Shown: one piece after another, positions 1-64,000 of the stretch | How positions within the stretch are numbered: the first letter of the stretch is position 1 | How the letters are laid out: the number at the start of each line of letters is the position of its first letter | Origin: Nitrosospira multiformis | GTDB lineage: Bacteria > Pseudomonadota > Gammaproteobacteria > Burkholderiales > Nitrosomonadaceae | Reading direction: 5' to 3' | DNA: 64,000 nt | Assembly (NCBI RefSeq): GCF_900103165.1 | Contig: NZ_FNKY01000001.1 | Span: forward strand, 248,001 to 312,000 | Program-made: the position numbers and the translations under genes | The notes under the pieces: model-generated | Seen by the model: only the letters and a program-made list of their open reading frames with translations | Database searches by the model: none | What the model was told of the DNA's origin: nothing

Positions 1-87
1 CTTTGCACCCACGCACTGTCCCCTCGTGTTCCCTGCCAAGTACCGACGCACGTTGGAACTTCATCCGGATACGGTTATCTTATCCTC

Positions 88-1794
88 ATGAAATTTCGCT
101 ATTTGATGGTGGCTTTACCGCTACTGTTCCCGGCCAATATTTTTGCCGCGGGGCTACCTGATCTCGGCGATGCATCCCAGGCGACTTTTTCGCCACAGGA
201 AGAGCGTGAACTCGGACTGCGGATCATGCGCGAAATTCGCGCAGACCCCAGTTATCTTGACGATGCCGAAGTCGCCGGTTATCTCACCCATCTCGGGAAC
301 CGTTTGCTTCTGAACTCACGTGAGTCGCGTCCCGACCAGGAGTTCGAGTTCTTTGCGATAAAAGATCCGATGATCAATGCGTTTGCACTGCCCGGCGGCT
401 TTATGGGCTTCAATACCGGCCTTATTCTGACTGCGCAAAGTGAATCGGAGCTGGCTGGCGTAATGGCGCATGAAATCGCGCACGTGACCCAGAAACACCT
501 CGCGCGCATGATTGCCGGACAGCGATACAGCATTCTAACCTCTCTGGCGGCAGTCGCATTGGCGGTTCTGGCTTCGCGCACAAACCCGCAGGCGGCGCAA
601 GCCGTTCTGATTGGCTCGCAGGCCCGCCAAATTCAGTCGCAGCTGGATTTCACCCGTGACCATGAAAAAGAGGCCGATCGTATCGGCCTGAATATACTGA
701 TTAGCGCCGGTCTTGATCCACGCGGGATGTCGGAATTTTTCGAACGTTTACAGACGGCTGGAAGATTCCGTGAGAATGGCGCACCTTCATACCTGCGCAC
801 CCACCCCATTACTTATGAGCGAATCGCGGATATTGATAACCGCACGCATAGTTTGCCTTACCGCCAGGTTCCCGACAGTCTCGATTTCCAGCTGGTGCGA
901 GCCAAGCTGCGAGCCACTATGGGTACTCCCGGCGAGGCGGTTGAATTCTTTGACTCCGCTTTGCGGGAGAAGCGTTATAGCACTGAAGCTGTCGAGCGCT
1001 ATGGACTGATCAGTGCTTTGTTGCGAGACAGAAAATTCTTACGCGCGGACAAAGAATTAATGCAACTGTATGAAAACTTGCAGTCCGACGCCGATGAGGC
1101 CTTGGAGAATCACCATTTGACCGCAGCTCCCCAGAATATCTATAAAACACCGCTGTCGAGCGATATGATCGAGACACTTGCGGAGCGTGCCCGGCTCGCC
1201 GTGGGGCAACCCGCGGAAGCGCTCGATATTTACAAAACCGACCCACGAATACATCGGCCGCACCGCGCATCGAATCATTACACCAGCATGGACAAAACGC
1301 CGGAAAATCACCGCCTCGGTACCACGATCCAGATTACACGTAAAACATTACAGCCAAGCGCCATGATCGAAACCCTTGCGGCACGGGTCAAACTCGCCAT
1401 GGGGCAAACCGCGGAAGCGCTCGATATTTATGAAGCCGCGCTACGAACCTATCCACAGCACCGGGCATTAATCTACGACTACGCCGACGCGCTGCTGCGC
1501 GCCAATAGCGCCGATGCTGCGCTCAAGTTTGTTAACCAGCAATTGCAATATATGCCCAACGACATACGTCTTTATCAGCTGCAGGCACAAAGCTACGGTG
1601 CGCTCGGGGACATGATGATGCAGCACCGCGCGCAAGCGGAGGTCTATACGCGTCAAGGCAACGTCCATGCCGCTATCGAACAGCTGCAGATCGCGTTGAA
1701 AGGTGACGATGGCGACTTCTACCAGAAATCCAGCGCGGAGGCGCGCCTCAAAGAATTGCGCGTCCTGGCCGAGGCGCAAAAGAAAGAGAAATGA
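88..1794 (+). CDS. bepA: BepA/YfgC-like periplasmic M48 metalloprotease with TPR region
   Basis: Predicted periplasmic zinc metallopeptidase that, in this family, degrades stalled or misassembled outer-membrane proteins such as LptD and BamA substrates. Residues 1-21 form a signal peptide. The zinc motif HEIAH lies at about 128-132 and the third-ligand glutamate in HEKEAD at about 192-197. The C-terminal half is a TPR region (alanine-rich helices ending in an AEAQKKEK tail). At 568 residues it is longer than the usual ~480. The excess is explained by a 66-residue internal duplication (M360 versus M426), and the first copy is degenerate. It starts at an ATG directly upstream of a good signal peptide. 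The next gene is a separate efflux adaptor 111 bases downstream. The family assignment is firm; the effect of the insertion on TPR folding is unknown. Confidence 0.9.
   Translation: MKFRYLMVALPLLFPANIFAAGLPDLGDASQATFSPQEERELGLRIMREIRADPSYLDDAEVAGYLTHLGNRLLLNSRESRPDQEFEFFAIKDPMINAFALPGGFMGFNTGLILTAQSESELAGVMAHEIAHVTQKHLARMIAGQRYSILTSLAAVALAVLASRTNPQAAQAVLIGSQARQIQSQLDFTRDHEKEADRIGLNILISAGLDPRGMSEFFERLQTAGRFRENGAPSYLRTHPITYERIADIDNRTHSLPYRQVPDSLDFQLVRAKLRATMGTPGEAVEFFDSALREKRYSTEAVERYGLISALLRDRKFLRADKELMQLYENLQSDADEALENHHLTAAPQNIYKTPLSSDMIETLAERARLAVGQPAEALDIYKTDPRIHRPHRASNHYTSMDKTPENHRLGTTIQITRKTLQPSAMIETLAARVKLAMGQTAEALDIYEAALRTYPQHRALIYDYADALLRANSADAALKFVNQQLQYMPNDIRLYQLQAQSYGALGDMMMQHRAQAEVYTRQGNVHAAIEQLQIALKGDDGDFYQKSSAEARLKELRVLAEAQKKEK
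1165..1467 (+). repeat. 66-codon in-frame internal duplication
   Basis: Two copies of about 105 bases (1165-1269 and 1363-1467), offset by exactly 198 bases, both reading MIETLA..R..LA.GQ.AEALDIY. The downstream copy continues as a normal TPR (EAALRTYPQHRAL). The upstream one has drifted (KTDPRIHRPHRAS) and is followed by about 30 non-TPR-like residues. The reading frame is preserved through both. Confidence 0.85.
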
Positions 1795-1905
1795 GACCCG
1801 ACAGGCCATTCTCGCTGACAGGATGATTTCTAAACACAGCGCACTCAGGTAACATTCGGCTTTCATTTTTTCCCACCCCTGGCACTGGATATTTCTGAGT
1901 TACGT

Positions 1906-3054
1906 ATGACATCTTTCCCCCGCGCCAGGCTGCTTGTCCTCATCGTGGCACTGCTATCAGCCTTGATTGGTTTTTGGTACTGGCAAACGAAACCCGGCTC
2001 CAGTCAGGAACGCTACAAAACCCAGGCAGTGGACCGCGGCGATATCGTACAGAATATCTCCGCCAACGGGACCCTCAACCCCGTTGTGCTGGTTAATGTC
2101 GGCACCCAGGTATCAGGGACGGTATACAAGCTTTACGCGGATTTCAACGACACGGTCGAAGAGGGGCAAATACTGGTAGAACTCGATCCATCGCTGTTTC
2201 AGGCCCAATTGCGGCAGTCGGAAGCTAATGTAATAAACGCCCGAACAGCGTTGAAGCTGGCCAATAACAAGATGACCCGTAACCGTGCCCTGGTGGAACA
2301 AGGCTTTATTTCTCCCGATGCCCTGGACGCAGTCGAACAAATACTCGAGGGCGCTCGCGCCCAGCTTGCGGTAAGTGAAGCACAGCTTGCACGCGATCGT
2401 ACCAATCTCAATTACAGTGTGATCCGTTCACCCATTTCCGGCGTAGTCATTGCGCGCAATGTGGATATCGGCCAGACGGTGGCGGCAAGCTTCCAGACGC
2501 CCGTTTTGTTCCAGATTGCCAAGGATCTGCGCCAGATGCAAATTGACACCAGTGTGGCGGAAGCGGACATCGGCCAGCTGCATCTCGGCCAGGTGGTCAA
2601 CTTTACCGTCGATGCTTTTCAGGAGCGTGAATTCACCGGCACGGTGAAGCAGGTGCGCCTCAATCCCACTATCCAGCAGAATGTGGTGTCATACAATGTG
2701 GTCGTCGCGGTGGAGAATGACGAAGGGGTACTGCTCCCCGGCATGACCGCCAATGTACGCTTTACCGTCAATCAGAAAAAAGACGTGCTGCGGGTTCCCA
2801 ATGCGGCATTGCGCTATAAGCCGGCCGAGAACGACTCGGATGCCGTGACGCCAGCCGCCAGGCAGCCAGGCAAGCAAATGGTTTATCGGCTGGAGGAAGG
2901 CAAAGCCGTCCCCATCAGTATCAAAACCGGCATTGCCGATAACAGTTTCACCGAAATCCTCGGAGACGCGATCAAGCCCGGCGATAAACTGATCATTCGT
3001 GAGGTTGCCGACAAGGACAAGTCCGGCAGTAAACTCAGGTTCAGAATGTTCTAA
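1906..3054 (+). CDS. MacA-like efflux periplasmic adaptor (HlyD/RND-MFP family)
   Basis: Membrane-fusion protein that bridges the inner-membrane ABC transporter encoded next to it and an outer-membrane TolC-type channel. Residues about 8-27 are an N-terminal membrane anchor. Then come the lipoyl half-motif (GTQVSGTVYKLYADFND), a long alpha-hairpin rich in Ala/Gln/Leu (about 95-165), the second lipoyl half (RSPISGVVIARNVDIGQTV), and beta-barrel and membrane-proximal domains. Length (382) is typical for MacA. The stop overlaps the next start (TAATG), so adaptor and ATPase are translationally coupled. Substrate cannot be read from sequence; MacAB systems export macrolides, peptides or lipids. 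Confidence 0.92.
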   Translation: MTSFPRARLLVLIVALLSALIGFWYWQTKPGSSQERYKTQAVDRGDIVQNISANGTLNPVVLVNVGTQVSGTVYKLYADFNDTVEEGQILVELDPSLFQAQLRQSEANVINARTALKLANNKMTRNRALVEQGFISPDALDAVEQILEGARAQLAVSEAQLARDRTNLNYSVIRSPISGVVIARNVDIGQTVAASFQTPVLFQIAKDLRQMQIDTSVAEADIGQLHLGQVVNFTVDAFQEREFTGTVKQVRLNPTIQQNVVSYNVVVAVENDEGVLLPGMTANVRFTVNQKKDVLRVPNAALRYKPAENDSDAVTPAARQPGKQMVYRLEEGKAVPISIKTGIADNSFTEILGDAIKPGDKLIIREVADKDKSGSKLRFRMF

Positions 3055-3790
3055 TGTCCCCCCTCGAACACCACGTTGCCGGTGAAACGCTGCTCAAGGT
3101 GGAGAATCTTTGCAAGATTTACAGCCTGGATAGCGGGGTTAAAGGAGGCGGAACGATCAATAGCCAAGTGCTGTTCGATGTGAACCTGACTATTGATCGA
3201 GGAGAATTCGTCGCCATCATGGGGCATTCCGGTTCCGGCAAATCCACGCTCATGAATATACTTGGCTGCCTGGACACGCCTACCAGCGGGCACTATTGGC
3301 TCGATGGACGCGATATCGCATCGCTTTCGGACGATGAGCTCGCGCGCGTGCGTAATCACAACATCGGTTTCGTGTTTCAGGGTTTCAACCTGCTGAAACG
3401 CATGACGGCGCTGGATAACGTCGCCACTCCGCTCCTCTATGCCGGGGCGACCCGCTCGGGAAGCCGCAAGCGCGCGCTGGAACTCTTGCGTCAGACCGGC
3501 TTGGGGAATTTTGCCGCGTATCAACCCAATCAGCTATCCGGCGGACAGCAGCAGCGCGTGGCGATCAGCCGCGCGCTGGTCAACAATCCGCAACTGATCC
3601 TTGCGGATGAGCCCACCGGCAATCTCGACACCCAGACCAGCCGTGAAATCATGGCGATTTTCGAGCAGCTCAATCGCGAGCAGGGTATTACGATTGTGCT
3701 TGTCACGCACGAAGACGACATAGCCGCCTGCACCCGGCGGTTGGTTCGTTTGCAGGACGGGCGCATCGTGCATGACGGCGCGGTGCCCGC

Positions 3791-3794
<4 letters not shown>
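3054..3794 (+). CDS. MacB-type ABC transporter ATPase
   Basis: Cytoplasmic ATPase of a MacB/LolD-type mechanotransmission ABC system. It shows Walker A GHSGSGKST (57-65), a Q-loop (FVFQGFNLL), the signature LSGGQQQR, Walker B LILADEPTG and an H-loop histidine (LVTHEDD). In E. coli MacB the ATPase and permease are one polypeptide. Here they are separate genes overlapping by four bases (ATGA), a common split arrangement. The start codon shares its A with the adaptor stop codon. Confidence 0.95.
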
Positions 3795-5014
<1,220 letters not shown>

Positions 5015-5055
5015 AGCACACGCCACAAAATGCATAAATCTTGCGAAAATAGGCA

Positions 5056-5137
5056 AGATCAATAACTGTGATCTATCCCGGGTACTCTCATCCCGGGTGC
5101 TACCGTGCTCCGGTACCTCATGCGCAGTTATTGATCT
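5056..5137. repeat. 13-bp inverted repeat enclosing a direct repeat
   Basis: Perfect arms AGATCAATAACTG (5056-5068) and CAGTTATTGATCT (5125-5137) lie 42 bases after the permease stop. The 56-base interior contains ATCCCGGGT twice (about 5072-5080 and 5090-5098) and GGTAC-type partial palindromes, so the whole could fold as a long imperfect hairpin. No T-run follows, so a simple intrinsic terminator is unlikely. It sits exactly at the left edge of the inserted two-gene segment. Confidence 0.7.
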
Positions 5138-5218
5138 CAGTGATGCTGGATATAAACTCAAAATTGAAATGATGGAAAATACTGGACTATCCACCTCAAT
5201 GAGGCGACACTTTCAACT

Positions 5219-6226
5219 ATGAAATCATCAGCTCATATTATTGGCGCCGGAGGCATTGGCATTGCCGCAGCGGCATGTCTTGTGCGGGCTGGCTGGGATG
5301 TGACGATGATTGAGTCAAACCCTGAAAAGGTTGCCGCTGGATGCCGCAAGGAAATGACGCTTGATGGCCAGCCCATTCAAGGCGTGCACTTTGTCCACTT
5401 TGATGAGTGGGTGCCTCCCACGGACAAGGTGGTACTGCTATGTACAAAAACATTCGACAACGCTGCCATCCTGCAGCGCCTTGCGAATACTCAAACACTG
5501 GTTTTCCCCATTCAAAACGGCTACGACAGAACACTTGAACAATGTAGTCACCCTGCGGAAGCCATTGCTTCATTCGTTTCCCAATGCCCTAACAATCGCC
5601 TCAGTGCTCGCATCACGCGCGCCGGGGCACTACATATTGGACCACGGCGCAAAGTAAGCAGCGGCGAACGTGAATGCATCAACGCGCTCGTCTCGGCGTT
5701 TGCCAAAAGCAAGCTATTTCCAGTCGAGTGCGTCGCGGATATTGGGCCATTTAAATCGACAAAACTGATGTACAACGCCGCTATTTCGCCGCTGGCGGCA
5801 AGCGCCGGCGTTGACAATGCGGAATTGCTCATCGATCCCCTCACGCAAAAACTGTTCTTCGCCTTGTTGCGGGAGAATTATTCTATCCTGCGTCACGCCG
5901 GCCTCAGGCTGGAAAAGATCGGCCCATTCCATCCCGACACGGTCATGCGCATATTGCAAACTCCCCTCCTGCCCAGACTCATGGGACTGTTCTTCCGCCC
6001 TTCGTTGCGTGGAACATATTGCTCCATGAGTCCGGATATGGGAAGCGGTTACACGGAAATTGATGCTTACAACGGACACCTTATTCGGCTTGCAGGCTAC
6101 TTTCCTTGTCCAATCAATAACGCCGTTATCAATCTGGTTGATCGAATCTCTCGCGAACGGCTCGTTCAGACACGAACGCATCTTCACCACCTCGTGATGT
6201 CACTTCCGAATGGAGTATTGAATTGA
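5219..6226 (+). CDS. Ketopantoate reductase-like (ApbA/PanE family) dehydrogenase
   Basis: NAD(P)-dependent dehydrogenase of the 2-dehydropantoate 2-reductase family. The N-terminal Rossmann motif IGAGGIG (8-14) is followed by VLLCTKTFD, which corresponds to the family's 'vK' substrate-loop segment. The C-terminal half is helical, with KLMYNAAISPLAA matching the conserved Lys-Asn region. At 335 residues it is slightly longer than PanE (~300). Context is not pantothenate synthesis, so it may be a paralogue acting on another 2-oxo acid. It is followed after one base by an SDR gene, suggesting co-translation, and lies in an insert between permease fragments. Confidence 0.72.
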   Translation: MKSSAHIIGAGGIGIAAAACLVRAGWDVTMIESNPEKVAAGCRKEMTLDGQPIQGVHFVHFDEWVPPTDKVVLLCTKTFDNAAILQRLANTQTLVFPIQNGYDRTLEQCSHPAEAIASFVSQCPNNRLSARITRAGALHIGPRRKVSSGERECINALVSAFAKSKLFPVECVADIGPFKSTKLMYNAAISPLAASAGVDNAELLIDPLTQKLFFALLRENYSILRHAGLRLEKIGPFHPDTVMRILQTPLLPRLMGLFFRPSLRGTYCSMSPDMGSGYTEIDAYNGHLIRLAGYFPCPINNAVINLVDRISRERLVQTRTHLHHLVMSLPNGVLN

Positions 6227-6227
6227 A

Positions 6228-7211
6228 TTGAATTTGGTGACAGGGGGGGCGGGGTTTATCGGGTCACATCTCGTCCACCAATTACTCAACAACAATGAAC
6301 TCGTGCGGGTGCTTGAGCATCCCTCTACGATGGTAGGGCACTTGCCCCTTGAGCGCATTGAACTTGTTCGAGCAGATATTCGTGACTCAGGTGCGATGCG
6401 CAATATCATGCGTGGCTGTGACCGTGTCTATCACTTGGCTGCTGATCCCAACCTTTGGCGTCGCAATCGCTATGAATTTGACCAAATCAATCATGTCGGT
6501 ACGCTCAATGTCATGCATGCCGCCCTCGACAGCGGAGTAAGTCGAGCGTTATATGTAAGTACCGAAAGCATTCTCACCTCTGATCAATCCTGTGGCGAAG
6601 CCGTTGAGTCTGTGCGCTTTCGCGAAGAAGACATGATCGGACCCTACTGCTTGAGCAAATTCCGTGCTGAACAAGCGATGTTCAAGCTTGCCGATGCCGG
6701 TGCCCCGATAATCGTATGCAGTCCCACATTACCCATCGGACCTGGAGATCGAAATCAAACGCCTCCAACTCGCCTGGCAGTTGCATTTTGTCAAGGGAAG
6801 ATTCCAGCATACCTTGATTGCGAATTGAATTTGATTGATGTTCGCGACGCTGCTGACGGATTGATGCGTGCGATGCAACGGGGTCGACCTGGTATTCGGT
6901 ATTTACTCGGCGGACACAACTATCGATTGATCGAGTGGCTTCAAGTTCTTGGAGATATCGTGAATCGCTCGGCACCACAATGGACTATTCCCTATTCGGT
7001 GGCACTGACCGTTGGATGGTTTAGTGAATTGTGGGCCGACCACATCTCGCATCGGATGCCTATGACGACTGTCACGGGCGTGCGGCTTACAAAACGTTCC
7101 ATGCACTTCGATGCTTCAGAAACCTTTGCCGAACTGGGTTTGAAGCCACGGCCCGTGGAAGAATCGACACGGGATGCGGTAAACTGGTATCGTCAGCAGC
7201 GTTGGATATAA
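6228..7211 (+). CDS. NAD-dependent epimerase/dehydratase (extended SDR)
   Basis: Extended short-chain dehydrogenase acting on a nucleotide-activated sugar or a related alcohol/ketone. It has the dinucleotide motif TGGAGFIG (5-12), VYHLAADP, a Ser/Thr region (YVSTES) and the catalytic YxxxK as YCLSK. It begins with TTG, because an in-frame TGA lies three codons upstream and the Rossmann strand starts immediately, so no ATG alternative exists. It is one base from the preceding dehydrogenase. Similar 'hopanoid-associated' SDRs exist in proteobacteria, but nothing here proves that role. Confidence 0.75.
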   Translation: MNLVTGGAGFIGSHLVHQLLNNNELVRVLEHPSTMVGHLPLERIELVRADIRDSGAMRNIMRGCDRVYHLAADPNLWRRNRYEFDQINHVGTLNVMHAALDSGVSRALYVSTESILTSDQSCGEAVESVRFREEDMIGPYCLSKFRAEQAMFKLADAGAPIIVCSPTLPIGPGDRNQTPPTRLAVAFCQGKIPAYLDCELNLIDVRDAADGLMRAMQRGRPGIRYLLGGHNYRLIEWLQVLGDIVNRSAPQWTIPYSVALTVGWFSELWADHISHRMPMTTVTGVRLTKRSMHFDASETFAELGLKPRPVEESTRDAVNWYRQQRWI

Positions 7212-7250
7212 CCCGGCGAAATCCCGCGGCACTTTGATATCTGTTGCATG

Positions 7251-7291
7251 CGGCGGCGTTGAAACCGATGGAGGCGCTGCGGTATAAATAA
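7251..7291 (+). pseudogene. 3'-terminal remnant of a second MacB-type permease gene
   Basis: In one frame this reads AALKPMEALRYK followed by TAA. The end of the intact permease (4974-5014) reads AALKPVEALRYE. Nucleotide identity is high across about 40 bases and then stops abruptly upstream. The substitutions (V to M, E to K) suggest a diverged paralogue rather than a fresh copy. It marks the right edge of the segment holding 5219-7211. Confidence 0.75.
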
Positions 7292-7295
7292 GAGT

Positions 7296-7988
7296 TTATA
7301 TCAGAAAGTCCAACATGCCTGATGGGAAGCCCACTCCGTAGTTATTATTCCGGAATCGACGTGCCTGCTGGGGCATGAAGTCAGGATCGATGAACTCTAT
7401 CCTATCAAACAACGACGGTTGAGTTCTTGCTCGTACGCCGGATAGTTTTAAACGCCGCCGAAGCGTATCAACCACAATATGAAGGTATTCAGCAGCGTCT
7501 TCCACGTTCCAATCAAACCTCATAAGCAGCAGAACGTAGGCTGATGCTTCCGAATAACTGGATCGGATCAATTCTAAAAAATCGGCAGAATCTTCTTTTT
7601 GCTGCAACCACACCAGGGGATCAGATTCAGGGGGTGCAGCAAGTAGCAACGCAAGTAGATTTGTTGCGGTATCGCTATCCTCGCTATCCCAACCCTCATC
7701 AAGCTTAATGGCATAGCGGGTCTGTTTATCTGCAAATTTTACAAGCCTGTTATACAGCGCACCCAGAATTGTTTCCTGATCGTCGGAATTAGTAAAATCA
7801 ATTGAATATCCGCGCTGAGCTTCGATATCGAAGGCAATCACCCAGACCTCAGATTGGATATCATCAATTGTCATATAACCGAACGTGTTATTAACAATTC
7901 TTCGCAAGGCTTTTTCTCTACGGCTCAAAAAGTCGTTATAGGAATCAAGAATTGACACTTTAGAAAGCAGTGCTCTTGCACCGTCCAA
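7296..7988 (-). CDS. Sigma-70 family-like protein of unknown function
   Basis: I do not recognise a named family. The N-terminal half (RREKALRRIVNNTFG, then DDIQSEVWVIAFD) resembles sigma region 2, where the DxxQ/E helix contacts core polymerase. Residues about 150-185 (AYVLLLMRFDWNVEDAAEYLHIVVDTLRRRLK) look like the region-4 helix-turn-helix of ECF sigma factors. The end is Asn/Phe-rich. The start is uncertain: TTG at 7988 or GTG at 7958, neither with a strong ribosome site. It is divergent from higBA, 76 bases away, so the two may share regulatory DNA. It could instead be a phage or island regulator. Confidence 0.55.
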   Translation of the reverse strand: MDGARALLSKVSILDSYNDFLSRREKALRRIVNNTFGYMTIDDIQSEVWVIAFDIEAQRGYSIDFTNSDDQETILGALYNRLVKFADKQTRYAIKLDEGWDSEDSDTATNLLALLLAAPPESDPLVWLQQKEDSADFLELIRSSYSEASAYVLLLMRFDWNVEDAAEYLHIVVDTLRRRLKLSGVRARTQPSLFDRIEFIDPDFMPQQARRFRNNNYGVGFPSGMLDFLI

Positions 7989-8017
7989 TAATCACCCAAC
8001 AAAGTAAGCGCCAGTTG

Positions 8018-8059
8018 TGTATCGTGTAGCTTGACACGATACATTCGCTTGAATAATAT
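8018..8059 (+). promoter_or_regulatory. higBA promoter with palindromic operator
   Basis: A perfect palindrome, TGTATCGTGT (8018-8027) and ACACGATACA (8034-8043), overlaps the -35 box TTGACA (8031-8036). After a 17-base spacer comes the -10 box TAATAT (8054-8059). This is the expected layout for HigA autorepression: antitoxin bound to the palindrome would block polymerase. The -10 ends only five bases before the toxin ATG, so the transcript would be leaderless or nearly so. Confidence 0.75.
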
Positions 8060-8064
8060 CGGCT

Positions 8065-8355
8065 ATGAAGATCAGAAATGTAATCCATAAGGGATTACGT
8101 CGATTTATCGAGGGTGACGACGCTTCGGGCCTTCAACCAGCGGTCGTGCTCAAGGTACGCAAAATCGTTTCCTTCCTCCAGGACATGGAGAGGGAGGATG
8201 AGTTGCGAACGGTGCCCAGCTGGAAAGCCCATCCACTTACCGGAGACCGCAAAGGCACCTGGAGCCTCTTCGTGACCAAAAATTGGCGCATGACATTTCG
8301 CATCGAACAAACCGGGATAGAGATCATCGATCTCGATTATGAAGACTACCACTAA
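8065..8355 (+). CDS. higB: HigB-type toxin (RelE/ParE superfamily mRNA interferase)
   Basis: Type II toxin predicted to cleave translated mRNA on the ribosome. At 96 residues it is typical in length. It has the HigB/GraT signature: HKGLRRF near the N-terminus, then WKAHPLTGDRKGTWS and WRMTFRIE, ending in IDLDYEDYH with the usual C-terminal YH. It is followed after 11 bases by the antitoxin gene, toxin first as in higBA loci. The ATG is at the predicted transcription start, and the family alignment (start a few residues before HKG) supports it. Activity is inferred from family. Confidence 0.93.
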   Translation: MKIRNVIHKGLRRFIEGDDASGLQPAVVLKVRKIVSFLQDMEREDELRTVPSWKAHPLTGDRKGTWSLFVTKNWRMTFRIEQTGIEIIDLDYEDYH

Positions 8356-8366
8356 GGAGGTGGATT

Positions 8367-8699
8367 ATGAACGCAATGCAGGGAATCCGCATGAGGAGTC
8401 CGGCCCATCCCGGCGGGTTCGTAAGAACAGAGATTATCGAGCCGCTTGGGCTTTCGGTAACTGGCGCGGCACAGGCCCTCGGGGTGACGCGCTCCGCGCT
8501 GTCCACTTTTCTCAACGAGCGTGCTTCGCTGTCGCCGGAAATGGCGCTTCGCATCGAAAAGGCCTTTGGTGTTTCGATGGATACGCTCATGCGGATGCAG
8601 AACAGCTTTGAAATAGCCCAAGCCCGCAAGCGGGAGGGGGAGATTAAGGTGTCGCCCTTTCAAGGGAAGCCGGTGAACCCTCCGCATTCACAAATCTAA
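8367..8699 (+). CDS. higA: HigA-type antitoxin (XRE-family HTH)
   Basis: DNA-binding antitoxin that neutralises HigB and represses its own operon. It has RSPAHPGGFVRTEIIEPLGLS, the HigA N-terminal hallmark (quoted in part; residues about 10-30). The helix-turn-helix VTGAAQALGVTRSALSTFLN follows at about 31-50, then LSPEMALRIEKAFGVS. AAGGAGG about 12 bases before the ATG is a strong ribosome site, overlapping the toxin stop region. The tail (RKREGEIKVSPFQGKP) is probably disordered. Its likely operator is the palindrome at 8018-8043. Confidence 0.93.
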   Translation: MNAMQGIRMRSPAHPGGFVRTEIIEPLGLSVTGAAQALGVTRSALSTFLNERASLSPEMALRIEKAFGVSMDTLMRMQNSFEIAQARKREGEIKVSPFQGKPVNPPHSQI

Positions 8700-9073
8700 A
8701 CCATCACGGATAACATAACTGCGTTTGCTACCGTAACTGCTGGTGCAATCGTGGTCTGTCTCCAGTACTTTCAAGTTTAGCCCTGAAAAAATGCGGTGGA
8801 AGAAAATTTTCCATGACTCTTACCCGCGGCGGTATGATTTAGACTTGACCCCATAGCAATTTTATATTTGGCAACGCCCCGAATCTCTGTATAGATATCG
8901 TCAGAGGAAAGTGAGTAGCGCCTGGAAAATCAGGATAATTACACAAGATGTGCGGGTCGGAATCAGATAAATTACTTTAAGAGAGATGGAAAACCGTGGT
9001 TTGTTCCATTTCTCCTCACAACTGTCGTCCGAAACAAAATGGGATTCCCCTGTCGTGTACAATGGATGTAAGT
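8700..9073. other. Gene-poor stretch with a short coding-like remnant
   Basis: No complete gene is seen. Just after higA, one plus frame without a start codon (about 8712-8780) reads TDNITAFATVTAGAIVVCLQ and ends in a stop three codons later. It looks like the last transmembrane helix of a lost membrane protein. About 8840-8870 carries GACTTGACCCC, a motif often seen at transposon-scarred sites. The rest is AT-rich with nothing I can support. Confidence 0.4.
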
Positions 9074-9175
9074 TTGGGTGATGGTGTAAGGGAAAACACG
9101 CCGCTTAAGCGGAGTACTTGTGGGGTTCGAATCCCCACCACCAAAGGCCATCACCCAAGTGGCCTTTGGTGGTGG
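9074..9175 (+). repeat. tRNA-like sequence with two competing inverted repeats
   Basis: A T-arm-like hairpin TGGGG-TTCGAAT-CCCCA (9121-9137) and a D-arm-like GTGT...ACAC (9084-9099) lie between TTGGGTGATGG (9074-9084) and its exact complement CCATCACCCAA (9148-9158), which could act as a long acceptor stem. A 12-base palindrome CCGCTTAAGCGG (9101-9112) takes the anticodon-arm place but does not give a 5+7+5 arm, and 13 extra bases follow the T-arm. A second, 16-bp perfect repeat (9135-9150 with 9160-9175) uses the same 3' strand, so the folds are mutually exclusive. It is a degenerate tRNA remnant or a structured leader, not a normal tRNA. Confidence 0.55.
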
Positions 9176-9183
9176 ATGTACAG

Positions 9184-9912
9184 ATGCCGAGAAATCCAAC
9201 CAAACTCTATAGCCAGCACGTTGCCAACCTTCGAGAGCTGGAAGCGGCATTGAGCAATGTTGCGCGCCTAGCGCGAGCCGCAATTGCCTCCAACGATCCG
9301 CAGCGTAGCCTACGAACGCTCTTGCGCCTGTATGCCTTTCTTATCGGCGCCTGGGCCGAGTGTCGGCTTCGAAAACTCCTACATGAGGAATACGGTTTCG
9401 CCGAAATCGAGCGTTCTCCCATACTCGACAAGCAAACTCAACTTGAGCAGTGGGAGGCCATGGTTGACGCGGCATTCCGCAAGCATCATGGTCTGCCAAA
9501 AGCTGCACTTAATGAGCGTACTTTGGGCATTGCGCACGCAGCGCGACGTACTGCTTTACTGAGCGCATTGCATAATGAACTACGAATTGTGATCGAGATC
9601 AGAAACAAGCTCGCGCACGGACAATGGATCTATCCATTCAACTCGAATGGCACAGAGGTTGAACCCGACAAGCACAAACTCATAAACAAAGAGAATTTAC
9701 TCTCGCTGGAATTCAAGCTTGCGCTACTTGGTCACCTAGCCGACGCCGTTCATGACCTGGTTGTGAGTCCTCGCACATTTGAGCGCGACTTCGAAAGTCA
9801 TTTCAAGAAGCTATCCCAAGTTCGAACAAATCTTGCGCGAAGAAACTATGACAAGTACGCTCAATCACTTATTAACTCACGTCGATCCGCGCGCACGACG
9901 AGAGAAATCTAA
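9184..9912 (+). CDS. HEPN-motif protein, putative ribonuclease
   Basis: A mostly helical 242-residue protein. RNKLAH (about 140-145) is a good match to the R-x4-6-H catalytic motif of HEPN RNases, and EIRNKLAHGQW matches the sequence style of the RiboL-PSP-HEPN/MAE_28990 groups. Upstream helices (LRTLLRLYAFLIGAWAECRL) resemble the helix that packs against the motif. I chose the ATG at 9184 because the longer reading from 9118 translates the structured DNA upstream. No nucleotidyltransferase (MNT) partner is encoded beside it, so it may act alone or with the nearby higBA island. HEPN proteins often cut tRNA or other RNA in defence or toxin systems; that role here is inference. Confidence 0.6.
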   Translation: MPRNPTKLYSQHVANLRELEAALSNVARLARAAIASNDPQRSLRTLLRLYAFLIGAWAECRLRKLLHEEYGFAEIERSPILDKQTQLEQWEAMVDAAFRKHHGLPKAALNERTLGIAHAARRTALLSALHNELRIVIEIRNKLAHGQWIYPFNSNGTEVEPDKHKLINKENLLSLEFKLALLGHLADAVHDLVVSPRTFERDFESHFKKLSQVRTNLARRNYDKYAQSLINSRRSARTTREI

Positions 9913-10068
9913 CCTCTCATTCTAATAAACTCTTCTCGGCAGCAGCTAAAAACGTTTTCTACCGCCTCGTACATCAGCTCTGAGGAAGATTGATCACCAG
10001 CGCAGTGTCGTTTGCGGACATGGCTTGACATCATAGGTCAGATCAGGTCTGGGGTATCACACCTATAA

Positions 10069-11913
10069 TTACTCCACCGTCACCGATTTCGCCAGATTTC
10101 TAGGCTTATCCACATCGGTGCCTTTTTGCAGCGCAACATGATAAGCAAGCAATTGCAGGGGGATGGTATGAAGGATGGGGCTGAGCGACCCGGCATGTTC
10201 CGCCAGGCGAATGATATGCACGCCTTCGCTTTCCTGAATGTGGGAATCGGCATCGGCAAAAACGTAGAGTTCACCGCCGCGCGCGCGGACCTCCTGCAAA
10301 TTGGATTTGAGTTTTTCCAGTAGCGCGTCGTTGGGCGCAATGGCGACCACCGGCATATCCTTGTCCACCAGTGCGAGCGGACCATGCTTCAATTCCCCAG
10401 CGGCGTAGGCTTCGGCGTGGATGTAGGAAATTTCCTTGAGCTTGAGCGCGCCTTCCATGGCGATGGGATAGTGTACGCCGCGTCCGAGAAACAAGGCATG
10501 ACGTTTTTGGGCAAATCCTTCTGCCCAGATCTTGACCTGCGGTTCCACTTGCAGCGCATGTTGCAGCGCGACGGGCAGGTGCCGCAGCGCGGCAATGATC
10601 TCGCGTTCGCCCTCATCGGATAACTTGCCGCGCAGTTTTGCCAACGTCATGGCAAGCAGCATCAGCGCCGCCAACTGGGTGGTGAATGCCTTGGTGGAGG
10701 CGACGCCAATCTCCGGGCCGGCGCGGGTTAGAAAGCGCAGATCGGTCTGCCGCACCAGGGCACTTTCCGCCACATTGCAGATGGCAAGGCTGTGGCGATG
10801 CCCGAGGGATCGGGCGTAGCTGAGCGCGGCCAGCGTATCCGCTGTCTCCCCCGATTGGGAAATCCCCACCACCAGCGCGTTGGGGCTGGCAACCGGGTCA
10901 CGGTAGCGGTATTCGCTGGCAATCTCGACAGTGCAGGTCAACCCCGCCAGCGTTTCCAGCCAGTAGCGCGCAACCAGGCCCGCGTGGTAGCTGGTACCGC
11001 AGGCGAGTATCAGAATGCTGTCGGTGGTTTTGAAGATATCCTCCGCTTCGCTGCCAAACAGGCGGGGAGAGATAGAGTGTGCATTGAGCACCATTTCCAG
11101 CGTATTCGCCACGACACCCGGCTGTTCGAATATTTCCTTCTGCATGAAATGGGCATAAGGTCCCATATCCACCGCTTCGTTGGTGAGCTCACTTTCATGG
11201 ATGGGGCGAATCACTTCCTTGCGCGTACCATTGTGGAGGCTGACAATCCGGTAGCCGTCGCGGCGCAGCTCGGCCACATCGCCTTCTTCCAGGTAGATCA
11301 TCTGCTTCGTCACCTGCAATAAGGCAGAGGCGTCGGAGGCCGCATAGTTGCCGGATTCGCTTAATCCCAATAACAGTGGTGCGCCGTTGCGGGAAACAAC
11401 GATACGCTCTGGATGCGCTTCTTCCATCACAGCGATGGCATAGGCGCCTTGTAATTCGTCTACGGAACGGCACACCGCCTCGAAAAGATCGGAGGTTTCC
11501 CTCAGATTAAACGTAATGAGGTGAGCGATAACTTCGGTGTCGGTGTCAGAAGTGAATTGAAATCCCAAGCTCTGTAACCGTTGCCGCAGGAGTTCATGAT
11601 TTTCGATGATGCCGTTGTGCACGACCGCCACTTTCGAGATTTCACCGGAAAAATGAGGGTGGGCGTTGCGCTCGGAAGGTGCGCCGTGAGTCGCCCAACG
11701 GGTGTGGGCGATGCCGATCTCGCCGTGAAAATCCTGCTCGTCCGCCAGCTTGCTGAGTTCGGCGACCCGCCCGGTGGTGCGCAATCGGTGCAATCCGCCA
11801 TTCATCAGCGCGAGCCCGGCGGAATCGTAACCCCGGTATTCAAGACGCCGCAAACCTTCCAGCAGGGCCGGAACAATGTTATTTCTGGCTACCGCACCGA
11901 CTATTCCGCACAT
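10069..11913 (-). CDS. glmS: Glutamine--fructose-6-phosphate aminotransferase (isomerizing)
   Basis: Makes glucosamine-6-phosphate from fructose-6-phosphate and glutamine, the first committed step to UDP-GlcNAc. It starts MCGIVGAVA, so Cys2 is the Ntn nucleophile after Met removal. The glutaminase domain spans about 1-225 ([19 protein letters not shown]). Two SIS isomerase domains follow ([30 protein letters not shown]), with the C-terminal tail LAKSVTVE. Length 614 is standard. It lies 67 bases downstream of glmU on the same strand, a usual pair that would feed both peptidoglycan and the EPS genes in this window. Confidence 0.98.
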
Positions 11914-11980
11914 TGATCGATTTCCTCTCTGTTTCGTTCCGGGGAGTTACAAGATTGAGAAAGTTTTGCTGTTCCACATT

Positions 11981-13363
11981 TCATTTGTCGCCCTTCGGTT
12001 TTTTTGCGGGCCGCTTCCATCCATCGACACTCATCTGTTTGGCGCGTGACAACGTCAGTGTCTCCGGCGGTGTATCTTTGGTGATGGTCGAACCTGCGCC
12101 AATGGTCGAGCCTTGCGCCACTCTCACCGGCGCGACCAGTTGCGTATCGGAGCCGACAAAAACGTCGTCCTCGATGATGGTCTGGTATTTGTTGGCGCCA
12201 TCGTAGTTGCAGGTAATCGTCCCGGCACCGATGTTGACATTCTTGCCCACTATGGAGTCGCCGATGTAACTCAGATGATTCGCCTTGCTGCCGGCGGCAA
12301 TGGTGCTATTTTTGACCTCGACGAAATTACCGATATGCACTTCGTTGGCAAGCCTTGTTCCAGGACGGATGCGGGCGTAAGGGCCAATGCGGCAATCCTT
12401 GCCGATTTCAGCGGACTCGATCAGGCTGAAGGGGGCAATCGCCGAGCCCGCCGCAACTTTGACATTTTTCAGAATACTGTGAGCGCCGACTTTCACGCCG
12501 TCGGCCAGCTGTACATGGCCCTCAAAAATGCAATTGATGTCGATCTCCACATCCCTGCCGCAGTCGAGTCGGCCGCGAATATCGATACGAGACATATCGG
12601 CCAGGGTCACTCCTTGATCCAGCAGTTTTTTTGCGTACTCATTCTGGTAAATACGCTCAAGCGCGGTCAGGTGCGTCTTGCTATTAACGCCGCTCGTTTC
12701 CCAATCGTACGCAGGCTGGGCTGCTTGCACCTTGACGCCATCCTTGACCGCCATCGCCACAATATCGGTCAGGTAATACTCCTTTTGCGTATTCTTATTT
12801 TCCAGCTTATGCAACCAGCCGTGGAGATATAGATTTGGAATCACCATGATGCCGGTATTGATCTCGCGGATTTGCCGCTGGGCTTTGCTGGCGTCCTTCT
12901 CTTCGACGATGGCAACGATTCCACCCGTTTCATCATCCCGAACAATTCTCCCATAGCCGGCGGGGTCAACCAGCTCTACCGTCAGCAGGGCGAAACTTTT
13001 CGACTCCGCCGTTGCGATCAACCTCCTCAGGGTTTCGATGCTGGTCAGCGGCACATCGCCGTACAACACGAGTGTCATGCCGGTGTTGTCCAGGTGCGGC
13101 AGCGCTTGCATCAGCGCATGGCCGGTGCCCAGTTGCGGCGTCTGTTGCACCCAGGTAAGGCCCTCGTCGCCAATCGCTTGAGGCACGGCCTCGCCGCCAT
13201 GTCCGTAGACCACACAAATGCTCTGTGGCGACAATGAGCGGGCCGTATCGAGCACATGTCCGAGCAAGGGTTTTCCGGCCAGCGGATGTAAAACCTTGGG
13301 CAGTGCCGAATGCATGCGCTTGCCGAGTCCGGCAGCGAGAATGACGATATTTAAATTAGACAT
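11981..13363 (-). CDS. glmU: Bifunctional UDP-N-acetylglucosamine pyrophosphorylase / GlcN-1-P acetyltransferase
   Basis: Acetylates glucosamine-1-phosphate and couples it to UTP, giving UDP-GlcNAc. The N-terminal uridylyltransferase domain begins ILAAGLGKRMHSALPKVL. The C-terminal left-handed beta-helix (from about 250) shows hexapeptide repeats and the acetyl-CoA-binding segment GDSIVGKNVNIGAGTITCNY. I place the start at MSNLNIVILAAG (13363); 13 more in-frame residues upstream (from 13402) are not family-like. It is 460 residues long, normal, and transcribed with glmS. Confidence 0.97.
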   Translation of the reverse strand: MSNLNIVILAAGLGKRMHSALPKVLHPLAGKPLLGHVLDTARSLSPQSICVVYGHGGEAVPQAIGDEGLTWVQQTPQLGTGHALMQALPHLDNTGMTLVLYGDVPLTSIETLRRLIATAESKSFALLTVELVDPAGYGRIVRDDETGGIVAIVEEKDASKAQRQIREINTGIMVIPNLYLHGWLHKLENKNTQKEYYLTDIVAMAVKDGVKVQAAQPAYDWETSGVNSKTHLTALERIYQNEYAKKLLDQGVTLADMSRIDIRGRLDCGRDVEIDINCIFEGHVQLADGVKVGAHSILKNVKVAAGSAIAPFSLIESAEIGKDCRIGPYARIRPGTRLANEVHIGNFVEVKNSTIAAGSKANHLSYIGDSIVGKNVNIGAGTITCNYDGANKYQTIIEDDVFVGSDTQLVAPVRVAQGSTIGAGSTITKDTPPETLTLSRAKQMSVDGWKRPAKKPKGDK

Positions 13364-13478
13364 TAAGAATAGTAAAGAATCCCGGCTGCAAGCAGCAGGC
13401 ATGACTATTTTGTGTATTGGTCGCAGACGGTAAACAGTTCAGGGAAATACTATTGATCCAGCGAGCAAACAGTATAAG

Positions 13479-13566
13479 CGTCATGTCAGCGGAAGCCGGT
13501 ATCCAACGAGATGCAAAGTACACCATTACCGGTTTTGGCTGGATTCCAGATCAGGCCGGAATGACG
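13479..13566. repeat. 88-bp intergenic element with imperfect 27-bp terminal inverted repeats
   Basis: The left end (13479-13505) starts CGTCAT and ends GGTATCCA. The reverse complement of the right end (13540-13566) starts CGTCATTCCGGC and ends GGAATCCA. This has the look of the GTCATTCC...GGAATCC class of small dispersed intergenic repeats in betaproteobacteria. Its copy number here cannot be judged from one window. Confidence 0.55.
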
Positions 13567-13758
13567 AAATCATGGTATTTTCTCGGCGGACAAATAACTA
13601 TAAACGTTTCGGTCCTGAAAAGGATGACGCTAATTTATCACATTGCGCGCTCAAAATCCAAGTGCGGCATCTTTTTGCATAAATTGGCGTGACCTGACCG
13701 CAACCGCTTTGATGGGATTTTAATATACGTCGGTTCTATTTCACTATCGTGTCAATAA

Positions 13759-13782
13759 CCCCAACTTTTCCAAACGTTGGGG
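13759..13782. terminator. Possible second hairpin downstream of the atp operon
   Basis: Arms CCCCAAC (13759-13765) and GTTGGGG (13776-13782) enclose ten bases. It lies 15 bases beyond the main terminator. T-richness on either side is weak, so it may be a back-up or bidirectional stop. Confidence 0.4.
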
Positions 13783-13796
13783 CTTATTCCCAGGAA

Positions 13797-13822
13797 TAAA
13801 AAAGGCGGCTATCGCCGCCTTT
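13797..13822 (-). terminator. Rho-independent terminator of the atp operon
   Basis: Read on the minus strand, a 9-bp stem AAAGGCGGC / GCCGCCTTT with a four-base loop is followed by a run of T. It starts 28 bases after the atpC stop and is the natural end of the atp transcript. Confidence 0.88.
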
Positions 13823-13849
13823 GCCGGAACTCGCACATGCTGTGCTGGA

Positions 13850-14269
13850 TCAGTGCTTACGTTTTCTCAGCTTCTGGATCGCCGCCAATTGCGCTACCGC
13901 TTCGCCTAGTTCAGCCTGCGCCTGTGCATAATCCATTGCGGAGATACGGTTCTGCATGGCCTCTTCCGCCCGTTTCTTGGCTTCGATTGCTTTTGTCTCG
14001 TCGAGATTTGCCCCACGTATAGCAGTGTCGGCCAGGATGGTCACCACGTCCGGCTGGATTTCCAGCAAGCCGCCCGAGACATAGACAAGCTCTTCTTCCT
14101 TCAACGGCGCTTTGATGCGTACCGCCCCGGGCTTGATCCGGGTCAGCATCGGGGTGTGTTGCGGATAAATACCCACTTCTCCCGCCTCCGCCGGAGCCAC
14201 CAGGAACTCTGCGGGACCGGAATAAATGGATTCCTCGGCACTGACAATATCAACGTGAAAAATGCCCAT
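13850..14269 (-). CDS. atpC: F1Fo ATP synthase subunit epsilon
   Basis: Central-stalk subunit that couples rotation to catalysis and can inhibit ATP hydrolysis. It starts [18 protein letters not shown], with the beta-sandwich containing the conserved [19 protein letters not shown] (residues about 31-49). The C-terminal helix pair is Ala/Lys/Arg-rich. Length 139 is standard. It is the last gene of the operon. The 173-base gap from atpD is the widest within the operon and contains two hairpins. Confidence 0.97.
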
Positions 14270-14342
14270 TTTACCTTCTGTTCATCATTTGATCGGCTGG
14301 CTTAGTTACACTATATGCTCATGAAGCATTCGCAGTAGAAAA

Positions 14343-14428
14343 TAACCCGATGGGTTACGCTTCTCTCCACCCATCCTACTGACAATCTCTATAAGGGCAT
14401 ATATATTCATGAAGCCAGCTTCATGAAT
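14343..14428. repeat. Two hairpins in the atpD-atpC spacer
   Basis: A 24-base near-perfect palindrome has arms ATTCATGAAGC (14405-14415) and GCTTCATGAAT (14418-14428) around two bases, 15 bases after the atpD stop. A smaller hairpin TAACCC-GAT-GGGTTA lies at 14343-14357. No T-run follows either. They could be processing or stability elements that set atpC dosage. Confidence 0.6.
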
Positions 14429-14442
14429 AACCCTTTTCCTTT

Positions 14443-16732
<2,290 letters not shown>

Positions 16733-16735
16733 CGT

Positions 16736-18277
16736 TTAATAGGTTCCGTTCTTCTTGAAGTCCTGAATTGCGGCATCGAGCTCTTTCTCGGTTGCTGCAT
16801 CGAGGTCCTTGGTGCTCTCGATTTTATCAATAATGGCGCTATATAGTCTCCGGATATGGCCCTTGAGTGCCGATTCGAATGCCAGTCCGCGCTTGACTTC
16901 CACATCGTCCAGATATCCCTTGTTGACAGCGAACAAGGTAATGGCCATTTCGGATACGCTCAAGGTGGCATACTGCGGCTGCTTCATCAGTTCAGTCACC
17001 ATTTTTCCGCGTTCCAATTGCTTGCGCGTCGCTTCATCAAGATCCGATGCAAACTGCGCAAACGCCGCAAGTTCGCGATATTGCGCCAATGCGAGACGTA
17101 CACCGCCACCCAATTTCTTGATAACCTTAGTCTGAGCCGCGCCACCCACGCGCGACACCGAAACCCCCGCATTGATCGCGGGACGGATACCTGCGTTGAA
17201 TAAATCGGTTTCCAGAAATATCTGGCCATCGGTAATCGAGATGACATTGGTGGGAACGAAAGCGGTTACGTCACCCGCCTGAGTCTCAATCACTGGAAGT
17301 GCGGTGAGCGAACCCGTTTTACCTTTCACCGCGCCATTGGTGGCTTTTTCAACGTATGCCGCACTCACCCGCGCGGCGCGTTCCAGCAAACGCGAATGCA
17401 GATAAAATACGTCACCGGGATAGGCTTCCCGTCCGGGCGGACGCCGCAGCAGCAGTGAGATCTGCCGGTAAGCCCATGCCTGCTTGGTTAGATCGTCATA
17501 AATGATGAGAGCGTCTTCACCCTTATCGCGAAAGTATTCGCCCATGGTGCAGCCGGAATAAGGTGCGATGAACTGCATTGCCGCGGATTCGGATGCAGTG
17601 GCAGCCACCACAATCGTGTACTCCATCGCGCCATGCTCTTCCAGTTTGCGTACGACGTTGGCGATGGATGATGCTTTCTGTCCGATCGCGACGTAGATGC
17701 AGACCATCTTTTCGCCCTTCTGATTGATGATCGCGTCCACCGCCACGGCAGTCTTGCCCGTCTGACGGTCGCCGATAATCAATTCGCGCTGACCACGCCC
17801 GATGGGAACCATGGCATCGATGGACTTGAGTCCGGTCTGAACCGGTTGATTCACCGATTGACGCCATATCACACCCGGTGCAATTTTTTCAATCGGCTCG
17901 GAGTGCTTCGTGGCTATCGGACCTTTACCGTCGATCGGTTGCCCAAGCGCATTGACTACGCGGCCCATCAACTCCTCGCCTACCGGCACCTCCAGGATAC
18001 GGCCGGTACACTTGACGATATCGCCTTCGGTAATATGCTCGTATGAGCCCATGATTACCGCACCCACGGAGTCACGCTCGAGATTGAGTGCGAGACCAAA
18101 CGTATTGCCGGGGAACTCCAGCATCTCACCCTGCATCACGTCGGAGAGACCATGAATACGCACGATACCGTCAGTTACTGAAACAATCGTGCCCTGTGTA
18201 CGGACTTCCGCGGAGACGGCCAGCCCCTCGATTCTGCTTCTAATCAGCTCACTGATTTCGGATGGATTTAACTGCAT
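16736..18277 (-). CDS. atpA: F1Fo ATP synthase subunit alpha
   Basis: Non-catalytic nucleotide-binding subunit of F1. The P-loop GDRQTGKT is at 169-176, and the family features [22 protein letters not shown] and [16 protein letters not shown] are present (quoted parts lie at about 280-310 and 370-390). It is 513 residues long, standard. It is preceded by atpH with 12 bases between. Confidence 0.98.
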
Positions 18278-18289
18278 TTCAAATAACTC

Positions 18290-18826
18290 CTAGCTTTTAA
18301 GTGCAACAGCCATGGCTTCCAGTTTACCGCGCACGGAGGTATCCAGTACTTCGTCGCCGATTTCAACCTTCACCCCGCCTATCAATTCCGGATCAATACT
18401 CACCTTGGCCTCTATTTTGCGCTTGAACTTGGCTTCAAGGTTAACCACCAGTTCTTTCAATTGCTCATCACTCATGGCAAATGCGGAAGCGATCTTCGCG
18501 CCCAGCACACCTTCGTGCTGTGTTTTCAGCTGTTCGAACAACTCGCTCACCTCGGGCAATATCGCGATCCGGCCATTTTCCGCCAGCAGAACGATGAAAT
18601 TGCGGCCTGCTTCATTGAAGCTGTCGCCGCCTATACTGAGAAGCAACTCGCCCAATCGCCTGGCCGGCACTTTTGGATTACCAATGAGCGCACGTATATT
18701 GCCGTCTGCGGCGATGGTGGCCGCCAGTTGCAGCATCTCGGACCAGGCAGGGAGTGTATCAGCCGCTTTGGCCAGCCTGAAGACGGCTTCCGCGTAAGGT
18801 CGTGCGATCGTGCGGGCTTCAGCCAT
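18290..18826 (-). CDS. atpH: F1Fo ATP synthase subunit delta
   Basis: Peripheral-stalk subunit linking the b dimer to the top of F1. It has ARPYAEAVFRLAK at the N-terminus and the C-terminal DPELIGGVKVEIGDEVLDTSVRGKL region (about 143-167) typical of delta. Length 178 is normal, and it sits three bases from atpF. Confidence 0.95.
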   Translation of the reverse strand: MAEARTIARPYAEAVFRLAKAADTLPAWSEMLQLAATIAADGNIRALIGNPKVPARRLGELLLSIGGDSFNEAGRNFIVLLAENGRIAILPEVSELFEQLKTQHEGVLGAKIASAFAMSDEQLKELVVNLEAKFKRKIEAKVSIDPELIGGVKVEIGDEVLDTSVRGKLEAMAVALKS

Positions 18827-18829
18827 TGC

Positions 18830-19300
18830 CTAGAGCTCCGCTTTAATGGAGGCGAGCAGATCAGCGTGCGTTTTGGCATCGACTTCGCGGTGCAGGATTT
18901 TCGCAGCGCCTGCCAAAGCCAGGTCGGCCACGTGTTGCCGTAATGCTTCCCTGGCACGGAAGACTTCCTGTTCGATCTCTGCCTTGGCACCGACGAGGAT
19001 GCGGCTACCTTCATCCTTTGCGACGTTCTTCGCTTCCTCGACAATCTCGGACGCGCGTTTTTCGGCCTGAGCGATGATATCGGCCGCCCGATGCTTGGCC
19101 TCTCTCACCACATCGGCGGAACGGTGGCTTGCCAGCTCCAATTCCTGTTTGCCCCGCTCGCCCGCCGCCAGACCGTCGGCAATGGTTTTCTGCCGGGTTT
19201 CGATTGCGCGCATCAACGGCGGCCACACAAACTTGACCGTGAACCAGATAAATATGGCGAACGCCATCGCTTGAGAAAAAAGCGTGAAATTGATATTCAT
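18830..19300 (-). CDS. atpF: F1Fo ATP synthase subunit b
   Basis: Membrane-anchored peripheral stalk. It starts [20 protein letters not shown] with a single transmembrane helix, followed by a long charged coiled coil. A longer frame extends upstream to 19396, but the hydrophobic start at 19300 is the family start. It is 156 residues long, matching E. coli b. Confidence 0.96.
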
Positions 19301-19337
19301 GGCTAGTCTCTGATTATGATACCGGGGGCAGGCATTA

Positions 19338-19664
<327 letters not shown>

Positions 19665-19669
19665 TTAAA

Positions 19670-20485
<816 letters not shown>

Positions 20486-20494
20486 CTATTCAAA

Positions 20495-20884
20495 CTATTT
20501 AATCCCGGCAGCGTTTGTTTCATCCGTTACAAACAGTGCCATGCCAAAAATCAGTACCGTCACCGCGAACGTTCCGATAAAACCGACCGCGACCACATCC
20601 TCATAAAGCGTCAAAACAAGCCAGAGTAATATGATCATGGTAATGATCTTTATCGCCTCCGCTTTCAGCGCCGTTATCAGCACGCCCCCCGCAGTGGCGC
20701 CCTGGTAGTGCGAGATCACCGTCGCAAAGGCGGCGGCGGAAATAATGCTGATCACCCCTCCCAATAATGCGGAAGCCGCGCCATGAAATCCCCACAGCAG
20801 GCCAAGGATCAGCACCATCGCCACGGTGACGATCATTTGCCAACGCATGACAATGCGCACCGGCTTGTTTCGTATCCAAGGCAT
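20495..20884 (-). CDS. atpI: ATP synthase assembly protein I
   Basis: Small four-helix membrane protein that assists c-ring assembly and is usually the first gene of the operon, as here. Hydrophobic segments lie at about 15-35, 37-58, 70-90 and 98-120. Length 129 is typical. Recognition rests mainly on position and topology; the sequence itself is poorly conserved in this family. Confidence 0.88.
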   Translation of the reverse strand: MPWIRNKPVRIVMRWQMIVTVAMVLILGLLWGFHGAASALLGGVISIISAAAFATVISHYQGATAGGVLITALKAEAIKIITMIILLWLVLTLYEDVVAVGFIGTFAVTVLIFGMALFVTDETNAAGIK

Positions 20885-21508
20885 ATTGTTGGTGTCTGTC
20901 AGAAAACAGCGGCTTGGCGTGACACTGGGCGGGTTGAAATTTTTTTCACAAGATCTGAATTTTCATTTCCCCAGCCGGTGCCCCTCTCAGGGTTCATCTT
21001 TGGGCCAGCCGAAACGGTAAAACTCCACGATCCGGCACTGACTGAATTTCAAAACACGCGGATTTTAATCTGCTTGCGCCCGCCAGTCAATGGGAAGTCT
21101 TCCCGGTATATCCGTGATTCACTACGAAAGTTATTAAAAGCATCACATTACGCGCGAAATTGATACGGTTGCCGCAGGTATCAGGCAGGGGCCATTCCAC
21201 GGCAACCTATCTTTGAAAACAGCCGTTTTTATAGCGTTTAACGATGGGAACCGCGAAAGATCGGAAGAAAATTGTTACGTCCAGGAATTGAGACGGTATG
21301 GATAAATGATGAAATTCCGACTGAATGATTGCTGCCACACCATCCGATTACGGCTTGTGAACAGAGGATCTCATGGGGCTTTCATCTTCCTTTTCACTGT
21401 CAGAAAAGCACGTCAAAAACCATAGCGAGAATGTCGGAAATCTTTACACCTTATAGTATTATCAACCGGCACCATTCATAACTTATTAATTATGATGTGC
21501 ATTATATT
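20885..21508. other. Intergenic region between the divergent atp operon and the PEP-CTERM gene
   Basis: About 620 bases with no convincing gene. It must contain the atp promoter (minus strand), but no box stands out. One 8-bp inverted repeat GGTTGCCG / CGGCAACC (21177-21184, 21210-21217) is visible. The last 100 bases turn AT-rich toward the sigma-54 site. Confidence 0.5.
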
Positions 21509-21526
21509 GAGGTACAATTTTTGCTT
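21509..21526 (+). promoter_or_regulatory. Sigma-54 (-24/-12) promoter of the PEP-CTERM gene
   Basis: GG (21511-21512) is followed by exactly ten bases and GC (21523-21524), read as GGTAC-AATTT-TTGCT. This fits the RpoN consensus (GGCAC-N5-TTGCW) apart from T for C in the -24 element. It lies 53 bases before the ATG. In exosortase A genomes, PEP-CTERM genes are commonly controlled by RpoN with the PrsK/PrsR two-component pair. That link is established knowledge for other species and inference here. Confidence 0.65.
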
Positions 21527-21579
21527 CAGTTTAATTTTACGGTTATTGCTTTGCTCAGACTGTTTTGACGGAGGTAGCG

Positions 21580-22521
21580 ATGAGAATCATGTATCCCTCG
21601 CTTTTATCGGCAGCGCTGATCGCGGGCCTGAGTTTGTCGTCGCTGGCGCAAGCAAACACAATCAATGTATTGTGGTACACCTATGCCGATCCTGCCTCGG
21701 AATACCGGCAGAAATTTTCGCAATTGGCCAGTGTCGTGCATACGCTTCCTCAAAGTGATGGTTCAAGCTGGAATCTGACATACTGGGATGCCACCAGCGC
21801 GGCACCCGATTTTTCCGCCTATAACGTACTGGTAGTCGAAAGCGGGGAGTCCTTCCGGACCGGAGCGACGCCGGGCGGGCCGCTGGCAATACCCAATTAC
21901 AGCGGCATCCTGGATAATAAAGTGGCAATAGAAGCTGCCCGGGGTGATCGAACCTTCATCACTGGCGCTGATTCCGACTTTCATGCACTGCGTGGCGATA
22001 CCGGCAATATTCCTGATGACCCGAGTGCTCCCGACGGCGGCGGAAAATGCGCACCCGCGTTAACCGCATCCAGTTGTTGGGATGGTGCTACCGGGCATTC
22101 GGTGAATGCGATCAACTGGGCGGGAAGCGGTAATGGCCTTGGAATTGTCTCATTCCTGGATGGCGAGCATCCAGGCTCTTTTTGGTGGACAAATGCAAAC
22201 TCCTTCCTGCGTGATGAACTTGCCGGACATGTAGATTATGCTGGTTCGGATCAAAATCCGGTCATTAATTCCTTACAGGCCGGTTATCCCTTCAATTCCG
22301 GACTGACTTCCCAGGGACTTTCGGATTGGGATAATTCATTTCACGCGACTTTTCTGCCAATCGATGGCTACACACAAATTGTCGACTCGAGCCTAAGGCC
22401 GGGTTCCGCGGTTGCTATTGCCACCTCCGTTGTCCCGGAATCCGAAACCTACGCCATGATGCTGGCGGGCCTTGCCCTGATAGGAACGATAACCCGTCGC
22501 AGAAAACTATCTGGCGCCTGA
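21580..22521 (+). CDS. PEP-CTERM sorting-domain protein
   Basis: Secreted protein predicted to be processed by exosortase A. Residues 1-28 are a signal peptide (MRIMYPSLLSAALIAGLSLS, cleavage after ...AQA). The C-terminus is a PEP-CTERM tripartite signal: VPES in place of VPEP (about 285-288), a hydrophobic helix YAMMLAGLALIGTI, then the basic RRRK. The ATG at 21580 is chosen because GGAGG lies seven bases upstream. The ~250-residue middle has no motif I can name; Gly/Asp/Ser-rich patches such as DDPSAPDGGGK suggest a beta-rich extracellular domain. No exosortase gene lies in the window. Confidence 0.9.
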   Translation: MRIMYPSLLSAALIAGLSLSSLAQANTINVLWYTYADPASEYRQKFSQLASVVHTLPQSDGSSWNLTYWDATSAAPDFSAYNVLVVESGESFRTGATPGGPLAIPNYSGILDNKVAIEAARGDRTFITGADSDFHALRGDTGNIPDDPSAPDGGGKCAPALTASSCWDGATGHSVNAINWAGSGNGLGIVSFLDGEHPGSFWWTNANSFLRDELAGHVDYAGSDQNPVINSLQAGYPFNSGLTSQGLSDWDNSFHATFLPIDGYTQIVDSSLRPGSAVAIATSVVPESETYAMMLAGLALIGTITRRRKLSGA

Positions 22522-22543
22522 CCCGCCCCGCTGACTCGTATCG

Positions 22544-23014
22544 TTACTCCTCTTTATCCGGCGCCCTGTAGAACTCGACAAAGAAACGAACGGAGCCCAA
22601 AGGCTCCACATTATGCAGTACCTCCGGCACAACAATTCCAATCTTATCCTGAGTGAGCTCCATTTCCACCCCAAAGGCCGGTACACGGTAACGTAACTTG
22701 CCTTCCATCACATTTATTTTTGCCCATACACCGGCTTTTGTCGAGTGATCCTTCCTTAATGCGGCCGGGACCGATTCTTCGGTAAATTCGGGGGTACGTT
22801 TGTAAGCAATAAAATCGTTCGGCAGTTCGAATTTTTCGCACCGAACGCAGCTGAGAATCTGCCCCAACATGCTATTGCGGCCTTGCTCATCGGCTACCCA
22901 GGGACGATTGATAAATGGCGGGTTATGCCGCACATGCTGCGGATGGCCGCAACTCAGAATGGCGATTGGATCGCCTTCACCATCAACGTCAAATCCTGTA
23001 ATCGCTCGTTCCAT
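22544..23014 (-). CDS. DUF3565-DUF1971 fusion protein
   Basis: Two small domains joined. Residues 1-65 match DUF3565 (MERAITGFD, then SCGHPQHVRHNPPFINRPW and a CVRCEKFELP zinc-ribbon-like pair). Residues about 68-156 match DUF1971, a small cupin-like domain also found attached to TehB (YKRTPEFTEESVPAAL, then VEPLGSVRFFVEFYR). DUF1971 proteins are linked to tellurite or oxidative-stress contexts, but the function is not established. The start at 23014 is chosen because the DUF3565 family begins MxRAI. It is a lone gene between the EPS units. Confidence 0.82.
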   Translation of the reverse strand: MERAITGFDVDGEGDPIAILSCGHPQHVRHNPPFINRPWVADEQGRNSMLGQILSCVRCEKFELPNDFIAYKRTPEFTEESVPAALRKDHSTKAGVWAKINVMEGKLRYRVPAFGVEMELTQDKIGIVVPEVLHNVEPLGSVRFFVEFYRAPDKEE

Positions 23015-23067
23015 AGGTAGAATAGTAGATCGTTGAAGAAATCCATTGTGAGGTATAGATGGCTGAA

Positions 23068-24114
23068 TTAAACCGTATCGATGGGCTTGAGCATATTTTG
23101 AGCCATGCGAAGCATGAAGCGCGCTGCCCCCCGATCCCATGGCGTAAATCGCGGCAACTGATATAAGTCGCTACCCGCTCTGGCTGCACCATGAGCCGTG
23201 GAAACCGCCGCGTCAAAACCAATTTCCCTGACCATTTTTGCATGATCCACCATATAGTCCCGTCCCGGCTTCCCGTTCGGGTATGCAAAAAGCCGTACGG
23301 GAGCATGAATTATACTCTCCAGTATGTCCTTGCCATTAGCGATTTCCGCATAAGCAGCCGCATTGTTTTCCATGCGCGCCAGGATAGGGTGATTGACGGT
23401 ATGTCCGCCAATCTCCATTCCCGCGTTATGCAGGAGCCTGACCTGATCGGAAGTCATCATGAGATTTCTGGAGGGAATGACGGGGATAAGGGCGCACATC
23501 TCCTCTACCCGCAATCGCCTTGATTCAAGCGGCAAATACTTGAGTGCATCCAGCACGTTATTGATGGCTCGCCGGCGTTGCGGGAGCATTCCGATCTCGA
23601 GTTGTCCCAAACCTATTTGGGTGAGGTCGAGTGCATCCCCGGGAGCGCGGCGGATTAATTCAATTACCGTGTCGTTCCACATCCGCCCACCGTCAAGAAA
23701 ACCGGTCGACACAAAGAATGTGGCAGGAATACCGTGTTTTTGCAGGATGGGCAGGGCGATTTCCGCATTATCCGCATACCCGTCGTCGAAAGTGATACAA
23801 GCTGCGCGCGGCGGCAGTTTCCCCTGACGGAGGCCTCGCACCGCATCAAGAAGGGGTATTATTTTGAAGCAGTTTGCAAGCTGCCCCATCTGATGGTCGA
23901 AATTTTCCGCGTGGCTCTCTCCCGGAAACAGTGCATCGGGTTGAGGCAGTACCCGGTGATAGATAAGTATTGTCAACCGGCCGCGCGATCCGCCGGGAGA
24001 ACACAGGTTCAGGAGTGCTCGGCTCGGCAACAAAGTCCAGGACGGCATGGGTTTACCCGGCATTTCCACGTAACCGGATTCACGCGGCGGCATGCGCACT
24101 ATCCAGACGCGCAA
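23068..24114 (-). CDS. Polysaccharide deacetylase (NodB/CE4 family)
   Basis: Removes N- or O-acetyl groups from sugars. It has the CE4 motif 1 TFDDGYADN (the metal Asp is the second D) and motif 2 as HTVNHPILA (HxxxH variant), and ends near GFDAAVSTAHGAA. No clear signal peptide, so it may be cytoplasmic-face or anchored otherwise. At 348 residues it lacks the extra C-terminal domain of the longer XrtA-type deacetylases. It is 44 bases downstream of the O-ligase gene on the same strand, so likely co-transcribed. Confidence 0.88.
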   Translation of the reverse strand: MRVWIVRMPPRESGYVEMPGKPMPSWTLLPSRALLNLCSPGGSRGRLTILIYHRVLPQPDALFPGESHAENFDHQMGQLANCFKIIPLLDAVRGLRQGKLPPRAACITFDDGYADNAEIALPILQKHGIPATFFVSTGFLDGGRMWNDTVIELIRRAPGDALDLTQIGLGQLEIGMLPQRRRAINNVLDALKYLPLESRRLRVEEMCALIPVIPSRNLMMTSDQVRLLHNAGMEIGGHTVNHPILARMENNAAAYAEIANGKDILESIIHAPVRLFAYPNGKPGRDYMVDHAKMVREIGFDAAVSTAHGAARAGSDLYQLPRFTPWDRGAARFMLRMAQNMLKPIDTV

Positions 24115-24157
24115 CTGTCAGGCATGCCATGAAATAACCCAATTCGATATGCATACG

Positions 24158-25501
24158 CTAGCCCGAGTCCCTGGCAATTCGCTGCGATTGTGATGGGCTC
24201 AAGTTTCCAAATTGAGGTTGAGCGCCTTTGCCTTTTTCAATAATGACTGACGAGGCTTTTTCTTTAAGCTCCTTTTCTACCAGCATGCGCGTTGCTACCA
24301 TGGCCGCCATTAAATAATAGGGCACATCGAAATAAAGCAGACTGAGGAATGCCCCACCTGTGGCAAAACCGATCAAGCATACCTGGATCAGGGTTGCCAA
24401 GCTGTAAGCCCACTTATATTCTTCGAGGTTTTTCGTATTGCGAACAATCCATGTGCCTGTTCTCCAAGTCAGGAAGCCAAGTAAAAGATATAAACCCAGG
24501 CCAACAAAACCATGTTCACCCAACGCTTGAAAATAGATGCTGTGAGCAGCACGCGGCAAATCCAAAACATTAGGGGCATAGAGACTAAAAAGTTCGCGCG
24601 TAGCGACCTCGAAGCCACCACCTACGAATGGCCGGTCCTTAGCCAAATTGAAGGCCATCCACCAAGCGTTGAAGCGTCCCTGGACCGAGCCATCTTCCTC
24701 GTAGTTATTAATAGTATCCATTCTTTCAGTCCACTGCTCAGGCATGAAAGCTAACAACGGCGGAACGACCATCATCATTAGGAACCCGAGGGAGAATTTT
24801 TGCCGGCTTTTGAGCCAAAGGAATGCTCCCATGGCTGCTAGCGCCAGCAAGGCACCACGTGAATAGCTTCCGAGGGCAGCGATTGCGCAAAGTACTATGG
24901 CTACCGTCAAACCGTGGCGAACCCAGCTGCTCCGGAAAATCATTTGCAGATAATGCATCAAGGGAATGGTCATGACAAGCGCAAGGGCTATCTCATTGTT
25001 TCCCTCAATGAAAGTACCCTCAGGCCCCCACACTCTATCCACCCCTCCGCCAATTATTGTAAAGACGCCTCCCTTAACGCCGTAATAGCCAAGCGAAATG
25101 ACCACTATCAACACAAGAAGCTGTATATGTTGTTTCGTCTTTATGAGCATCAGGGTGACAAACGTCATGAGCATGATTTTCATCACCTTGTTCCATTGGC
25201 CGTACACCAGATCTGGATAAATGGCAAAGATCGTGGTTACATTCATCCAGAACACGAAAGCAATGAAGACCCAGATGGCCGGTATGAGGGGCAGTTTTTT
25301 GGATTCCCTCGTAAAAACGAGGCTTACCATAGTTACACCTGCGATAATCGCCGCAAAGGGGAACGAGGTGGCGAATCCCCATGCTTGCGTATGAGGGTTC
25401 ATGACGCTGATCCACACCCACATCAATACGCCAATGTATGGCCTCTTGAAGATATAAGGCAGGGAACCGAAAACAATCAGAACAACAAGAATGTCTCTCA
25501 T
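24158..25501 (-). CDS. Exosortase A-associated O-antigen ligase/polymerase-like membrane protein
   Basis: Integral membrane protein of the Wzy_C/WaaL superfamily, matching the family named 'putative O-glycosylation ligase, exosortase A-associated'. About 11 hydrophobic segments and the large periplasmic loop with the conserved GRFNAWWMAFNLAKDRPFVGG (about 265-285). The start MRDILVVLIVFGSLPYI is typical of the family. It would join or polymerise lipid-linked saccharide outside the inner membrane, possibly onto PEP-CTERM proteins. The tail from about 420 is polar. Confidence 0.88.
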   Translation of the reverse strand: MRDILVVLIVFGSLPYIFKRPYIGVLMWVWISVMNPHTQAWGFATSFPFAAIIAGVTMVSLVFTRESKKLPLIPAIWVFIAFVFWMNVTTIFAIYPDLVYGQWNKVMKIMLMTFVTLMLIKTKQHIQLLVLIVVISLGYYGVKGGVFTIIGGGVDRVWGPEGTFIEGNNEIALALVMTIPLMHYLQMIFRSSWVRHGLTVAIVLCAIAALGSYSRGALLALAAMGAFLWLKSRQKFSLGFLMMMVVPPLLAFMPEQWTERMDTINNYEEDGSVQGRFNAWWMAFNLAKDRPFVGGGFEVATRELFSLYAPNVLDLPRAAHSIYFQALGEHGFVGLGLYLLLGFLTWRTGTWIVRNTKNLEEYKWAYSLATLIQVCLIGFATGGAFLSLLYFDVPYYLMAAMVATRMLVEKELKEKASSVIIEKGKGAQPQFGNLSPSQSQRIARDSG

Positions 25502-25754
25502 GGATAATCTAGCTGGTGGAATATATCACTATGCCGTTTGGAATTTAACGGCAGTAGAATTTTACGGTCGACTGATGAATGATTCTTTGCAAGGCATCAT
25601 GATTTTCCCCGATCCGGACAAACAAAGGACTTGGGATCCTCGCTGTATTCGATATAGCTTTCAATGACGCTTCGCTCAATTGCACCAGCGAATACGTCCC
25701 GCGTAGCCCTGTTCGCCAAGTCGAGGAAGAAAACATATTATCTACATGCTGGCT

Positions 25755-27029
25755 TCATCGATCAAGTCGATATTGGAGCAATAGTGCATCAACAAAGTAC
25801 TTGGTTGCCCAGTTCGGGTAGCCCGCCCGCATATATCCACCAAACAACGGGAATGAGCCAGGAATTGCGCCATTGAGCGCAGCGTTCGGCGATGCCGTCT
25901 CCTGCAGTGCTTTCAAAGCATCCACTAATGTATTCGCCGCTTTACTGTACTTGCTCTCACCGGTTAATTCACTAAGACGGTAGCAAACGATTGCTATCTG
26001 GGCATTACCGGTGAGGCACGACGATAATGCTCCTGGCTCCCAATCCGCATAGTAGCGTCCCGCCAGCAATCCATGCCGGTCGACGCGAGCAACCAGCGGG
26101 TCGACGCCTATCCTTGCAGCAGCCACGAAGTCCGGACGTTGGGCTAACACCCCAACTTCCAGCACGCCCTGCAGCGTATAGCCTATTGTGTGGGTGAGCG
26201 GTGCAGCTGACTGCGTCAGACAGTTGTGCGCAAACCAGCCGTTGGATCGCTGCTGGCGCAATGCCGCCTCGATCACCTTGATCGCGGCGTCCTGGTAAAG
26301 ACGCTCTCCCACGATTTCTCCGAACCGATACATCGACCAGGCACACAAACAAGTATATGTCTTAATCTCGCCAGCGCTGACATAAGCGCCGTTGGTGCGA
26401 AAATAATTATTCTCGTCCAAGTCTCCTACGAGGAAATCGGCAGCGCGCCGCCCCGCTTCCAGGAACTCTCCAGCACCCGTCGCACGAAATGCGGAACACC
26501 AGCCATCGAGCACCATACCGGTATTGAACGTCGCGGCGGTCTGCTGAGCCGGGGGACAAACCGGCCCGCCCTGAACTGCCCCCGATGGCATTTGAATTGC
26601 GATCTCCCAGCGGGCCATCGTCAACGCCGCATCCCGCGCGACGAGGTCATCGAAACATTCGGCATACGCGAGTAACGAGGTAATGATGTAGCCTGTCGTT
26701 TCGGGATAGGACGGCATCCATGCAGCCAACTCGCCGCGGCATGGAAAGTAGCCGAGAGACACTCCTCCGTCCCGCGCTGCCTGCTGCGCGTGCAATAACC
26801 ATTTTATCGCCGTACGAGTTCGCAGCGCTGTTTCACCTTGCTCCGGGCATGTCGTCAGCGTCAGGTAGCGCCAATAGTCCCGCAGCACGTGCTGCCGGAA
26901 CACTCGATTGTCCGGTTGGAGCAGCCGCGCAATCTCCCCCGCCACAACGCTGGCATCCCAATACTTTTGACGCAATCCCGCGCCGGAATATTTGTCGCGC
27001 GCAATGCGCGCAATTGAAGTAAATTTCAC
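25755..27029 (-). CDS. Putative (alpha/alpha)6-toroid (six-hairpin glycosidase-like) protein
   Basis: I cannot name the family with certainty. The 424-residue sequence is a succession of paired helices with Trp/Tyr/Gly-rich loops (SYPETTGYIITSLLAYAECF, FNTGMVLDGWCSAFRATG, AHTIGYT-like HTIGYTLQGV), the style of GH88/GH105, glucuronyl epimerase C-terminal or lanthionine-cyclase toroids. No signal peptide. Between EPS genes, a role in trimming or epimerising the polysaccharide is plausible but unproven. It ends LLLQYRLDR. A 253-base gap separates it from the ligase gene. Confidence 0.55.
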   Translation of the reverse strand: MKFTSIARIARDKYSGAGLRQKYWDASVVAGEIARLLQPDNRVFRQHVLRDYWRYLTLTTCPEQGETALRTRTAIKWLLHAQQAARDGGVSLGYFPCRGELAAWMPSYPETTGYIITSLLAYAECFDDLVARDAALTMARWEIAIQMPSGAVQGGPVCPPAQQTAATFNTGMVLDGWCSAFRATGAGEFLEAGRRAADFLVGDLDENNYFRTNGAYVSAGEIKTYTCLCAWSMYRFGEIVGERLYQDAAIKVIEAALRQQRSNGWFAHNCLTQSAAPLTHTIGYTLQGVLEVGVLAQRPDFVAAARIGVDPLVARVDRHGLLAGRYYADWEPGALSSCLTGNAQIAIVCYRLSELTGESKYSKAANTLVDALKALQETASPNAALNGAIPGSFPLFGGYMRAGYPNWATKYFVDALLLQYRLDR

Positions 27030-27251
27030 CCTGTCTTTCCCATTTCTAGGTGTCTAGATAAAATCATAGCACGGCTTCTTCGCAATGCGCCCCGTACTTT
27101 AGTCGCATTGACACTATACCGCTCGCGTTGTACTGTGAACTGGTTTGGTGTTCTTATATTTCATATTCTGCAATCCGGTCAATTCCTAAAAAATTTCAGA
27201 TCCCCCAACCTAAAAGAATCCTGATCGGTTCTTTCCGGTTTTCAAAGCGAA

Positions 27252-28226
27252 ATGACTGGAACATTCGTGGTAGAACCAGGCACAACATTACTAGCCAGCG
27301 AGCTCGCGGCCTTGAATCCAAGGAATCCGTTTTATACGCTCCAATATGCTGACTTTCGCAATGGGCAAGGATTTACGCCATGGATCCTGATCGGCGATAA
27401 CGCCCACTCAAAAGTATGCTGTCCTGCCTTCATGAAAACCGGGCGGCTGAGATGCTCACTGGAGATACCCTCCGTGCCCGATGTTTCGGTAAATGAACCC
27501 TTCTGGCAAGCGTTAATGGACTTCTGTCACCAGAACGGCATCTCCGATCTCTCGGTAAACAGTTTTTGCTCACCAGGTGGTGGGATTCCACAATTGAATT
27601 ATGAAAAAAGCCGCAAGCCTCGATGGGAATATGTACTGGATCTGAAGCATCCCGATACCTTGACGAAAATGCGTAAAGGGCATTCTTATAGTGTCAAACG
27701 CGCACGAAAGATCGGGATAGAAATGCGGCGAACGCGTGATCTTGAGGCTGTTGAGGCCCACGCCCGATTGATCGGCGTTTCCATGCAGCGGAGAAAAGAT
27801 CGGGGGGAGAACGTGACAACGTCAGTAGAGACAAATAACCTGCTACGATTGATCGAATCAGGCGCAGGAGAGATTTTTCAAGCCGTTCTGGCAGGGCAGG
27901 TTATTTCTTCCAATGTCATACTGATAGCAGAAAAGGCCGGTTACAATCATACTCAGGGTACCAATCCGGAAGGGATGGGTTATGGGGCCGCCCATTTTCT
28001 CATTCATGAAATCGCCTGTGCGCTTCGCGATGAAGGAAAAGAAGTATTCAACCTGGGGGGAACCGATGATCCCGATCCAGAATCCGGTTTGAGGAAATTC
28101 AAGACCGGCTTTGGACCAGTGGCCGAAATCGAGCTCGAGTCAGCAACATTTGAACCCGGGAATTTGGGCGCCTCTCTTCTACGGCGAGTCATGTCCGGCG
28201 GACTGCGAGGACGCAAATTTGATTAA
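27252..28226 (+). CDS. GNAT/FemAB-like acyltransferase 1
   Basis: A 324-residue protein with a tandem GNAT-like (BioF2/Acetyltransf_6, FemAB-related) fold. The late signature VFNLGGTDDPDPESGLRKFK (about 270-289) is the conserved NLGG...GL..FK segment of this group, and MRKGHSYSVKRARKIGIEMR lies where FemAB proteins place their Lys/Arg-rich helix. Relatives transfer acyl or aminoacyl groups to surface polymers; one subfamily is named 'FemAB family XrtA/PEP-CTERM-associated'. It is first of three transferase-like genes in a row, overlapping the second. Confidence 0.72.
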   Translation: MTGTFVVEPGTTLLASELAALNPRNPFYTLQYADFRNGQGFTPWILIGDNAHSKVCCPAFMKTGRLRCSLEIPSVPDVSVNEPFWQALMDFCHQNGISDLSVNSFCSPGGGIPQLNYEKSRKPRWEYVLDLKHPDTLTKMRKGHSYSVKRARKIGIEMRRTRDLEAVEAHARLIGVSMQRRKDRGENVTTSVETNNLLRLIESGAGEIFQAVLAGQVISSNVILIAEKAGYNHTQGTNPEGMGYGAAHFLIHEIACALRDEGKEVFNLGGTDDPDPESGLRKFKTGFGPVAEIELESATFEPGNLGASLLRRVMSGGLRGRKFD

Positions 28227-29370
28227 GCCTGTATTAAAGACGGCTCTCGCGGTCTTGCCGGATAAGCTGAGGCGCAAGGTCGAAATTACGGGGGCAAGTT
28301 TAAGTAATACACTGGAAAATTGGTGGCTCCCAGGGTATCGGGTAGAGGGTGAATTGGGCGGCGATGGTGGCCGGGCAACCTTGCTCTATTTCGGAGATTT
28401 GCCGCAATACAACCAGTGGAGCCACCATTTTTTTACCGAGCGAACCGATGCGTCATACGTTGGAAAATTCCGCTGGATCGACGCAGTTCGCAGGAAGAAC
28501 AATATACCCGATTACGATCTGGCGCTATTTCCGGTAAACCCTTTAACTGAGCCCATCTCTGTCAAAATGGGATGGCACATCATTCCACTATATGTCAGTT
28601 GTGTTCTCGATTTAACGGATACTACCGAAAACTTAATTCGTAGCCAGACTTTCAAACAACAGGTAAAAGCAATTCGAGCGAAAAATTACCAAATCCGGGA
28701 ATTATCCGCCGATTCAGACTTGGAAGACTTCTACCATAAAATGTTACTTCCAACGATAAAGGAAAGACATGGCGAGGTAGCCTTTACCTCTGGACTGGAG
28801 TCGCTGAAGAGCCTGTTGCAGGAGGGACGCTTTTTCGGTTTATATCGAGATACAGAATGGATCGCAGGCCGTATAGTATGCCCGGAGGGACTCGACGAAC
28901 TGCGTCTCGCTGTCGTCGGGTGGAAGAACGGGGATGAAAAGCTATTGAGAGAGGGTGTGGTCACAGCCATATTGGTTAAGACCATCGACTGGGCGAGAAG
29001 CGCGGGATTTAAAAGGATCAACCTTGGATCAAGCATCCCATTTATCAATGATGGACCACTCAATGCCAAGCTTCGATGGAAAGCTAAGATTAGCATGCCT
29101 CAGACTCAGTCTGTTTCAGAAGAACTCCAAGGTGTAGGGGGATTTGTTGGCGCAGACTTCAAAATTGCTTCCAATGCCGGTCGTGCAATATTACGGAAAG
29201 CGCCGCTTCTGGAGAAACATGGCCGGACTCTCAGGGTTATTGGGTGGGAATCAAGTATCAAACCTGAATTCCGCCACCAGTTCGATTTAGGCATGGAATG
29301 GGTCGATCTCGCGGCTGCCCGGAACCGGAATGGTGCGTATAACTCTGATTCGCGAAAAGAAACGCAATAA
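28219..29370 (+). CDS. GNAT/FemAB-like acyltransferase 2
   Basis: A second FemAB/GNAT-like protein. I place the start at the TTG at 28219 (MIKPVLKTALAVLPDKLRRK), giving an 8-base overlap with the preceding gene and 383 residues. A longer frame to 28111 would overlap by over 100 bases. Late motif INLGSSIPFINDGPLNAKLRW parallels NLGG...FK of gene 1 (residues about 274-294). No membrane segment. The overlap suggests coupled translation and possibly a complex with gene 1. Substrate unknown. Confidence 0.65.
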   Translation: MIKPVLKTALAVLPDKLRRKVEITGASLSNTLENWWLPGYRVEGELGGDGGRATLLYFGDLPQYNQWSHHFFTERTDASYVGKFRWIDAVRRKNNIPDYDLALFPVNPLTEPISVKMGWHIIPLYVSCVLDLTDTTENLIRSQTFKQQVKAIRAKNYQIRELSADSDLEDFYHKMLLPTIKERHGEVAFTSGLESLKSLLQEGRFFGLYRDTEWIAGRIVCPEGLDELRLAVVGWKNGDEKLLREGVVTAILVKTIDWARSAGFKRINLGSSIPFINDGPLNAKLRWKAKISMPQTQSVSEELQGVGGFVGADFKIASNAGRAILRKAPLLEKHGRTLRVIGWESSIKPEFRHQFDLGMEWVDLAAARNRNGAYNSDSRKETQ

Positions 29371-29431
29371 TTTGAGTAGTGGTATGCGACGATCGACTTT
29401 GTACACGGGATTAATTTTCATTAGATAGCCC

Positions 29432-30073
29432 ATGCCACCCATGGAGAAACCTCGAACAACGGCTATTGCATTCGCCAAGGCTAATCTAAAGCGCCTGCTC
29501 CCGTTCGATCGAATTTCAATGAGTTCCCTTATTGATCTCAACAGGCTGGTTTTGTTTGGCTGCACCCCTGAGGAAATACCGTCCTTCAAATTTCGTACAG
29601 ATCTAGATACAAGGAAGATGGCAGCAGAGGATTTATCGGCACTTGCGTATGGCAGCGGAAGATTTGCGGATCAAGCGAGGCTGTATCACGTGAAACGGGG
29701 AATTGATACTGCCTACGGCGCTTATTTAAATGAAGAACTGGTTCATATGAGCTGGGTGTACACCGCCGCCGAATACGCGAAGGAACCTTTTCCGCGGTTG
29801 GTTCTTGAGGAGGGTGAAGTGGAAATTGTTAATTGTTTTACATTGGATAAATGCCGTGGCCTGGGAATTTATCCTTACATGATCCAGTTTCTGTCAAATC
29901 TTCAGTTCCAGAATGGGGTTAAACGCGTTTACATGATGGCCAACTGCAAAAACGAAGCTTCTCAACGCGGAATCATTAAAGCCGGCCTAAAAGTATTGGG
30001 CCGGGTCACCTACATACGCATTCCTGCATCATCGAGCAGGAGTATTTATTATCGCCGTTATCAGGAAACATGA
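29432..30073 (+). CDS. GNAT-family N-acetyltransferase-like protein
   Basis: At 213 residues. The GNAT core is visible as EVEIVNCFTLDKCRGLGIYP (about 130-149), with beta4, then an acetyl-CoA loop RGLGIYPYMI that departs from the canonical R/Q-x-x-G-x-G/A, followed by KRVYMMANCKNEASQRGIIKAG in motif B position. It is third in the transferase run. It could acylate an amino sugar of the repeat unit. It is 61 bases after transferase 2. Confidence 0.65.
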   Translation: MPPMEKPRTTAIAFAKANLKRLLPFDRISMSSLIDLNRLVLFGCTPEEIPSFKFRTDLDTRKMAAEDLSALAYGSGRFADQARLYHVKRGIDTAYGAYLNEELVHMSWVYTAAEYAKEPFPRLVLEEGEVEIVNCFTLDKCRGLGIYPYMIQFLSNLQFQNGVKRVYMMANCKNEASQRGIIKAGLKVLGRVTYIRIPASSSRSIYYRRYQET

Positions 30074-30231
30074 GCTAAATTCCACAACGCATGACCTGGA
30101 AACACCGTTGCACTCTGCCGTGGTATTTCTAATTGGGGAATCGAGAATCACTTCCTGCTCTCGGCAGAAGCAAAATAAGTTCATCACCGCTCTACCAATT
30201 TACCAAGATCTGACCCCTGAAACACCTATCT

Positions 30232-31665
30232 ATGGATCTTCGGACTAACGTTATTTCAGCACTGCGATGGTCTGCTATCGGCCGGATCGTGGGCCAGGCG
30301 GCCGCCTGGGCGGCGACTATCATCGTAATCCGACTGCTGACACCCGAGGATTACGCTTTGATCGCGATAGCCTCACTTGTAATCGGATTCTCGGAACTCC
30401 TGCGAGAACTTGGGTTGGGAGCGGCGATCATACAACGCGACGATATTCACGAAGAAGAGCTTCGGTCAATATTCGGGTTGATCATCGTTGTTCATCTATT
30501 CCTTTTCTTGTTGACTTATTTTATTGCCCCCTTGGTAGCCAATTTCTTCAACGAGGAGAGGCTTGTCGATATCATACGCGTGGCTGCGCTCCAATTATTG
30601 ATCCTCATATTCCTGGTCATTCCTAACGCACTAATGGTCCGTGCGATGCGGTTCAAATGGATATCAATAGTACGTGCGATGGCCTCGATAGCCGCCGGTC
30701 TCGTTACTCTGGGAATGGCCTACGCAGGTTTTGGCGTCTGGTCGCTAATCGCAGGAAATTTCGCGGCGACCCTGACCACTACGGTGGGCTTTATGGCCGG
30801 CCAACCCTATGCCAAAGTTCCATCCTTCCGCTTCAAGAAAATTGGCGCACTGGCCTCTTACAGCAGCCGAATTTTTGGTGCGGATGTTCTGCACTATTTT
30901 TATACCCGGGCAGATGTTGTCATTATCGGAAAAATGCTCGGCACCACCACCTTGGGCTTTTATACGGTTGCCTACAATCTGGCGACGCTACCGATGAGCA
31001 AAATCTCGGGAATGTTATCGTCTGTAGGGTTCCCCGCCTATGCCCGGATCAAGAATGACATTTCTGAAGTCAAATCAAAATTTCTTTTCACTATTGAAGC
31101 GAACAGCCTGGTTTTTTTCCCCGTCCTATGGGGTTTATCGAGTGTAGCCGACGACTTTGTCATGGTCTTGCTGGGAACAAAATGGCTTTCCGCAACTATT
31201 GTTCTGCAACTGATCACATTCATTATCCCCTTGCAGATGACGGGGCCTTTGGTAAGGCCAGCTTTGCTCGGCATCGGTCGTGCGGATCTTTTTCTAGCCA
31301 GCCTTGTGACAAATGCAGTATGCGTTCCCACCGCAATTGCTATTGGAAGCCTCTGGGGATTGACGGGGGTATGTTTTGGCTGGATCGCAGGGTTTTTGCT
31401 GGCTTATTACCTTAATCTCAGGCGTTTTCTGCCTGTGCTAAATACTAATCCGGTAGAGTTTGGGAGGATCATGGCGCCGGCAGCGCTTATGGCGTTTGGC
31501 ATGTACGCTGGCGTCATGGCTGCAAAATTGACTATTCTGGATGGTGTTGAGCCCATTCACCGGTTGTACCTGTCGGTGATGATCGGTATTGTCATATATG
31601 CCGTATTGCTGGTGACGGTAAGTCGGCCGGCCTTGATGCGCATATTAAGTTTAGCAAGAGGGTAG
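30232..31665 (+). CDS. Wzx-like polysaccharide flippase (MATE/MviN-like superfamily)
   Basis: Polytopic inner-membrane protein of 477 residues with 12-14 hydrophobic segments, matching the 'lipopolysaccharide biosynthesis protein/oligosaccharide flippase' group. The N-terminal GRIVGQAAAWAATIIVIRLL and ALIAIASLVIGFSELLRELG are typical. It would flip undecaprenyl-linked repeat units to the periplasm, where the O-ligase-like protein could act. No Wzy polymerase other than that protein is seen. Confidence 0.88.
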   Translation: MDLRTNVISALRWSAIGRIVGQAAAWAATIIVIRLLTPEDYALIAIASLVIGFSELLRELGLGAAIIQRDDIHEEELRSIFGLIIVVHLFLFLLTYFIAPLVANFFNEERLVDIIRVAALQLLILIFLVIPNALMVRAMRFKWISIVRAMASIAAGLVTLGMAYAGFGVWSLIAGNFAATLTTTVGFMAGQPYAKVPSFRFKKIGALASYSSRIFGADVLHYFYTRADVVIIGKMLGTTTLGFYTVAYNLATLPMSKISGMLSSVGFPAYARIKNDISEVKSKFLFTIEANSLVFFPVLWGLSSVADDFVMVLLGTKWLSATIVLQLITFIIPLQMTGPLVRPALLGIGRADLFLASLVTNAVCVPTAIAIGSLWGLTGVCFGWIAGFLLAYYLNLRRFLPVLNTNPVEFGRIMAPAALMAFGMYAGVMAAKLTILDGVEPIHRLYLSVMIGIVIYAVLLVTVSRPALMRILSLARG

Positions 31666-31727
31666 CGAGTTTATGGGCCGACTTCCGGACAGCATTCTTT
31701 GAGGCTAGCCGATAAAGGAGTAATGAT

Positions 31728-32444
31728 ATGATACCGTGGCGTATAAAAAATTTCTTTTCCGAACACTTTCCGCTTGGCTACCATTTACTGGCAAACATTC
31801 ATACGCGGCACGAATCGGAAGAGTATTGGGACGCGGCCTTTGACATAAGCTGGCAGGCCGGCACCCGCGAATGGCCGACCAAGAATCACCTGGTGCGAAG
31901 TCTTTCGTCGACCACAGACCGCATTCTCGATGTCGGTTGTGGCACCGGTACTCTCCTTCGATACTTGAAGGAACATGGTTATGTAAATCTTGAGGGACTT
32001 GAGGTTTCCCGTCGTGCCGTTGAAGTTCTAAGCGGGCATGGGATTACCATGCATCACGCCCGACTGCCCAATCTACCCTTGCCCGATCAACAATTTGATA
32101 TTGTCATAGCGTCACAAGTGCTCGAGCACATAATCCGGAGACAGAGATTTCTAAACGGGTTACGCCGAATCCTTAAGCCTTCGGGGGCTTTGATGTTATT
32201 TGTTCCCGACAACTGCCTGGGTCCAATAGACGAACCGAGTCACGTTATCAAGTTCACGAAAGATAGCTTAAAAAAGGAGCTCTCGGGTTGCTTCAGATCG
32301 GTTTTTATTGAGAGCCTGAAGGATGACAAATTTGCTATGCCAATTCTATTCGCTTATGCTCATAACCAAGCAGCAGGTCGTTCGCCCCGAGAAATTGCAG
32401 ATGCACTTGATGTGGCAACCCGTAAAAAACCGGCATCGGGTTAA
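31728..32444 (+). CDS. Class I SAM-dependent methyltransferase
   Basis: A 238-residue methyltransferase of the Methyltransf_11/23 type. SAM motif I is ILDVGCGTGTLLRYL (about 66-80), acidic motif II falls in NLEGLEVSRRAVE, and motif IV is FDIVIASQVLEHI. AAAGGAG lies about 15 bases before the ATG. In this context it could O-methylate a sugar or modify the lipid carrier. Substrate unknown. Confidence 0.85.
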   Translation: MIPWRIKNFFSEHFPLGYHLLANIHTRHESEEYWDAAFDISWQAGTREWPTKNHLVRSLSSTTDRILDVGCGTGTLLRYLKEHGYVNLEGLEVSRRAVEVLSGHGITMHHARLPNLPLPDQQFDIVIASQVLEHIIRRQRFLNGLRRILKPSGALMLFVPDNCLGPIDEPSHVIKFTKDSLKKELSGCFRSVFIESLKDDKFAMPILFAYAHNQAAGRSPREIADALDVATRKKPASG

Positions 32445-32558
32445 CCAATATCGATTTCAACGAGCTAACCGCCTTAGACCTATACACATAGACAGTTCGT
32501 ATACTCGCACAAATGAGCATGCGTTACTCAAGGTTATCCGATTACTCAGGAGATTAAT

Positions 32559-33290
32559 TTGACTGAAGATGCCTTTACAGTTATGGCGCATGCGGCGTTA
32601 AAAATTGGAATCAGAATCCCTGAGGCTCAACCCGTCAGGCGACTTTACGAGCAACAATATTTATGTGATTATCTTTTGAAGTGGGGAATAAATTGCGTTT
32701 TCGATGTAGGCGCAAATAATGGGAAATATGCGCACCATCTTAGAATGATGGGCTACGAGGGATATATCTTTTCTTTTGAACCTATTCAGAAGGATTATCT
32801 TGAATTATCTCGTTTATCTCAAGAAGATGCACGTTGGAAGACTTTTAATTTTGCGTTAGGCAACGAACATTCAAGAAAACCATTTAACATTATTGAACAA
32901 TCCGGTACCGTTTTCAGCTCTTTTCTAGAGCCAAAGTTCCAAGCAAAAAAAAACGTCGAAATGATTGAAGTCAAACGCTTGGACTCAATATTTCCGGAAC
33001 TTGTATCCGGGATTGAGAATCCTCGTGTTTTTCTGAAAACAGATACTCAAGGCTATGACATAGAGGTAGTTCAAGGTATTGGAAATCGTATTGATGACAT
33101 TATTGGTCTACAGGCGGAATTATCTGTAACACCGATATATGAAGAAAGTCCGCATTACACAAAGTCTTTGATGTATTTTGAGTCGCTTGGTTTTTCTCTC
33201 ATGAACCTATTTGTCGTCAACCGGGGAAAGCATGGCAGCATATTGGAATACGATTGCTTGATGACTCGTCTTGAAAGATTCATTGCGTAG
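32559..33290 (+). CDS. FkbM-family methyltransferase
   Basis: At 243 residues. It has the FkbM hallmark VFDVGANNGKYAHHLRMMGY (about 48-67), the acidic SFEPIQKDY, and VFLKTDTQGYDIEVVQG before the last strand. FkbM enzymes O-methylate sugars and other hydroxyls. It starts with TTG (32559) preceded by CAGGAG. Visibly AT-richer than its neighbours (for example the 32880-33150 stretch), suggesting separate acquisition. Confidence 0.85.
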   Translation: MTEDAFTVMAHAALKIGIRIPEAQPVRRLYEQQYLCDYLLKWGINCVFDVGANNGKYAHHLRMMGYEGYIFSFEPIQKDYLELSRLSQEDARWKTFNFALGNEHSRKPFNIIEQSGTVFSSFLEPKFQAKKNVEMIEVKRLDSIFPELVSGIENPRVFLKTDTQGYDIEVVQGIGNRIDDIIGLQAELSVTPIYEESPHYTKSLMYFESLGFSLMNLFVVNRGKHGSILEYDCLMTRLERFIA

Positions 33291-33377
33291 CTATTATTAG
33301 TTGACTGCAATAGCGGCGAACACGACCGATAGTATTTTTAACTGGATTATCCACACTGATCTTGGAATTGCCATTTA

Positions 33378-34298
33378 ATGCACCTGGACCCAACCGCTTT
33401 CACTGATACGTCAAGGCGGCGAGCAATTGCTGTCTTCGCTCACAATGAATCCCGCAAGATTCTTGGATGCCTTGAGGCCTTGCGTCTCTCCCCTCTTCTT
33501 CCCAACACAACCTGCTATGTAATCGCAAATGGTTGCAACGATGATACAGTTGCTCACGTGACTGAATACGCACTGAAGGCGCCATGGGTAAGAGTCATTG
33601 TATTGGAAGTCGGTGATAAGGCGAACGCATGGAATCACTTTGTCCACGAGATTGCTCCTGAAGCCGAAAGCTATTTTTTTACGGATGGAGACTGTCAGGT
33701 CGAAAATGGATCGCTGCAACAGCTTGAAGAATCGCTCTTGAGCGACAAAAATGTCAACGCGGCCTCCGGCGTCCCGAGCCATCACAATATATCACTCGGT
33801 ATTTTTCGGCACGACATTATCATGCATGGCGGATTTGCGGGTAACCTGTACGCACTCTCTCAAGACTTTGTTGGCCGGTTGCGGGCGCAACGCATCCGGC
33901 TCCCTCAAGGCCTGATTGGAGATGACAGCCTGATAGGGGCTTTAGCATTATGGAATCTTGATCCGAGCAAGGGGTGGAATCATGATCTTGCACGGGTTGT
34001 CCCAACCGCAACTTTTCGTTATGAATCCATAATGTGGGCTTCAGTTTTTGACCCAATGTTTTATATTCGCCGATTAAGACGCTACAGTCTGAGATATTTT
34101 CAGAACCAGTTGATCAGGGCACGCATAAAGCCGTCGGGCTTATCGGTACTGCCCGATCATATTGAAACCCTTTACCTGGATGCCAAGAATCACGAGCTCA
34201 TTCCAAGGTCGTCCCTAAAACACTATATTTTCGACCGCTGGGCAGTCCGGGCTATCGGAAACGCTCGCGATACATTAATGGCAAAGAGAGCTCCCTAA
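33378..34298 (+). CDS. Glycosyltransferase family 2-like protein
   Basis: A 306-residue GT-A fold protein. The N-terminal ARRRAIAVFAHNESRKILGC-like segment (IAVFAHNES) is the nucleotide-binding start, CYVIANGCNDDT the second strand, and FFTDGDCQVENG carries the DxD-like metal motif. The rest is helical. It would add one sugar to the lipid-linked unit. No transmembrane region. It ends the plus-strand run; the next genes are convergent. Confidence 0.8.
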   Translation: MHLDPTAFTDTSRRRAIAVFAHNESRKILGCLEALRLSPLLPNTTCYVIANGCNDDTVAHVTEYALKAPWVRVIVLEVGDKANAWNHFVHEIAPEAESYFFTDGDCQVENGSLQQLEESLLSDKNVNAASGVPSHHNISLGIFRHDIIMHGGFAGNLYALSQDFVGRLRAQRIRLPQGLIGDDSLIGALALWNLDPSKGWNHDLARVVPTATFRYESIMWASVFDPMFYIRRLRRYSLRYFQNQLIRARIKPSGLSVLPDHIETLYLDAKNHELIPRSSLKHYIFDRWAVRAIGNARDTLMAKRAP

Positions 34299-34495
34299 CC
34301 GCAGGCTCCATATTGATTTCGGACTAAGTGAGTCGGCAGACCAGCTACGGCCCTCTTCGAATCGCTCTACCATTCAGGATTGCCAATTCCATCCACTATC
34401 TGAACCACGCGATGCTTTCTATTGCAAGCCTCCCATGAGACCCTATGCACTATAGACTATTAGCCCATGGGATGTCATGGAAGAGACATTTTTCA

Positions 34496-35848
34496 TTAAC
34501 CCGGAGCAACCCTGCTCACCACATAGCGGAACTTCCCTGATTTTTCTGCCGGAATTTCCGTGACTTCCTCGACTGCTATCCTCACCCCTTGTCCGAGCCG
34601 GGCTTTGAACCCTGACTTGATTTTCTCGACAAGTTCCGGGGAGAGCCCCTCCTCAGAAACCGTTAGTACGCGGGTAGAATCCAGGCTTTCCTGAATGATC
34701 TTAAAGGCCAGAATCTGCGGCAAATCGCGCAGGATATAAATCAGGGCCAGACCATGCATCACTGTACCATTCCGGGCAACTAGAAAATCAGTACTACGGC
34801 CCTGGATTTCCCTGAGTAAAGGAAGCCCTCGCCCGCAGGTGCAGGGCTTACTATCCAATACACCGATGTCGCCAGTACGATAGCGGATGAAAGGGAAGTC
34901 TCGGGTGGCAAGGTGGGTCACGACGATCTCCCCCGCCTCGCCATAAGGTAAAGATGCGCCCTGTTGATCCACGATCTCGACGATAATGTCCTCGGCGGTG
35001 ATATGCATCCCGCCCTGGGGACATTCATGTGCGATAAAACCCGCATCGCGGCCGCCATAGCCGTTCGCCACCGGGCAACCAAAAATTTTACCGATCTGTT
35101 GACGCTGTTCATCGTAGAGCCGTTCCGACGTCACAAACGCAACGCGGATGCCCAGGTCATCCATACGCTGTCCCTTTGCCGCGGCATGACGGGCGATATG
35201 AGATAGGGCGGAGGGGTAACCAAAGAGCATTTTTGGCCGCACGCTCCGAATCTCATCGAGGAATTGATCAAGTTTTTGCGCCGACATCTCGAAGGCAGGA
35301 AGTAGTCTTGTCCTGAGCAGCCGGTCGCGCAGGGCACGTACCCCATCCTGCGCGCCGAGTTCGATGGGCGAACCCCAGACCACGATCTCCGGGTCGCCGA
35401 TATCCACTCCCCACCAGCGGGTGGCGCGCCATTTCGCCGCGACGTCGTGACTCACACGTTCTTTGCCAATGTAAAAGATCAGCGGATCGCCGCTGGAGCC
35501 GCCCGTATTGAAACGGGCAAGGTGCCGGGCATGCTCCGACTTGAGCGCCTCGACATTGTGGCGAATGATGGTTTTGTCGAGAAGCGGCAGGCGGGCAAGA
35601 TCGGATAGCGAATGGACATCTCGCGCTTTAAAGCCAATCTTCGTGAAGAGCTCGCGATAGTAGGGTACGTGTGCTTCGACGTGCGTAAGCAGCCGGCACA
35701 GCCTGGAAAGCCGCAGCGCTTTCAGGCGCTTGTCTTCCCACCACTGGGAGACTTCCATCTGCTCACGCACCGTAACACTGTCGTGCTTCTTGAAACGCTC
35801 GTGGAGGGGGAAAAACAGCCCCGAGATCAATGATGTGTATAAGCCCAT
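34496..35848 (-). CDS. PaaK/CapK-like AMP-forming ligase
   Basis: At 450 residues, from the phenylacetate-CoA ligase/coenzyme F390 synthetase family often found in capsule loci (CapK). The AMP-binding P-loop is FNTGGSSGDPLIFY (about 112-125), with later NGYGGRDAGFIAHECP (adenine and zinc/Cys region) and FIRYRTGDIGVLD. It would activate a carboxylate as an adenylate, and some relatives work without CoA transfer. It is last gene of the minus operon starting at 43822, eight bases from the glycosyltransferase. Confidence 0.85.
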   Translation of the reverse strand: MGLYTSLISGLFFPLHERFKKHDSVTVREQMEVSQWWEDKRLKALRLSRLCRLLTHVEAHVPYYRELFTKIGFKARDVHSLSDLARLPLLDKTIIRHNVEALKSEHARHLARFNTGGSSGDPLIFYIGKERVSHDVAAKWRATRWWGVDIGDPEIVVWGSPIELGAQDGVRALRDRLLRTRLLPAFEMSAQKLDQFLDEIRSVRPKMLFGYPSALSHIARHAAAKGQRMDDLGIRVAFVTSERLYDEQRQQIGKIFGCPVANGYGGRDAGFIAHECPQGGMHITAEDIIVEIVDQQGASLPYGEAGEIVVTHLATRDFPFIRYRTGDIGVLDSKPCTCGRGLPLLREIQGRSTDFLVARNGTVMHGLALIYILRDLPQILAFKIIQESLDSTRVLTVSEEGLSPELVEKIKSGFKARLGQGVRIAVEEVTEIPAEKSGKFRYVVSRVAPG

Positions 35849-35855
35849 AACTTAA

Positions 35856-36977
35856 TCAGCCTTCACCATCCACTAACGGCTTGTTTGTTTTTGCCAGCAC
35901 CTGTTCGTAAACTGCCAGCAATCGGTCACGCACTTGCGGCCAGGTATACTGCTGCACCGACGCGATGCCCGCCTCACGGATTTTCCTGGCTCTGGCTGGT
36001 TCGTTGAGCAACGTAAGAATGGCGCCAGCCATGGCTGCCGGATCTTTTACAGGCACCAGCAAAGCGGTTTCTCCATGCTCCACCAGGTAAGGTACGCCTC
36101 CTACATCCGTGCTGACAACCGGGACACCGCTAGCCAATGCTTCCAATATCGAAATAGGCATATTATCGGCGAGGCTGGGATTCACCATGATATCGGCGCT
36201 ACGGTAAAGATCGGCCATGCCTTCATTGTCAATCCGGCCCGTAAAAGTTACCGCATCCGCCATACCGAGCCCGGCCGCGAGCTTCTCAAGTGCCTGCCGC
36301 TCCGGACCGGTGCCGGCAATGGTAAGTGTCGCCGTGGAAAATGTTTGTCTGACGATACTGAAGGCACGCAACACCGTGGCATTGTCGTAGATTAACTCCA
36401 GATTGCGGGTAACGATGATATGCGGGGTATTTGTCCTCAAGAGAGCAGCTACACCGGTCTCAGCGGAAAAGCGGCTGAGGTCGATAATGTTGGGTACGAT
36501 GCGGGTCTGAAAACCGCGCTTCCCAAACACAGTTTCGAGAAAACCCGAAGGAACAATGATCGCATCTGTCCGGCGCAAACTGGGTTTGATCCAGGCAAAG
36601 GATTTGTCAAAGAAAGCATCCGCTTCGCCCCCCCGGTAATTAACGATGACCGGTATCCCCCTGATCCTGGCTATCCAGATTGCGGGGGCGGCAAAGAGGT
36701 GCCATGACCACCCCGAATTCGCCATCACATGAAATAACCGCACATTAGCCGCGGATTGCCATAAATGAGCCAGATAAGGTATAAGCCGGAATGCCGCCCT
36801 GATCCCCTTGAGTCCGCCAATCCAATATGGGCGATAAGGACGGTTAACCTGAACCACTTCCACCGTGGCGCCTTCTGCGCGCAACAATTTTGCCAATTGC
36901 AATGTTTGATTCGCCATCCCTCCGGAAGGTGGAGGCAGGGGTCCCACCAGTCCGATGCGCATGCCCGATGCCATCAC
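35856..36977 (-). CDS. Glycosyltransferase family 4
   Basis: At 373 residues, GT-B fold. The N-terminus has VGPLPPPSGGMANQTLQLAK, and the C-terminal half has the EX7E-type region NPSLADNMPISILEALASGV (about 283-302), a classical retaining GT4 nucleotide-sugar site. It overlaps the upstream glycosyltransferase by four bases (ATGA). It would add a sugar of the EPS repeat. Confidence 0.9.
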   Translation of the reverse strand: MMASGMRIGLVGPLPPPSGGMANQTLQLAKLLRAEGATVEVVQVNRPYRPYWIGGLKGIRAAFRLIPYLAHLWQSAANVRLFHVMANSGWSWHLFAAPAIWIARIRGIPVIVNYRGGEADAFFDKSFAWIKPSLRRTDAIIVPSGFLETVFGKRGFQTRIVPNIIDLSRFSAETGVAALLRTNTPHIIVTRNLELIYDNATVLRAFSIVRQTFSTATLTIAGTGPERQALEKLAAGLGMADAVTFTGRIDNEGMADLYRSADIMVNPSLADNMPISILEALASGVPVVSTDVGGVPYLVEHGETALLVPVKDPAAMAGAILTLLNEPARARKIREAGIASVQQYTWPQVRDRLLAVYEQVLAKTNKPLVDGEG

Positions 36978-38187
36978 TCTGAGTCCTTGCGAACAAGTGG
37001 ACCGTATACATCTTTATAACGAGCCACGCTGCCTAGCCAAGTTCGCTGTGTCTCCACAAAGTTTCGGGCCGCGGCCCGAAGACCGGGCCACAGGTCCGGT
37101 CTGTCAAGAAGGTTCAAAACCTTGGCTGCTAAGGCGTGAGGGGCGCCTGCCTTGAAAAGGATGCCGGTTTTTCCGTCTTCGATCAGTTCGAGATGGCCCC
37201 CCACATCCGAAGCCACGACAAGCCGGCCTTGCGCCATGGCTTCAAGCGGCTTGAGCGGTGTTACAAGATCAGTGAGCCGCATCCGAAGCCGTGGGTAGAC
37301 GAGTACATCGACCAAATTGTAATAACGCTGCACTTGATCATGAGGAACACGGCCGACAAAGATTACCTTGTCTCCCAGATCCAGCTGCATGGCAAGCGCC
37401 TTCAATTCCTGTTCCTGGGGACCGCCGCCAACCAGCAGGATGCGAATGTCCGGATTGCTGGAAAGCATCTCCGGAAGAGCCCGCAACAGGATATTCAGGC
37501 CTTCATAAGCATAGAAAGAGCCGATGAAACCGAGCAGCAGCTTGCCATCAAGGCCGAGGTCTTTGGCGAGTTGCAAATCGGGAGAATCGTTCAGGCTAAA
37601 ATTTTCAATTTTACGGCATTGGGTATGACAGTAACCTTTCCCGGCGCGATACCCCGCCCAAGGATGTCGCTCCGCAGCCCTTCGCAGATGGTGGTGACAG
37701 CATCAACATGCTTCAGTGCGTAACTCTCCAATCCTCTGGTAAGGCGATATCGAATGCCCCATTCGCGGCTGGTACCGTGGTCCACTGCAGCGTCTTCCCA
37801 GAAAGCCCTGATTTCATAGACGACTGGAATACCCCTACGCCGACCCACCCGCAAAGCGGGTATGGCATTCAGGACAGGGGAGTGAGCGTGCAGAATATCC
37901 GGCTTGACGATTTCAGCTACCTCATTCAACCGGTGAGTCAGACGATCGATGACGGCAGTCTGGTTCAGGACGGGCAGTTTGGACGTGAGACCGATCGCAG
38001 GTGGAGTGCGATAAAAATGCCATCCATCGGCATCCTCTTCAAGCACTCCGCAATTTCCCTGCTTCGGCCCTGTCAGATGGAAGGTTTCCCACCCCAGCGC
38101 ACGCTGTTCCTTGAGAATCGACAAAGTACGAAAAGTATAGCCACTATGCAGTGGAAGGGAATGATCGAGGATATGAAGAATTCGCAT
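36974..38187 (-). pseudogene. Exosortase A-type glycosyltransferase split by a one-base frameshift
   Basis: Two adjacent minus-strand frames together make one GT-B glycosyltransferase of about 400 residues. The 5' part (38187-37591) starts MRILHILDHSLPLHSGYTFR and runs through HAHSPVLNAIPALRVG to VIPNAV. The 3' part (from about 37605 down) continues QLAKDLGLDGKLLLGFIGSF to the end. Adding one base to the A-run (T-run 37609-37612 on the plus strand) restores NIENFSLNDSPD between them. The family is the 'glycosyltransferase, exosortase A system-associated' GT4 group. It may be a real mutation, a phase-variable A-run, or a sequencing error. Confidence 0.85.
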
Positions 38188-38253
38188 TAATATTCTTAGA
38201 TGGAAACGTTTTATTTTTAATCAGACTCAGTAAAACGCGGATCATAACTCCAT

Positions 38254-39402
38254 CTAAAGCCCCAGCCAGCGCGCAATAATGTTGCGCTGCATCTCCGAAG
38301 TTCCTGAATAAATGGTACTTCCGATTGCGTCACGTAGCGCACGCTCGACTTCGTACTCAGCCATATAACCGTAACCCCCATGAATCTGAACAGTATCGAG
38401 TGCTGTCCTGACGAGAGATTCACTCACAAACAACTTGGTGATCGCGGCATCCAACGATGCGCTCTTTACATTATCAAGACGCCACGAGGCCTGATAGGTC
38501 AGCAGACGTGCGGCCTCAAGCTGTACCTTCATATCAGCAATCTTGTGCGCTACCGCCTGGAATTTTCCGATTGTCTGGCCAAATTGGGAGCGTCTGCGCG
38601 CACGTGCGATCGACGTTTCCAGAAGACGCTCCATTGTGCCAACATGGGCCGCCACAAGCAGGATGCGCTCCCAGTCCATTGCCGTCGCAAATACGTGTGA
38701 ACTTGCACCGACAGTACCCAATACTGAGGCTTGTGAAACATACACATTCTCAAGCCTCAGCCCGCTTACCTGCGCGGTACGCAAACCCAATTTTTCGAAT
38801 TTCTTATCTGCAGAGAAGCCGGGCGTATCTTTCTCAACGAGGAAAGCAGTGGTGCCTCCGTGAAAACCTTTTTGTGGATCGGTTACCGCAAATATGATCG
38901 CAACATCCCCCACAGGTCCATTTGAAACAAAAGCCTTGATCCCGTTAATACGCCAGCCATCGCCATCTCGCTCCGCACGCGTACTCATCGCAAATGGATC
39001 AGAGCCCGCGTTGGGTTCGGTTATGGCATGCATGCCAATCAAGCGGCCATCGCAGAGCCCAGGGAGGTAGCGCTGCTTCTGCTCGTCGGTACCATGTTTC
39101 GACAGCGGGACTACACAAGCAAGGACGTGCGCACAAATGGAAAATACCAGGCCACTATCGTGACAACCGTAACCCAACGCCTCCAAACCCATCGCACATG
39201 ATAAGGCATCAAAGTTGCCACCGCCGTACATACGATCAGCGGGAAGACCCTGAATCCCAGCCTCGGCACATTTGCGCCAAAGATCGCGTGAAAACGCCTG
39301 ATCAGCGTCACGGGCAATGACATCGTCGTTCAACTCTCGTCGCGCGAATTTGACGATCCCGTCGCGCAAACTTTTTTGTTCCGGGGTAATGGAAAAATCC
39401 AT
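38254..39402 (-). CDS. Acyl-CoA dehydrogenase family protein, PltE-like
   Basis: FAD-dependent dehydrogenase of 382 residues. It shows AITEPNAGSDP (FAD/substrate loop), RRRSQFGQTIGKFQAVAHKI, and IHGGYGYMAEYEVERALRD with the late Arg-Asp and SGTSEMQRNIIAR. The arrangement LGYGCHDSGLVFSICAHVLA and MDWERILLVAAHVGTMERLL are as in prolyl-carrier-protein dehydrogenases (PltE/CloN3 type). Start ATG at 39402 shares its A with the ligase stop (TAATG). Likely substrate is an acyl group on the neighbouring carrier protein rather than a fatty acyl-CoA. This is inference from operon and family resemblance. Confidence 0.85.
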   Translation of the reverse strand: MDFSITPEQKSLRDGIVKFARRELNDDVIARDADQAFSRDLWRKCAEAGIQGLPADRMYGGGNFDALSCAMGLEALGYGCHDSGLVFSICAHVLACVVPLSKHGTDEQKQRYLPGLCDGRLIGMHAITEPNAGSDPFAMSTRAERDGDGWRINGIKAFVSNGPVGDVAIIFAVTDPQKGFHGGTTAFLVEKDTPGFSADKKFEKLGLRTAQVSGLRLENVYVSQASVLGTVGASSHVFATAMDWERILLVAAHVGTMERLLETSIARARRRSQFGQTIGKFQAVAHKIADMKVQLEAARLLTYQASWRLDNVKSASLDAAITKLFVSESLVRTALDTVQIHGGYGYMAEYEVERALRDAIGSTIYSGTSEMQRNIIARWLGL

Positions 39403-40961
39403 TAAGACATCTCCTTCAGACATTGGTAGTCGATTTTGTCGGTGGAGGTTTTGGGCAATACTTCACACCAGACGAATTGATCTGGAATCATGTAGAGCGG
39501 CAAGTTTTCAGAACAAAAACGCTTTAATTCAATGATCGATGGATGCTTTGTCTCGCGACAACTCAGAAAAGCCTTGATCCTGACTCCCGCCTCTTCATCG
39601 CTAATTGCGACCACAGCGGCCTCTTTGACCAACGCGTGACGGTACAATCCAGCCTCGATTTCTCCAAGTTCGACGCGATAACCCCGACGCTTGACCATAC
39701 GATCCCGCCTCCCCTGGTAAATATAGTTGCCGTCCTCCGCTTCAACGACGACATCTCCGGTCCGGTAGAAGCGATCCGAACTATCGGCCAGGAAGGCATG
39801 GGATGTTTGTTCATCCAGCGACCAGTAGCCTCTCATGACGCCACTTCCACTGATGCAAAGTTCCCCCGCCACGCCAAGCGGTACTTCACGCCCACTCTCA
39901 TCGACAACTTTTCCTGCCAGGTGGGCACAAACCTTGCCAATAGGAAAGGGAACCGTGCGTTCTTCCGGGATGGGTAAAGACAATTCGTAAGATGTACATA
40001 CGTTGGTCTCGGTCGGACCATACAGATTGAAATACCTGGGCTTTGGCAATAGCGTTGTCAAAGTTCGTAAATGCCTGACAGGAAAAACCTCTCCTGCGAA
40101 CAACACCAGACGAAGGGCTGAATAATCCCGATGCGCAAGATTTCCGTACTGTGCCAGCAAGCTGAGAATAGACGGCGCGGAATACCAACATGTAATTCTT
40201 TGCTCGGCAATAAGGGGCGCCAAACGGACAGGATCTTTGCCAATTTCTTCAGCCACCAATACCAGGGCGGCGCCGTGTTTTAATGGCAGATAAATATCAA
40301 GGATGGAGAGGTCGAAATGGAAAGGCGCATGAGAGGAAAAGCGATCGGTTTCTACCGGTTCAAACACGCTGGAGCACCAGTCGACGAAACTCACTGCATT
40401 CTCGTGAGTCAACATAACGCCCTTGGGTTTGCCTGTCGAACCGGACGTATAGAGAATATAGGCCAGGTCATCGGACTCCGAAGCCACGGTATCCATTACA
40501 GCCGGATACTGTGAGCCCGCGCGATCCAGTGCCTGGTTCAGCCCTTCTCCACCGCCAGTGCGTTGAACAAGAAAAAATGGGGGGACCGAACCCAATCGCT
40601 GCAATTCGTCCCGAAGACATGCCTCAAAGCGATGCTCCGTAAAAATAAGCTTTACCGTGCAATTATGCATGATAAAGGCATTACGTGCCGGCGGCGCACC
40701 TGGATCCACTGGAACATATACCCCGCCAGCCTTGAGAATTCCGTAAATGATTGCGATCGTATCGATCGACTTGCGCATGTATATACCGACACGGTCGCCG
40801 ATCTGCACGTCATTATTGTAGAGGTTATCCCGCACACGATCAGAGAGTGCTGCGAGTTCCCGATAGGTAACGCTTCCCGCGCCGGGCTCAATCACCGCCG
40901 TGCGCTCGGGGTAGCGCTGAACAGCTTGTATGAGGAATTGATGCAAAGCGCAATGTGACAT
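39402..40961 (-). CDS. AMP-forming ligase, amino-acid-type adenylation enzyme (PltF/exosortase-ligase-like)
   Basis: At 519 residues, ANL superfamily. Core motifs: A3 YILYTSGSTGKPKGV, A4 FHFDLSILDIY (its Asp is the usual alpha-amino anchor of amino-acid-activating enzymes), A5 NLYGPTETNVC, A7 YRTGD, A8 GRRDRMVKRRGYRVELGEIE, A10 Lys in TSTDKIDY. It resembles stand-alone prolyl-AMP ligases (PltF, RedM, CloN4) and the 'acyl-CoA ligase, exosortase A-associated' group. The latter usually has a PLP decarboxylase beside it, absent here; an acyl-CoA dehydrogenase takes that place. The carrier protein is 12 bases upstream. Confidence 0.85.
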   Translation of the reverse strand: MSHCALHQFLIQAVQRYPERTAVIEPGAGSVTYRELAALSDRVRDNLYNNDVQIGDRVGIYMRKSIDTIAIIYGILKAGGVYVPVDPGAPPARNAFIMHNCTVKLIFTEHRFEACLRDELQRLGSVPPFFLVQRTGGGEGLNQALDRAGSQYPAVMDTVASESDDLAYILYTSGSTGKPKGVMLTHENAVSFVDWCSSVFEPVETDRFSSHAPFHFDLSILDIYLPLKHGAALVLVAEEIGKDPVRLAPLIAEQRITCWYSAPSILSLLAQYGNLAHRDYSALRLVLFAGEVFPVRHLRTLTTLLPKPRYFNLYGPTETNVCTSYELSLPIPEERTVPFPIGKVCAHLAGKVVDESGREVPLGVAGELCISGSGVMRGYWSLDEQTSHAFLADSSDRFYRTGDVVVEAEDGNYIYQGRRDRMVKRRGYRVELGEIEAGLYRHALVKEAAVVAISDEEAGVRIKAFLSCRETKHPSIIELKRFCSENLPLYMIPDQFVWCEVLPKTSTDKIDYQCLKEMS

Positions 40962-40973
40962 GACGGTAAGCGC

Positions 40974-41225
40974 TTAGGATTGCTTCGAGAGGATAAGCTG
41001 TGTAATCGAAGCAATGGTATCGAGATACTCCGGGTCGGTTTCGTGCGCCTCCACTTTTATGCCGAATTGTTCTTCGATGAACAGCACCAGCTTGATCGTT
41101 GCAATGGAATCAAGTACGCCGCCTGTAATAAGAGGTGTTGTATCCGTCAGTTCGTTGGGATCTTCACCGGGAAGGAATTCCTTGAGAATAAACTCTTTTA
41201 CGGCAGATTGTATATCCTGGGTCAT
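40974..41225 (-). CDS. Acyl/peptidyl carrier protein 1
   Basis: At 83 residues, four-helix carrier fold. Phosphopantetheine attachment Ser lies in GGVLDSIATIKLV (about 42), before helix II, with an acidic recognition helix. It is encoded between the MBOAT-type gene and the ligase, so it is the natural acceptor of the ligase's acyl-adenylate. It is separate from fatty-acid AcpP, which is not seen in the window. Confidence 0.92.
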   Translation of the reverse strand: MTQDIQSAVKEFILKEFLPGEDPNELTDTTPLITGGVLDSIATIKLVLFIEEQFGIKVEAHETDPEYLDTIASITQLILSKQS

Positions 41226-41281
41226 TTTCTTACCTCCTATCGTACGGCGATTAAGATGTCGGGATGAAATCCATGTAGGCG

Positions 41282-43822
41282 TCAGTGTTTCAACGCGTTC
41301 CTGGGGCTATTGAATATTACGTCGCGCTTCTTGCGCAGTTCATCGTACAACCGCGATGCTATTAACGTATGGCCAAGCACATTCGGGTGGTCATCCCACT
41401 CCGCGAGACGGATGGTGGTGATGTCCTGTCCGCTGTATACATCGGCCAGATTGATAATGATAAAACCAGCTTTCTCTGCCATGCTCAGGGTCTCCGGGGT
41501 TTCCTCCTGCCATGTTCCCTCTCTGACCTGAGGCAGAAAAATGAATACCGGCAAGGCGCCATTTTCTCGCGATCGTTCGACAATACGATGGTATGTCCAG
41601 GAAAGAATTTCATTGCTGTAAGGGTTGATTCGCTTCAGTGCGGCCGTTTCGTCCATATCCCGTGTTAATCCGGCCCGGGCGACAATCTCCCGTAAAGGTT
41701 CGAAAGGAATAACGACATTCTTTTGCGTCGCTTCAACAAGATACCTTGTTGCTCGCGATATCTCACGTCCCGTGGCAATATAAAAAATCGCGTTCGGTTC
41801 AAATTCGAGCGCTTTCTCGAGCGAAACAAGCTGCTGCAACGGCTGATAGCCCTGAACACCAAAATTGAGAATCTCATAATTCGCATAGAGATTGTCCTCG
41901 CGCTTCAGGCGATCCTCCACCAGCGCTTCGAATGTCTGCCCATCTGCCACCCCCCAACCCATCACTGAGGATGCGCCCAGCATTGCAATACGGTAAGTAT
42001 TTGGCGGGGGTTTACGCTCATAATCCTGATCACGCATTCCCCAACGATTGATACTGATCACCCCATAGTTCGTATCCAGGACAACAGATGGCACCATTTC
42101 CGACTGGGCAAAGTCGCTGGTGAAACGCTTCAGTCCGGCATTGCCATCAAGCCAGGTTTGAGGTTTATTCGTATAAACCTCCCATAGCTGCGAATTGAAG
42201 CGATCGACTGAGAGCAGATTTTCATAGTAGCCTCTTTCAAGGTTGGCGGTATCCAGACGGCTAAGCCGGGCGGATCGCAACGAATGCACCATAGTTGCCA
42301 CTTCAGCGCCAAGCCGTGTATGCACGGCTTCTATGCTCACGCCCACCAGGACAAACATCGCAGCCACCATAGCAGCCCTCGCTCGAATCCACTCCCGGTC
42401 CACACCCTCCGTTGAGCGAGTATTGCGAATTGTGCTGCCTTCAATACTACCCAGTACGATAACTACTAATATAATACCCGGGAAGATTAATGTATCGGCA
42501 GTCATCGGGCCTTCTAATGCGGACCATAATGAAAACCAGTCGGACAACGACTCGGCCGTCCAGAAAGACCACAGTACGCAAATAAACCAGAATGTGGCAA
42601 AAGATTTGAAAGTGAGCACGCCGAGGCTGCGCCACGTCTGCTTTGTCTTGCCAAGACTGCGGCTACGGCCGTACTTGAGTTCATAAAGCGCATTGAGCAC
42701 AACCAGCACGCCAAGAATTGCCCAGAACAGGATATCTTGCAAAACCCACAGCATTGTGCCGCGTAACCAGAACCATTGATACGCATGTAAAAACCACGTC
42801 AGCATGAATACATATAGTGTCGCAACCACCATAGCCTTCGTCGTGCCCAGCGCACGCAGCCTGAATACCGCCGGATAATAAAAGATCTTCTGCATGAAAT
42901 CTTTCCAATAAATATTTATGCGCCGCCAGAAATCGGTAAAGCTGGAGGCCAATAAATATCGATTGTGCGTTTCCGGAAGACGAAAACCAAACAGGTATAA
43001 CATGCCAATTATCAAATGAAAAAGGCCGGATACTCTTAGATACAATAAAAAGTTTGCCACGAGATATTGAATCAGTTGCGCAGGACCGGTTACTTCCGAC
43101 GGGGCCAGCGTAAGGTGGTAATAGACAAAACGATACAGAAGCAAGTGAATGACGCCACGCACTATCCAGTCGATACCAGTCTGATAAATGCGATAGGCAT
43201 CGTCATCGTAATAATTTCGGCGAAAGGTTTTGTAATCAATGACCGGGAAAAGTGGGAAGCATACATTCGGCAACATGAAGAAATAGGATAATGTTTGCAC
43301 CGGCGATGCTGGAGTCTTATCGTGTTGCAATTCGTAGATATAGACGATTAACCGGAACATGAACATTGAGCCAAGTATCGGCCATACCGCATCGGCTACC
43401 GGTCCATCAAGCCACTTTGCGCGCCACGCCACCAGAAGGGCCACTACGGCAAGAATCAGAATACCGCGTAACCTGAATGAGACCGGCAAATGACAGATGC
43501 CGATAAGTATCAGGCCTATTGTGATAAGCGACACACCATTGGCGATACCCAGTGTGGTAACAATTCCAACAAAGGAAAGCAGAAGGAAGAACGATAAGCG
43601 ATGACGCAACGGAAGCAAAGCGTGTATTGCAAAACCGCTAAATGCCAGCAGCGCAAGGCGTAGAAACGCTGCGCTTTCAATCTGGAACTGTCGCAACAAA
43701 AGAAGGACTATGCCTAGTTGAAAAAGAATAAGTACATATTCCTTAATACCTATGCGTCCACTCGCGAATGCCGCATTCTCATGCCGAGACCCTATCTTAG
43801 TAACGATTGTGCTCATGCCCAT
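41282..43822 (-). CDS. MBOAT-like O-acyltransferase fused to an SGNH hydrolase domain
   Basis: At 846 residues. The first ~480 are polytopic. SFTDFWRRINIYWKDFMQKI (about 290-309) and FLHAYQWFWLRG with the conserved histidine match MBOAT (AlgI/PatA) membrane O-acyltransferases. After a TM near 490-510, the periplasmic part has SGNH block I YRIAMLGASSVMGWG (about 600-614; Ser in place of the GDS form), and the Asp-His pair in DDHPNVLGH near the end. In typical systems acyl transfer through the membrane (AlgI) and periplasmic transfer or hydrolysis (AlgJ/X, PatB) are separate proteins. It likely adds an acyl group to the EPS, and may take it from the carrier protein encoded next. Confidence 0.75.
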   Translation of the reverse strand: MGMSTIVTKIGSRHENAAFASGRIGIKEYVLILFQLGIVLLLLRQFQIESAAFLRLALLAFSGFAIHALLPLRHRLSFFLLLSFVGIVTTLGIANGVSLITIGLILIGICHLPVSFRLRGILILAVVALLVAWRAKWLDGPVADAVWPILGSMFMFRLIVYIYELQHDKTPASPVQTLSYFFMLPNVCFPLFPVIDYKTFRRNYYDDDAYRIYQTGIDWIVRGVIHLLLYRFVYYHLTLAPSEVTGPAQLIQYLVANFLLYLRVSGLFHLIIGMLYLFGFRLPETHNRYLLASSFTDFWRRINIYWKDFMQKIFYYPAVFRLRALGTTKAMVVATLYVFMLTWFLHAYQWFWLRGTMLWVLQDILFWAILGVLVVLNALYELKYGRSRSLGKTKQTWRSLGVLTFKSFATFWFICVLWSFWTAESLSDWFSLWSALEGPMTADTLIFPGIILVVIVLGSIEGSTIRNTRSTEGVDREWIRARAAMVAAMFVLVGVSIEAVHTRLGAEVATMVHSLRSARLSRLDTANLERGYYENLLSVDRFNSQLWEVYTNKPQTWLDGNAGLKRFTSDFAQSEMVPSVVLDTNYGVISINRWGMRDQDYERKPPPNTYRIAMLGASSVMGWGVADGQTFEALVEDRLKREDNLYANYEILNFGVQGYQPLQQLVSLEKALEFEPNAIFYIATGREISRATRYLVEATQKNVVIPFEPLREIVARAGLTRDMDETAALKRINPYSNEILSWTYHRIVERSRENGALPVFIFLPQVREGTWQEETPETLSMAEKAGFIIINLADVYSGQDITTIRLAEWDDHPNVLGHTLIASRLYDELRKKRDVIFNSPRNALKH

Positions 43823-44261
43823 GCTCAGAAAAAAGGTTTTTTTCGCTCGTCCTTCCGTCCAACGCTACACTCAACAGCATAATAGGGGAGATCGAGGACT
43901 GGCCGGAAACACTGATGGCTATACACAGCCTGAGACCATTTGCTTTGAAACGCCGAACAAGACAGGGATCGACGTCGTCGTAGAATACTTCTGCGCGCGG
44001 CCTTCGGGCCATGATTTTGTACTTCATCGCTATATCCTATTCCGCAGCTGAGCGGCAATCAGATCAGGCAGCATACTTTGTTAATTGTCCCGCCTTCACA
44101 GCCTGCTCCGCGGAAAATCCTCCAGCAATGGCTAGCATCCGTTATTTTTGCACTATAGCATACGGGCGGAAGACACTTATATCTCTTGGTGCATACCTTC
44201 ATCCACTACCATAAGCTCCCGCATCCATTTTCAATGGGCGCGCTTTAAGTATGCCGCTGTT
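43823..44261. other. Intergenic, one doubtful small ORF
   Basis: No convincing gene. A minus-strand frame from 44027 to 43797 (76 codons, start MKYKIMARRPRAEVFYDDVD) has AGGATA about nine bases before its ATG, but it runs over the start of the MBOAT gene and resembles no family I know. The region must hold the promoter for the 43822-34496 minus operon; I see no clear boxes. Confidence 0.45.
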
Positions 44262-45383
44262 TCAATTCCGGGAGTCGGGGGCATGCTTGAATGTCCAATA
44301 AGAATTCAGGAAATAATTGATGAGCATCGCGGGGGCAATGCCCACAAGCTGGTGAATCTCTGGGGGTGTCGCGGGAAACAGTATTGACAGCACCACGAAC
44401 GTGGAATAGCTTACCACCAGAGATACGAGAGATACCATATTGAATTTCAGACCCTTTATGCGTAAGTGGTCGCGGGATTTGCGCTGGCGAAAGGTCCAGT
44501 AGTTGTTCAGCAAGAAATTCGTGATGATCGACGCCTCGATCGAAATAGGTGAAGCAAGATACTTATTGACGTTCGCCTGAAGGAGCAGCGTGAACACACC
44601 AAGATTCACGATTACGCCGGACAATCCCACTACGGCAAACTTGATGAAAGTTTTCGAGCTATGCAACCGGATCCACCAGGCATTCAGGATAAACTCGATA
44701 ATGTCCGAGATTCCAAGTTTGGATTCCCCTTCGGTCCGGTCAACAAAATCCACCGGAACTTCTTTAACAATCGCACCTAGAGACACCGCCTTATGAAGCA
44801 ATGCCACCTGAAAGGCGTAGCCCTGGACACGAAGATCCTCAAATATGATTCTCCTTAACAGTGATGTCTTGATCGCCCGAAATCCCGCAGTACAATCGTG
44901 AATCTTGTAGACGCCCGCGATATAACGCCCAACAATATTTCCCCCCAGGGAATTCATGCGGCGCAGCACCCCCCATTCCTTCGGGATCGATCCACCTTTC
45001 ACATAGCGGCTTCCGATTACAAAATCGGCTCCCTGATCAAGAGCGGCCATTAATCGAGGCACATCTTCCGGTTTGTGAGAGAAATCTGCATCCATCTCGA
45101 ACACGACATCGGCCTGGAGCTTATCCATTGCATGAATCATCCCACGGATATAAGCCGCTCCAAGCCCAGCCTTCTGCCCCATCAACAAATGCACGTTAGA
45201 ATAAGTCACTTGTTTCTCCCGCACGACATCCGCGGTTCCGTCCGGCGAAGTGTCGTCTACCACCAGAATGTGCATGTCATGTGGCATATGTCGAAACTGC
45301 ACTTGTAATGCATCGATTATTTTACCGATGTTATCTCGCTCGTTATACGTCGGCAAAATCATCACTACGTTCAGATTCGCCAT
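44262..45383 (-). CDS. Dolichyl-phosphate mannosyltransferase-like GT2 fused to a GtrA domain
   Basis: At 373 residues. The N-terminal 235 are a polyprenol-phosphate glycosyltransferase (ILPTYNERDNIGKI, DDTSPDGTADVV, EMDADFSHKPEDVPRL with DxD, and TAGFRAIKTSLL). The C-terminal ~130 residues are a GtrA-like four-helix membrane domain (KFAVVGLSGVIVNLGVFTLL; a mid-domain NYWTFR and ending NSYWTFKHAP). Such fusions load a sugar onto undecaprenyl phosphate and may flip it, feeding GT-C transferases. It is monocistronic, 440 bases from the MBOAT gene. Confidence 0.9.
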   Translation of the reverse strand: MANLNVVMILPTYNERDNIGKIIDALQVQFRHMPHDMHILVVDDTSPDGTADVVREKQVTYSNVHLLMGQKAGLGAAYIRGMIHAMDKLQADVVFEMDADFSHKPEDVPRLMAALDQGADFVIGSRYVKGGSIPKEWGVLRRMNSLGGNIVGRYIAGVYKIHDCTAGFRAIKTSLLRRIIFEDLRVQGYAFQVALLHKAVSLGAIVKEVPVDFVDRTEGESKLGISDIIEFILNAWWIRLHSSKTFIKFAVVGLSGVIVNLGVFTLLLQANVNKYLASPISIEASIITNFLLNNYWTFRQRKSRDHLRIKGLKFNMVSLVSLVVSYSTFVVLSILFPATPPEIHQLVGIAPAMLINYFLNSYWTFKHAPDSRN

Positions 45384-46275
45384 AGGGTCTGCGCCATAAG
45401 GGTCAATTTTTTAGTTCGTGGATTGGGGTTTGAACTACGACAATTAACGGTAGTTTGATGTAAGAACCGTGTTCCCAAAGCATATTTCAAACACGGGTTT
45501 GAATCCTGGAAGTTTGCGCAGCCTATGGTTAAGACGATTCACTCCGTTACACTTGGACTTGGGTAACACCAGAATACGGGATCAACTGATCGAATGTGGC
45601 TCTAATCGGATACCACTGATGATTGCTGTCATTCGATCTGAGGAATAACGTCATAACCAAGCGTTAGTTTGTTAATATAACATAACACTATGTGACAATC
45701 GTTACCTGCTTTGCCTGTGCCCACATGCTCCACCGAAGCTTCCGCATAGGTTCGAGAAAACCGGATAGCTCGGTCTCGAACTCCACTTGGGTGATATTCT
45801 CGCCGTCCAGAGAACGCCACAGCTAACAGCGTTCCGTATTTGGGTAGTTGAATCCAGAAAGGCAGGTGATAGCGATTTTAATTCCCAACACTCCCAGCCA
45901 CGAAAACAAGGAATGGAATTCGACACGGAAAGTAAAAATACTGAAACGATCCGCCCATAATGCGCTGGAAAGTGAAGTCACTTTTCACTTTTACTTAATA
46001 CTTCATACGACTTATAGTACTATTAGTAAATTTTATTAATGTGCCAAGCGCGCACCAAAATCAGAACAGGGCAAAATCTAATTTCTAGCGAAATAATCGC
46101 AAGTGTTTCCGGATAAAAGCGGCGTTACTCCAAGTACCGAAACGGCGGAATTTACCGGAATGTACGGGAAAAGTTCCAAAGTCAGCTGGAAGAGCCCTCG
46201 CTCGATCCCCGCATTCGACCTACCTGTTCAATAACCGCAGTAACCGGCATGGCAGATTAAAACTACTAAACCTCG
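45384..46275. other. 890-base gene-poor region with a coding-like remnant
   Basis: No intact gene. On the minus strand, 45822-45688 is open without a start codon and reads WRSLDGENITQVEFETELSG followed by a Trp/Lys/Arg-rich helix (EPMRKLRWSMWAQAKQ) and a stop; the codon usage looks real but a TAG precedes it, so this is probably a gene fragment. The remainder is AT-rich, with no IS ends recognised. It separates two EPS transcription units and must carry the promoter of the plus operon starting at 46276. Confidence 0.45.
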
Positions 46276-47082
46276 ATGGTCGCCCGTATTAGATTAGATG
46301 AGCGGGCTCATCAATGTGTTGCGAGCACAATGGTATCAATAACAGCCCGAAAGAACGCGTTTCACCAGATGTTGCAGCAATGGGGCTGGTTCAATGTCAG
46401 TCTTTTCGTGCTCAATAGAGTTTTGGTCATGATCTCTAAGGGGAACCTGCGATTATACAGGTATTACTTGATCGCGCAGCCGGTGGCAAAGACAAGCCTG
46501 CTTCCACCGGGCAGAGGCAAGAAAATAGAAATTCGAGTGATTCAGCCACATGACGAAATTACCCGGCAATTTCCCAGGCCAGCAGTAGCGATCGAGGCCC
46601 GATTCGAGCAGGGTGCAAAATGCCTGGTTGCGGTTAAGGAGGAACAATTTATTGGGTTCCTGTGGCTATTATTGGGGAGCTACCAGGAGGATGAAGTGCG
46701 TGCACGCTATACTCCGCTGCCCGCAAAACAGGCGGCGTGGGATTTCGATGTGTATGTGGCGCCAGACTCCCGTTTAGGGTTAACTTTTCCGCGGCTATGG
46801 GATGAAGCAAACCGCGTCTTGAGTGAAAACGATATTCTGTGGTCATGTAGCCGTATTTCCGCATTCAATATCGGCTCGCTTGGTGCCCATGCCCGTCTTG
46901 GAACGGTATCGTTGGGCAGCAGCATTTTTTTTTGTGCAGGACGGTGGCAAATCACGTTCGCCTCGATATCTCCTTATTTTCATCTATCTTTAAATCCAGA
47001 GTCCTTTCCGGAATTTTGTTTAAACACTCAGGGGCTCGGGAAAAACTCATTTGCCGACCACGACAAACCAACTATGGAGTGA
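46276..47082 (+). CDS. GNAT-like acyltransferase, putative, first gene of the hydrolase/ACP operon
   Basis: At 268 residues (250 if ATG 46330 is used; neither start has a clear ribosome site). A GNAT-like core is suggested by AKCLVAVKEEQFIGFLWLLL, WDFDVYVAPDSRLGLTFPRLW and LWSCSRISAFNIGSLGAHAR, in the order beta4, beta-alpha4 and alpha4 of acetyltransferases, but the acetyl-CoA loop is not canonical. It is four bases before a carrier-protein gene and so could use an acyl carrier thioester. No family name assigned. Confidence 0.6.
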   Translation: MVARIRLDERAHQCVASTMVSITARKNAFHQMLQQWGWFNVSLFVLNRVLVMISKGNLRLYRYYLIAQPVAKTSLLPPGRGKKIEIRVIQPHDEITRQFPRPAVAIEARFEQGAKCLVAVKEEQFIGFLWLLLGSYQEDEVRARYTPLPAKQAAWDFDVYVAPDSRLGLTFPRLWDEANRVLSENDILWSCSRISAFNIGSLGAHARLGTVSLGSSIFFCAGRWQITFASISPYFHLSLNPESFPEFCLNTQGLGKNSFADHDKPTME

Positions 47083-47085
47083 GCA

Positions 47086-47337
47086 ATGCAGCACCTTGAA
47101 GAAGTAAAAAACATTTTGTCCGATGTATTGAGCCTCGGTGAGCGAAAAAACTCTCTCAAGGAGGATTCAATCCTGCTGGGCAGCCTCCCTGAATTGGATT
47201 CGATGGCAGTTGTGAATGTCATCACTGCGTTGGAAGAGCACTTTGGCATCACCGTGGACGATGACGAGATCAGTGCGAGCACTTTTGAGACCCTTGGCAG
47301 CCTGACCCGCTTCGTCGAGCAAAAATCGGCTGAATGA
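47086..47337 (+). CDS. Acyl carrier protein 2, exosortase A-associated
   Basis: At 83 residues; attachment Ser in LPELDSMAVVNVI (about 40), acidic helix II/III (EEHFGITVDDDEI). It is second of the plus operon, overlapping the next gene by four bases. ACPs at this position next to two hydrolase genes are a recurring feature of exosortase A loci. Distinct in sequence from carrier protein 1. Confidence 0.9.
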   Translation: MQHLEEVKNILSDVLSLGERKNSLKEDSILLGSLPELDSMAVVNVITALEEHFGITVDDDEISASTFETLGSLTRFVEQKSAE

Positions 47338-48191
47338 GGGAATTGCCGGACACTCTCCCCGCCGAGTCTTTTTTTCTGAAGACCGGCTCCGGGGAGCGAT
47401 TTTGTCTTTATCACGGCCCCCACCCCGACAAGGAATGCCGTGGCGCACTGATTTATGTTCATCCATTTGGCGATGAGATGAACAAATCCCGCCGGATGGC
47501 TGCGATACAGGCAAGGGCATTTTCCGCGATGGGACTTGGCGTATTGCAAATCGATCTTTTTGGCTGTGGTGACAGTAGCGGCGAATTTGCGGATGCTCGC
47601 TGGAATATTTGGAGTCAAGACCTGGTTCTTGCAAAAAACTGGCTGGAAAACAGGGTGACTGCCCCCATCAGCCTCTGGGGTTTGCGTTTGGGTGCGCTGC
47701 TGGCATTAGATTTCGCGAGGAATCTGGAAAATGCGCTTGACAAGATCATCCTGTGGCAACCAATCATTAGCGGAGAATCCTTCCTCACCCAATTTCTGCG
47801 CCTGCGGCTGGCTAACGAAATGATCTCGGGTGGCGAGGGTACCCAAAAAGCATCCGGGACACATGCGATGCGCAGTACCCTTGCAAGTGGGGAAACACTT
47901 GAGGTGGCTGGCTACGAACTTGCACCGGATCTGGCTGCCGCTATTGATGCGCTGAAAGCGGCTGAACTCATCGTAACGCGAAGTTCCGTGCACTGGTTCG
48001 AGATCGTGGCCGAGCCGGACCGTCCCATGACCCCCGCTGGAGCCAGGGTTGTAAGCGCGTGGAAACAGGATGGAGTCGATTTACATGTGCACCTTGTGCC
48101 GTGCCTGCCGTTCTGGGCAACCCAGGAGATTTCGGAATGCGCTGAATTGGTATCGGCTACGACAAACGTTTTTGCCGATGGCGCTCCATGA
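47334..48191 (+). CDS. Exosortase A system-associated hydrolase 2 (alpha/beta fold, Ser replaced)
   Basis: At 285 residues, alpha/beta-hydrolase fold. Strand and oxyanion region LIYVHPFGDEMNKSRRMAA and the elbow segment SLWGLRLGALLALDFAR (about 116-132). The nucleophile position of G-x-S-x-G is an Arg (GLRLG), so classical serine hydrolase chemistry is not expected. The same arrangement is characteristic of this family. Overlaps carrier protein 2 and hydrolase 1 by four bases each, indicating coupled translation and perhaps a complex. Confidence 0.88.
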   Translation: MRELPDTLPAESFFLKTGSGERFCLYHGPHPDKECRGALIYVHPFGDEMNKSRRMAAIQARAFSAMGLGVLQIDLFGCGDSSGEFADARWNIWSQDLVLAKNWLENRVTAPISLWGLRLGALLALDFARNLENALDKIILWQPIISGESFLTQFLRLRLANEMISGGEGTQKASGTHAMRSTLASGETLEVAGYELAPDLAAAIDALKAAELIVTRSSVHWFEIVAEPDRPMTPAGARVVSAWKQDGVDLHVHLVPCLPFWATQEISECAELVSATTNVFADGAP

Positions 48192-49060
48192 ATTTCGAGG
48201 AACGTGCACTCACCTTTTCATGTAACGGCAACTGGTTATACGGAGTTTTGAGCTTGCCCGAGTCCTCTGTTTCCAGAGGCGTGCTGATCGTAGTGGGTGG
48301 ACCACAATACCGGGCTGGAAGCCACCGTCAATTCACATTGCTTGCCCGCCACCTTGCCGCTCATGGTGTGCCTGTTCTGCGTTTTGATTACCGGGGAATG
48401 GGTGATAGCGAAGGAGATGTGAGAACATTCGAAGATTTGCATGACGATCTGCACTGCGCGATTGATAGCTTTCTGAACGAAGTTCCATCTCTCAATGAAC
48501 TGGTGATTTGGGGATTATGTGACGCCGCGTCGGCTGCGCTTTTCTATGCTCATCAGGATAAACGTGTAACGGGACTGGTACTGCTTAATCCGTGGGCACG
48601 GACGAATGAAGGAGCTGCCAAAGTCTATCTGAAACATTATTATATTGCCCGGCTATTTGAACTACGCTTATGGAGCAAGATATTACAGGGACGCTTTAAT
48701 TATTCGGAGGCGATTCGATCATTTTCGATGACTGTCGGCGCAGTCTTAAAACAAAAAAAAAGTACGGTGGCAATCACGAATAGGGATGGGATCAAATCTT
48801 GCGATCGTGCCCCCCTGCCGGAGCGAATGTTCACCGGACTCAACCGTTTTGGAGGAAGACTACTCCTGATTACCAGCGGCAATGACCTCACGGCTCAGGA
48901 GTTTCTGGACGTGGTGAACGGTTCACCCGAGTGGCAAAAACTGCTTGCCTCTCCGCGCGTATCCCGGCTCAATTTACCTGAGGCCACCCATACCTTTTCA
49001 CGGCGCGAGTGGCGTGACCAGGTCGCAGTCTGGACAAGGGAATGGATTGAGTCATGGTAA
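48188..49060 (+). CDS. Exosortase A system-associated hydrolase 1 (alpha/beta fold, Cys nucleophile)
   Basis: At 290 residues. The HG-equivalent loop is VVGGPQYRAGSHRQFTLLAR, the RFDYRGMGDSEGD segment follows, and the elbow is VIWGLCDAASAALFYA, with Cys in the nucleophile place and Ala for the second Gly. A late His lies in EATHTFSRREWRDQV. A Cys nucleophile would favour thioester or acyl-enzyme transfer, compatible with an ACP-linked acyl group. It overlaps the following glycosyltransferase by seven bases. Confidence 0.9.
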   Translation: MNFEERALTFSCNGNWLYGVLSLPESSVSRGVLIVVGGPQYRAGSHRQFTLLARHLAAHGVPVLRFDYRGMGDSEGDVRTFEDLHDDLHCAIDSFLNEVPSLNELVIWGLCDAASAALFYAHQDKRVTGLVLLNPWARTNEGAAKVYLKHYYIARLFELRLWSKILQGRFNYSEAIRSFSMTVGAVLKQKKSTVAITNRDGIKSCDRAPLPERMFTGLNRFGGRLLLITSGNDLTAQEFLDVVNGSPEWQKLLASPRVSRLNLPEATHTFSRREWRDQVAVWTREWIESW

Positions 49061-50310
49061 AAAGGGTTTTAATGATCGCATTCCACTTTCCTCCCATGCG
49101 CGGGAGTAGTGGCATTCTGCGAACCCTCAAATTCTCCAGGTACCTCCCGGAATTTGATTGGGAACCTATCATACTGACAGCTCATCCCAGAACCTATGCC
49201 AACACCAGTAACGATCAGGTCGCAGAAATTTCTGACCGGGTAACGGTGTATCGGGCGTTTGGTTTCGATACGTCCAGGCACTTGTCATTTATGAGACGGT
49301 ACCCCGGCCTGCTGGCACTGCCAGACCGTTGGGTCTCCTGGTCGCTTGGAGCCATACCCATGGGTTTATACCTGATCCGGAAATACCGGCCCGATGTCAT
49401 CTGGTCAACTTATCCAATCGCGACAGCGCATTTGATCGGACTCACTTTGAGTCGATTGACCGGACTGCCATGGGTTGCAGATTTCAGGGATCCAATGACC
49501 GATGTCGACTACCCACCCGATCGACTCACTCGTCAAATGTATCAGTGGATCGAAAAAAAGTCAGTCACCTATTGCACCAAGGCGGTGCTCACTACCCCCG
49601 GAGCGGTTGATGACTATAAAGAAAGGTTTCCGCAAACACCCGCTTCGCGCTTCCATCTCATCGAGAATGGATACGATGAAGAAAGTTTTGCCGCGGCTGA
49701 GGCTAACCGGATAAAGGAACAAAAAAAAAACGCTCGGCTCGTTCTGATACATAGCGGGATTATTTATCCTTCTGAACGCGACCCAACGCAATTATTTGAA
49801 GCCCTGGCGGTTCTCACCCAGCAAGAGTTGATTTCTCACACCAGCCTTCACGTGATCCTGCGGGCCACCGCTCACGATGAATATCTTCTTCAACTGATAG
49901 ATCAATACAAGATTGGCGATATTGTTTCGCTCGCGCCCCCCATTTCCTATCGCGAGGCTTTATCCGAAATGCTGGCTGCGGATGGTCTGCTGATTCTTCA
50001 GGCATCTAATTGCAATAACCAGATTCCAGCGAAACTCTATGAGTATCTACGTGCTCGCCGTCCCATCCTGGCTCTGACAGACCCGGTTGGAAATACCGCC
50101 GCAGCATTAATCAGCGTGGGAGTCGACACGATGGCACCCCTGGATTCCAGGAATGATATCATGCGGGAACTGCTACGTTTTCTGGCATTGATCAAAGGAA
50201 ATGAAGCTCCCATCGCATCGATGGAAAATGCGCTTGCAGGCTCGCGTAGATCAAGAACAAAGGAGTTGAGCAATCTCCTTGAGAGCGTGGCACAACGAGC
50301 CGGATCTTGA
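49054..50310 (+). CDS. Glycosyltransferase family 4-like protein
   Basis: At 418 residues, GT-B fold. N-terminal MIAFHFPPMRGSSGILRTLK, then IWSTYPIATAHLIGLTLSRL and WVADFRDPMTDVDYP. The C-terminal nucleotide-sugar region ILQASNCNNQIPAKLYEYLR (about 312-331) has the Lys-x-x-E-Y pattern of this group. It starts inside the end of hydrolase 1. It would act on the EPS repeat unit. Confidence 0.87.
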   Translation: MVKRVLMIAFHFPPMRGSSGILRTLKFSRYLPEFDWEPIILTAHPRTYANTSNDQVAEISDRVTVYRAFGFDTSRHLSFMRRYPGLLALPDRWVSWSLGAIPMGLYLIRKYRPDVIWSTYPIATAHLIGLTLSRLTGLPWVADFRDPMTDVDYPPDRLTRQMYQWIEKKSVTYCTKAVLTTPGAVDDYKERFPQTPASRFHLIENGYDEESFAAAEANRIKEQKKNARLVLIHSGIIYPSERDPTQLFEALAVLTQQELISHTSLHVILRATAHDEYLLQLIDQYKIGDIVSLAPPISYREALSEMLAADGLLILQASNCNNQIPAKLYEYLRARRPILALTDPVGNTAAALISVGVDTMAPLDSRNDIMRELLRFLALIKGNEAPIASMENALAGSRRSRTKELSNLLESVAQRAGS

Positions 50311-50359
50311 ACCTTTACCGATTATCCGGATCGGATTATTTACCTGGAAGGAGACTTTT

Positions 50360-50989
50360 ATGAAATTAGCATCTTACCTGACCGCATTAATAATTTCTGC
50401 AGTCTCGTTAAACCTTCAGGCGGAACCTTATTGTGGAGAGCTAACCGAAGCTTACGGCACAACGGGTGGCGACTACACAAATAGTGAGGACAGGCAAAAA
50501 AAATTGCCCATCGTTGAAAAATTCCACTTTACTCCAAACGTTGAAAACCTGACCAGGGGGGAGTCGGGACAGTTGGGGGCAGATCTGACATATACGCTTC
50601 AACGTTTTCCAAACCATCACCGTGCATTGGCGTCATTTGCAAAGCTTGGCCTTAGAGATAAGACTGCAAAGCCGAGGGGTGCACATTTTTCCGTGGGGTG
50701 CGCATTTGATCGCGCCATCCGGTTCAAGCCAAGTGACGGCACAGTTCGCATGATATACAGTAACTATTTGATGAAAATGGGGAAAAACGATGAAGCCTTT
50801 GCGCAGCTAAAAGAGGCAAGCAACCTTCAGCCGGAAGACCCCACCATTAACTACAATCTCGGCTTGCTCTATGTTCAGAAAAAAGATTATGAACAGGCCA
50901 GAACTTATGCAAAGAAAGCCTATGAACTCGGCTTTCCGCTGCCCGGCCTCAAAAATAAGCTGGTAGAGGCCGGAAAATGGGAGGACTAG
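50360..50989 (+). CDS. Secreted TPR-repeat protein
   Basis: At 209 residues with a signal peptide (MKLASYLTALIISAVSLNLQ, cut near AEP). Cys pair early (YCGELTEAYG and SVGCAFDRAI). Two or three TPRs from about 100 (AIRFKPSDGTVRMIYSNYL, FAQLKEASNLQPEDPTINYN, YEQARTYAKKAYELGFPLPG). Start ATG at 50360 is preceded by GGAAGGAG; a longer frame to 50279 overlaps the previous gene. Probably a periplasmic scaffold in EPS secretion. It ends the plus operon. Convergent with tviC. Confidence 0.82.
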   Translation: MKLASYLTALIISAVSLNLQAEPYCGELTEAYGTTGGDYTNSEDRQKKLPIVEKFHFTPNVENLTRGESGQLGADLTYTLQRFPNHHRALASFAKLGLRDKTAKPRGAHFSVGCAFDRAIRFKPSDGTVRMIYSNYLMKMGKNDEAFAQLKEASNLQPEDPTINYNLGLLYVQKKDYEQARTYAKKAYELGFPLPGLKNKLVEAGKWED

Positions 50990-51037
50990 TCTGAAGCGAG
51001 GGTGACTTGCTTCGGAAGGACTTCGACCATCTATTGT

Positions 51038-52090
51038 TTATTTTGCATCGCGACCCTTCTCGGATGCAAGATCGGCGATATACCAATCCAGCGCCTGCTT
51101 GAGCCCTTCATTGATCCGATGGGTCGGCGCAAAACCCAGCATCCTGACAGCCTTGGAAATATCAGCCTGCGAATGCCGTACATCGCCCTTGCGAAAATCC
51201 ACGTATTCCGGTTTGTAATGCTGGAGATGAGGAAATTTTTCCAGTAGTAACACGCGTATCATTTCGTAGAGTTGATTAAGGCTGGTACGTTCATTGATTG
51301 CCACGTTGTAAATTTGATTGACCGCATCGGAATTCTCGGTGAGTGCCGCCAGAAGGTTGACTTGAATAACGTTTTCGATAAAACAGAAATCCCGGCTGGT
51401 TTCGCCATCCCCATTGATATACAGCGTCTTGTTTTTGATGAGGGCGGCGACCCATTGAGGAATCACTGCCGCGTAAGCGCCATTCGGGTCCTGCCTGGGG
51501 CCAAAGACATTAAAATAGCGCAAGCCTATGGTGCCCATACCATAACAACGCGCAAATACTTCGGCGTAAAGTTCGTTAACATACTTGGTCACGGCATAAG
51601 GTGAAAGTGGCCGGCCAATCACGGATTCAATTTTCGGCAAATCGGGATGATCGCCATAGGTGGAACTGGATGCCGCGTATATAAACCGCTTTACAGGGGC
51701 GTCACGTGATGCCACCAGTAAATTCAGGAAACCCGAAATGTTGCTCTCGTTTGTGCGGATAGGGTCCTGAATGGAACGCGGCACGGATCCAAGGGCGGCT
51801 TCATGTAACACGTAATCCACGCCTTTGCATGCATCCCTGCAAGCTTCAAGTTGGCAGATGTCCCCCTCAATCAAACTGAAATTCCGCCACGCCTCTTCTC
51901 CAACCAGCTCTTTTATCTGCTCAAGATTATGCGGATGGCCAGTCGAAAAATTGTCCAGCCCAACCACCTTCTGGTTCAGCTTGAGCAAAGCCTCCAACAA
52001 ATTAGATCCAATAAAGCCGGCAACGCCCGTAACCAGCCAACGATACTGATGATTTTTCAGATGCTGCAGGACATCCTGATAGCTTGTCAT
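51038..52090 (-). CDS. tviC: UDP-N-acetylglucosamine/UDP-GlcNAcA C4-epimerase (TviC/WbpP type)
   Basis: At 350 residues, extended SDR of the UDP-hexosamine 4-epimerase group. It has [17 protein letters not shown] (about 20-36), with the family's usual N-terminal extension before the Rossmann fold ([20 protein letters not shown]), [10 protein letters not shown] and the catalytic YAVTK. Downstream of tviB on the same strand, 146 bases apart. With TviB it gives UDP-GalNAcA (Vi-type precursor). Interconversion of GlcNAc/GalNAc forms is family knowledge. Confidence 0.9.
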
Positions 52091-52236
52091 ACCGGGCCAA
52101 CCTGCTTTTGCAAGCTAAATCCGCCCGGTAACGAGATCATCAAAGGAGGCAAGGTCAAATGATGCGGAAAGTCTTGGTGGATCATAGGCAAAACTGAAAA
52201 AAAGCAAAAAATGAACGGTCAACCACCCGACTGGAC

Positions 52237-53517
52237 TTAAAGTCGCCAGACGTTAAAACCAGCCGCCCTTAGCGCTATTGGGTCGAGCTGGGATTTAACA
52301 TCAATAAAACATCCTTTATCGGTAACTTTGGATTGAAAATCAGTCAAGGGTCTGCCGGTAAACTCCCGATGTGAAACCGCCACGATTATCGCGTCCGCGC
52401 ACGGGAGATTTTCCCATGACTCAAGCTCCACGCCATATTCATGCCGAGCTTCCTCAGGGTCCGCGACAGGATCATGGATGTGGATCTCAACCCCGTAGGA
52501 CTTAAGTTCATTAATCAAGTCAGCAACTTTAGAGTTTCTCAGGTCGGGGCAGTTTTCCTTGAAAGATAATCCCAGAACATTCACTCGCGCACCCCGGACG
52601 TTAATGTCAGCCTTGATGATTTGTTTGATTGTTTGTTCCGCAACAAATTTTGCCATACTGTCATTGATACGGCGCCCAGCCAGAATAACCTGGGGGATAT
52701 ACCCGATCATCTCCGCCTTATGGGTAAGATAATAAGGATCCACGCCAATACAATGCCCCCCTACCAAACCAGGACGAAAAGGGAGAAAATTCCATTTGGT
52801 ACCCGCCGCCTGGAGAACTTCCAGCGTGTCAATTCCCAGCTTATCGAAAATGATGGCCAGCTCATTCATTAATGCGATATTCAGGTCACGCTGTGTATTC
52901 TCAATCACTTTCGCGGCTTCTGCGACCTTGATACTGGATGCGCGATGTACACCAGCGGTAACCACGCTTTCATAAAGCACCGCAATTTTCTCCAGTGTAT
53001 CGTCGTCATCTCCCGACACGACCTTCAAAATAGTGGTCAGCCTATGCTGTTTATCACCGGGATTGATGCGTTCCGGAGAAAAGCCGACGTGAAAATCATT
53101 TTTCCATTTCATACCGGAATGTTTCTCCAGTACTGGAATGCAGATTTCCTCCGTGGCACCCGGATACACCGTGGATTCGTATATGACAATCGCTCCTCGC
53201 TTCATATGCTTCGCTACGGTCTGACTTGCGCCGGCAAGCGACGCAAAATCCGGCTGATGGGCAAGATCCACCGGCGTTGGCACGGCCACCACGATATAGT
53301 CAGCCTGCGCTAACTCGGAAGGGTCCGTGGTGACAGAGAGTTGACTGGCGGCCTGAAAATCATCAAACGGCACTTCGCCAGTGGGGTCTACGCAACGCTT
53401 ATAACTCTCGACTTTGCTGGCAGAGAGATCGTAACCTATAGTCCGCTGTTTTTTGCCGAATTCGACCGCCAGGGGCAATCCTACGTAGCCCAATCCCACC
53501 ACAGCTACCACACTCAT
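52237..53517 (-). CDS. tviB: UDP-N-acetylglucosamine 6-dehydrogenase (TviB/WbpA-type)
   Basis: At 426 residues, UDP-sugar dehydrogenase family. GLGYVGLPLAVEFGK is the NAD site, VVAVPTPVD and STVYPGATEE follow, and the catalytic Cys lies in GGHCIGVDPYYLTHKAE. It converts UDP-GlcNAc to UDP-GlcNAcA in the Vi-antigen pathway. Start at MSVVAVVGLGY (53517); four further residues upstream are possible. Together with tviC this predicts an N-acetylhexosaminuronic acid in the polymer. Confidence 0.92.
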   Translation of the reverse strand: MSVVAVVGLGYVGLPLAVEFGKKQRTIGYDLSASKVESYKRCVDPTGEVPFDDFQAASQLSVTTDPSELAQADYIVVAVPTPVDLAHQPDFASLAGASQTVAKHMKRGAIVIYESTVYPGATEEICIPVLEKHSGMKWKNDFHVGFSPERINPGDKQHRLTTILKVVSGDDDDTLEKIAVLYESVVTAGVHRASSIKVAEAAKVIENTQRDLNIALMNELAIIFDKLGIDTLEVLQAAGTKWNFLPFRPGLVGGHCIGVDPYYLTHKAEMIGYIPQVILAGRRINDSMAKFVAEQTIKQIIKADINVRGARVNVLGLSFKENCPDLRNSKVADLINELKSYGVEIHIHDPVADPEEARHEYGVELESWENLPCADAIIVAVSHREFTGRPLTDFQSKVTDKGCFIDVKSQLDPIALRAAGFNVWRL

Positions 53518-53961
53518 AGTTATCTCCATTATTGTTCATGGCAAACATAAATAATCGCTGCGTCATTCTGAATTATCGGCCTGAATCCCCATAAAGTAAC
53601 CTGTACTAAAGGCCAATTCCGGACCTGGCAGATACCAGCATATCATACCGGGTAATGATGGTGATAAGATGACTGGCGAGAGCGCGTTTCCCGATAATGC
53701 CAATCAAGATAGACCTGCTGCGCAGAGGCTATCCATATACTATAAATAGAAACGTGGGCATTACTACAACCTTTACAATGGATGAAGTCTTTTCATCGAC
53801 TTCATCCATGAATGATCGGGGCATACACGCATGATTTTCAAATGCCAGGCTCGACACTTCCTATACAATACAACCAGTTGTGCTGTTACTGCATTTGCGG
53901 ACATCATGTTTTTAAAGCAGCGTCTAATATAATTACAATCGCTAATGGAAAAGGAAGATTT
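53518..53961. other. Divergent intergenic region between tviB and prsT
   Basis: About 440 bases, no gene supported. It contains a 12-bp hairpin (53778-53809) and TATAAT (53928-53933) 29 bases before the prsT start, with no good -35 box at 17 bases. TGGCAGATACCAGCA (about 53630) resembles a sigma-54 site but has nine, not ten, bases between GG and GC. Confidence 0.45.
53778..53809. repeat. Perfect 12-bp inverted repeat upstream of prsT
   Basis: Arms ATGGATGAAGTC (53778-53789) and GACTTCATCCAT (53798-53809) with an eight-base loop. No T-run follows, so it is more likely an operator or RNA structure in the prsT leader than a terminator. Confidence 0.65.
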
Positions 53962-56751
53962 ATGCGTAACCTAAGCGTCGCGACCGCAACCAAAAACTTA
54001 TTGACGCTTGTGACTTCAATTGCACTGATTGGAACAGGCATTGCCGGCTGTGGCAAAACCGAGGACGCCCAGAAGCTAATGTCTGATGCCAGACAATATC
54101 AGCAAAAGGGAGATGACAAGGCTGCCATTATCCAGCTTAAAAACGTATTACAGAAAAATCCGGATGATGCCGAAGCCCGTTATCTCCTGGGTACGATTTA
54201 TAACAAAACCGGTGAGTTACAATCAGCCGAGAAGGAACTCCGCAGGGCTTTGAACCTGGGAATGAGTCCCGCCAAGGTATTGCCGGATTTAGGTCGAACA
54301 TTGCTGAATCTAGGTCAATTTCAGCAGATTCTGGATGAAACGAAACAACTTTCCGAGAGCAAGAATTCTGCTGAAATTTCGACATTGCGAGGAAACGCTT
54401 TTCTGGCCTTGGGTAAAACCAAGGAAGGCAAAGAATTGTTCGAGCAGGCGCTTCAGGACAAACCGGGCTACTCCGATGCGTTAATCGGAATGGCGCGATA
54501 TTCGCTTGTCGGAAAGGATATCGAGGCGGCAACGCGCTTTTCGGAGCAAGCGGTAACCCAAAATCCGGAGGATGCGGACGCATGGTTTTTTAGAGGCGAC
54601 CTGCTACGCGTCCAGGGAAAAACTGATCTGGCCCTTGCGGCTTACGATCAAGTTGTGAAGTTAAGGCCAAATAGCGCCTCCGCGTTAATCAACAAAGCCT
54701 TCATAGAGATTAATACTGGAAAATTTGAAGCCGCCAAGGCGGATATCGATGCGGCACGCAAGGTTGCGCCCGGCAACCTGATGACTTTTTATACCCAGGC
54801 GCTGCTGGATTTTTCTCAGAAAAAATATACCGCCGCGTTGGAATCCTTGCAACAGGTACTCAGCAAATCACCGGAACACTTGCCCAGCGTATTGCTTGCA
54901 GGGGCAGTTCAGCTTGAGCTGGGATCAACGTCACAAGCAGAGCAACATCTGAAATTTTATCTGGACAGAGATCCGGGGAATCTCTATGCACGCAAATTGA
55001 TGGTTTCAGTTTTGCTGAAAAACCGCCAGCCACAGCGTGCGATCGCCCTGCTGAATCCCGCCCTCAAGAACGTGCAGCAAGATCCCCAATTACTCGCCCT
55101 TGCGGGTGAATCCTATATGCAAGCCAAAGATTTTGTCAAAGCGACGGAGTATTTTGAAGCAGCCAGTCGTATCTCGCCGGAAAATGCGATGCTCCATACC
55201 GCGCTAAGCATGAGCAAGCTGGGAGAGGGCGATAACTCTCGTGCCGTAGCCGAGCTGGAGAAGGCAACAAAACTGGACCCCAAATCGGCTCAAGCAGGCA
55301 TTCTGCTAGTCATGACACACCTTCGCCTCAAGGAATTCGACAAGGCGCTCGCCACGGCGAGGACTCTTGAAAAGGAACATCCAGACAACCCCTTTATTCA
55401 AAATTTAAAAGGAGGGATCTACCTCAGCAAAAAAGATACGCCTAACGCACGTGCAAGTTTTGAGAAGGCGCTTTCTCTTCAGCCAACCTATTTTCCTGCT
55501 GTGGCAAATCTCGCTCAGCTTGATCTACAAGATAAAAAACCGGATGCTGCCAAGAAGCGTTTTGAAGCCATTCTGCAGAAAGACAAAAAGAATATTCAGG
55601 CCATGACCGCGCTTTCCGGCATTGCTCTCAATCAAGGACAGAATAAGGAGGCGACGGCCTGGCTGGAGCGAGCCAGTCAGGAAAATCCTGACGCACTCCA
55701 GCCCGCCATGGTTCTGGCAGCTCACTATTTACGTATCGGAGAAAAACAAAAATCTCTGAATTTTGTGAAAAAACTGCAAGCCACGCACCCGAACAATGCG
55801 GATGTTCTGGACTTGCTGGCACAAGCCCAATTTGCCAACGATGACAAGGCCGGTGCCCTGGAGAGTTATAATAAACTTGCTGCCATACTACCGGATTCTC
55901 CTCTCGCACAATTCCGTATCGCTTCTCTTCACATCGCAATGGAGAACTTGCCTGCCGCATCCGACGCACTCAAAAAAACGCTGGCGCTGAAACCGGATTA
56001 TCTGGACGCGAAATTGGCGCAGATCATGCTTGAGACACGCAAAGGAAATAATGAAGTAGCTATCGCACTTTCCCGTGAGATTCAAAAACAGCATGCGAAA
56101 TCACCCGTAGGCTACGCAGCGGAAGGGGATCTGCAGATGAGACAGAAGAATCCCGCCCTCGCCGCAAAGGCTTATGAGCAAGCGTGGGTGCTCAATAAAG
56201 ATCCAGCGTTAATGATCAAATTGCATGCGTCGCTTAGCCAGCTCGGAAAAGGCAAGGAAGCAAACGTCCGTTTACTCCAATGGCTGAAGGAACGGCCTGA
56301 TGATACATCAGCCCGCATGTACCTTGCCGGGGTTTACCTCATGGACCAGCAGATGAAATCCGCCATAGAACAATATCGAATCATCCTGCGGGAAAGTCCC
56401 GACTATGTGCCTGCGTTGAACAACCTTGCGACGGCATACCAGCAGGAGAAAGACCCACTGGCCCTGGAATATGCCGAAAAGGCCTATAAACTGGCCCCGG
56501 AAAGCCCGGCGATACTGGATACCCTGGGATGGATATTGGTAGAGCAAGGCAATACTACGCGCGGCCTGCCGCTCCTGCAGAAAGCGGCCTCGCTGGCACC
56601 AGACTTGACGGAGATTCGCTATCACTTTGTGCTCGGACTGGTCAAAGCGGGTGACAAGGCTAAAGCCCGTAAAGAACTTGAACAATTGCTGGCGACGGGA
56701 AAGGACTTCCCGGATATCAACAAGGCAAGAGCCCTGCTGAAGGAGATATAG
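53962..56751 (+). CDS. prsT: XrtA/PEP-CTERM system TPR-repeat lipoprotein PrsT
   Basis: At 929 residues. Type II signal peptide with lipobox IAGC (Cys about 32) and then at least 20 TPR units to the end (for example AIIQLKNVLQKNPDDAEARY, SAEKELRRALNLGM, ARKELEQLLATGKDF). Start at the ATG 53962 with AAGGAAG upstream; a 50-residue longer frame has no signal peptide at its start. PrsT proteins occur only with exosortase A-type EPS loci and are thought to be outer-envelope scaffolds for EPS or PEP-CTERM export. In other genomes prsT lies next to xrtA, prsK/prsR; here these are not in the window. Confidence 0.93.
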   Translation: MRNLSVATATKNLLTLVTSIALIGTGIAGCGKTEDAQKLMSDARQYQQKGDDKAAIIQLKNVLQKNPDDAEARYLLGTIYNKTGELQSAEKELRRALNLGMSPAKVLPDLGRTLLNLGQFQQILDETKQLSESKNSAEISTLRGNAFLALGKTKEGKELFEQALQDKPGYSDALIGMARYSLVGKDIEAATRFSEQAVTQNPEDADAWFFRGDLLRVQGKTDLALAAYDQVVKLRPNSASALINKAFIEINTGKFEAAKADIDAARKVAPGNLMTFYTQALLDFSQKKYTAALESLQQVLSKSPEHLPSVLLAGAVQLELGSTSQAEQHLKFYLDRDPGNLYARKLMVSVLLKNRQPQRAIALLNPALKNVQQDPQLLALAGESYMQAKDFVKATEYFEAASRISPENAMLHTALSMSKLGEGDNSRAVAELEKATKLDPKSAQAGILLVMTHLRLKEFDKALATARTLEKEHPDNPFIQNLKGGIYLSKKDTPNARASFEKALSLQPTYFPAVANLAQLDLQDKKPDAAKKRFEAILQKDKKNIQAMTALSGIALNQGQNKEATAWLERASQENPDALQPAMVLAAHYLRIGEKQKSLNFVKKLQATHPNNADVLDLLAQAQFANDDKAGALESYNKLAAILPDSPLAQFRIASLHIAMENLPAASDALKKTLALKPDYLDAKLAQIMLETRKGNNEVAIALSREIQKQHAKSPVGYAAEGDLQMRQKNPALAAKAYEQAWVLNKDPALMIKLHASLSQLGKGKEANVRLLQWLKERPDDTSARMYLAGVYLMDQQMKSAIEQYRIILRESPDYVPALNNLATAYQQEKDPLALEYAEKAYKLAPESPAILDTLGWILVEQGNTTRGLPLLQKAASLAPDLTEIRYHFVLGLVKAGDKAKARKELEQLLATGKDFPDINKARALLKEI

Positions 56752-56988
56752 TAAGCGCCAAGGTCAGCTACGAGATAGAATTTGGAACTCTTCCGTGCCG
56801 CTTCGGAGAAGCAGAAAGCCGGGTTATAGAATCCCAGAACTTGTCATGCCTTCGGTTACCTCGCGATGCATATAAGCTTTGAGCCGCCAGCCACTATTGC
56901 GCCCCCCGCTTTGCTTGCCCTGCGGGGTTAGCTCGCGTCCTGCCAACCGGTAAAAAGCTGTCCTGATTTCATACGAAGAACCCGGCTG

Positions 56989-58098
56989 TTACGCGTTCTT
57001 TTGCCTGACCGTATCATTCAAGGCAGCGCCGGATACGGGCGCATCACGTCCCGAGGCCGAGGTCGACGCCGAAGCTTCATCCCAGATGCGCCGCAATGCA
57101 TCCCACATGCCAGTACGCATGGTCTTCAAGTAAAGGGTGTTATCACTCAAACCGTTCACCAACCGCCGTTGGGCCTTGCCAAGATTATGATAGGGCAAGC
57201 TCATGAAGAGATGATGCGTCGCATGATAGCGCAGGCCAACAGGAGCCCATAGGGCGGTAAGAAACAAATTACCCGGAACATTGATGGAATCGAGAAATTG
57301 CTCGGTAAACTCCATCTGATGATCACCGGGGTTACGATAGGCATGGGCGCTAAGCGTGCGTAGTGAGTTCACAAAGAAAATAAACATTGCAATCACATAC
57401 CAGAGAACCAGGGCCTTGTAGGTCAGCACTCCCAACCCAATGCAAATTACGGCTGTTGTTACAAATACGAAAGCACCAAACTCCTGCAGCCGCCAGTGCT
57501 TATCGTTACGGATAGCATTCTGTGCGCGCTTGTAGGTCATATCGATGGTCAGCGAGGAAGCTCGCTCCCAAATAAATTTACGCAGCGGTGGAATCAGATA
57601 AGACAGAGGCGTAAGAATGAGAAAACGGACAATGAAGAAAAAAGGCAGCATAAACGACAGCATCACATAACCGACCATTGCCACCGGTTTCTGGGTAGCA
57701 AAGGGAATATATTCCCCATCCTTGCTGGTCCCGTAGACGTCGCGCTTATGATGATCGTTGTGTACACCGTCATAGGTAAATGAGGGAACCAGCAACGGTA
57801 TACCACAAATGATATTCCATACCAGACGAAACAGTCCGAACGTGCCCTTTTTTAAATGGGCCAGTTCGTGAACGAAAATGGCCGCGCGATAAAAAGCAAA
57901 TGTGGCAATAATCGCGGATATGAGCTGCCAGGAGGAAAACTGCGGCATCGACAGGGCAGCTACAAAGGAAACCCAGCCCAGAGAGATATGAAAGAGAAAA
58001 TCCCCCCAGTAAATCCAGGGATTGGGCGTCATCAGATCGCGGACAAGCTCATGTGCCTCCCGCAATGGGAATTCCCGGCCAGCTGTTGTTTCCATCAT
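56989..58098 (-). CDS. Membrane fatty acid desaturase
   Basis: At 369 residues, di-iron desaturase/hydroxylase superfamily. Three histidine boxes: HELAH (about 76-80), HNDHHKRDVYG (about 112-116 for the HNDHH) and HATHH (about 293-297), with four hydrophobic stretches between. It inserts a double bond or hydroxyl in a lipid acyl chain. Between prsT and rfbC, it may modify membrane lipid or an acyl group on the polymer; nothing decides. A low-T hairpin CCCCGC...GCGGGG (about 56904-56927) lies in the 237-base gap after prsT. Confidence 0.88.
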   Translation of the reverse strand: MMETTAGREFPLREAHELVRDLMTPNPWIYWGDFLFHISLGWVSFVAALSMPQFSSWQLISAIIATFAFYRAAIFVHELAHLKKGTFGLFRLVWNIICGIPLLVPSFTYDGVHNDHHKRDVYGTSKDGEYIPFATQKPVAMVGYVMLSFMLPFFFIVRFLILTPLSYLIPPLRKFIWERASSLTIDMTYKRAQNAIRNDKHWRLQEFGAFVFVTTAVICIGLGVLTYKALVLWYVIAMFIFFVNSLRTLSAHAYRNPGDHQMEFTEQFLDSINVPGNLFLTALWAPVGLRYHATHHLFMSLPYHNLGKAQRRLVNGLSDNTLYLKTMRTGMWDALRRIWDEASASTSASGRDAPVSGAALNDTVRQKNA

Positions 58099-58272
58099 TT
58101 TCAGACCCTCATCTCGGATCGTTCATTGTAGATCGCATTAACCTTGTGCACAGCTGTTATCTGATTTATTGCCATTTAATTTACCAGCACCGATTCATAA
58201 CGACATTCACCCACATATCCGTCCACCAGCTTCGTTCATCGCGGCTAGTCCAGCGAATTAACACGCGGGGCT

Positions 58273-58824
58273 TCATGCAAATAACTCGGCATTAGCGAGA
58301 CTCGCTCCCTGTTTATCTTTGGCTGAAATGACCGGCTGTTCATCATGATCGATTGGCCAGGCGATGGCGACCTCTGGGTCGTTCCACGCAAGGATGCGCT
58401 CAAAATCAGGAACGTAGTAGTCTGTGGTTTTGTACAAGAAATCGGCACTATCGCTGAGCACGTAAAAACCATGGGCGAAACCCGGCGGTACCCATACCTG
58501 GCGGTAATTATCTTCGGTGAGCTCCACCCCGACCCATCGGCCAAAGCTCGGAGAAGACTTACGGATGTCTACCGAGACATCAAATACCGCACCACGCACT
58601 ACGCGCACCAGCTTACCCTGAGGTTGCCGAATCTGGTAGTGCAAGCCACGCAGCACGCCTTTCACCGAGCGGCTATGATTGTCTTGCACAAAATTAACAT
58701 CAAGCCCGGTGGCGTGGCTGAAAGTCTTCAGATTGAAGCTTTCAAAGAAAAATCCCCGGCTGTCACCCAAGACTTTCGGTTCGACAATCAGGACGTCAGG
58801 GATGGGGGTGGGAACCACTTTCAT
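58273..58824 (-). CDS. rfbC: dTDP-4-dehydrorhamnose 3,5-epimerase
   Basis: At 183 residues, cupin fold. Catalytic His in [29 protein letters not shown] (about 76-94), and [20 protein letters not shown] with the second His and Tyr. Third step to dTDP-L-rhamnose. It overlaps rfbA by four bases (ATGA) and is last of the four. Confidence 0.96.
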
Positions 58825-59708
58825 ACAGCTATTCGCTCCTTCAAGAGACGCAATAAATATTGGCCATAGCCATTTCTCGCCAGTGGTTGCGCAAGTTTCT
58901 CAAGCTGTGCGGCGCTGATGAACCCCTGGCGGTAGGCGATCTCCTCGGGGCAGGCTACCTTAAGACCTTGCCGGTGTTCGATGGTTTCAATGAAGTTGCT
59001 GGCTTCTATCAGGCTCTCGTGGGTACCCGTATCCAGCCACGCATAACCCCGGCCCATAATTTCAACGCTGAGTTGGCCGCGTTCCAGATAGATGCGGTTA
59101 ACATCGGTTATTTCCAGTTCGCCACGCGCGGAAGGCTTAAGATTTCCAACAATATCAATGACCTGGTTATCGTAAAAGTATAGTCCGGTAACGGCATAAT
59201 TGCTGTTGGGCTGAGCGGGCTTCTCTTCCAGTGACGTGACTCGATTATAAGCATCAAAAGCGACTACACCATAACGCTCGGGATCTTGTACGTGGTAGGC
59301 AAATATGGTGGCGCCTTCCGGCCTGGAGATGGCGCGTTGGAGTTGCACATGCAAATCATGACCATAGAAAATGTTATCGCCCAGAACTAGCGCACTGGGA
59401 CTATTCCCAACAAAATCTCTGCCAATGGTGAACGCATGGGCCAGTCCGTCCGGACTGGGTTGAACGGCATACTGCAAGTTCAACCCCCAGTCGCTCCCAT
59501 CGCTAAGGAGTTGTTCAAAACGGGGCGTGTCTTGCGGGGTGGAGATGATAAGAATGTCACGAATTCCCGCCAGCATGAGCGTGCTCAGCGGATAGTAGAT
59601 CATCGGCTTATCATAAATGGGCAGTAGTTGCTTGGATACCGCCTTCGTTACGGGGTATAGCCGCGTGCCGGAACCACCGGCGAGAATGATGCCTTTGCGC
59701 TGGGTCAT
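58821..59708 (-). CDS. rfbA: Glucose-1-phosphate thymidylyltransferase
   Basis: At 295 residues. The nucleotide-binding [11 protein letters not shown] and [20 protein letters not shown], with [11 protein letters not shown] (metal Asp). First step of dTDP-rhamnose synthesis, transferring dTMP to glucose-1-phosphate. It is 107 bases from rfbD, with an AT-rich spacer. Confidence 0.97.
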
Positions 59709-59815
59709 GAACCTGAGTCCGGCCGTTGAACAGGATGGAGTGGAATGATTAAGATTAAAAAATAGTCTTTTTTTATCATAGAGTTAAACTAAAGGTGGAC
59801 GGTCAACTACCAGGT

Positions 59816-60721
59816 TTAGGATGATCGATTCTCGAGTATTTCGGTAAGCATGCGTGCCACGCCGGTTTGCCATAACGGCAAACTCAAATCGAACGTACTC
59901 TGCAATTTTCTGGTATCCAGACGCGAGTTTGCGGGTCTAAGAGCCGGTGAGGGAAATGCACTAGCGGGTATGGGCTGAATATTTTCCGGTGTGACCTTGA
60001 GTCTGACTCCCGCTTGATGGGCCGAGTTCAATACGAAACGGGCATAACCGTACCACGAGGTCTCTCCCGCCGCAACCAGATGATAGAGGCCGGATACGCT
60101 TTGCTGCTGCTGCGCCCTGCGGATAGCATGGGCGGTGACATCCGCAAGCAAATCGCCGCCCGTGGGCGCACCGATCTGATCATCGATAACAGTGAGGCGC
60201 TCGCGCTCCTGGGCAAGACGCAACATGGTTTTTGCGAAGTTGCCGCCACGTGCGGCAAAAACCCAACTGGTACGAAAGATCAAGTGATTGCAGCCAGAGG
60301 CTAGTATAGCTGCCTCGCCTTCCAGCTTGGTGGAACCGTATACATTCAAGGGTCCCGTGGGATCGGTCTCTACCCAGGGCTGACTCCCACCGCCATCAAA
60401 TACGTAGTCGGTAGAGTAATGGACCAGCCAGGCGCCAAGCTTATGGCATTCACGAGCCAGTGTAGCGGGAGCCAGGGCATTGATGACACGGACGCGCTCC
60501 GCCTCGCTTTCAGCCTTGTCCACCGCGGTATGCGCAGCGGCATTCACGACCACATCCGGAGCGATTGTTCGAACCGTTTCGGCGATGCCATCAAGTCGGG
60601 TAAAATCACCGCACAATTCCTGGCTGTCGAAATCCAGCGCCACCAATTCGCCCAGGGGTGCTAGACTCCGTTGTAGTTCCCAGCCGACCTGGCCACCTTT
60701 GCCGAACAGCAGGATTTTCAT
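59816..60721 (-). CDS. rfbD: dTDP-4-dehydrorhamnose reductase
   Basis: At 301 residues, NADPH-dependent SDR. GKGGQVGWELQR (7-18), YSTDYVFDGGG, and catalytic YGSTK (about 130-134). Start ATG at 60721 shares its A with the rfbB stop; a TTG one codon upstream is possible. Reduces dTDP-4-keto-rhamnose to dTDP-L-rhamnose. Confidence 0.96.
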   Translation of the reverse strand: MKILLFGKGGQVGWELQRSLAPLGELVALDFDSQELCGDFTRLDGIAETVRTIAPDVVVNAAAHTAVDKAESEAERVRVINALAPATLARECHKLGAWLVHYSTDYVFDGGGSQPWVETDPTGPLNVYGSTKLEGEAAILASGCNHLIFRTSWVFAARGGNFAKTMLRLAQERERLTVIDDQIGAPTGGDLLADVTAHAIRRAQQQQSVSGLYHLVAAGETSWYGYARFVLNSAHQAGVRLKVTPENIQPIPASAFPSPALRPANSRLDTRKLQSTFDLSLPLWQTGVARMLTEILENRSS

Positions 60722-61782
60722 CAAGTACGTCTCTTGTAATTCTTCTCAACCCAGTTGCGATAGGCGCCGGATTGTACATTTTCGACCCAGGCCGGGTTGT
60801 CCAGATACCACTGCACGGTCTTACGAATGCCGGTTTCAAAAGTTTCATCAGGCTTCCAGCCCAACTCACGCTCAACTTTACTCGCATCAATTGCATAGCG
60901 GCGATCATGACCAGGACGGTCGGTGACGAATGCGATCAGACTACGGTAGGGTCCGATTGTGAGCGGGCTGAGCGCATCCAGCAATGCACATATAGCGTGT
61001 ACGATATCAATATTGGGTTTCTCGTTCCAGCCACCTATATTATAGGTTTCTCCAGGAGTGCCCGCTTCCAGCACCCGGCGGATGGCGCTGCAATGGTCTT
61101 TAACATAAAGCCAGTCGCGGATCTGCTGGCCATCACCATACACCGGCAATGGTTTGCCCGCGAGCGCATTCACGATTATCAATGGAACGAGTTTTTCCGG
61201 AAATTGATAGGGTCCATAGTTGTTGGAACAGTTACTGGTAAGCGTAGGTAAGCCGTAGGTATGATGGTAGGCGCGAACCAGGTGATCGCTGGCAGCTTTG
61301 CTGGCCGAGTAGGGGCTATTGGGCTCGTAGCGATGGGTTTCATTAAAAGCTGGCTCGCCCTTGGCCAAGGAGCCGTAGACCTCGTCAGTCGAGACGTGGA
61401 GAAAACGAAAATCCTGCTTTGCTTTTCCGTCCAGCCCGTTCCAGTGAGCCCTGCCAGCCTCCAGCAGCCGGAAAGTACCCACGATATTGGTCTGGATAAA
61501 ATCCTCCGGACCATGGATGGAACGGTCCACATGGCTTTCCGCGGCGAAATTGATGATGGCGCGGGGTTGGTGGCGCTCCAACAAACTGGTAACCAGAGCG
61601 GAATCACCGATATCGCCCTGTACGAAGGTGTGCCGCTCATCCGCTGCCAGCGCGGTAAGATTCTCCAGATTACCCGCATAGGTAAGTCTGTCGAGGTTGA
61701 TAATGGGTTCGTCGAATTGCCTCAACCAATCCAGTACAAAATTTGCGCCAATGAATCCGGCACCGCCCGTAACTAGTATCAT
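60721..61782 (-). CDS. rfbB: dTDP-glucose 4,6-dehydratase
   Basis: At 353 residues. [12 protein letters not shown] (5-16), the DE pair in [10 protein letters not shown], and catalytic YSASK. First gene of rfbBDAC, whose stops and starts overlap, indicating one operon. dTDP-L-rhamnose is the expected product and the deoxysugar of the EPS. Confidence 0.97.
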
Positions 61783-61906
61783 TTATTCCCTTGCAATCCG
61801 TATCGCATTGATAATTCTACCGTACTCCGAGCCTTATCCGAGTACTGGCGGTCAGTTTGCGGCGACCTGCCTCGCCATTATTTCGTGTCCTCATGGATTA
61901 TCCGGG

Positions 61907-62638
61907 TTAAAACACTTCGCCGTGTCTCAAATAACGCCACTCTCCAGCCGGAAGATCACCCAATTTTACCTTGCCGATGCGAATGCGCTTCAACCCGGTT
62001 ACTTTCAACCCGACCAGTTCACACATTCGACGGATCTGACGTTTCTTGCCTTCACGTAAAATGAAGCGTAGTTGATCCTGATTCTGCCAGCTTACCTCCG
62101 CATGTTTTAATTCTTCGCCGTCAAGGCTCAGACCATGGTTCAACAGGCCTAATGCATGCTTCGAGAGCATCCCTTGCACGCGTACCAGATACTCTTTGTC
62201 AACACGTGACTCCGCACCAATCAGTTGCCTGGCGATGCGGCCATCCTGCGTGAATACCAGCAATCCCGACGAATCAATATCCAGCCGGCCGGCCGGAGCC
62301 AGTCCTTTCAAGTGCAGTGGACTGAAATGTTGCTCGGCCTGATCACCACGAAAACGGGATTCCCGACGTATCAGGCTGATTGCCGGCTGGTATCCCGGCT
62401 CCGGCTGTCCGGAGACGTAGCCAATAGGCTTATTCAACAATATGGTAACTTGACCCTGTTGCTGGGCTTGCGCCGTGTTGTTAAGCTTTATTTTCTGTGC
62501 GGGATAAATCTTCGTGCCCAGCTCAGTTATGCGCTCACCATCCACAAACACCCATCCACGTTCGATGTAGCCATCCGCCTCTCTGCGCGAACATAATCCT
62601 TGCTGGGACATGAGTTTGGACAGTCTGACTTTTTCCAT
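61907..62638 (-). CDS. RluF/RluB-like 23S rRNA pseudouridine synthase
   Basis: At 243 residues. N-terminal S4 RNA-binding domain ([20 protein letters not shown]), catalytic Asp in [17 protein letters not shown], and [16 protein letters not shown] in the C-terminal part. It isomerises uridine in 23S rRNA (RluF acts at U2604 in E. coli). Start chosen at [10 protein letters not shown] (62638); a longer frame to 62713 is not family-like. It is divergent from tRNA-Val, 121 bases away. Confidence 0.9.
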
Positions 62639-62759
62639 AAATTCGTTTAGCACTATTATGTTTTGTATGAAAAATGTGATTGCGTCAGTGCGCATATTGC
62701 CAGAACTTGGCATTATAGTTTGAACCCTTGTCTTGTTTCAGATAAAATCTGTTCCTCCC

Positions 62760-62836
62760 AGGCGCGTAGCTCAGCTGGTTAGAGCACCACCTTGACATGG
62801 TGGGGGTCGTTGGTTCGAGTCCAATCGCGCCTACCA
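62760..62836 (+). tRNA. tRNA-Val (anticodon GAC)
   Basis: A 77-base cloverleaf: acceptor AGGCGCG/CGCGCCT, D-stem GCTC/GAGC, anticodon stem CCACC/GGTGG with loop TTGACAT (GAC at 62794-62796), T-arm GTTGG-TTCGAGT-CCAAT, and an encoded ACCA end. The flanking downstream DNA is gene-poor, a setting common at tRNA integration sites, but no repeat of the tRNA 3' end is seen in the window. Confidence 0.97.
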
Positions 62837-63415
62837 ATTTCCCGATATTTGTCAGCCACTTAGACAAATTCAAGTAACCGTCCCTGCTGCATTCTTTGTC
62901 ACTGTGCCATACCTGTGACGGACCTACCCCTCCGTCCCAGTGTGACGAGTGTTGCTCACCACCAGCGCCAGCGCGGGCCTTTCCACCCAAGCCCTGAGAT
63001 GTTCGCCGGATAGATGGCGTATCGCCGCACTATCATTACCGAGGACCATCCGCCGAGCTCCTGGAGTATATGTAGAGGAGTTCCATCTTGCACGTGCCAG
63101 GCTGTTCAACTTTTCTAGCAATATGAAGGACGGCCAATGACGTGGTTTGCGGGACGTAGTGGCGTTGGCGTCGACTGGCGCACATTCGAACGTCGCGTTA
63201 TGGTCATGAGCTGTTAAAAGTTGAAATAGCCCGGGAGCATGAGAAAATCAGGCAATATCGCGCTGCGATCCCGGCATTCGCAAAAGAAGAGGACGAGATC
63301 TACAACGCGGCTTCAAGAAAGGAAAATGTGATGTAATCCATTGCATTTTGTGTCTGGACGAAGGTAAAGTTTATTTATTTCAAAAAAGATCAGGCCACGA
63401 TAAAGAGCCAACGCT
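62837..63415. other. Gene-poor region after tRNA-Val with a coding-like remnant
   Basis: Nothing complete is seen. On the plus strand 63160-63336 is open without a start codon; its second half reads YGHELLKVEIAREHEKIRQY, then RAAIPAFAKEEDEIYNAASR and a stop at 63334-63336, charged-helix sequence with a coding look. A different frame upstream (63138-63215, MTWFAGRSGVGVDWRTFERR) may be its displaced N-terminus, so a frameshifted small gene is possible. I do not recognise it. Confidence 0.45.
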
Positions 63416-64000
63416 ATGAATAAGGAAGAAAGTTTGGCGTTACTTGCGCAAGGAAAGGAAGCCTGGAATGAGTGGGCTCAAAGAATACTGGCCGAACGCG
63501 CTGAATTGGAGGCAACCGGTCTGTGGGAAGCGATTGAGGGTGCGGTCGATATCGAGGCCCAGAATCTGCAAACACATGATTGGTTACAAGACTCTCATGT
63601 CAATTTTCGGGGGCATGTTTTTGAGGACGTCACATTTGATGGATTTGTATTTCCAGGGTATACAGACTTTTTTAACGCGAAATTTTCGAAGGGCGTGGAC
63701 TTTAATAATGCCCTATTTAAAGCCAAGGTCGTGTTTACTCGTGCAACATTTATGGACTTTACAGATTTCAGTAACTCAACGTTCATGAAGGCAGTAGAGT
63801 TTAGTCTAGCGGTCTTTGAAGGACCCATCAGTTTCCAACACATTTTTTTTCACGGTTATGCCAGCTTTGTTTCCGTTCAGGGCAAAAGTCTATTTCTCAT
63901 GACTAGTGTCAAGTTTCAAACTCTGCCTTACTTCTTGCAGGCGCAATTCCACGAGGCGCCGATATTGGAGGATTTGCGTTTTTTTATGGGCTCTAAGATA
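63416..64000 (+). CDS. F-rich pentapeptide-repeat-like protein, cut by the window edge
   Basis: At least 195 codons open to the last base, from ATG 63416. The first ~60 residues are helical and acidic (MNKEESLALLAQGKEAWNEW). From about 70 a five-residue period is visible with Phe at the centre (VNFRGHVFEDVTFDGFVF, TDFFNAKFSKGVDFNNALF, TFMDFTDFSNSTFMKAVEF), the pattern of pentapeptide-repeat beta-helices of the F-type. Function unknown; relatives are often found in cyanobacteria and proteobacteria as membrane- or DNA-associated proteins. The 3' end is outside the window. Confidence 0.75.
   Translation, partial: MNKEESLALLAQGKEAWNEWAQRILAERAELEATGLWEAIEGAVDIEAQNLQTHDWLQDSHVNFRGHVFEDVTFDGFVFPGYTDFFNAKFSKGVDFNNALFKAKVVFTRATFMDFTDFSNSTFMKAVEFSLAVFEGPISFQHIFFHGYASFVSVQGKSLFLMTSVKFQTLPYFLQAQFHEAPILEDLRFFMGSKI

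Follow-up and report, generated by a model that had tools for sequence, protein, structure and literature searches.

The window, a stretch of 64,000 nucleotides from Nitrosospira multiformis, contains four neighbouring genes on the minus strand. Furthest upstream is a gene for an MBOAT-SGNH fusion acyltransferase of 846 aa (41282-43822), followed by genes for a carrier protein of 83 aa (40974-41225), a free-standing adenylation ligase of 519 aa (39402-40961), and a dehydrogenase with the acyl-CoA dehydrogenase fold (38254-39402). The dehydrogenase has 382 aa when counted from the conserved start MDFSI; its mechanically called ORF is 7 residues longer, reaching 39423. An earlier note on this DNA had described the carrier, ligase, and dehydrogenase genes as an adjacent and tightly coupled trio, and this is the case. 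The carrier and ligase genes are spaced by the claimed 12 bases, the claimed TAATG stop/start overlap lies in the ligase/dehydrogenase junction TTAATGG, and both segments singled out in that note, FHFDLSILDIY of the ligase and MDWERILLVAAHVGTMERLL of the dehydrogenase, are located in the trio's proteins. The MBOAT-SGNH gene is part of the same unit, as its upstream extension. Scans for sigma-70 and terminator sequences gave a signal no greater than in shuffles.

The trio is far beyond chance, given its scores to PigA (423 bits) and AA-adenyl-dom (374 bits) and the recurrence of the gene order in related loci. Genome loci were the best 80 of 248 relatives. In 47 of 85 related loci the ligase gene precedes that of the dehydrogenase and shares its strand; these ligase-first loci are termed type A, and 28 dehydrogenase-first loci are termed type B. 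A carrier gene precedes the ligase at 41 of the 47 type A loci. Where a type A locus has at least 4600 bases upstream (this cut-off and one of 10500 bases were set after the typical spacing was seen), both the MBOAT and the SGNH halves are present in 32 of 38 cases, 30 of these having the order fusion-carrier-ligase-dehydrogenase. Six loci are exceptions: the fusion is missing in L055, L057, L059, L062, and L067, which have enough upstream sequence, and in L026 it is found 8.6 kb further on. None of the 28 type B loci has the MBOAT half; the upstream sequence reaches 4600 bases in 23 of them. Beside one type B locus, L090, there is an SGNH-only match (25%, 57 bits). The linkage also holds in the other direction. 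At E 1e-40, the fusion is matched in only three of 369 genomes of the class (G000, G203, and G316), all carrying the trio, and among 398 genomes of the phylum the only further one, G628, has the trio as well. Thus, in these two whole-genome samples, 4 of 4 genomes with a full-length fusion carry the trio. Chance adjacency of the MBOAT gene was considered and rejected. Relatives with the gene set, many of them MAGs, come from nine phylum labels and include Nitrosospira, Methylomonas, Thauera, Aromatoleum, Accumulibacter, Acidobacteriota, Planctomycetota, and others.

An alignment of 33 fusion members reveals invariant residues in each part of the protein: N303 and H346 in the MBOAT core, Y532-Y533 in the linker that follows the last hydrophobic segment (33/33), and S618 and H812 in the SGNH domain. 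Homology to MBOAT proteins is remote only. No Pfam MBOAT match is obtained for any of the 33 fusions, and a profile search of the PDB with the fusion returned seven weak matches, GDSL-type among them, and no MBOAT chain. A profile-profile comparison (hhalign) with 13 PF03062 MBOATs gives a probability of 95.6 and an E value of 1.2e-8, with H346 falling on their histidine. Lipase_GDSL_2 is matched at E 0.1 or better in 20 of the 33 fusions (best, 2.4e-7), and the window fusion itself is below Pfam SGNH detection; the acyltransferase role of the SGNH half is putative. Ordinary MBOATs of the relatives end in F-x-Y-x-x-F (13 of 13 compared, of 23 places found). This motif is present in none of the 33 fusion linkers, nor does it occur in the minus-strand frames of 38001-45400. 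An acyl-Tyr relay is described for DltX and PatA (PMC12148441), and a conserved linker Tyr-Tyr in proteins without F-x-Y-x-x-F fits a relay of that type. The transfer of an acyl group to an exported molecule, in line with the earlier note's proposal, is supported by the fused gene, which that note had not tied to the trio.

The genomic setting bears on the acceptor. In the window, an XrtA-type EPS locus surrounds the cassette, which is flanked upstream by a GT2-GtrA glycosyltransferase gene of this locus (44262-45383, minus strand; Pfam) and downstream by a TIGR04063 PEP-CTERM/XrtA glycosyltransferase gene (36974-38187, minus strand), which here is two ORFs in different frames. In three congeners, the GT2-GtrA and TIGR04063 genes are about 0.3-0.4 kb apart and enclose no cassette; members of the genus have the cassette, lack it, or retain a decayed remnant of it upstream of the same TIGR04063 gene. 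In G004, the gene that precedes this remnant is not a glycosyltransferase: it matches no Pfam family at 1e-10 and has no strong match to the GT2-GtrA protein of the window. In G002, the dehydrogenase gene is followed by GT2 and methyltransferase genes and not by the TIGR04063 gene. Homologues (at least 150 bits) of the window's XrtA-type proteins tested occur, within the available flank, at no more than 4 of the 47 type A loci, and in view of this count EPS is rated down as the acceptor, to slightly less than an even chance.

The acceptor may be other than EPS, given these few XrtA-type homologues and the few glycosyltransferase matches in the flanks: of the 91 proteins scanned in the flanks of 16 type A loci, at most 4 match any one glycosyltransferase model among the 25 of 110 families listed, in a scan of crudely called ORFs that left out 51 of the 142 flanking ORFs of 17 loci, including all of L076. 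The pyrrole thioester made by the trio could be destined for a small molecule or a glycolipid, with the MBOAT-SGNH protein acylating a lipid or other small acceptor and not a polysaccharide. Many cassettes do lack window-type polysaccharide genes in the available flank, the OlsC hydroxylase model is matched by 3 of the 91 flanking proteins, and the carrier resembles NCBIfam NF052616, 'ACP for OlsHI' (123.7 bits, below the cut-off of 130). In clorobiocin-type pathways, moreover, the pyrrole goes onto a deoxysugar. Against this alternative stand the position of the cassette inside the XrtA-type EPS locus, the TIGR04063-like glycosyltransferases (48-63%) near L042, L054, and L055, and the absence of NRPS/PKS genes from the scanned part of the window (about 22.5-59.7 kb). 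In addition, OlsH works without a carrier protein, according to PMC12493201; on this and the sub-cut-off score, an ornithine-lipid carrier was rejected. Overall, this alternative appears fairly unlikely.

In NCBIfam the dehydrogenase scores highest with PigA (423 bits) and RedW (403 bits), compared with 296 bits for the best acyl-CoA enzyme model; the PigA and RedW equivalog cut-offs (500 and 650) are not reached, placing it as a relative outside the named models. Glu245 (in DWER) aligns with the 5zw0 glutamate whose place is taken by A in 6af6, and Ser366 falls in the IYSGTSE motif, at the site of the base in SCAD/MCAD. By sequence, then, this is a dehydrogenase of the prolyl-carrier family with its Glu base at the IVD-like position. 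In a tree computed without L053, L032, and L061 (partial or duplicate), the type A dehydrogenases form one group (98/88), which also takes in three unclassified rows and is distinct from type B and AnaB. Six ACADs of the relatives form a separate group (100/99). The closest solved match is AnaB, 4irn (E 9e-121, 406 bits, versus 301 bits for 5zw0), an enzyme in which oxidation stops at the pyrroline after two electrons. This match favours a reaction that ends at 1-pyrroline-5-carboxyl, so that the decoration would be a pyrroline or an unoxidised prolyl ester. The tree does not decide the matter, since it places AnaB, 5zw0, and 6cxt alike with type B (5zw0 and 6cxt on long branches, with a program warning). 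However, PigA and RedW rank first among the NCBIfam models, and a Trp_halogenase-family (flavin halogenase) gene is present in 13 type A loci, within 200 bases of the dehydrogenase in 10, as expected for an electron-rich pyrrole; no gene of this family was found in the window. An oxidation halting at the pyrroline is thus considered rather improbable.

The carrier and the ligase are consistent with a prolyl substrate. The phosphopantetheine serine of the carrier, Ser40, sits in GGVLDSI, and the protein just exceeds the PP-binding cut-off (21 versus 20.8 bits). Its nearest solved chains are the 6cxt carrier and then the peptidyl carriers 2my5/2my6 and PltL 2n5h/6o6e_E. The ligase scores 374.2 bits with AA-adenyl-dom and matches PltF (6o6e_B) with 336 bits in a single domain; LgrA chains outrank 6o6e_B by summed domains only, their best single domain having 224 bits, and 8xjz_C ranks just above it with 337 bits over two stretches. 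It is thus a free-standing amino-acid A domain closest to the prolyl ligases. The pocket letters, DLLYLALVCK, are identical in 25 of 45 type A ligases, and 18 of 25 type B ligases have DLFYLALVCK (ligases under 300 aa, two of type A and three of type B, were left out). Read at the GrsA pocket positions, this string agrees with free-standing prolyl ligases and points to Pro; no paper on it turned up in the literature. L-proline is the predicted substrate. The PltF/PltL/PltE-like identity given in the earlier note is thus borne out by profiles and solved-structure relatives for all three proteins and by a tree for the dehydrogenase, and supports placing the trio with proline-to-pyrrole enzymes rather than fatty-acid enzymes. 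Pfam assigns the two enzymes no more than generic acyl-CoA dehydrogenase and AMP-binding domains, which would also fit an ordinary dehydrogenase-ligase pair with a fatty or branched acid as substrate. This reading is contradicted by the profile scores, the position of Glu245, the pocket letters, and the dehydrogenase tree, and is highly improbable. Hardly any credence is given to the earlier note's variant of the exosortase ligase/PLP-decarboxylase set, with a dehydrogenase replacing the decarboxylase: despite the XrtA-associated setting, the ligase reaches only 252.6 bits with TIGR03098, the exosortase A-associated ligase model (cut-off, 592.35), well below its AA-adenyl-dom score, the cassette has a wide distribution of its own with few XrtA-type neighbours, and no PLP decarboxylase was found among the window proteins scanned.

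Sequence comparisons support both the family assignments of the four proteins and the linkage of their genes. The four genes likely form a Dlt-like cassette for transmembrane acylation, with proline as the source of the acyl group. The ligase would adenylate L-proline, as its homology suggests, and load it onto the phosphopantetheine arm of the carrier, and the flavin dehydrogenase would oxidise the resulting thioester, most likely yielding pyrrole-2-carboxyl but possibly going no further than 1-pyrroline-5-carboxyl. By analogy with DltB/DltD and PatA/PatB, and from the linkage, the MBOAT half would accept the acyl group from the carrier on the cytoplasmic side and, using H346, move it across the inner membrane. 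One tyrosine of the linker pair, as its conservation predicts, would hand the group to Ser618 of the SGNH half. By the same analogy, this half would then esterify a hydroxyl group on an exported molecule, which in this organism may be the XrtA-type exopolysaccharide. Thus, a four-gene set in an ammonia-oxidising bacterium probably turns proline into a pyrrole that is attached outside the cell. A broader idea is held tentatively, as somewhat short of an even chance after the count of XrtA-type neighbours: that this is a widespread, horizontally moving system in which surface polymers are tagged with pyrrole-2-carboxyl, halogenated in some lineages, by an MBOAT-SGNH translocase made as one piece and having a new acyl-shuttle, the Tyr-Tyr pair, built in. 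Starter chemistry from secondary metabolism would then have been recruited for decorating the envelope.

Searches of the open-access literature on pyrrole on polysaccharides, on this gene combination, and on Nitrosospira exosortase listed no paper describing such a decoration. If correct, the proposal links two hitherto separate fields, the carrier-protein chemistry of antibiotic pyrrole starters and the MBOAT-SGNH acylation of envelope polymers, which in the literature searched has so far involved D-alanine or acetyl. It would also add an aromatic, possibly halogenated, substituent under nine phylum labels, and offer a fused, simpler model for transmembrane acyl transfer.

The kin of PltF/PltL/PltE belong to the pyoluteorin, prodigiosin, and clorobiocin pathways, with AnaC/AnaD/AnaB in that of anatoxin-a. 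The trio shares with them a free-standing ligase, a carrier, an ACAD-fold dehydrogenase, prolyl-type pocket letters, and the same position of the Glu base. Unlike them, it is accompanied by an MBOAT-SGNH gene, the scanned part of the window showed no NRPS/PKS for it to feed, and the cassette dehydrogenases form their own group in the tree. The Dlt system (DltA/DltC/DltB/DltX/DltD) carries out the D-alanylation of teichoic acids. Its logic of ligase, carrier, MBOAT, and SGNH is that of the cassette, which has a remotely DltB-like MBOAT with the catalytic His (H346) and a putative SGNH acyltransferase. In contrast, the cassette ligase is of the prolyl type, a dehydrogenase is added, MBOAT and SGNH are joined in one polypeptide, and the DltX-like F-x-Y-x-x-F acyl-shuttle is absent; the cut-offs of the DltA models (TIGR01734, 285.4 bits against 559.85; PRK04813, 291.8 against 476) and the DltC model (32.6 against 68) are not reached. 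MBOAT-SGNH pairs of the PatA/PatB type acylate an exported polymer, as stated in PMC12148441. These also combine MBOAT with SGNH, but PatA draws its acyl group from acyl-CoA and relies on a C-terminal hexapeptide to cooperate with an SGNH protein that is separate from it, whereas the cassette has one fused protein beside a carrier. The same source describes AT3-SGNH fusions (OatA) as single polypeptides with a membrane acyltransferase, an SGNH domain, and an internal Tyr relay (PMC12148441). Although its membrane domain is MBOAT-like and not AT3, the cassette fusion resembles OatA in uniting a membrane acyltransferase and an SGNH domain in one polypeptide.

The trio of carrier (40974-41225), free-standing adenylation ligase (39402-40961), and dehydrogenase (38254-39402) lies on the minus strand of the window just as an earlier note had placed it, with a 12-base gap between carrier and ligase and a TAATG overlap between ligase and dehydrogenase. 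What that note did not recognize as part of the unit is its key fourth gene, an MBOAT-SGNH fusion of 846 residues (41282-43822). This gene starts the unit, is co-oriented with the other three, ends 56 bases from the carrier gene, and is separated by 439 bases from the next gene upstream, which encodes a GT2-GtrA glycosyltransferase. Together, the four genes (the cassette) probably form an acyl-transfer system, with Dlt-like transmembrane acylation by a group made from proline. Nothing like the cassette was found in the literature searched (openly licensed papers, judged from listings).

The dehydrogenase scores 423 bits against the PigA model and 403 against a prolyl-carrier dehydrogenase model, below the cut-offs of these models (500 and 650, respectively); the best acyl-CoA enzyme scores 296. 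Its closest solved structures are prolyl-carrier dehydrogenases, 4irn (E 9e-121) and next 5zw0, and its Glu245 (in DWER) aligns with the 5zw0 glutamate that the variant 6af6 replaces by alanine. Ser366 occupies the position where SCAD and MCAD carry their base. At the GrsA positions, the ligase pocket reads DLLYLALVCK, which recurs exactly in 25 of 45 type A relatives (ligase upstream of the dehydrogenase); DLFYLALVCK is present in 18 of 25 type B relatives (ligase downstream). The best single-domain solved relative seen for the ligase is PltF (6o6e_B, 336 bits), an entry that one source gives as PltF with L-Pro (PMC11253843). Among solved structures, the carrier in 6cxt is closest to the window carrier, and the partner chain in that structure is likewise close to the window dehydrogenase. 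Next come other peptidyl carriers, PltL among them, with D-alanyl carriers as weaker matches behind these. Thus, the comparisons for all three proteins indicate oxidation of proline on a carrier. The earlier proposal of a PltF/PltL/PltE-like trio decorating exopolysaccharide (EPS) is supported in part: it was right about the chemistry and plausible about the destination, but wrong in making the ligase kin to exosortase ligases.

A contig scan with six dehydrogenases gave 248 relatives, and the best 80 of these plus 5 class-level loci make up 85 loci: 47 type A, 28 type B, and 10 neither. Linkage was counted in the 38 type A loci that have 4600 or more bases of upstream sequence, the fusion being sought within 10.5 kb. 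Both the MBOAT and SGNH halves are present in 32 of these 38, versus no MBOAT half in any type B locus, 28 in all and 23 with that much upstream sequence (32/38 vs 0/23, Fisher's exact p 1e-11, with rows dependent through kinship). The order fusion-carrier-ligase-dehydrogenase holds in 30 of the 32, and the MBOAT match begins 4.1-4.5 kb before the dehydrogenase in 29 of those 30; in L066 and L028 the fusion is on the opposite side. Among the six exceptions, the fusion lies 8.6 kb further on in L026 and was not found in L055, L057, L059, L062, and L067. Several type B loci contain large NRPS-like ORFs, and in another type B locus, L090, a weak match covers SGNH only. In a dehydrogenase tree of 92 rows, which includes the window and 46 of the 47 type A loci, type A plus three unclassified rows form one group (98/88), and AnaB is placed with type B. 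Trios of the type A group with no MBOAT-SGNH gene nearby occur in L055, L057, and L067.

The association was also examined in reverse, starting from the fusion. Among 369 class genomes, the fusion profile matches three at E 1e-40 or better (G000, G203, and G316); the dehydrogenase has six matches at E 1e-85 or better, apparently in the same draw, and the other three genomes (G213, G274, and G355) are type B. In the set of 398 phylum genomes, the profile matches only G000 and G628, and in the latter carrier, ligase, and dehydrogenase lie beside the fusion as two divergent pairs. The trio is present in all four genomes with a full-length fusion in these two partly overlapping samples.

Within the genus, the dehydrogenase is found at no less than 87% in only 2 of 23 genomes, G000 and G002. 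G002 also has the fusion, carrier, and ligase (85-89%, on another contig), and its dehydrogenase is followed by GT2, methyltransferase, and other genes rather than by the gene for the TIGR04063 glycosyltransferase; the setting there is therefore different. In G001, G015, and G022 the GT2-GtrA and TIGR04063 genes adjoin, with no cassette between them. In G004 a degraded MBOAT-core fragment (contig C20, locus L139, 1440-1640; 72% over 231 bases) immediately precedes an open TIGR04063 gene; the gene before the fragment is not GT2-GtrA and has no Pfam match at 1e-10. The cassette is thus accessory, and at least part of its gain or loss took place at a single EPS locus. In the window, the TIGR04063 XrtA glycosyltransferase gene (36974-38187) is broken into two ORFs that lie in different frames, by either real decay or sequencing error; the 21 further genomes of the genus that gave a match each carry it as a single open frame (407-476 residues).

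Nine phyla are named in the labels of the fusion loci (Pseudomonadota, Acidobacteriota, Gemmatimonadota, Planctomycetota, Bacteroidota, Hydrogenedentota, Calditrichota, Rhodothermota, and Myxococcota); a large share of these loci come from MAGs, in which binning errors are possible. The closest tree row to the window, its congener aside, is Methylomonas, a member of another family, suggesting that the cassette has likely moved horizontally.

The window surroundings consist of XrtA-type EPS genes, which encode TIGR03097, TIGR04063, PrsT, hydrolases 1 and 2, a MOP-flippase-like protein, TviB/TviC-like sugar enzymes, and RfbA. The context of other type A copies is mixed. Among the matches listed for 91 flanking proteins of 16 type A loci, any one glycosyltransferase model is matched by at most 4, with Sulfotransfer_3 matched by 7, an OlsC-like hydroxylase by 3, ETF by 2, and argB by 2. 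In the available flanks of 47 type A loci (20 of these loci are longer than 21 kb), a 150-bit homologue of the tested window XrtA-type proteins is found in only 4 (L038, L042, L054, and L055). EPS as the acceptor in the window is thus a tentative assignment, with a little under an even chance.

A PaaK/DVU_1553-like AMP ligase (34496-35848) ends the same gene run as the cassette; its homologues in L038 (48%) and L042 (25%) lie close to the cassette, and a further acylation step is possible. A FemAB/GNAT-like acyltransferase gene (27252-28226) in the same EPS region is probably the GNAT-like gene of the earlier note. A 424-residue protein (25755-27029) has a weak GH127-like match only; in L055, a locus without the MBOAT fusion, the gene for its 56% homologue immediately precedes the carrier gene.

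Possible tailoring genes bear on the identity of the acyl group. In 13 of 51 clustered loci (L026, L028, L034, L057, L063, L064, L067, L069, L070, L078, L102, L105, and L106), type A trios have nearby flavoprotein ORFs, 14 in all, each matching Pfam Trp_halogenase. For 10 of these 13 loci, the gene and the dehydrogenase are no more than 200 bases apart. CmlS is the top NCBIfam model for the four ORFs scanned, far under its cut-off. W-x-W-x-I(-P) is a halogenase hallmark; W-x-W-x-I is present in all 14 ORFs, and W-x-W-x-I-P in 13. The halogenase-family genes beside the trios favor pyrrole over pyrroline, at least at those loci. The AnaB reaction ends at pyrroline, so pyrroline is an alternative product. 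Given the acyl-transfer reading of the four genes, there is good reason to expect that the transferred group is pyrrole. In Methylomonas sp. SURF-2 (L033, 4827-8403), carrier and ligase are separated by three ORFs that may tailor the acyl group; the first of them encodes a Rieske ring-hydroxylating subunit.

The window fusion protein itself matches no Pfam model for MBOAT or SGNH. Lipase_GDSL_2 is matched by 20 of 33 aligned fusion homologues with E values of 0.1 or lower (lowest 2.4e-7), and the N-terminal half aligns with a profile built from 13 ordinary MBOATs of relatives (probability 95.6, E 1.2e-8, 297 columns), with H346 falling on their invariant histidine. Conserved in all 33 fusions are N303, H346, Tyr-Tyr 532-533, S618, and H812. 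As described for DltB, D-alanine is received from its carrier on the cytoplasmic side (PMC11035591), and the tyrosine of F-x-Y-x-x-F is described as ferrying the acyl group from MBOAT to SGNH in both Dlt and Pat (PMC12148441). This motif terminates all 13 aligned ordinary MBOATs of the relatives (13 of 23 places found). It is absent from all 33 fusion linkers (9 fusions match inside the MBOAT core) and from the minus strand of the cassette region. With the motif missing from the linker, the invariant Tyr-Tyr pair, about 40 residues past the last hydrophobic peak, is the natural candidate for a predicted built-in acyl shuttle.
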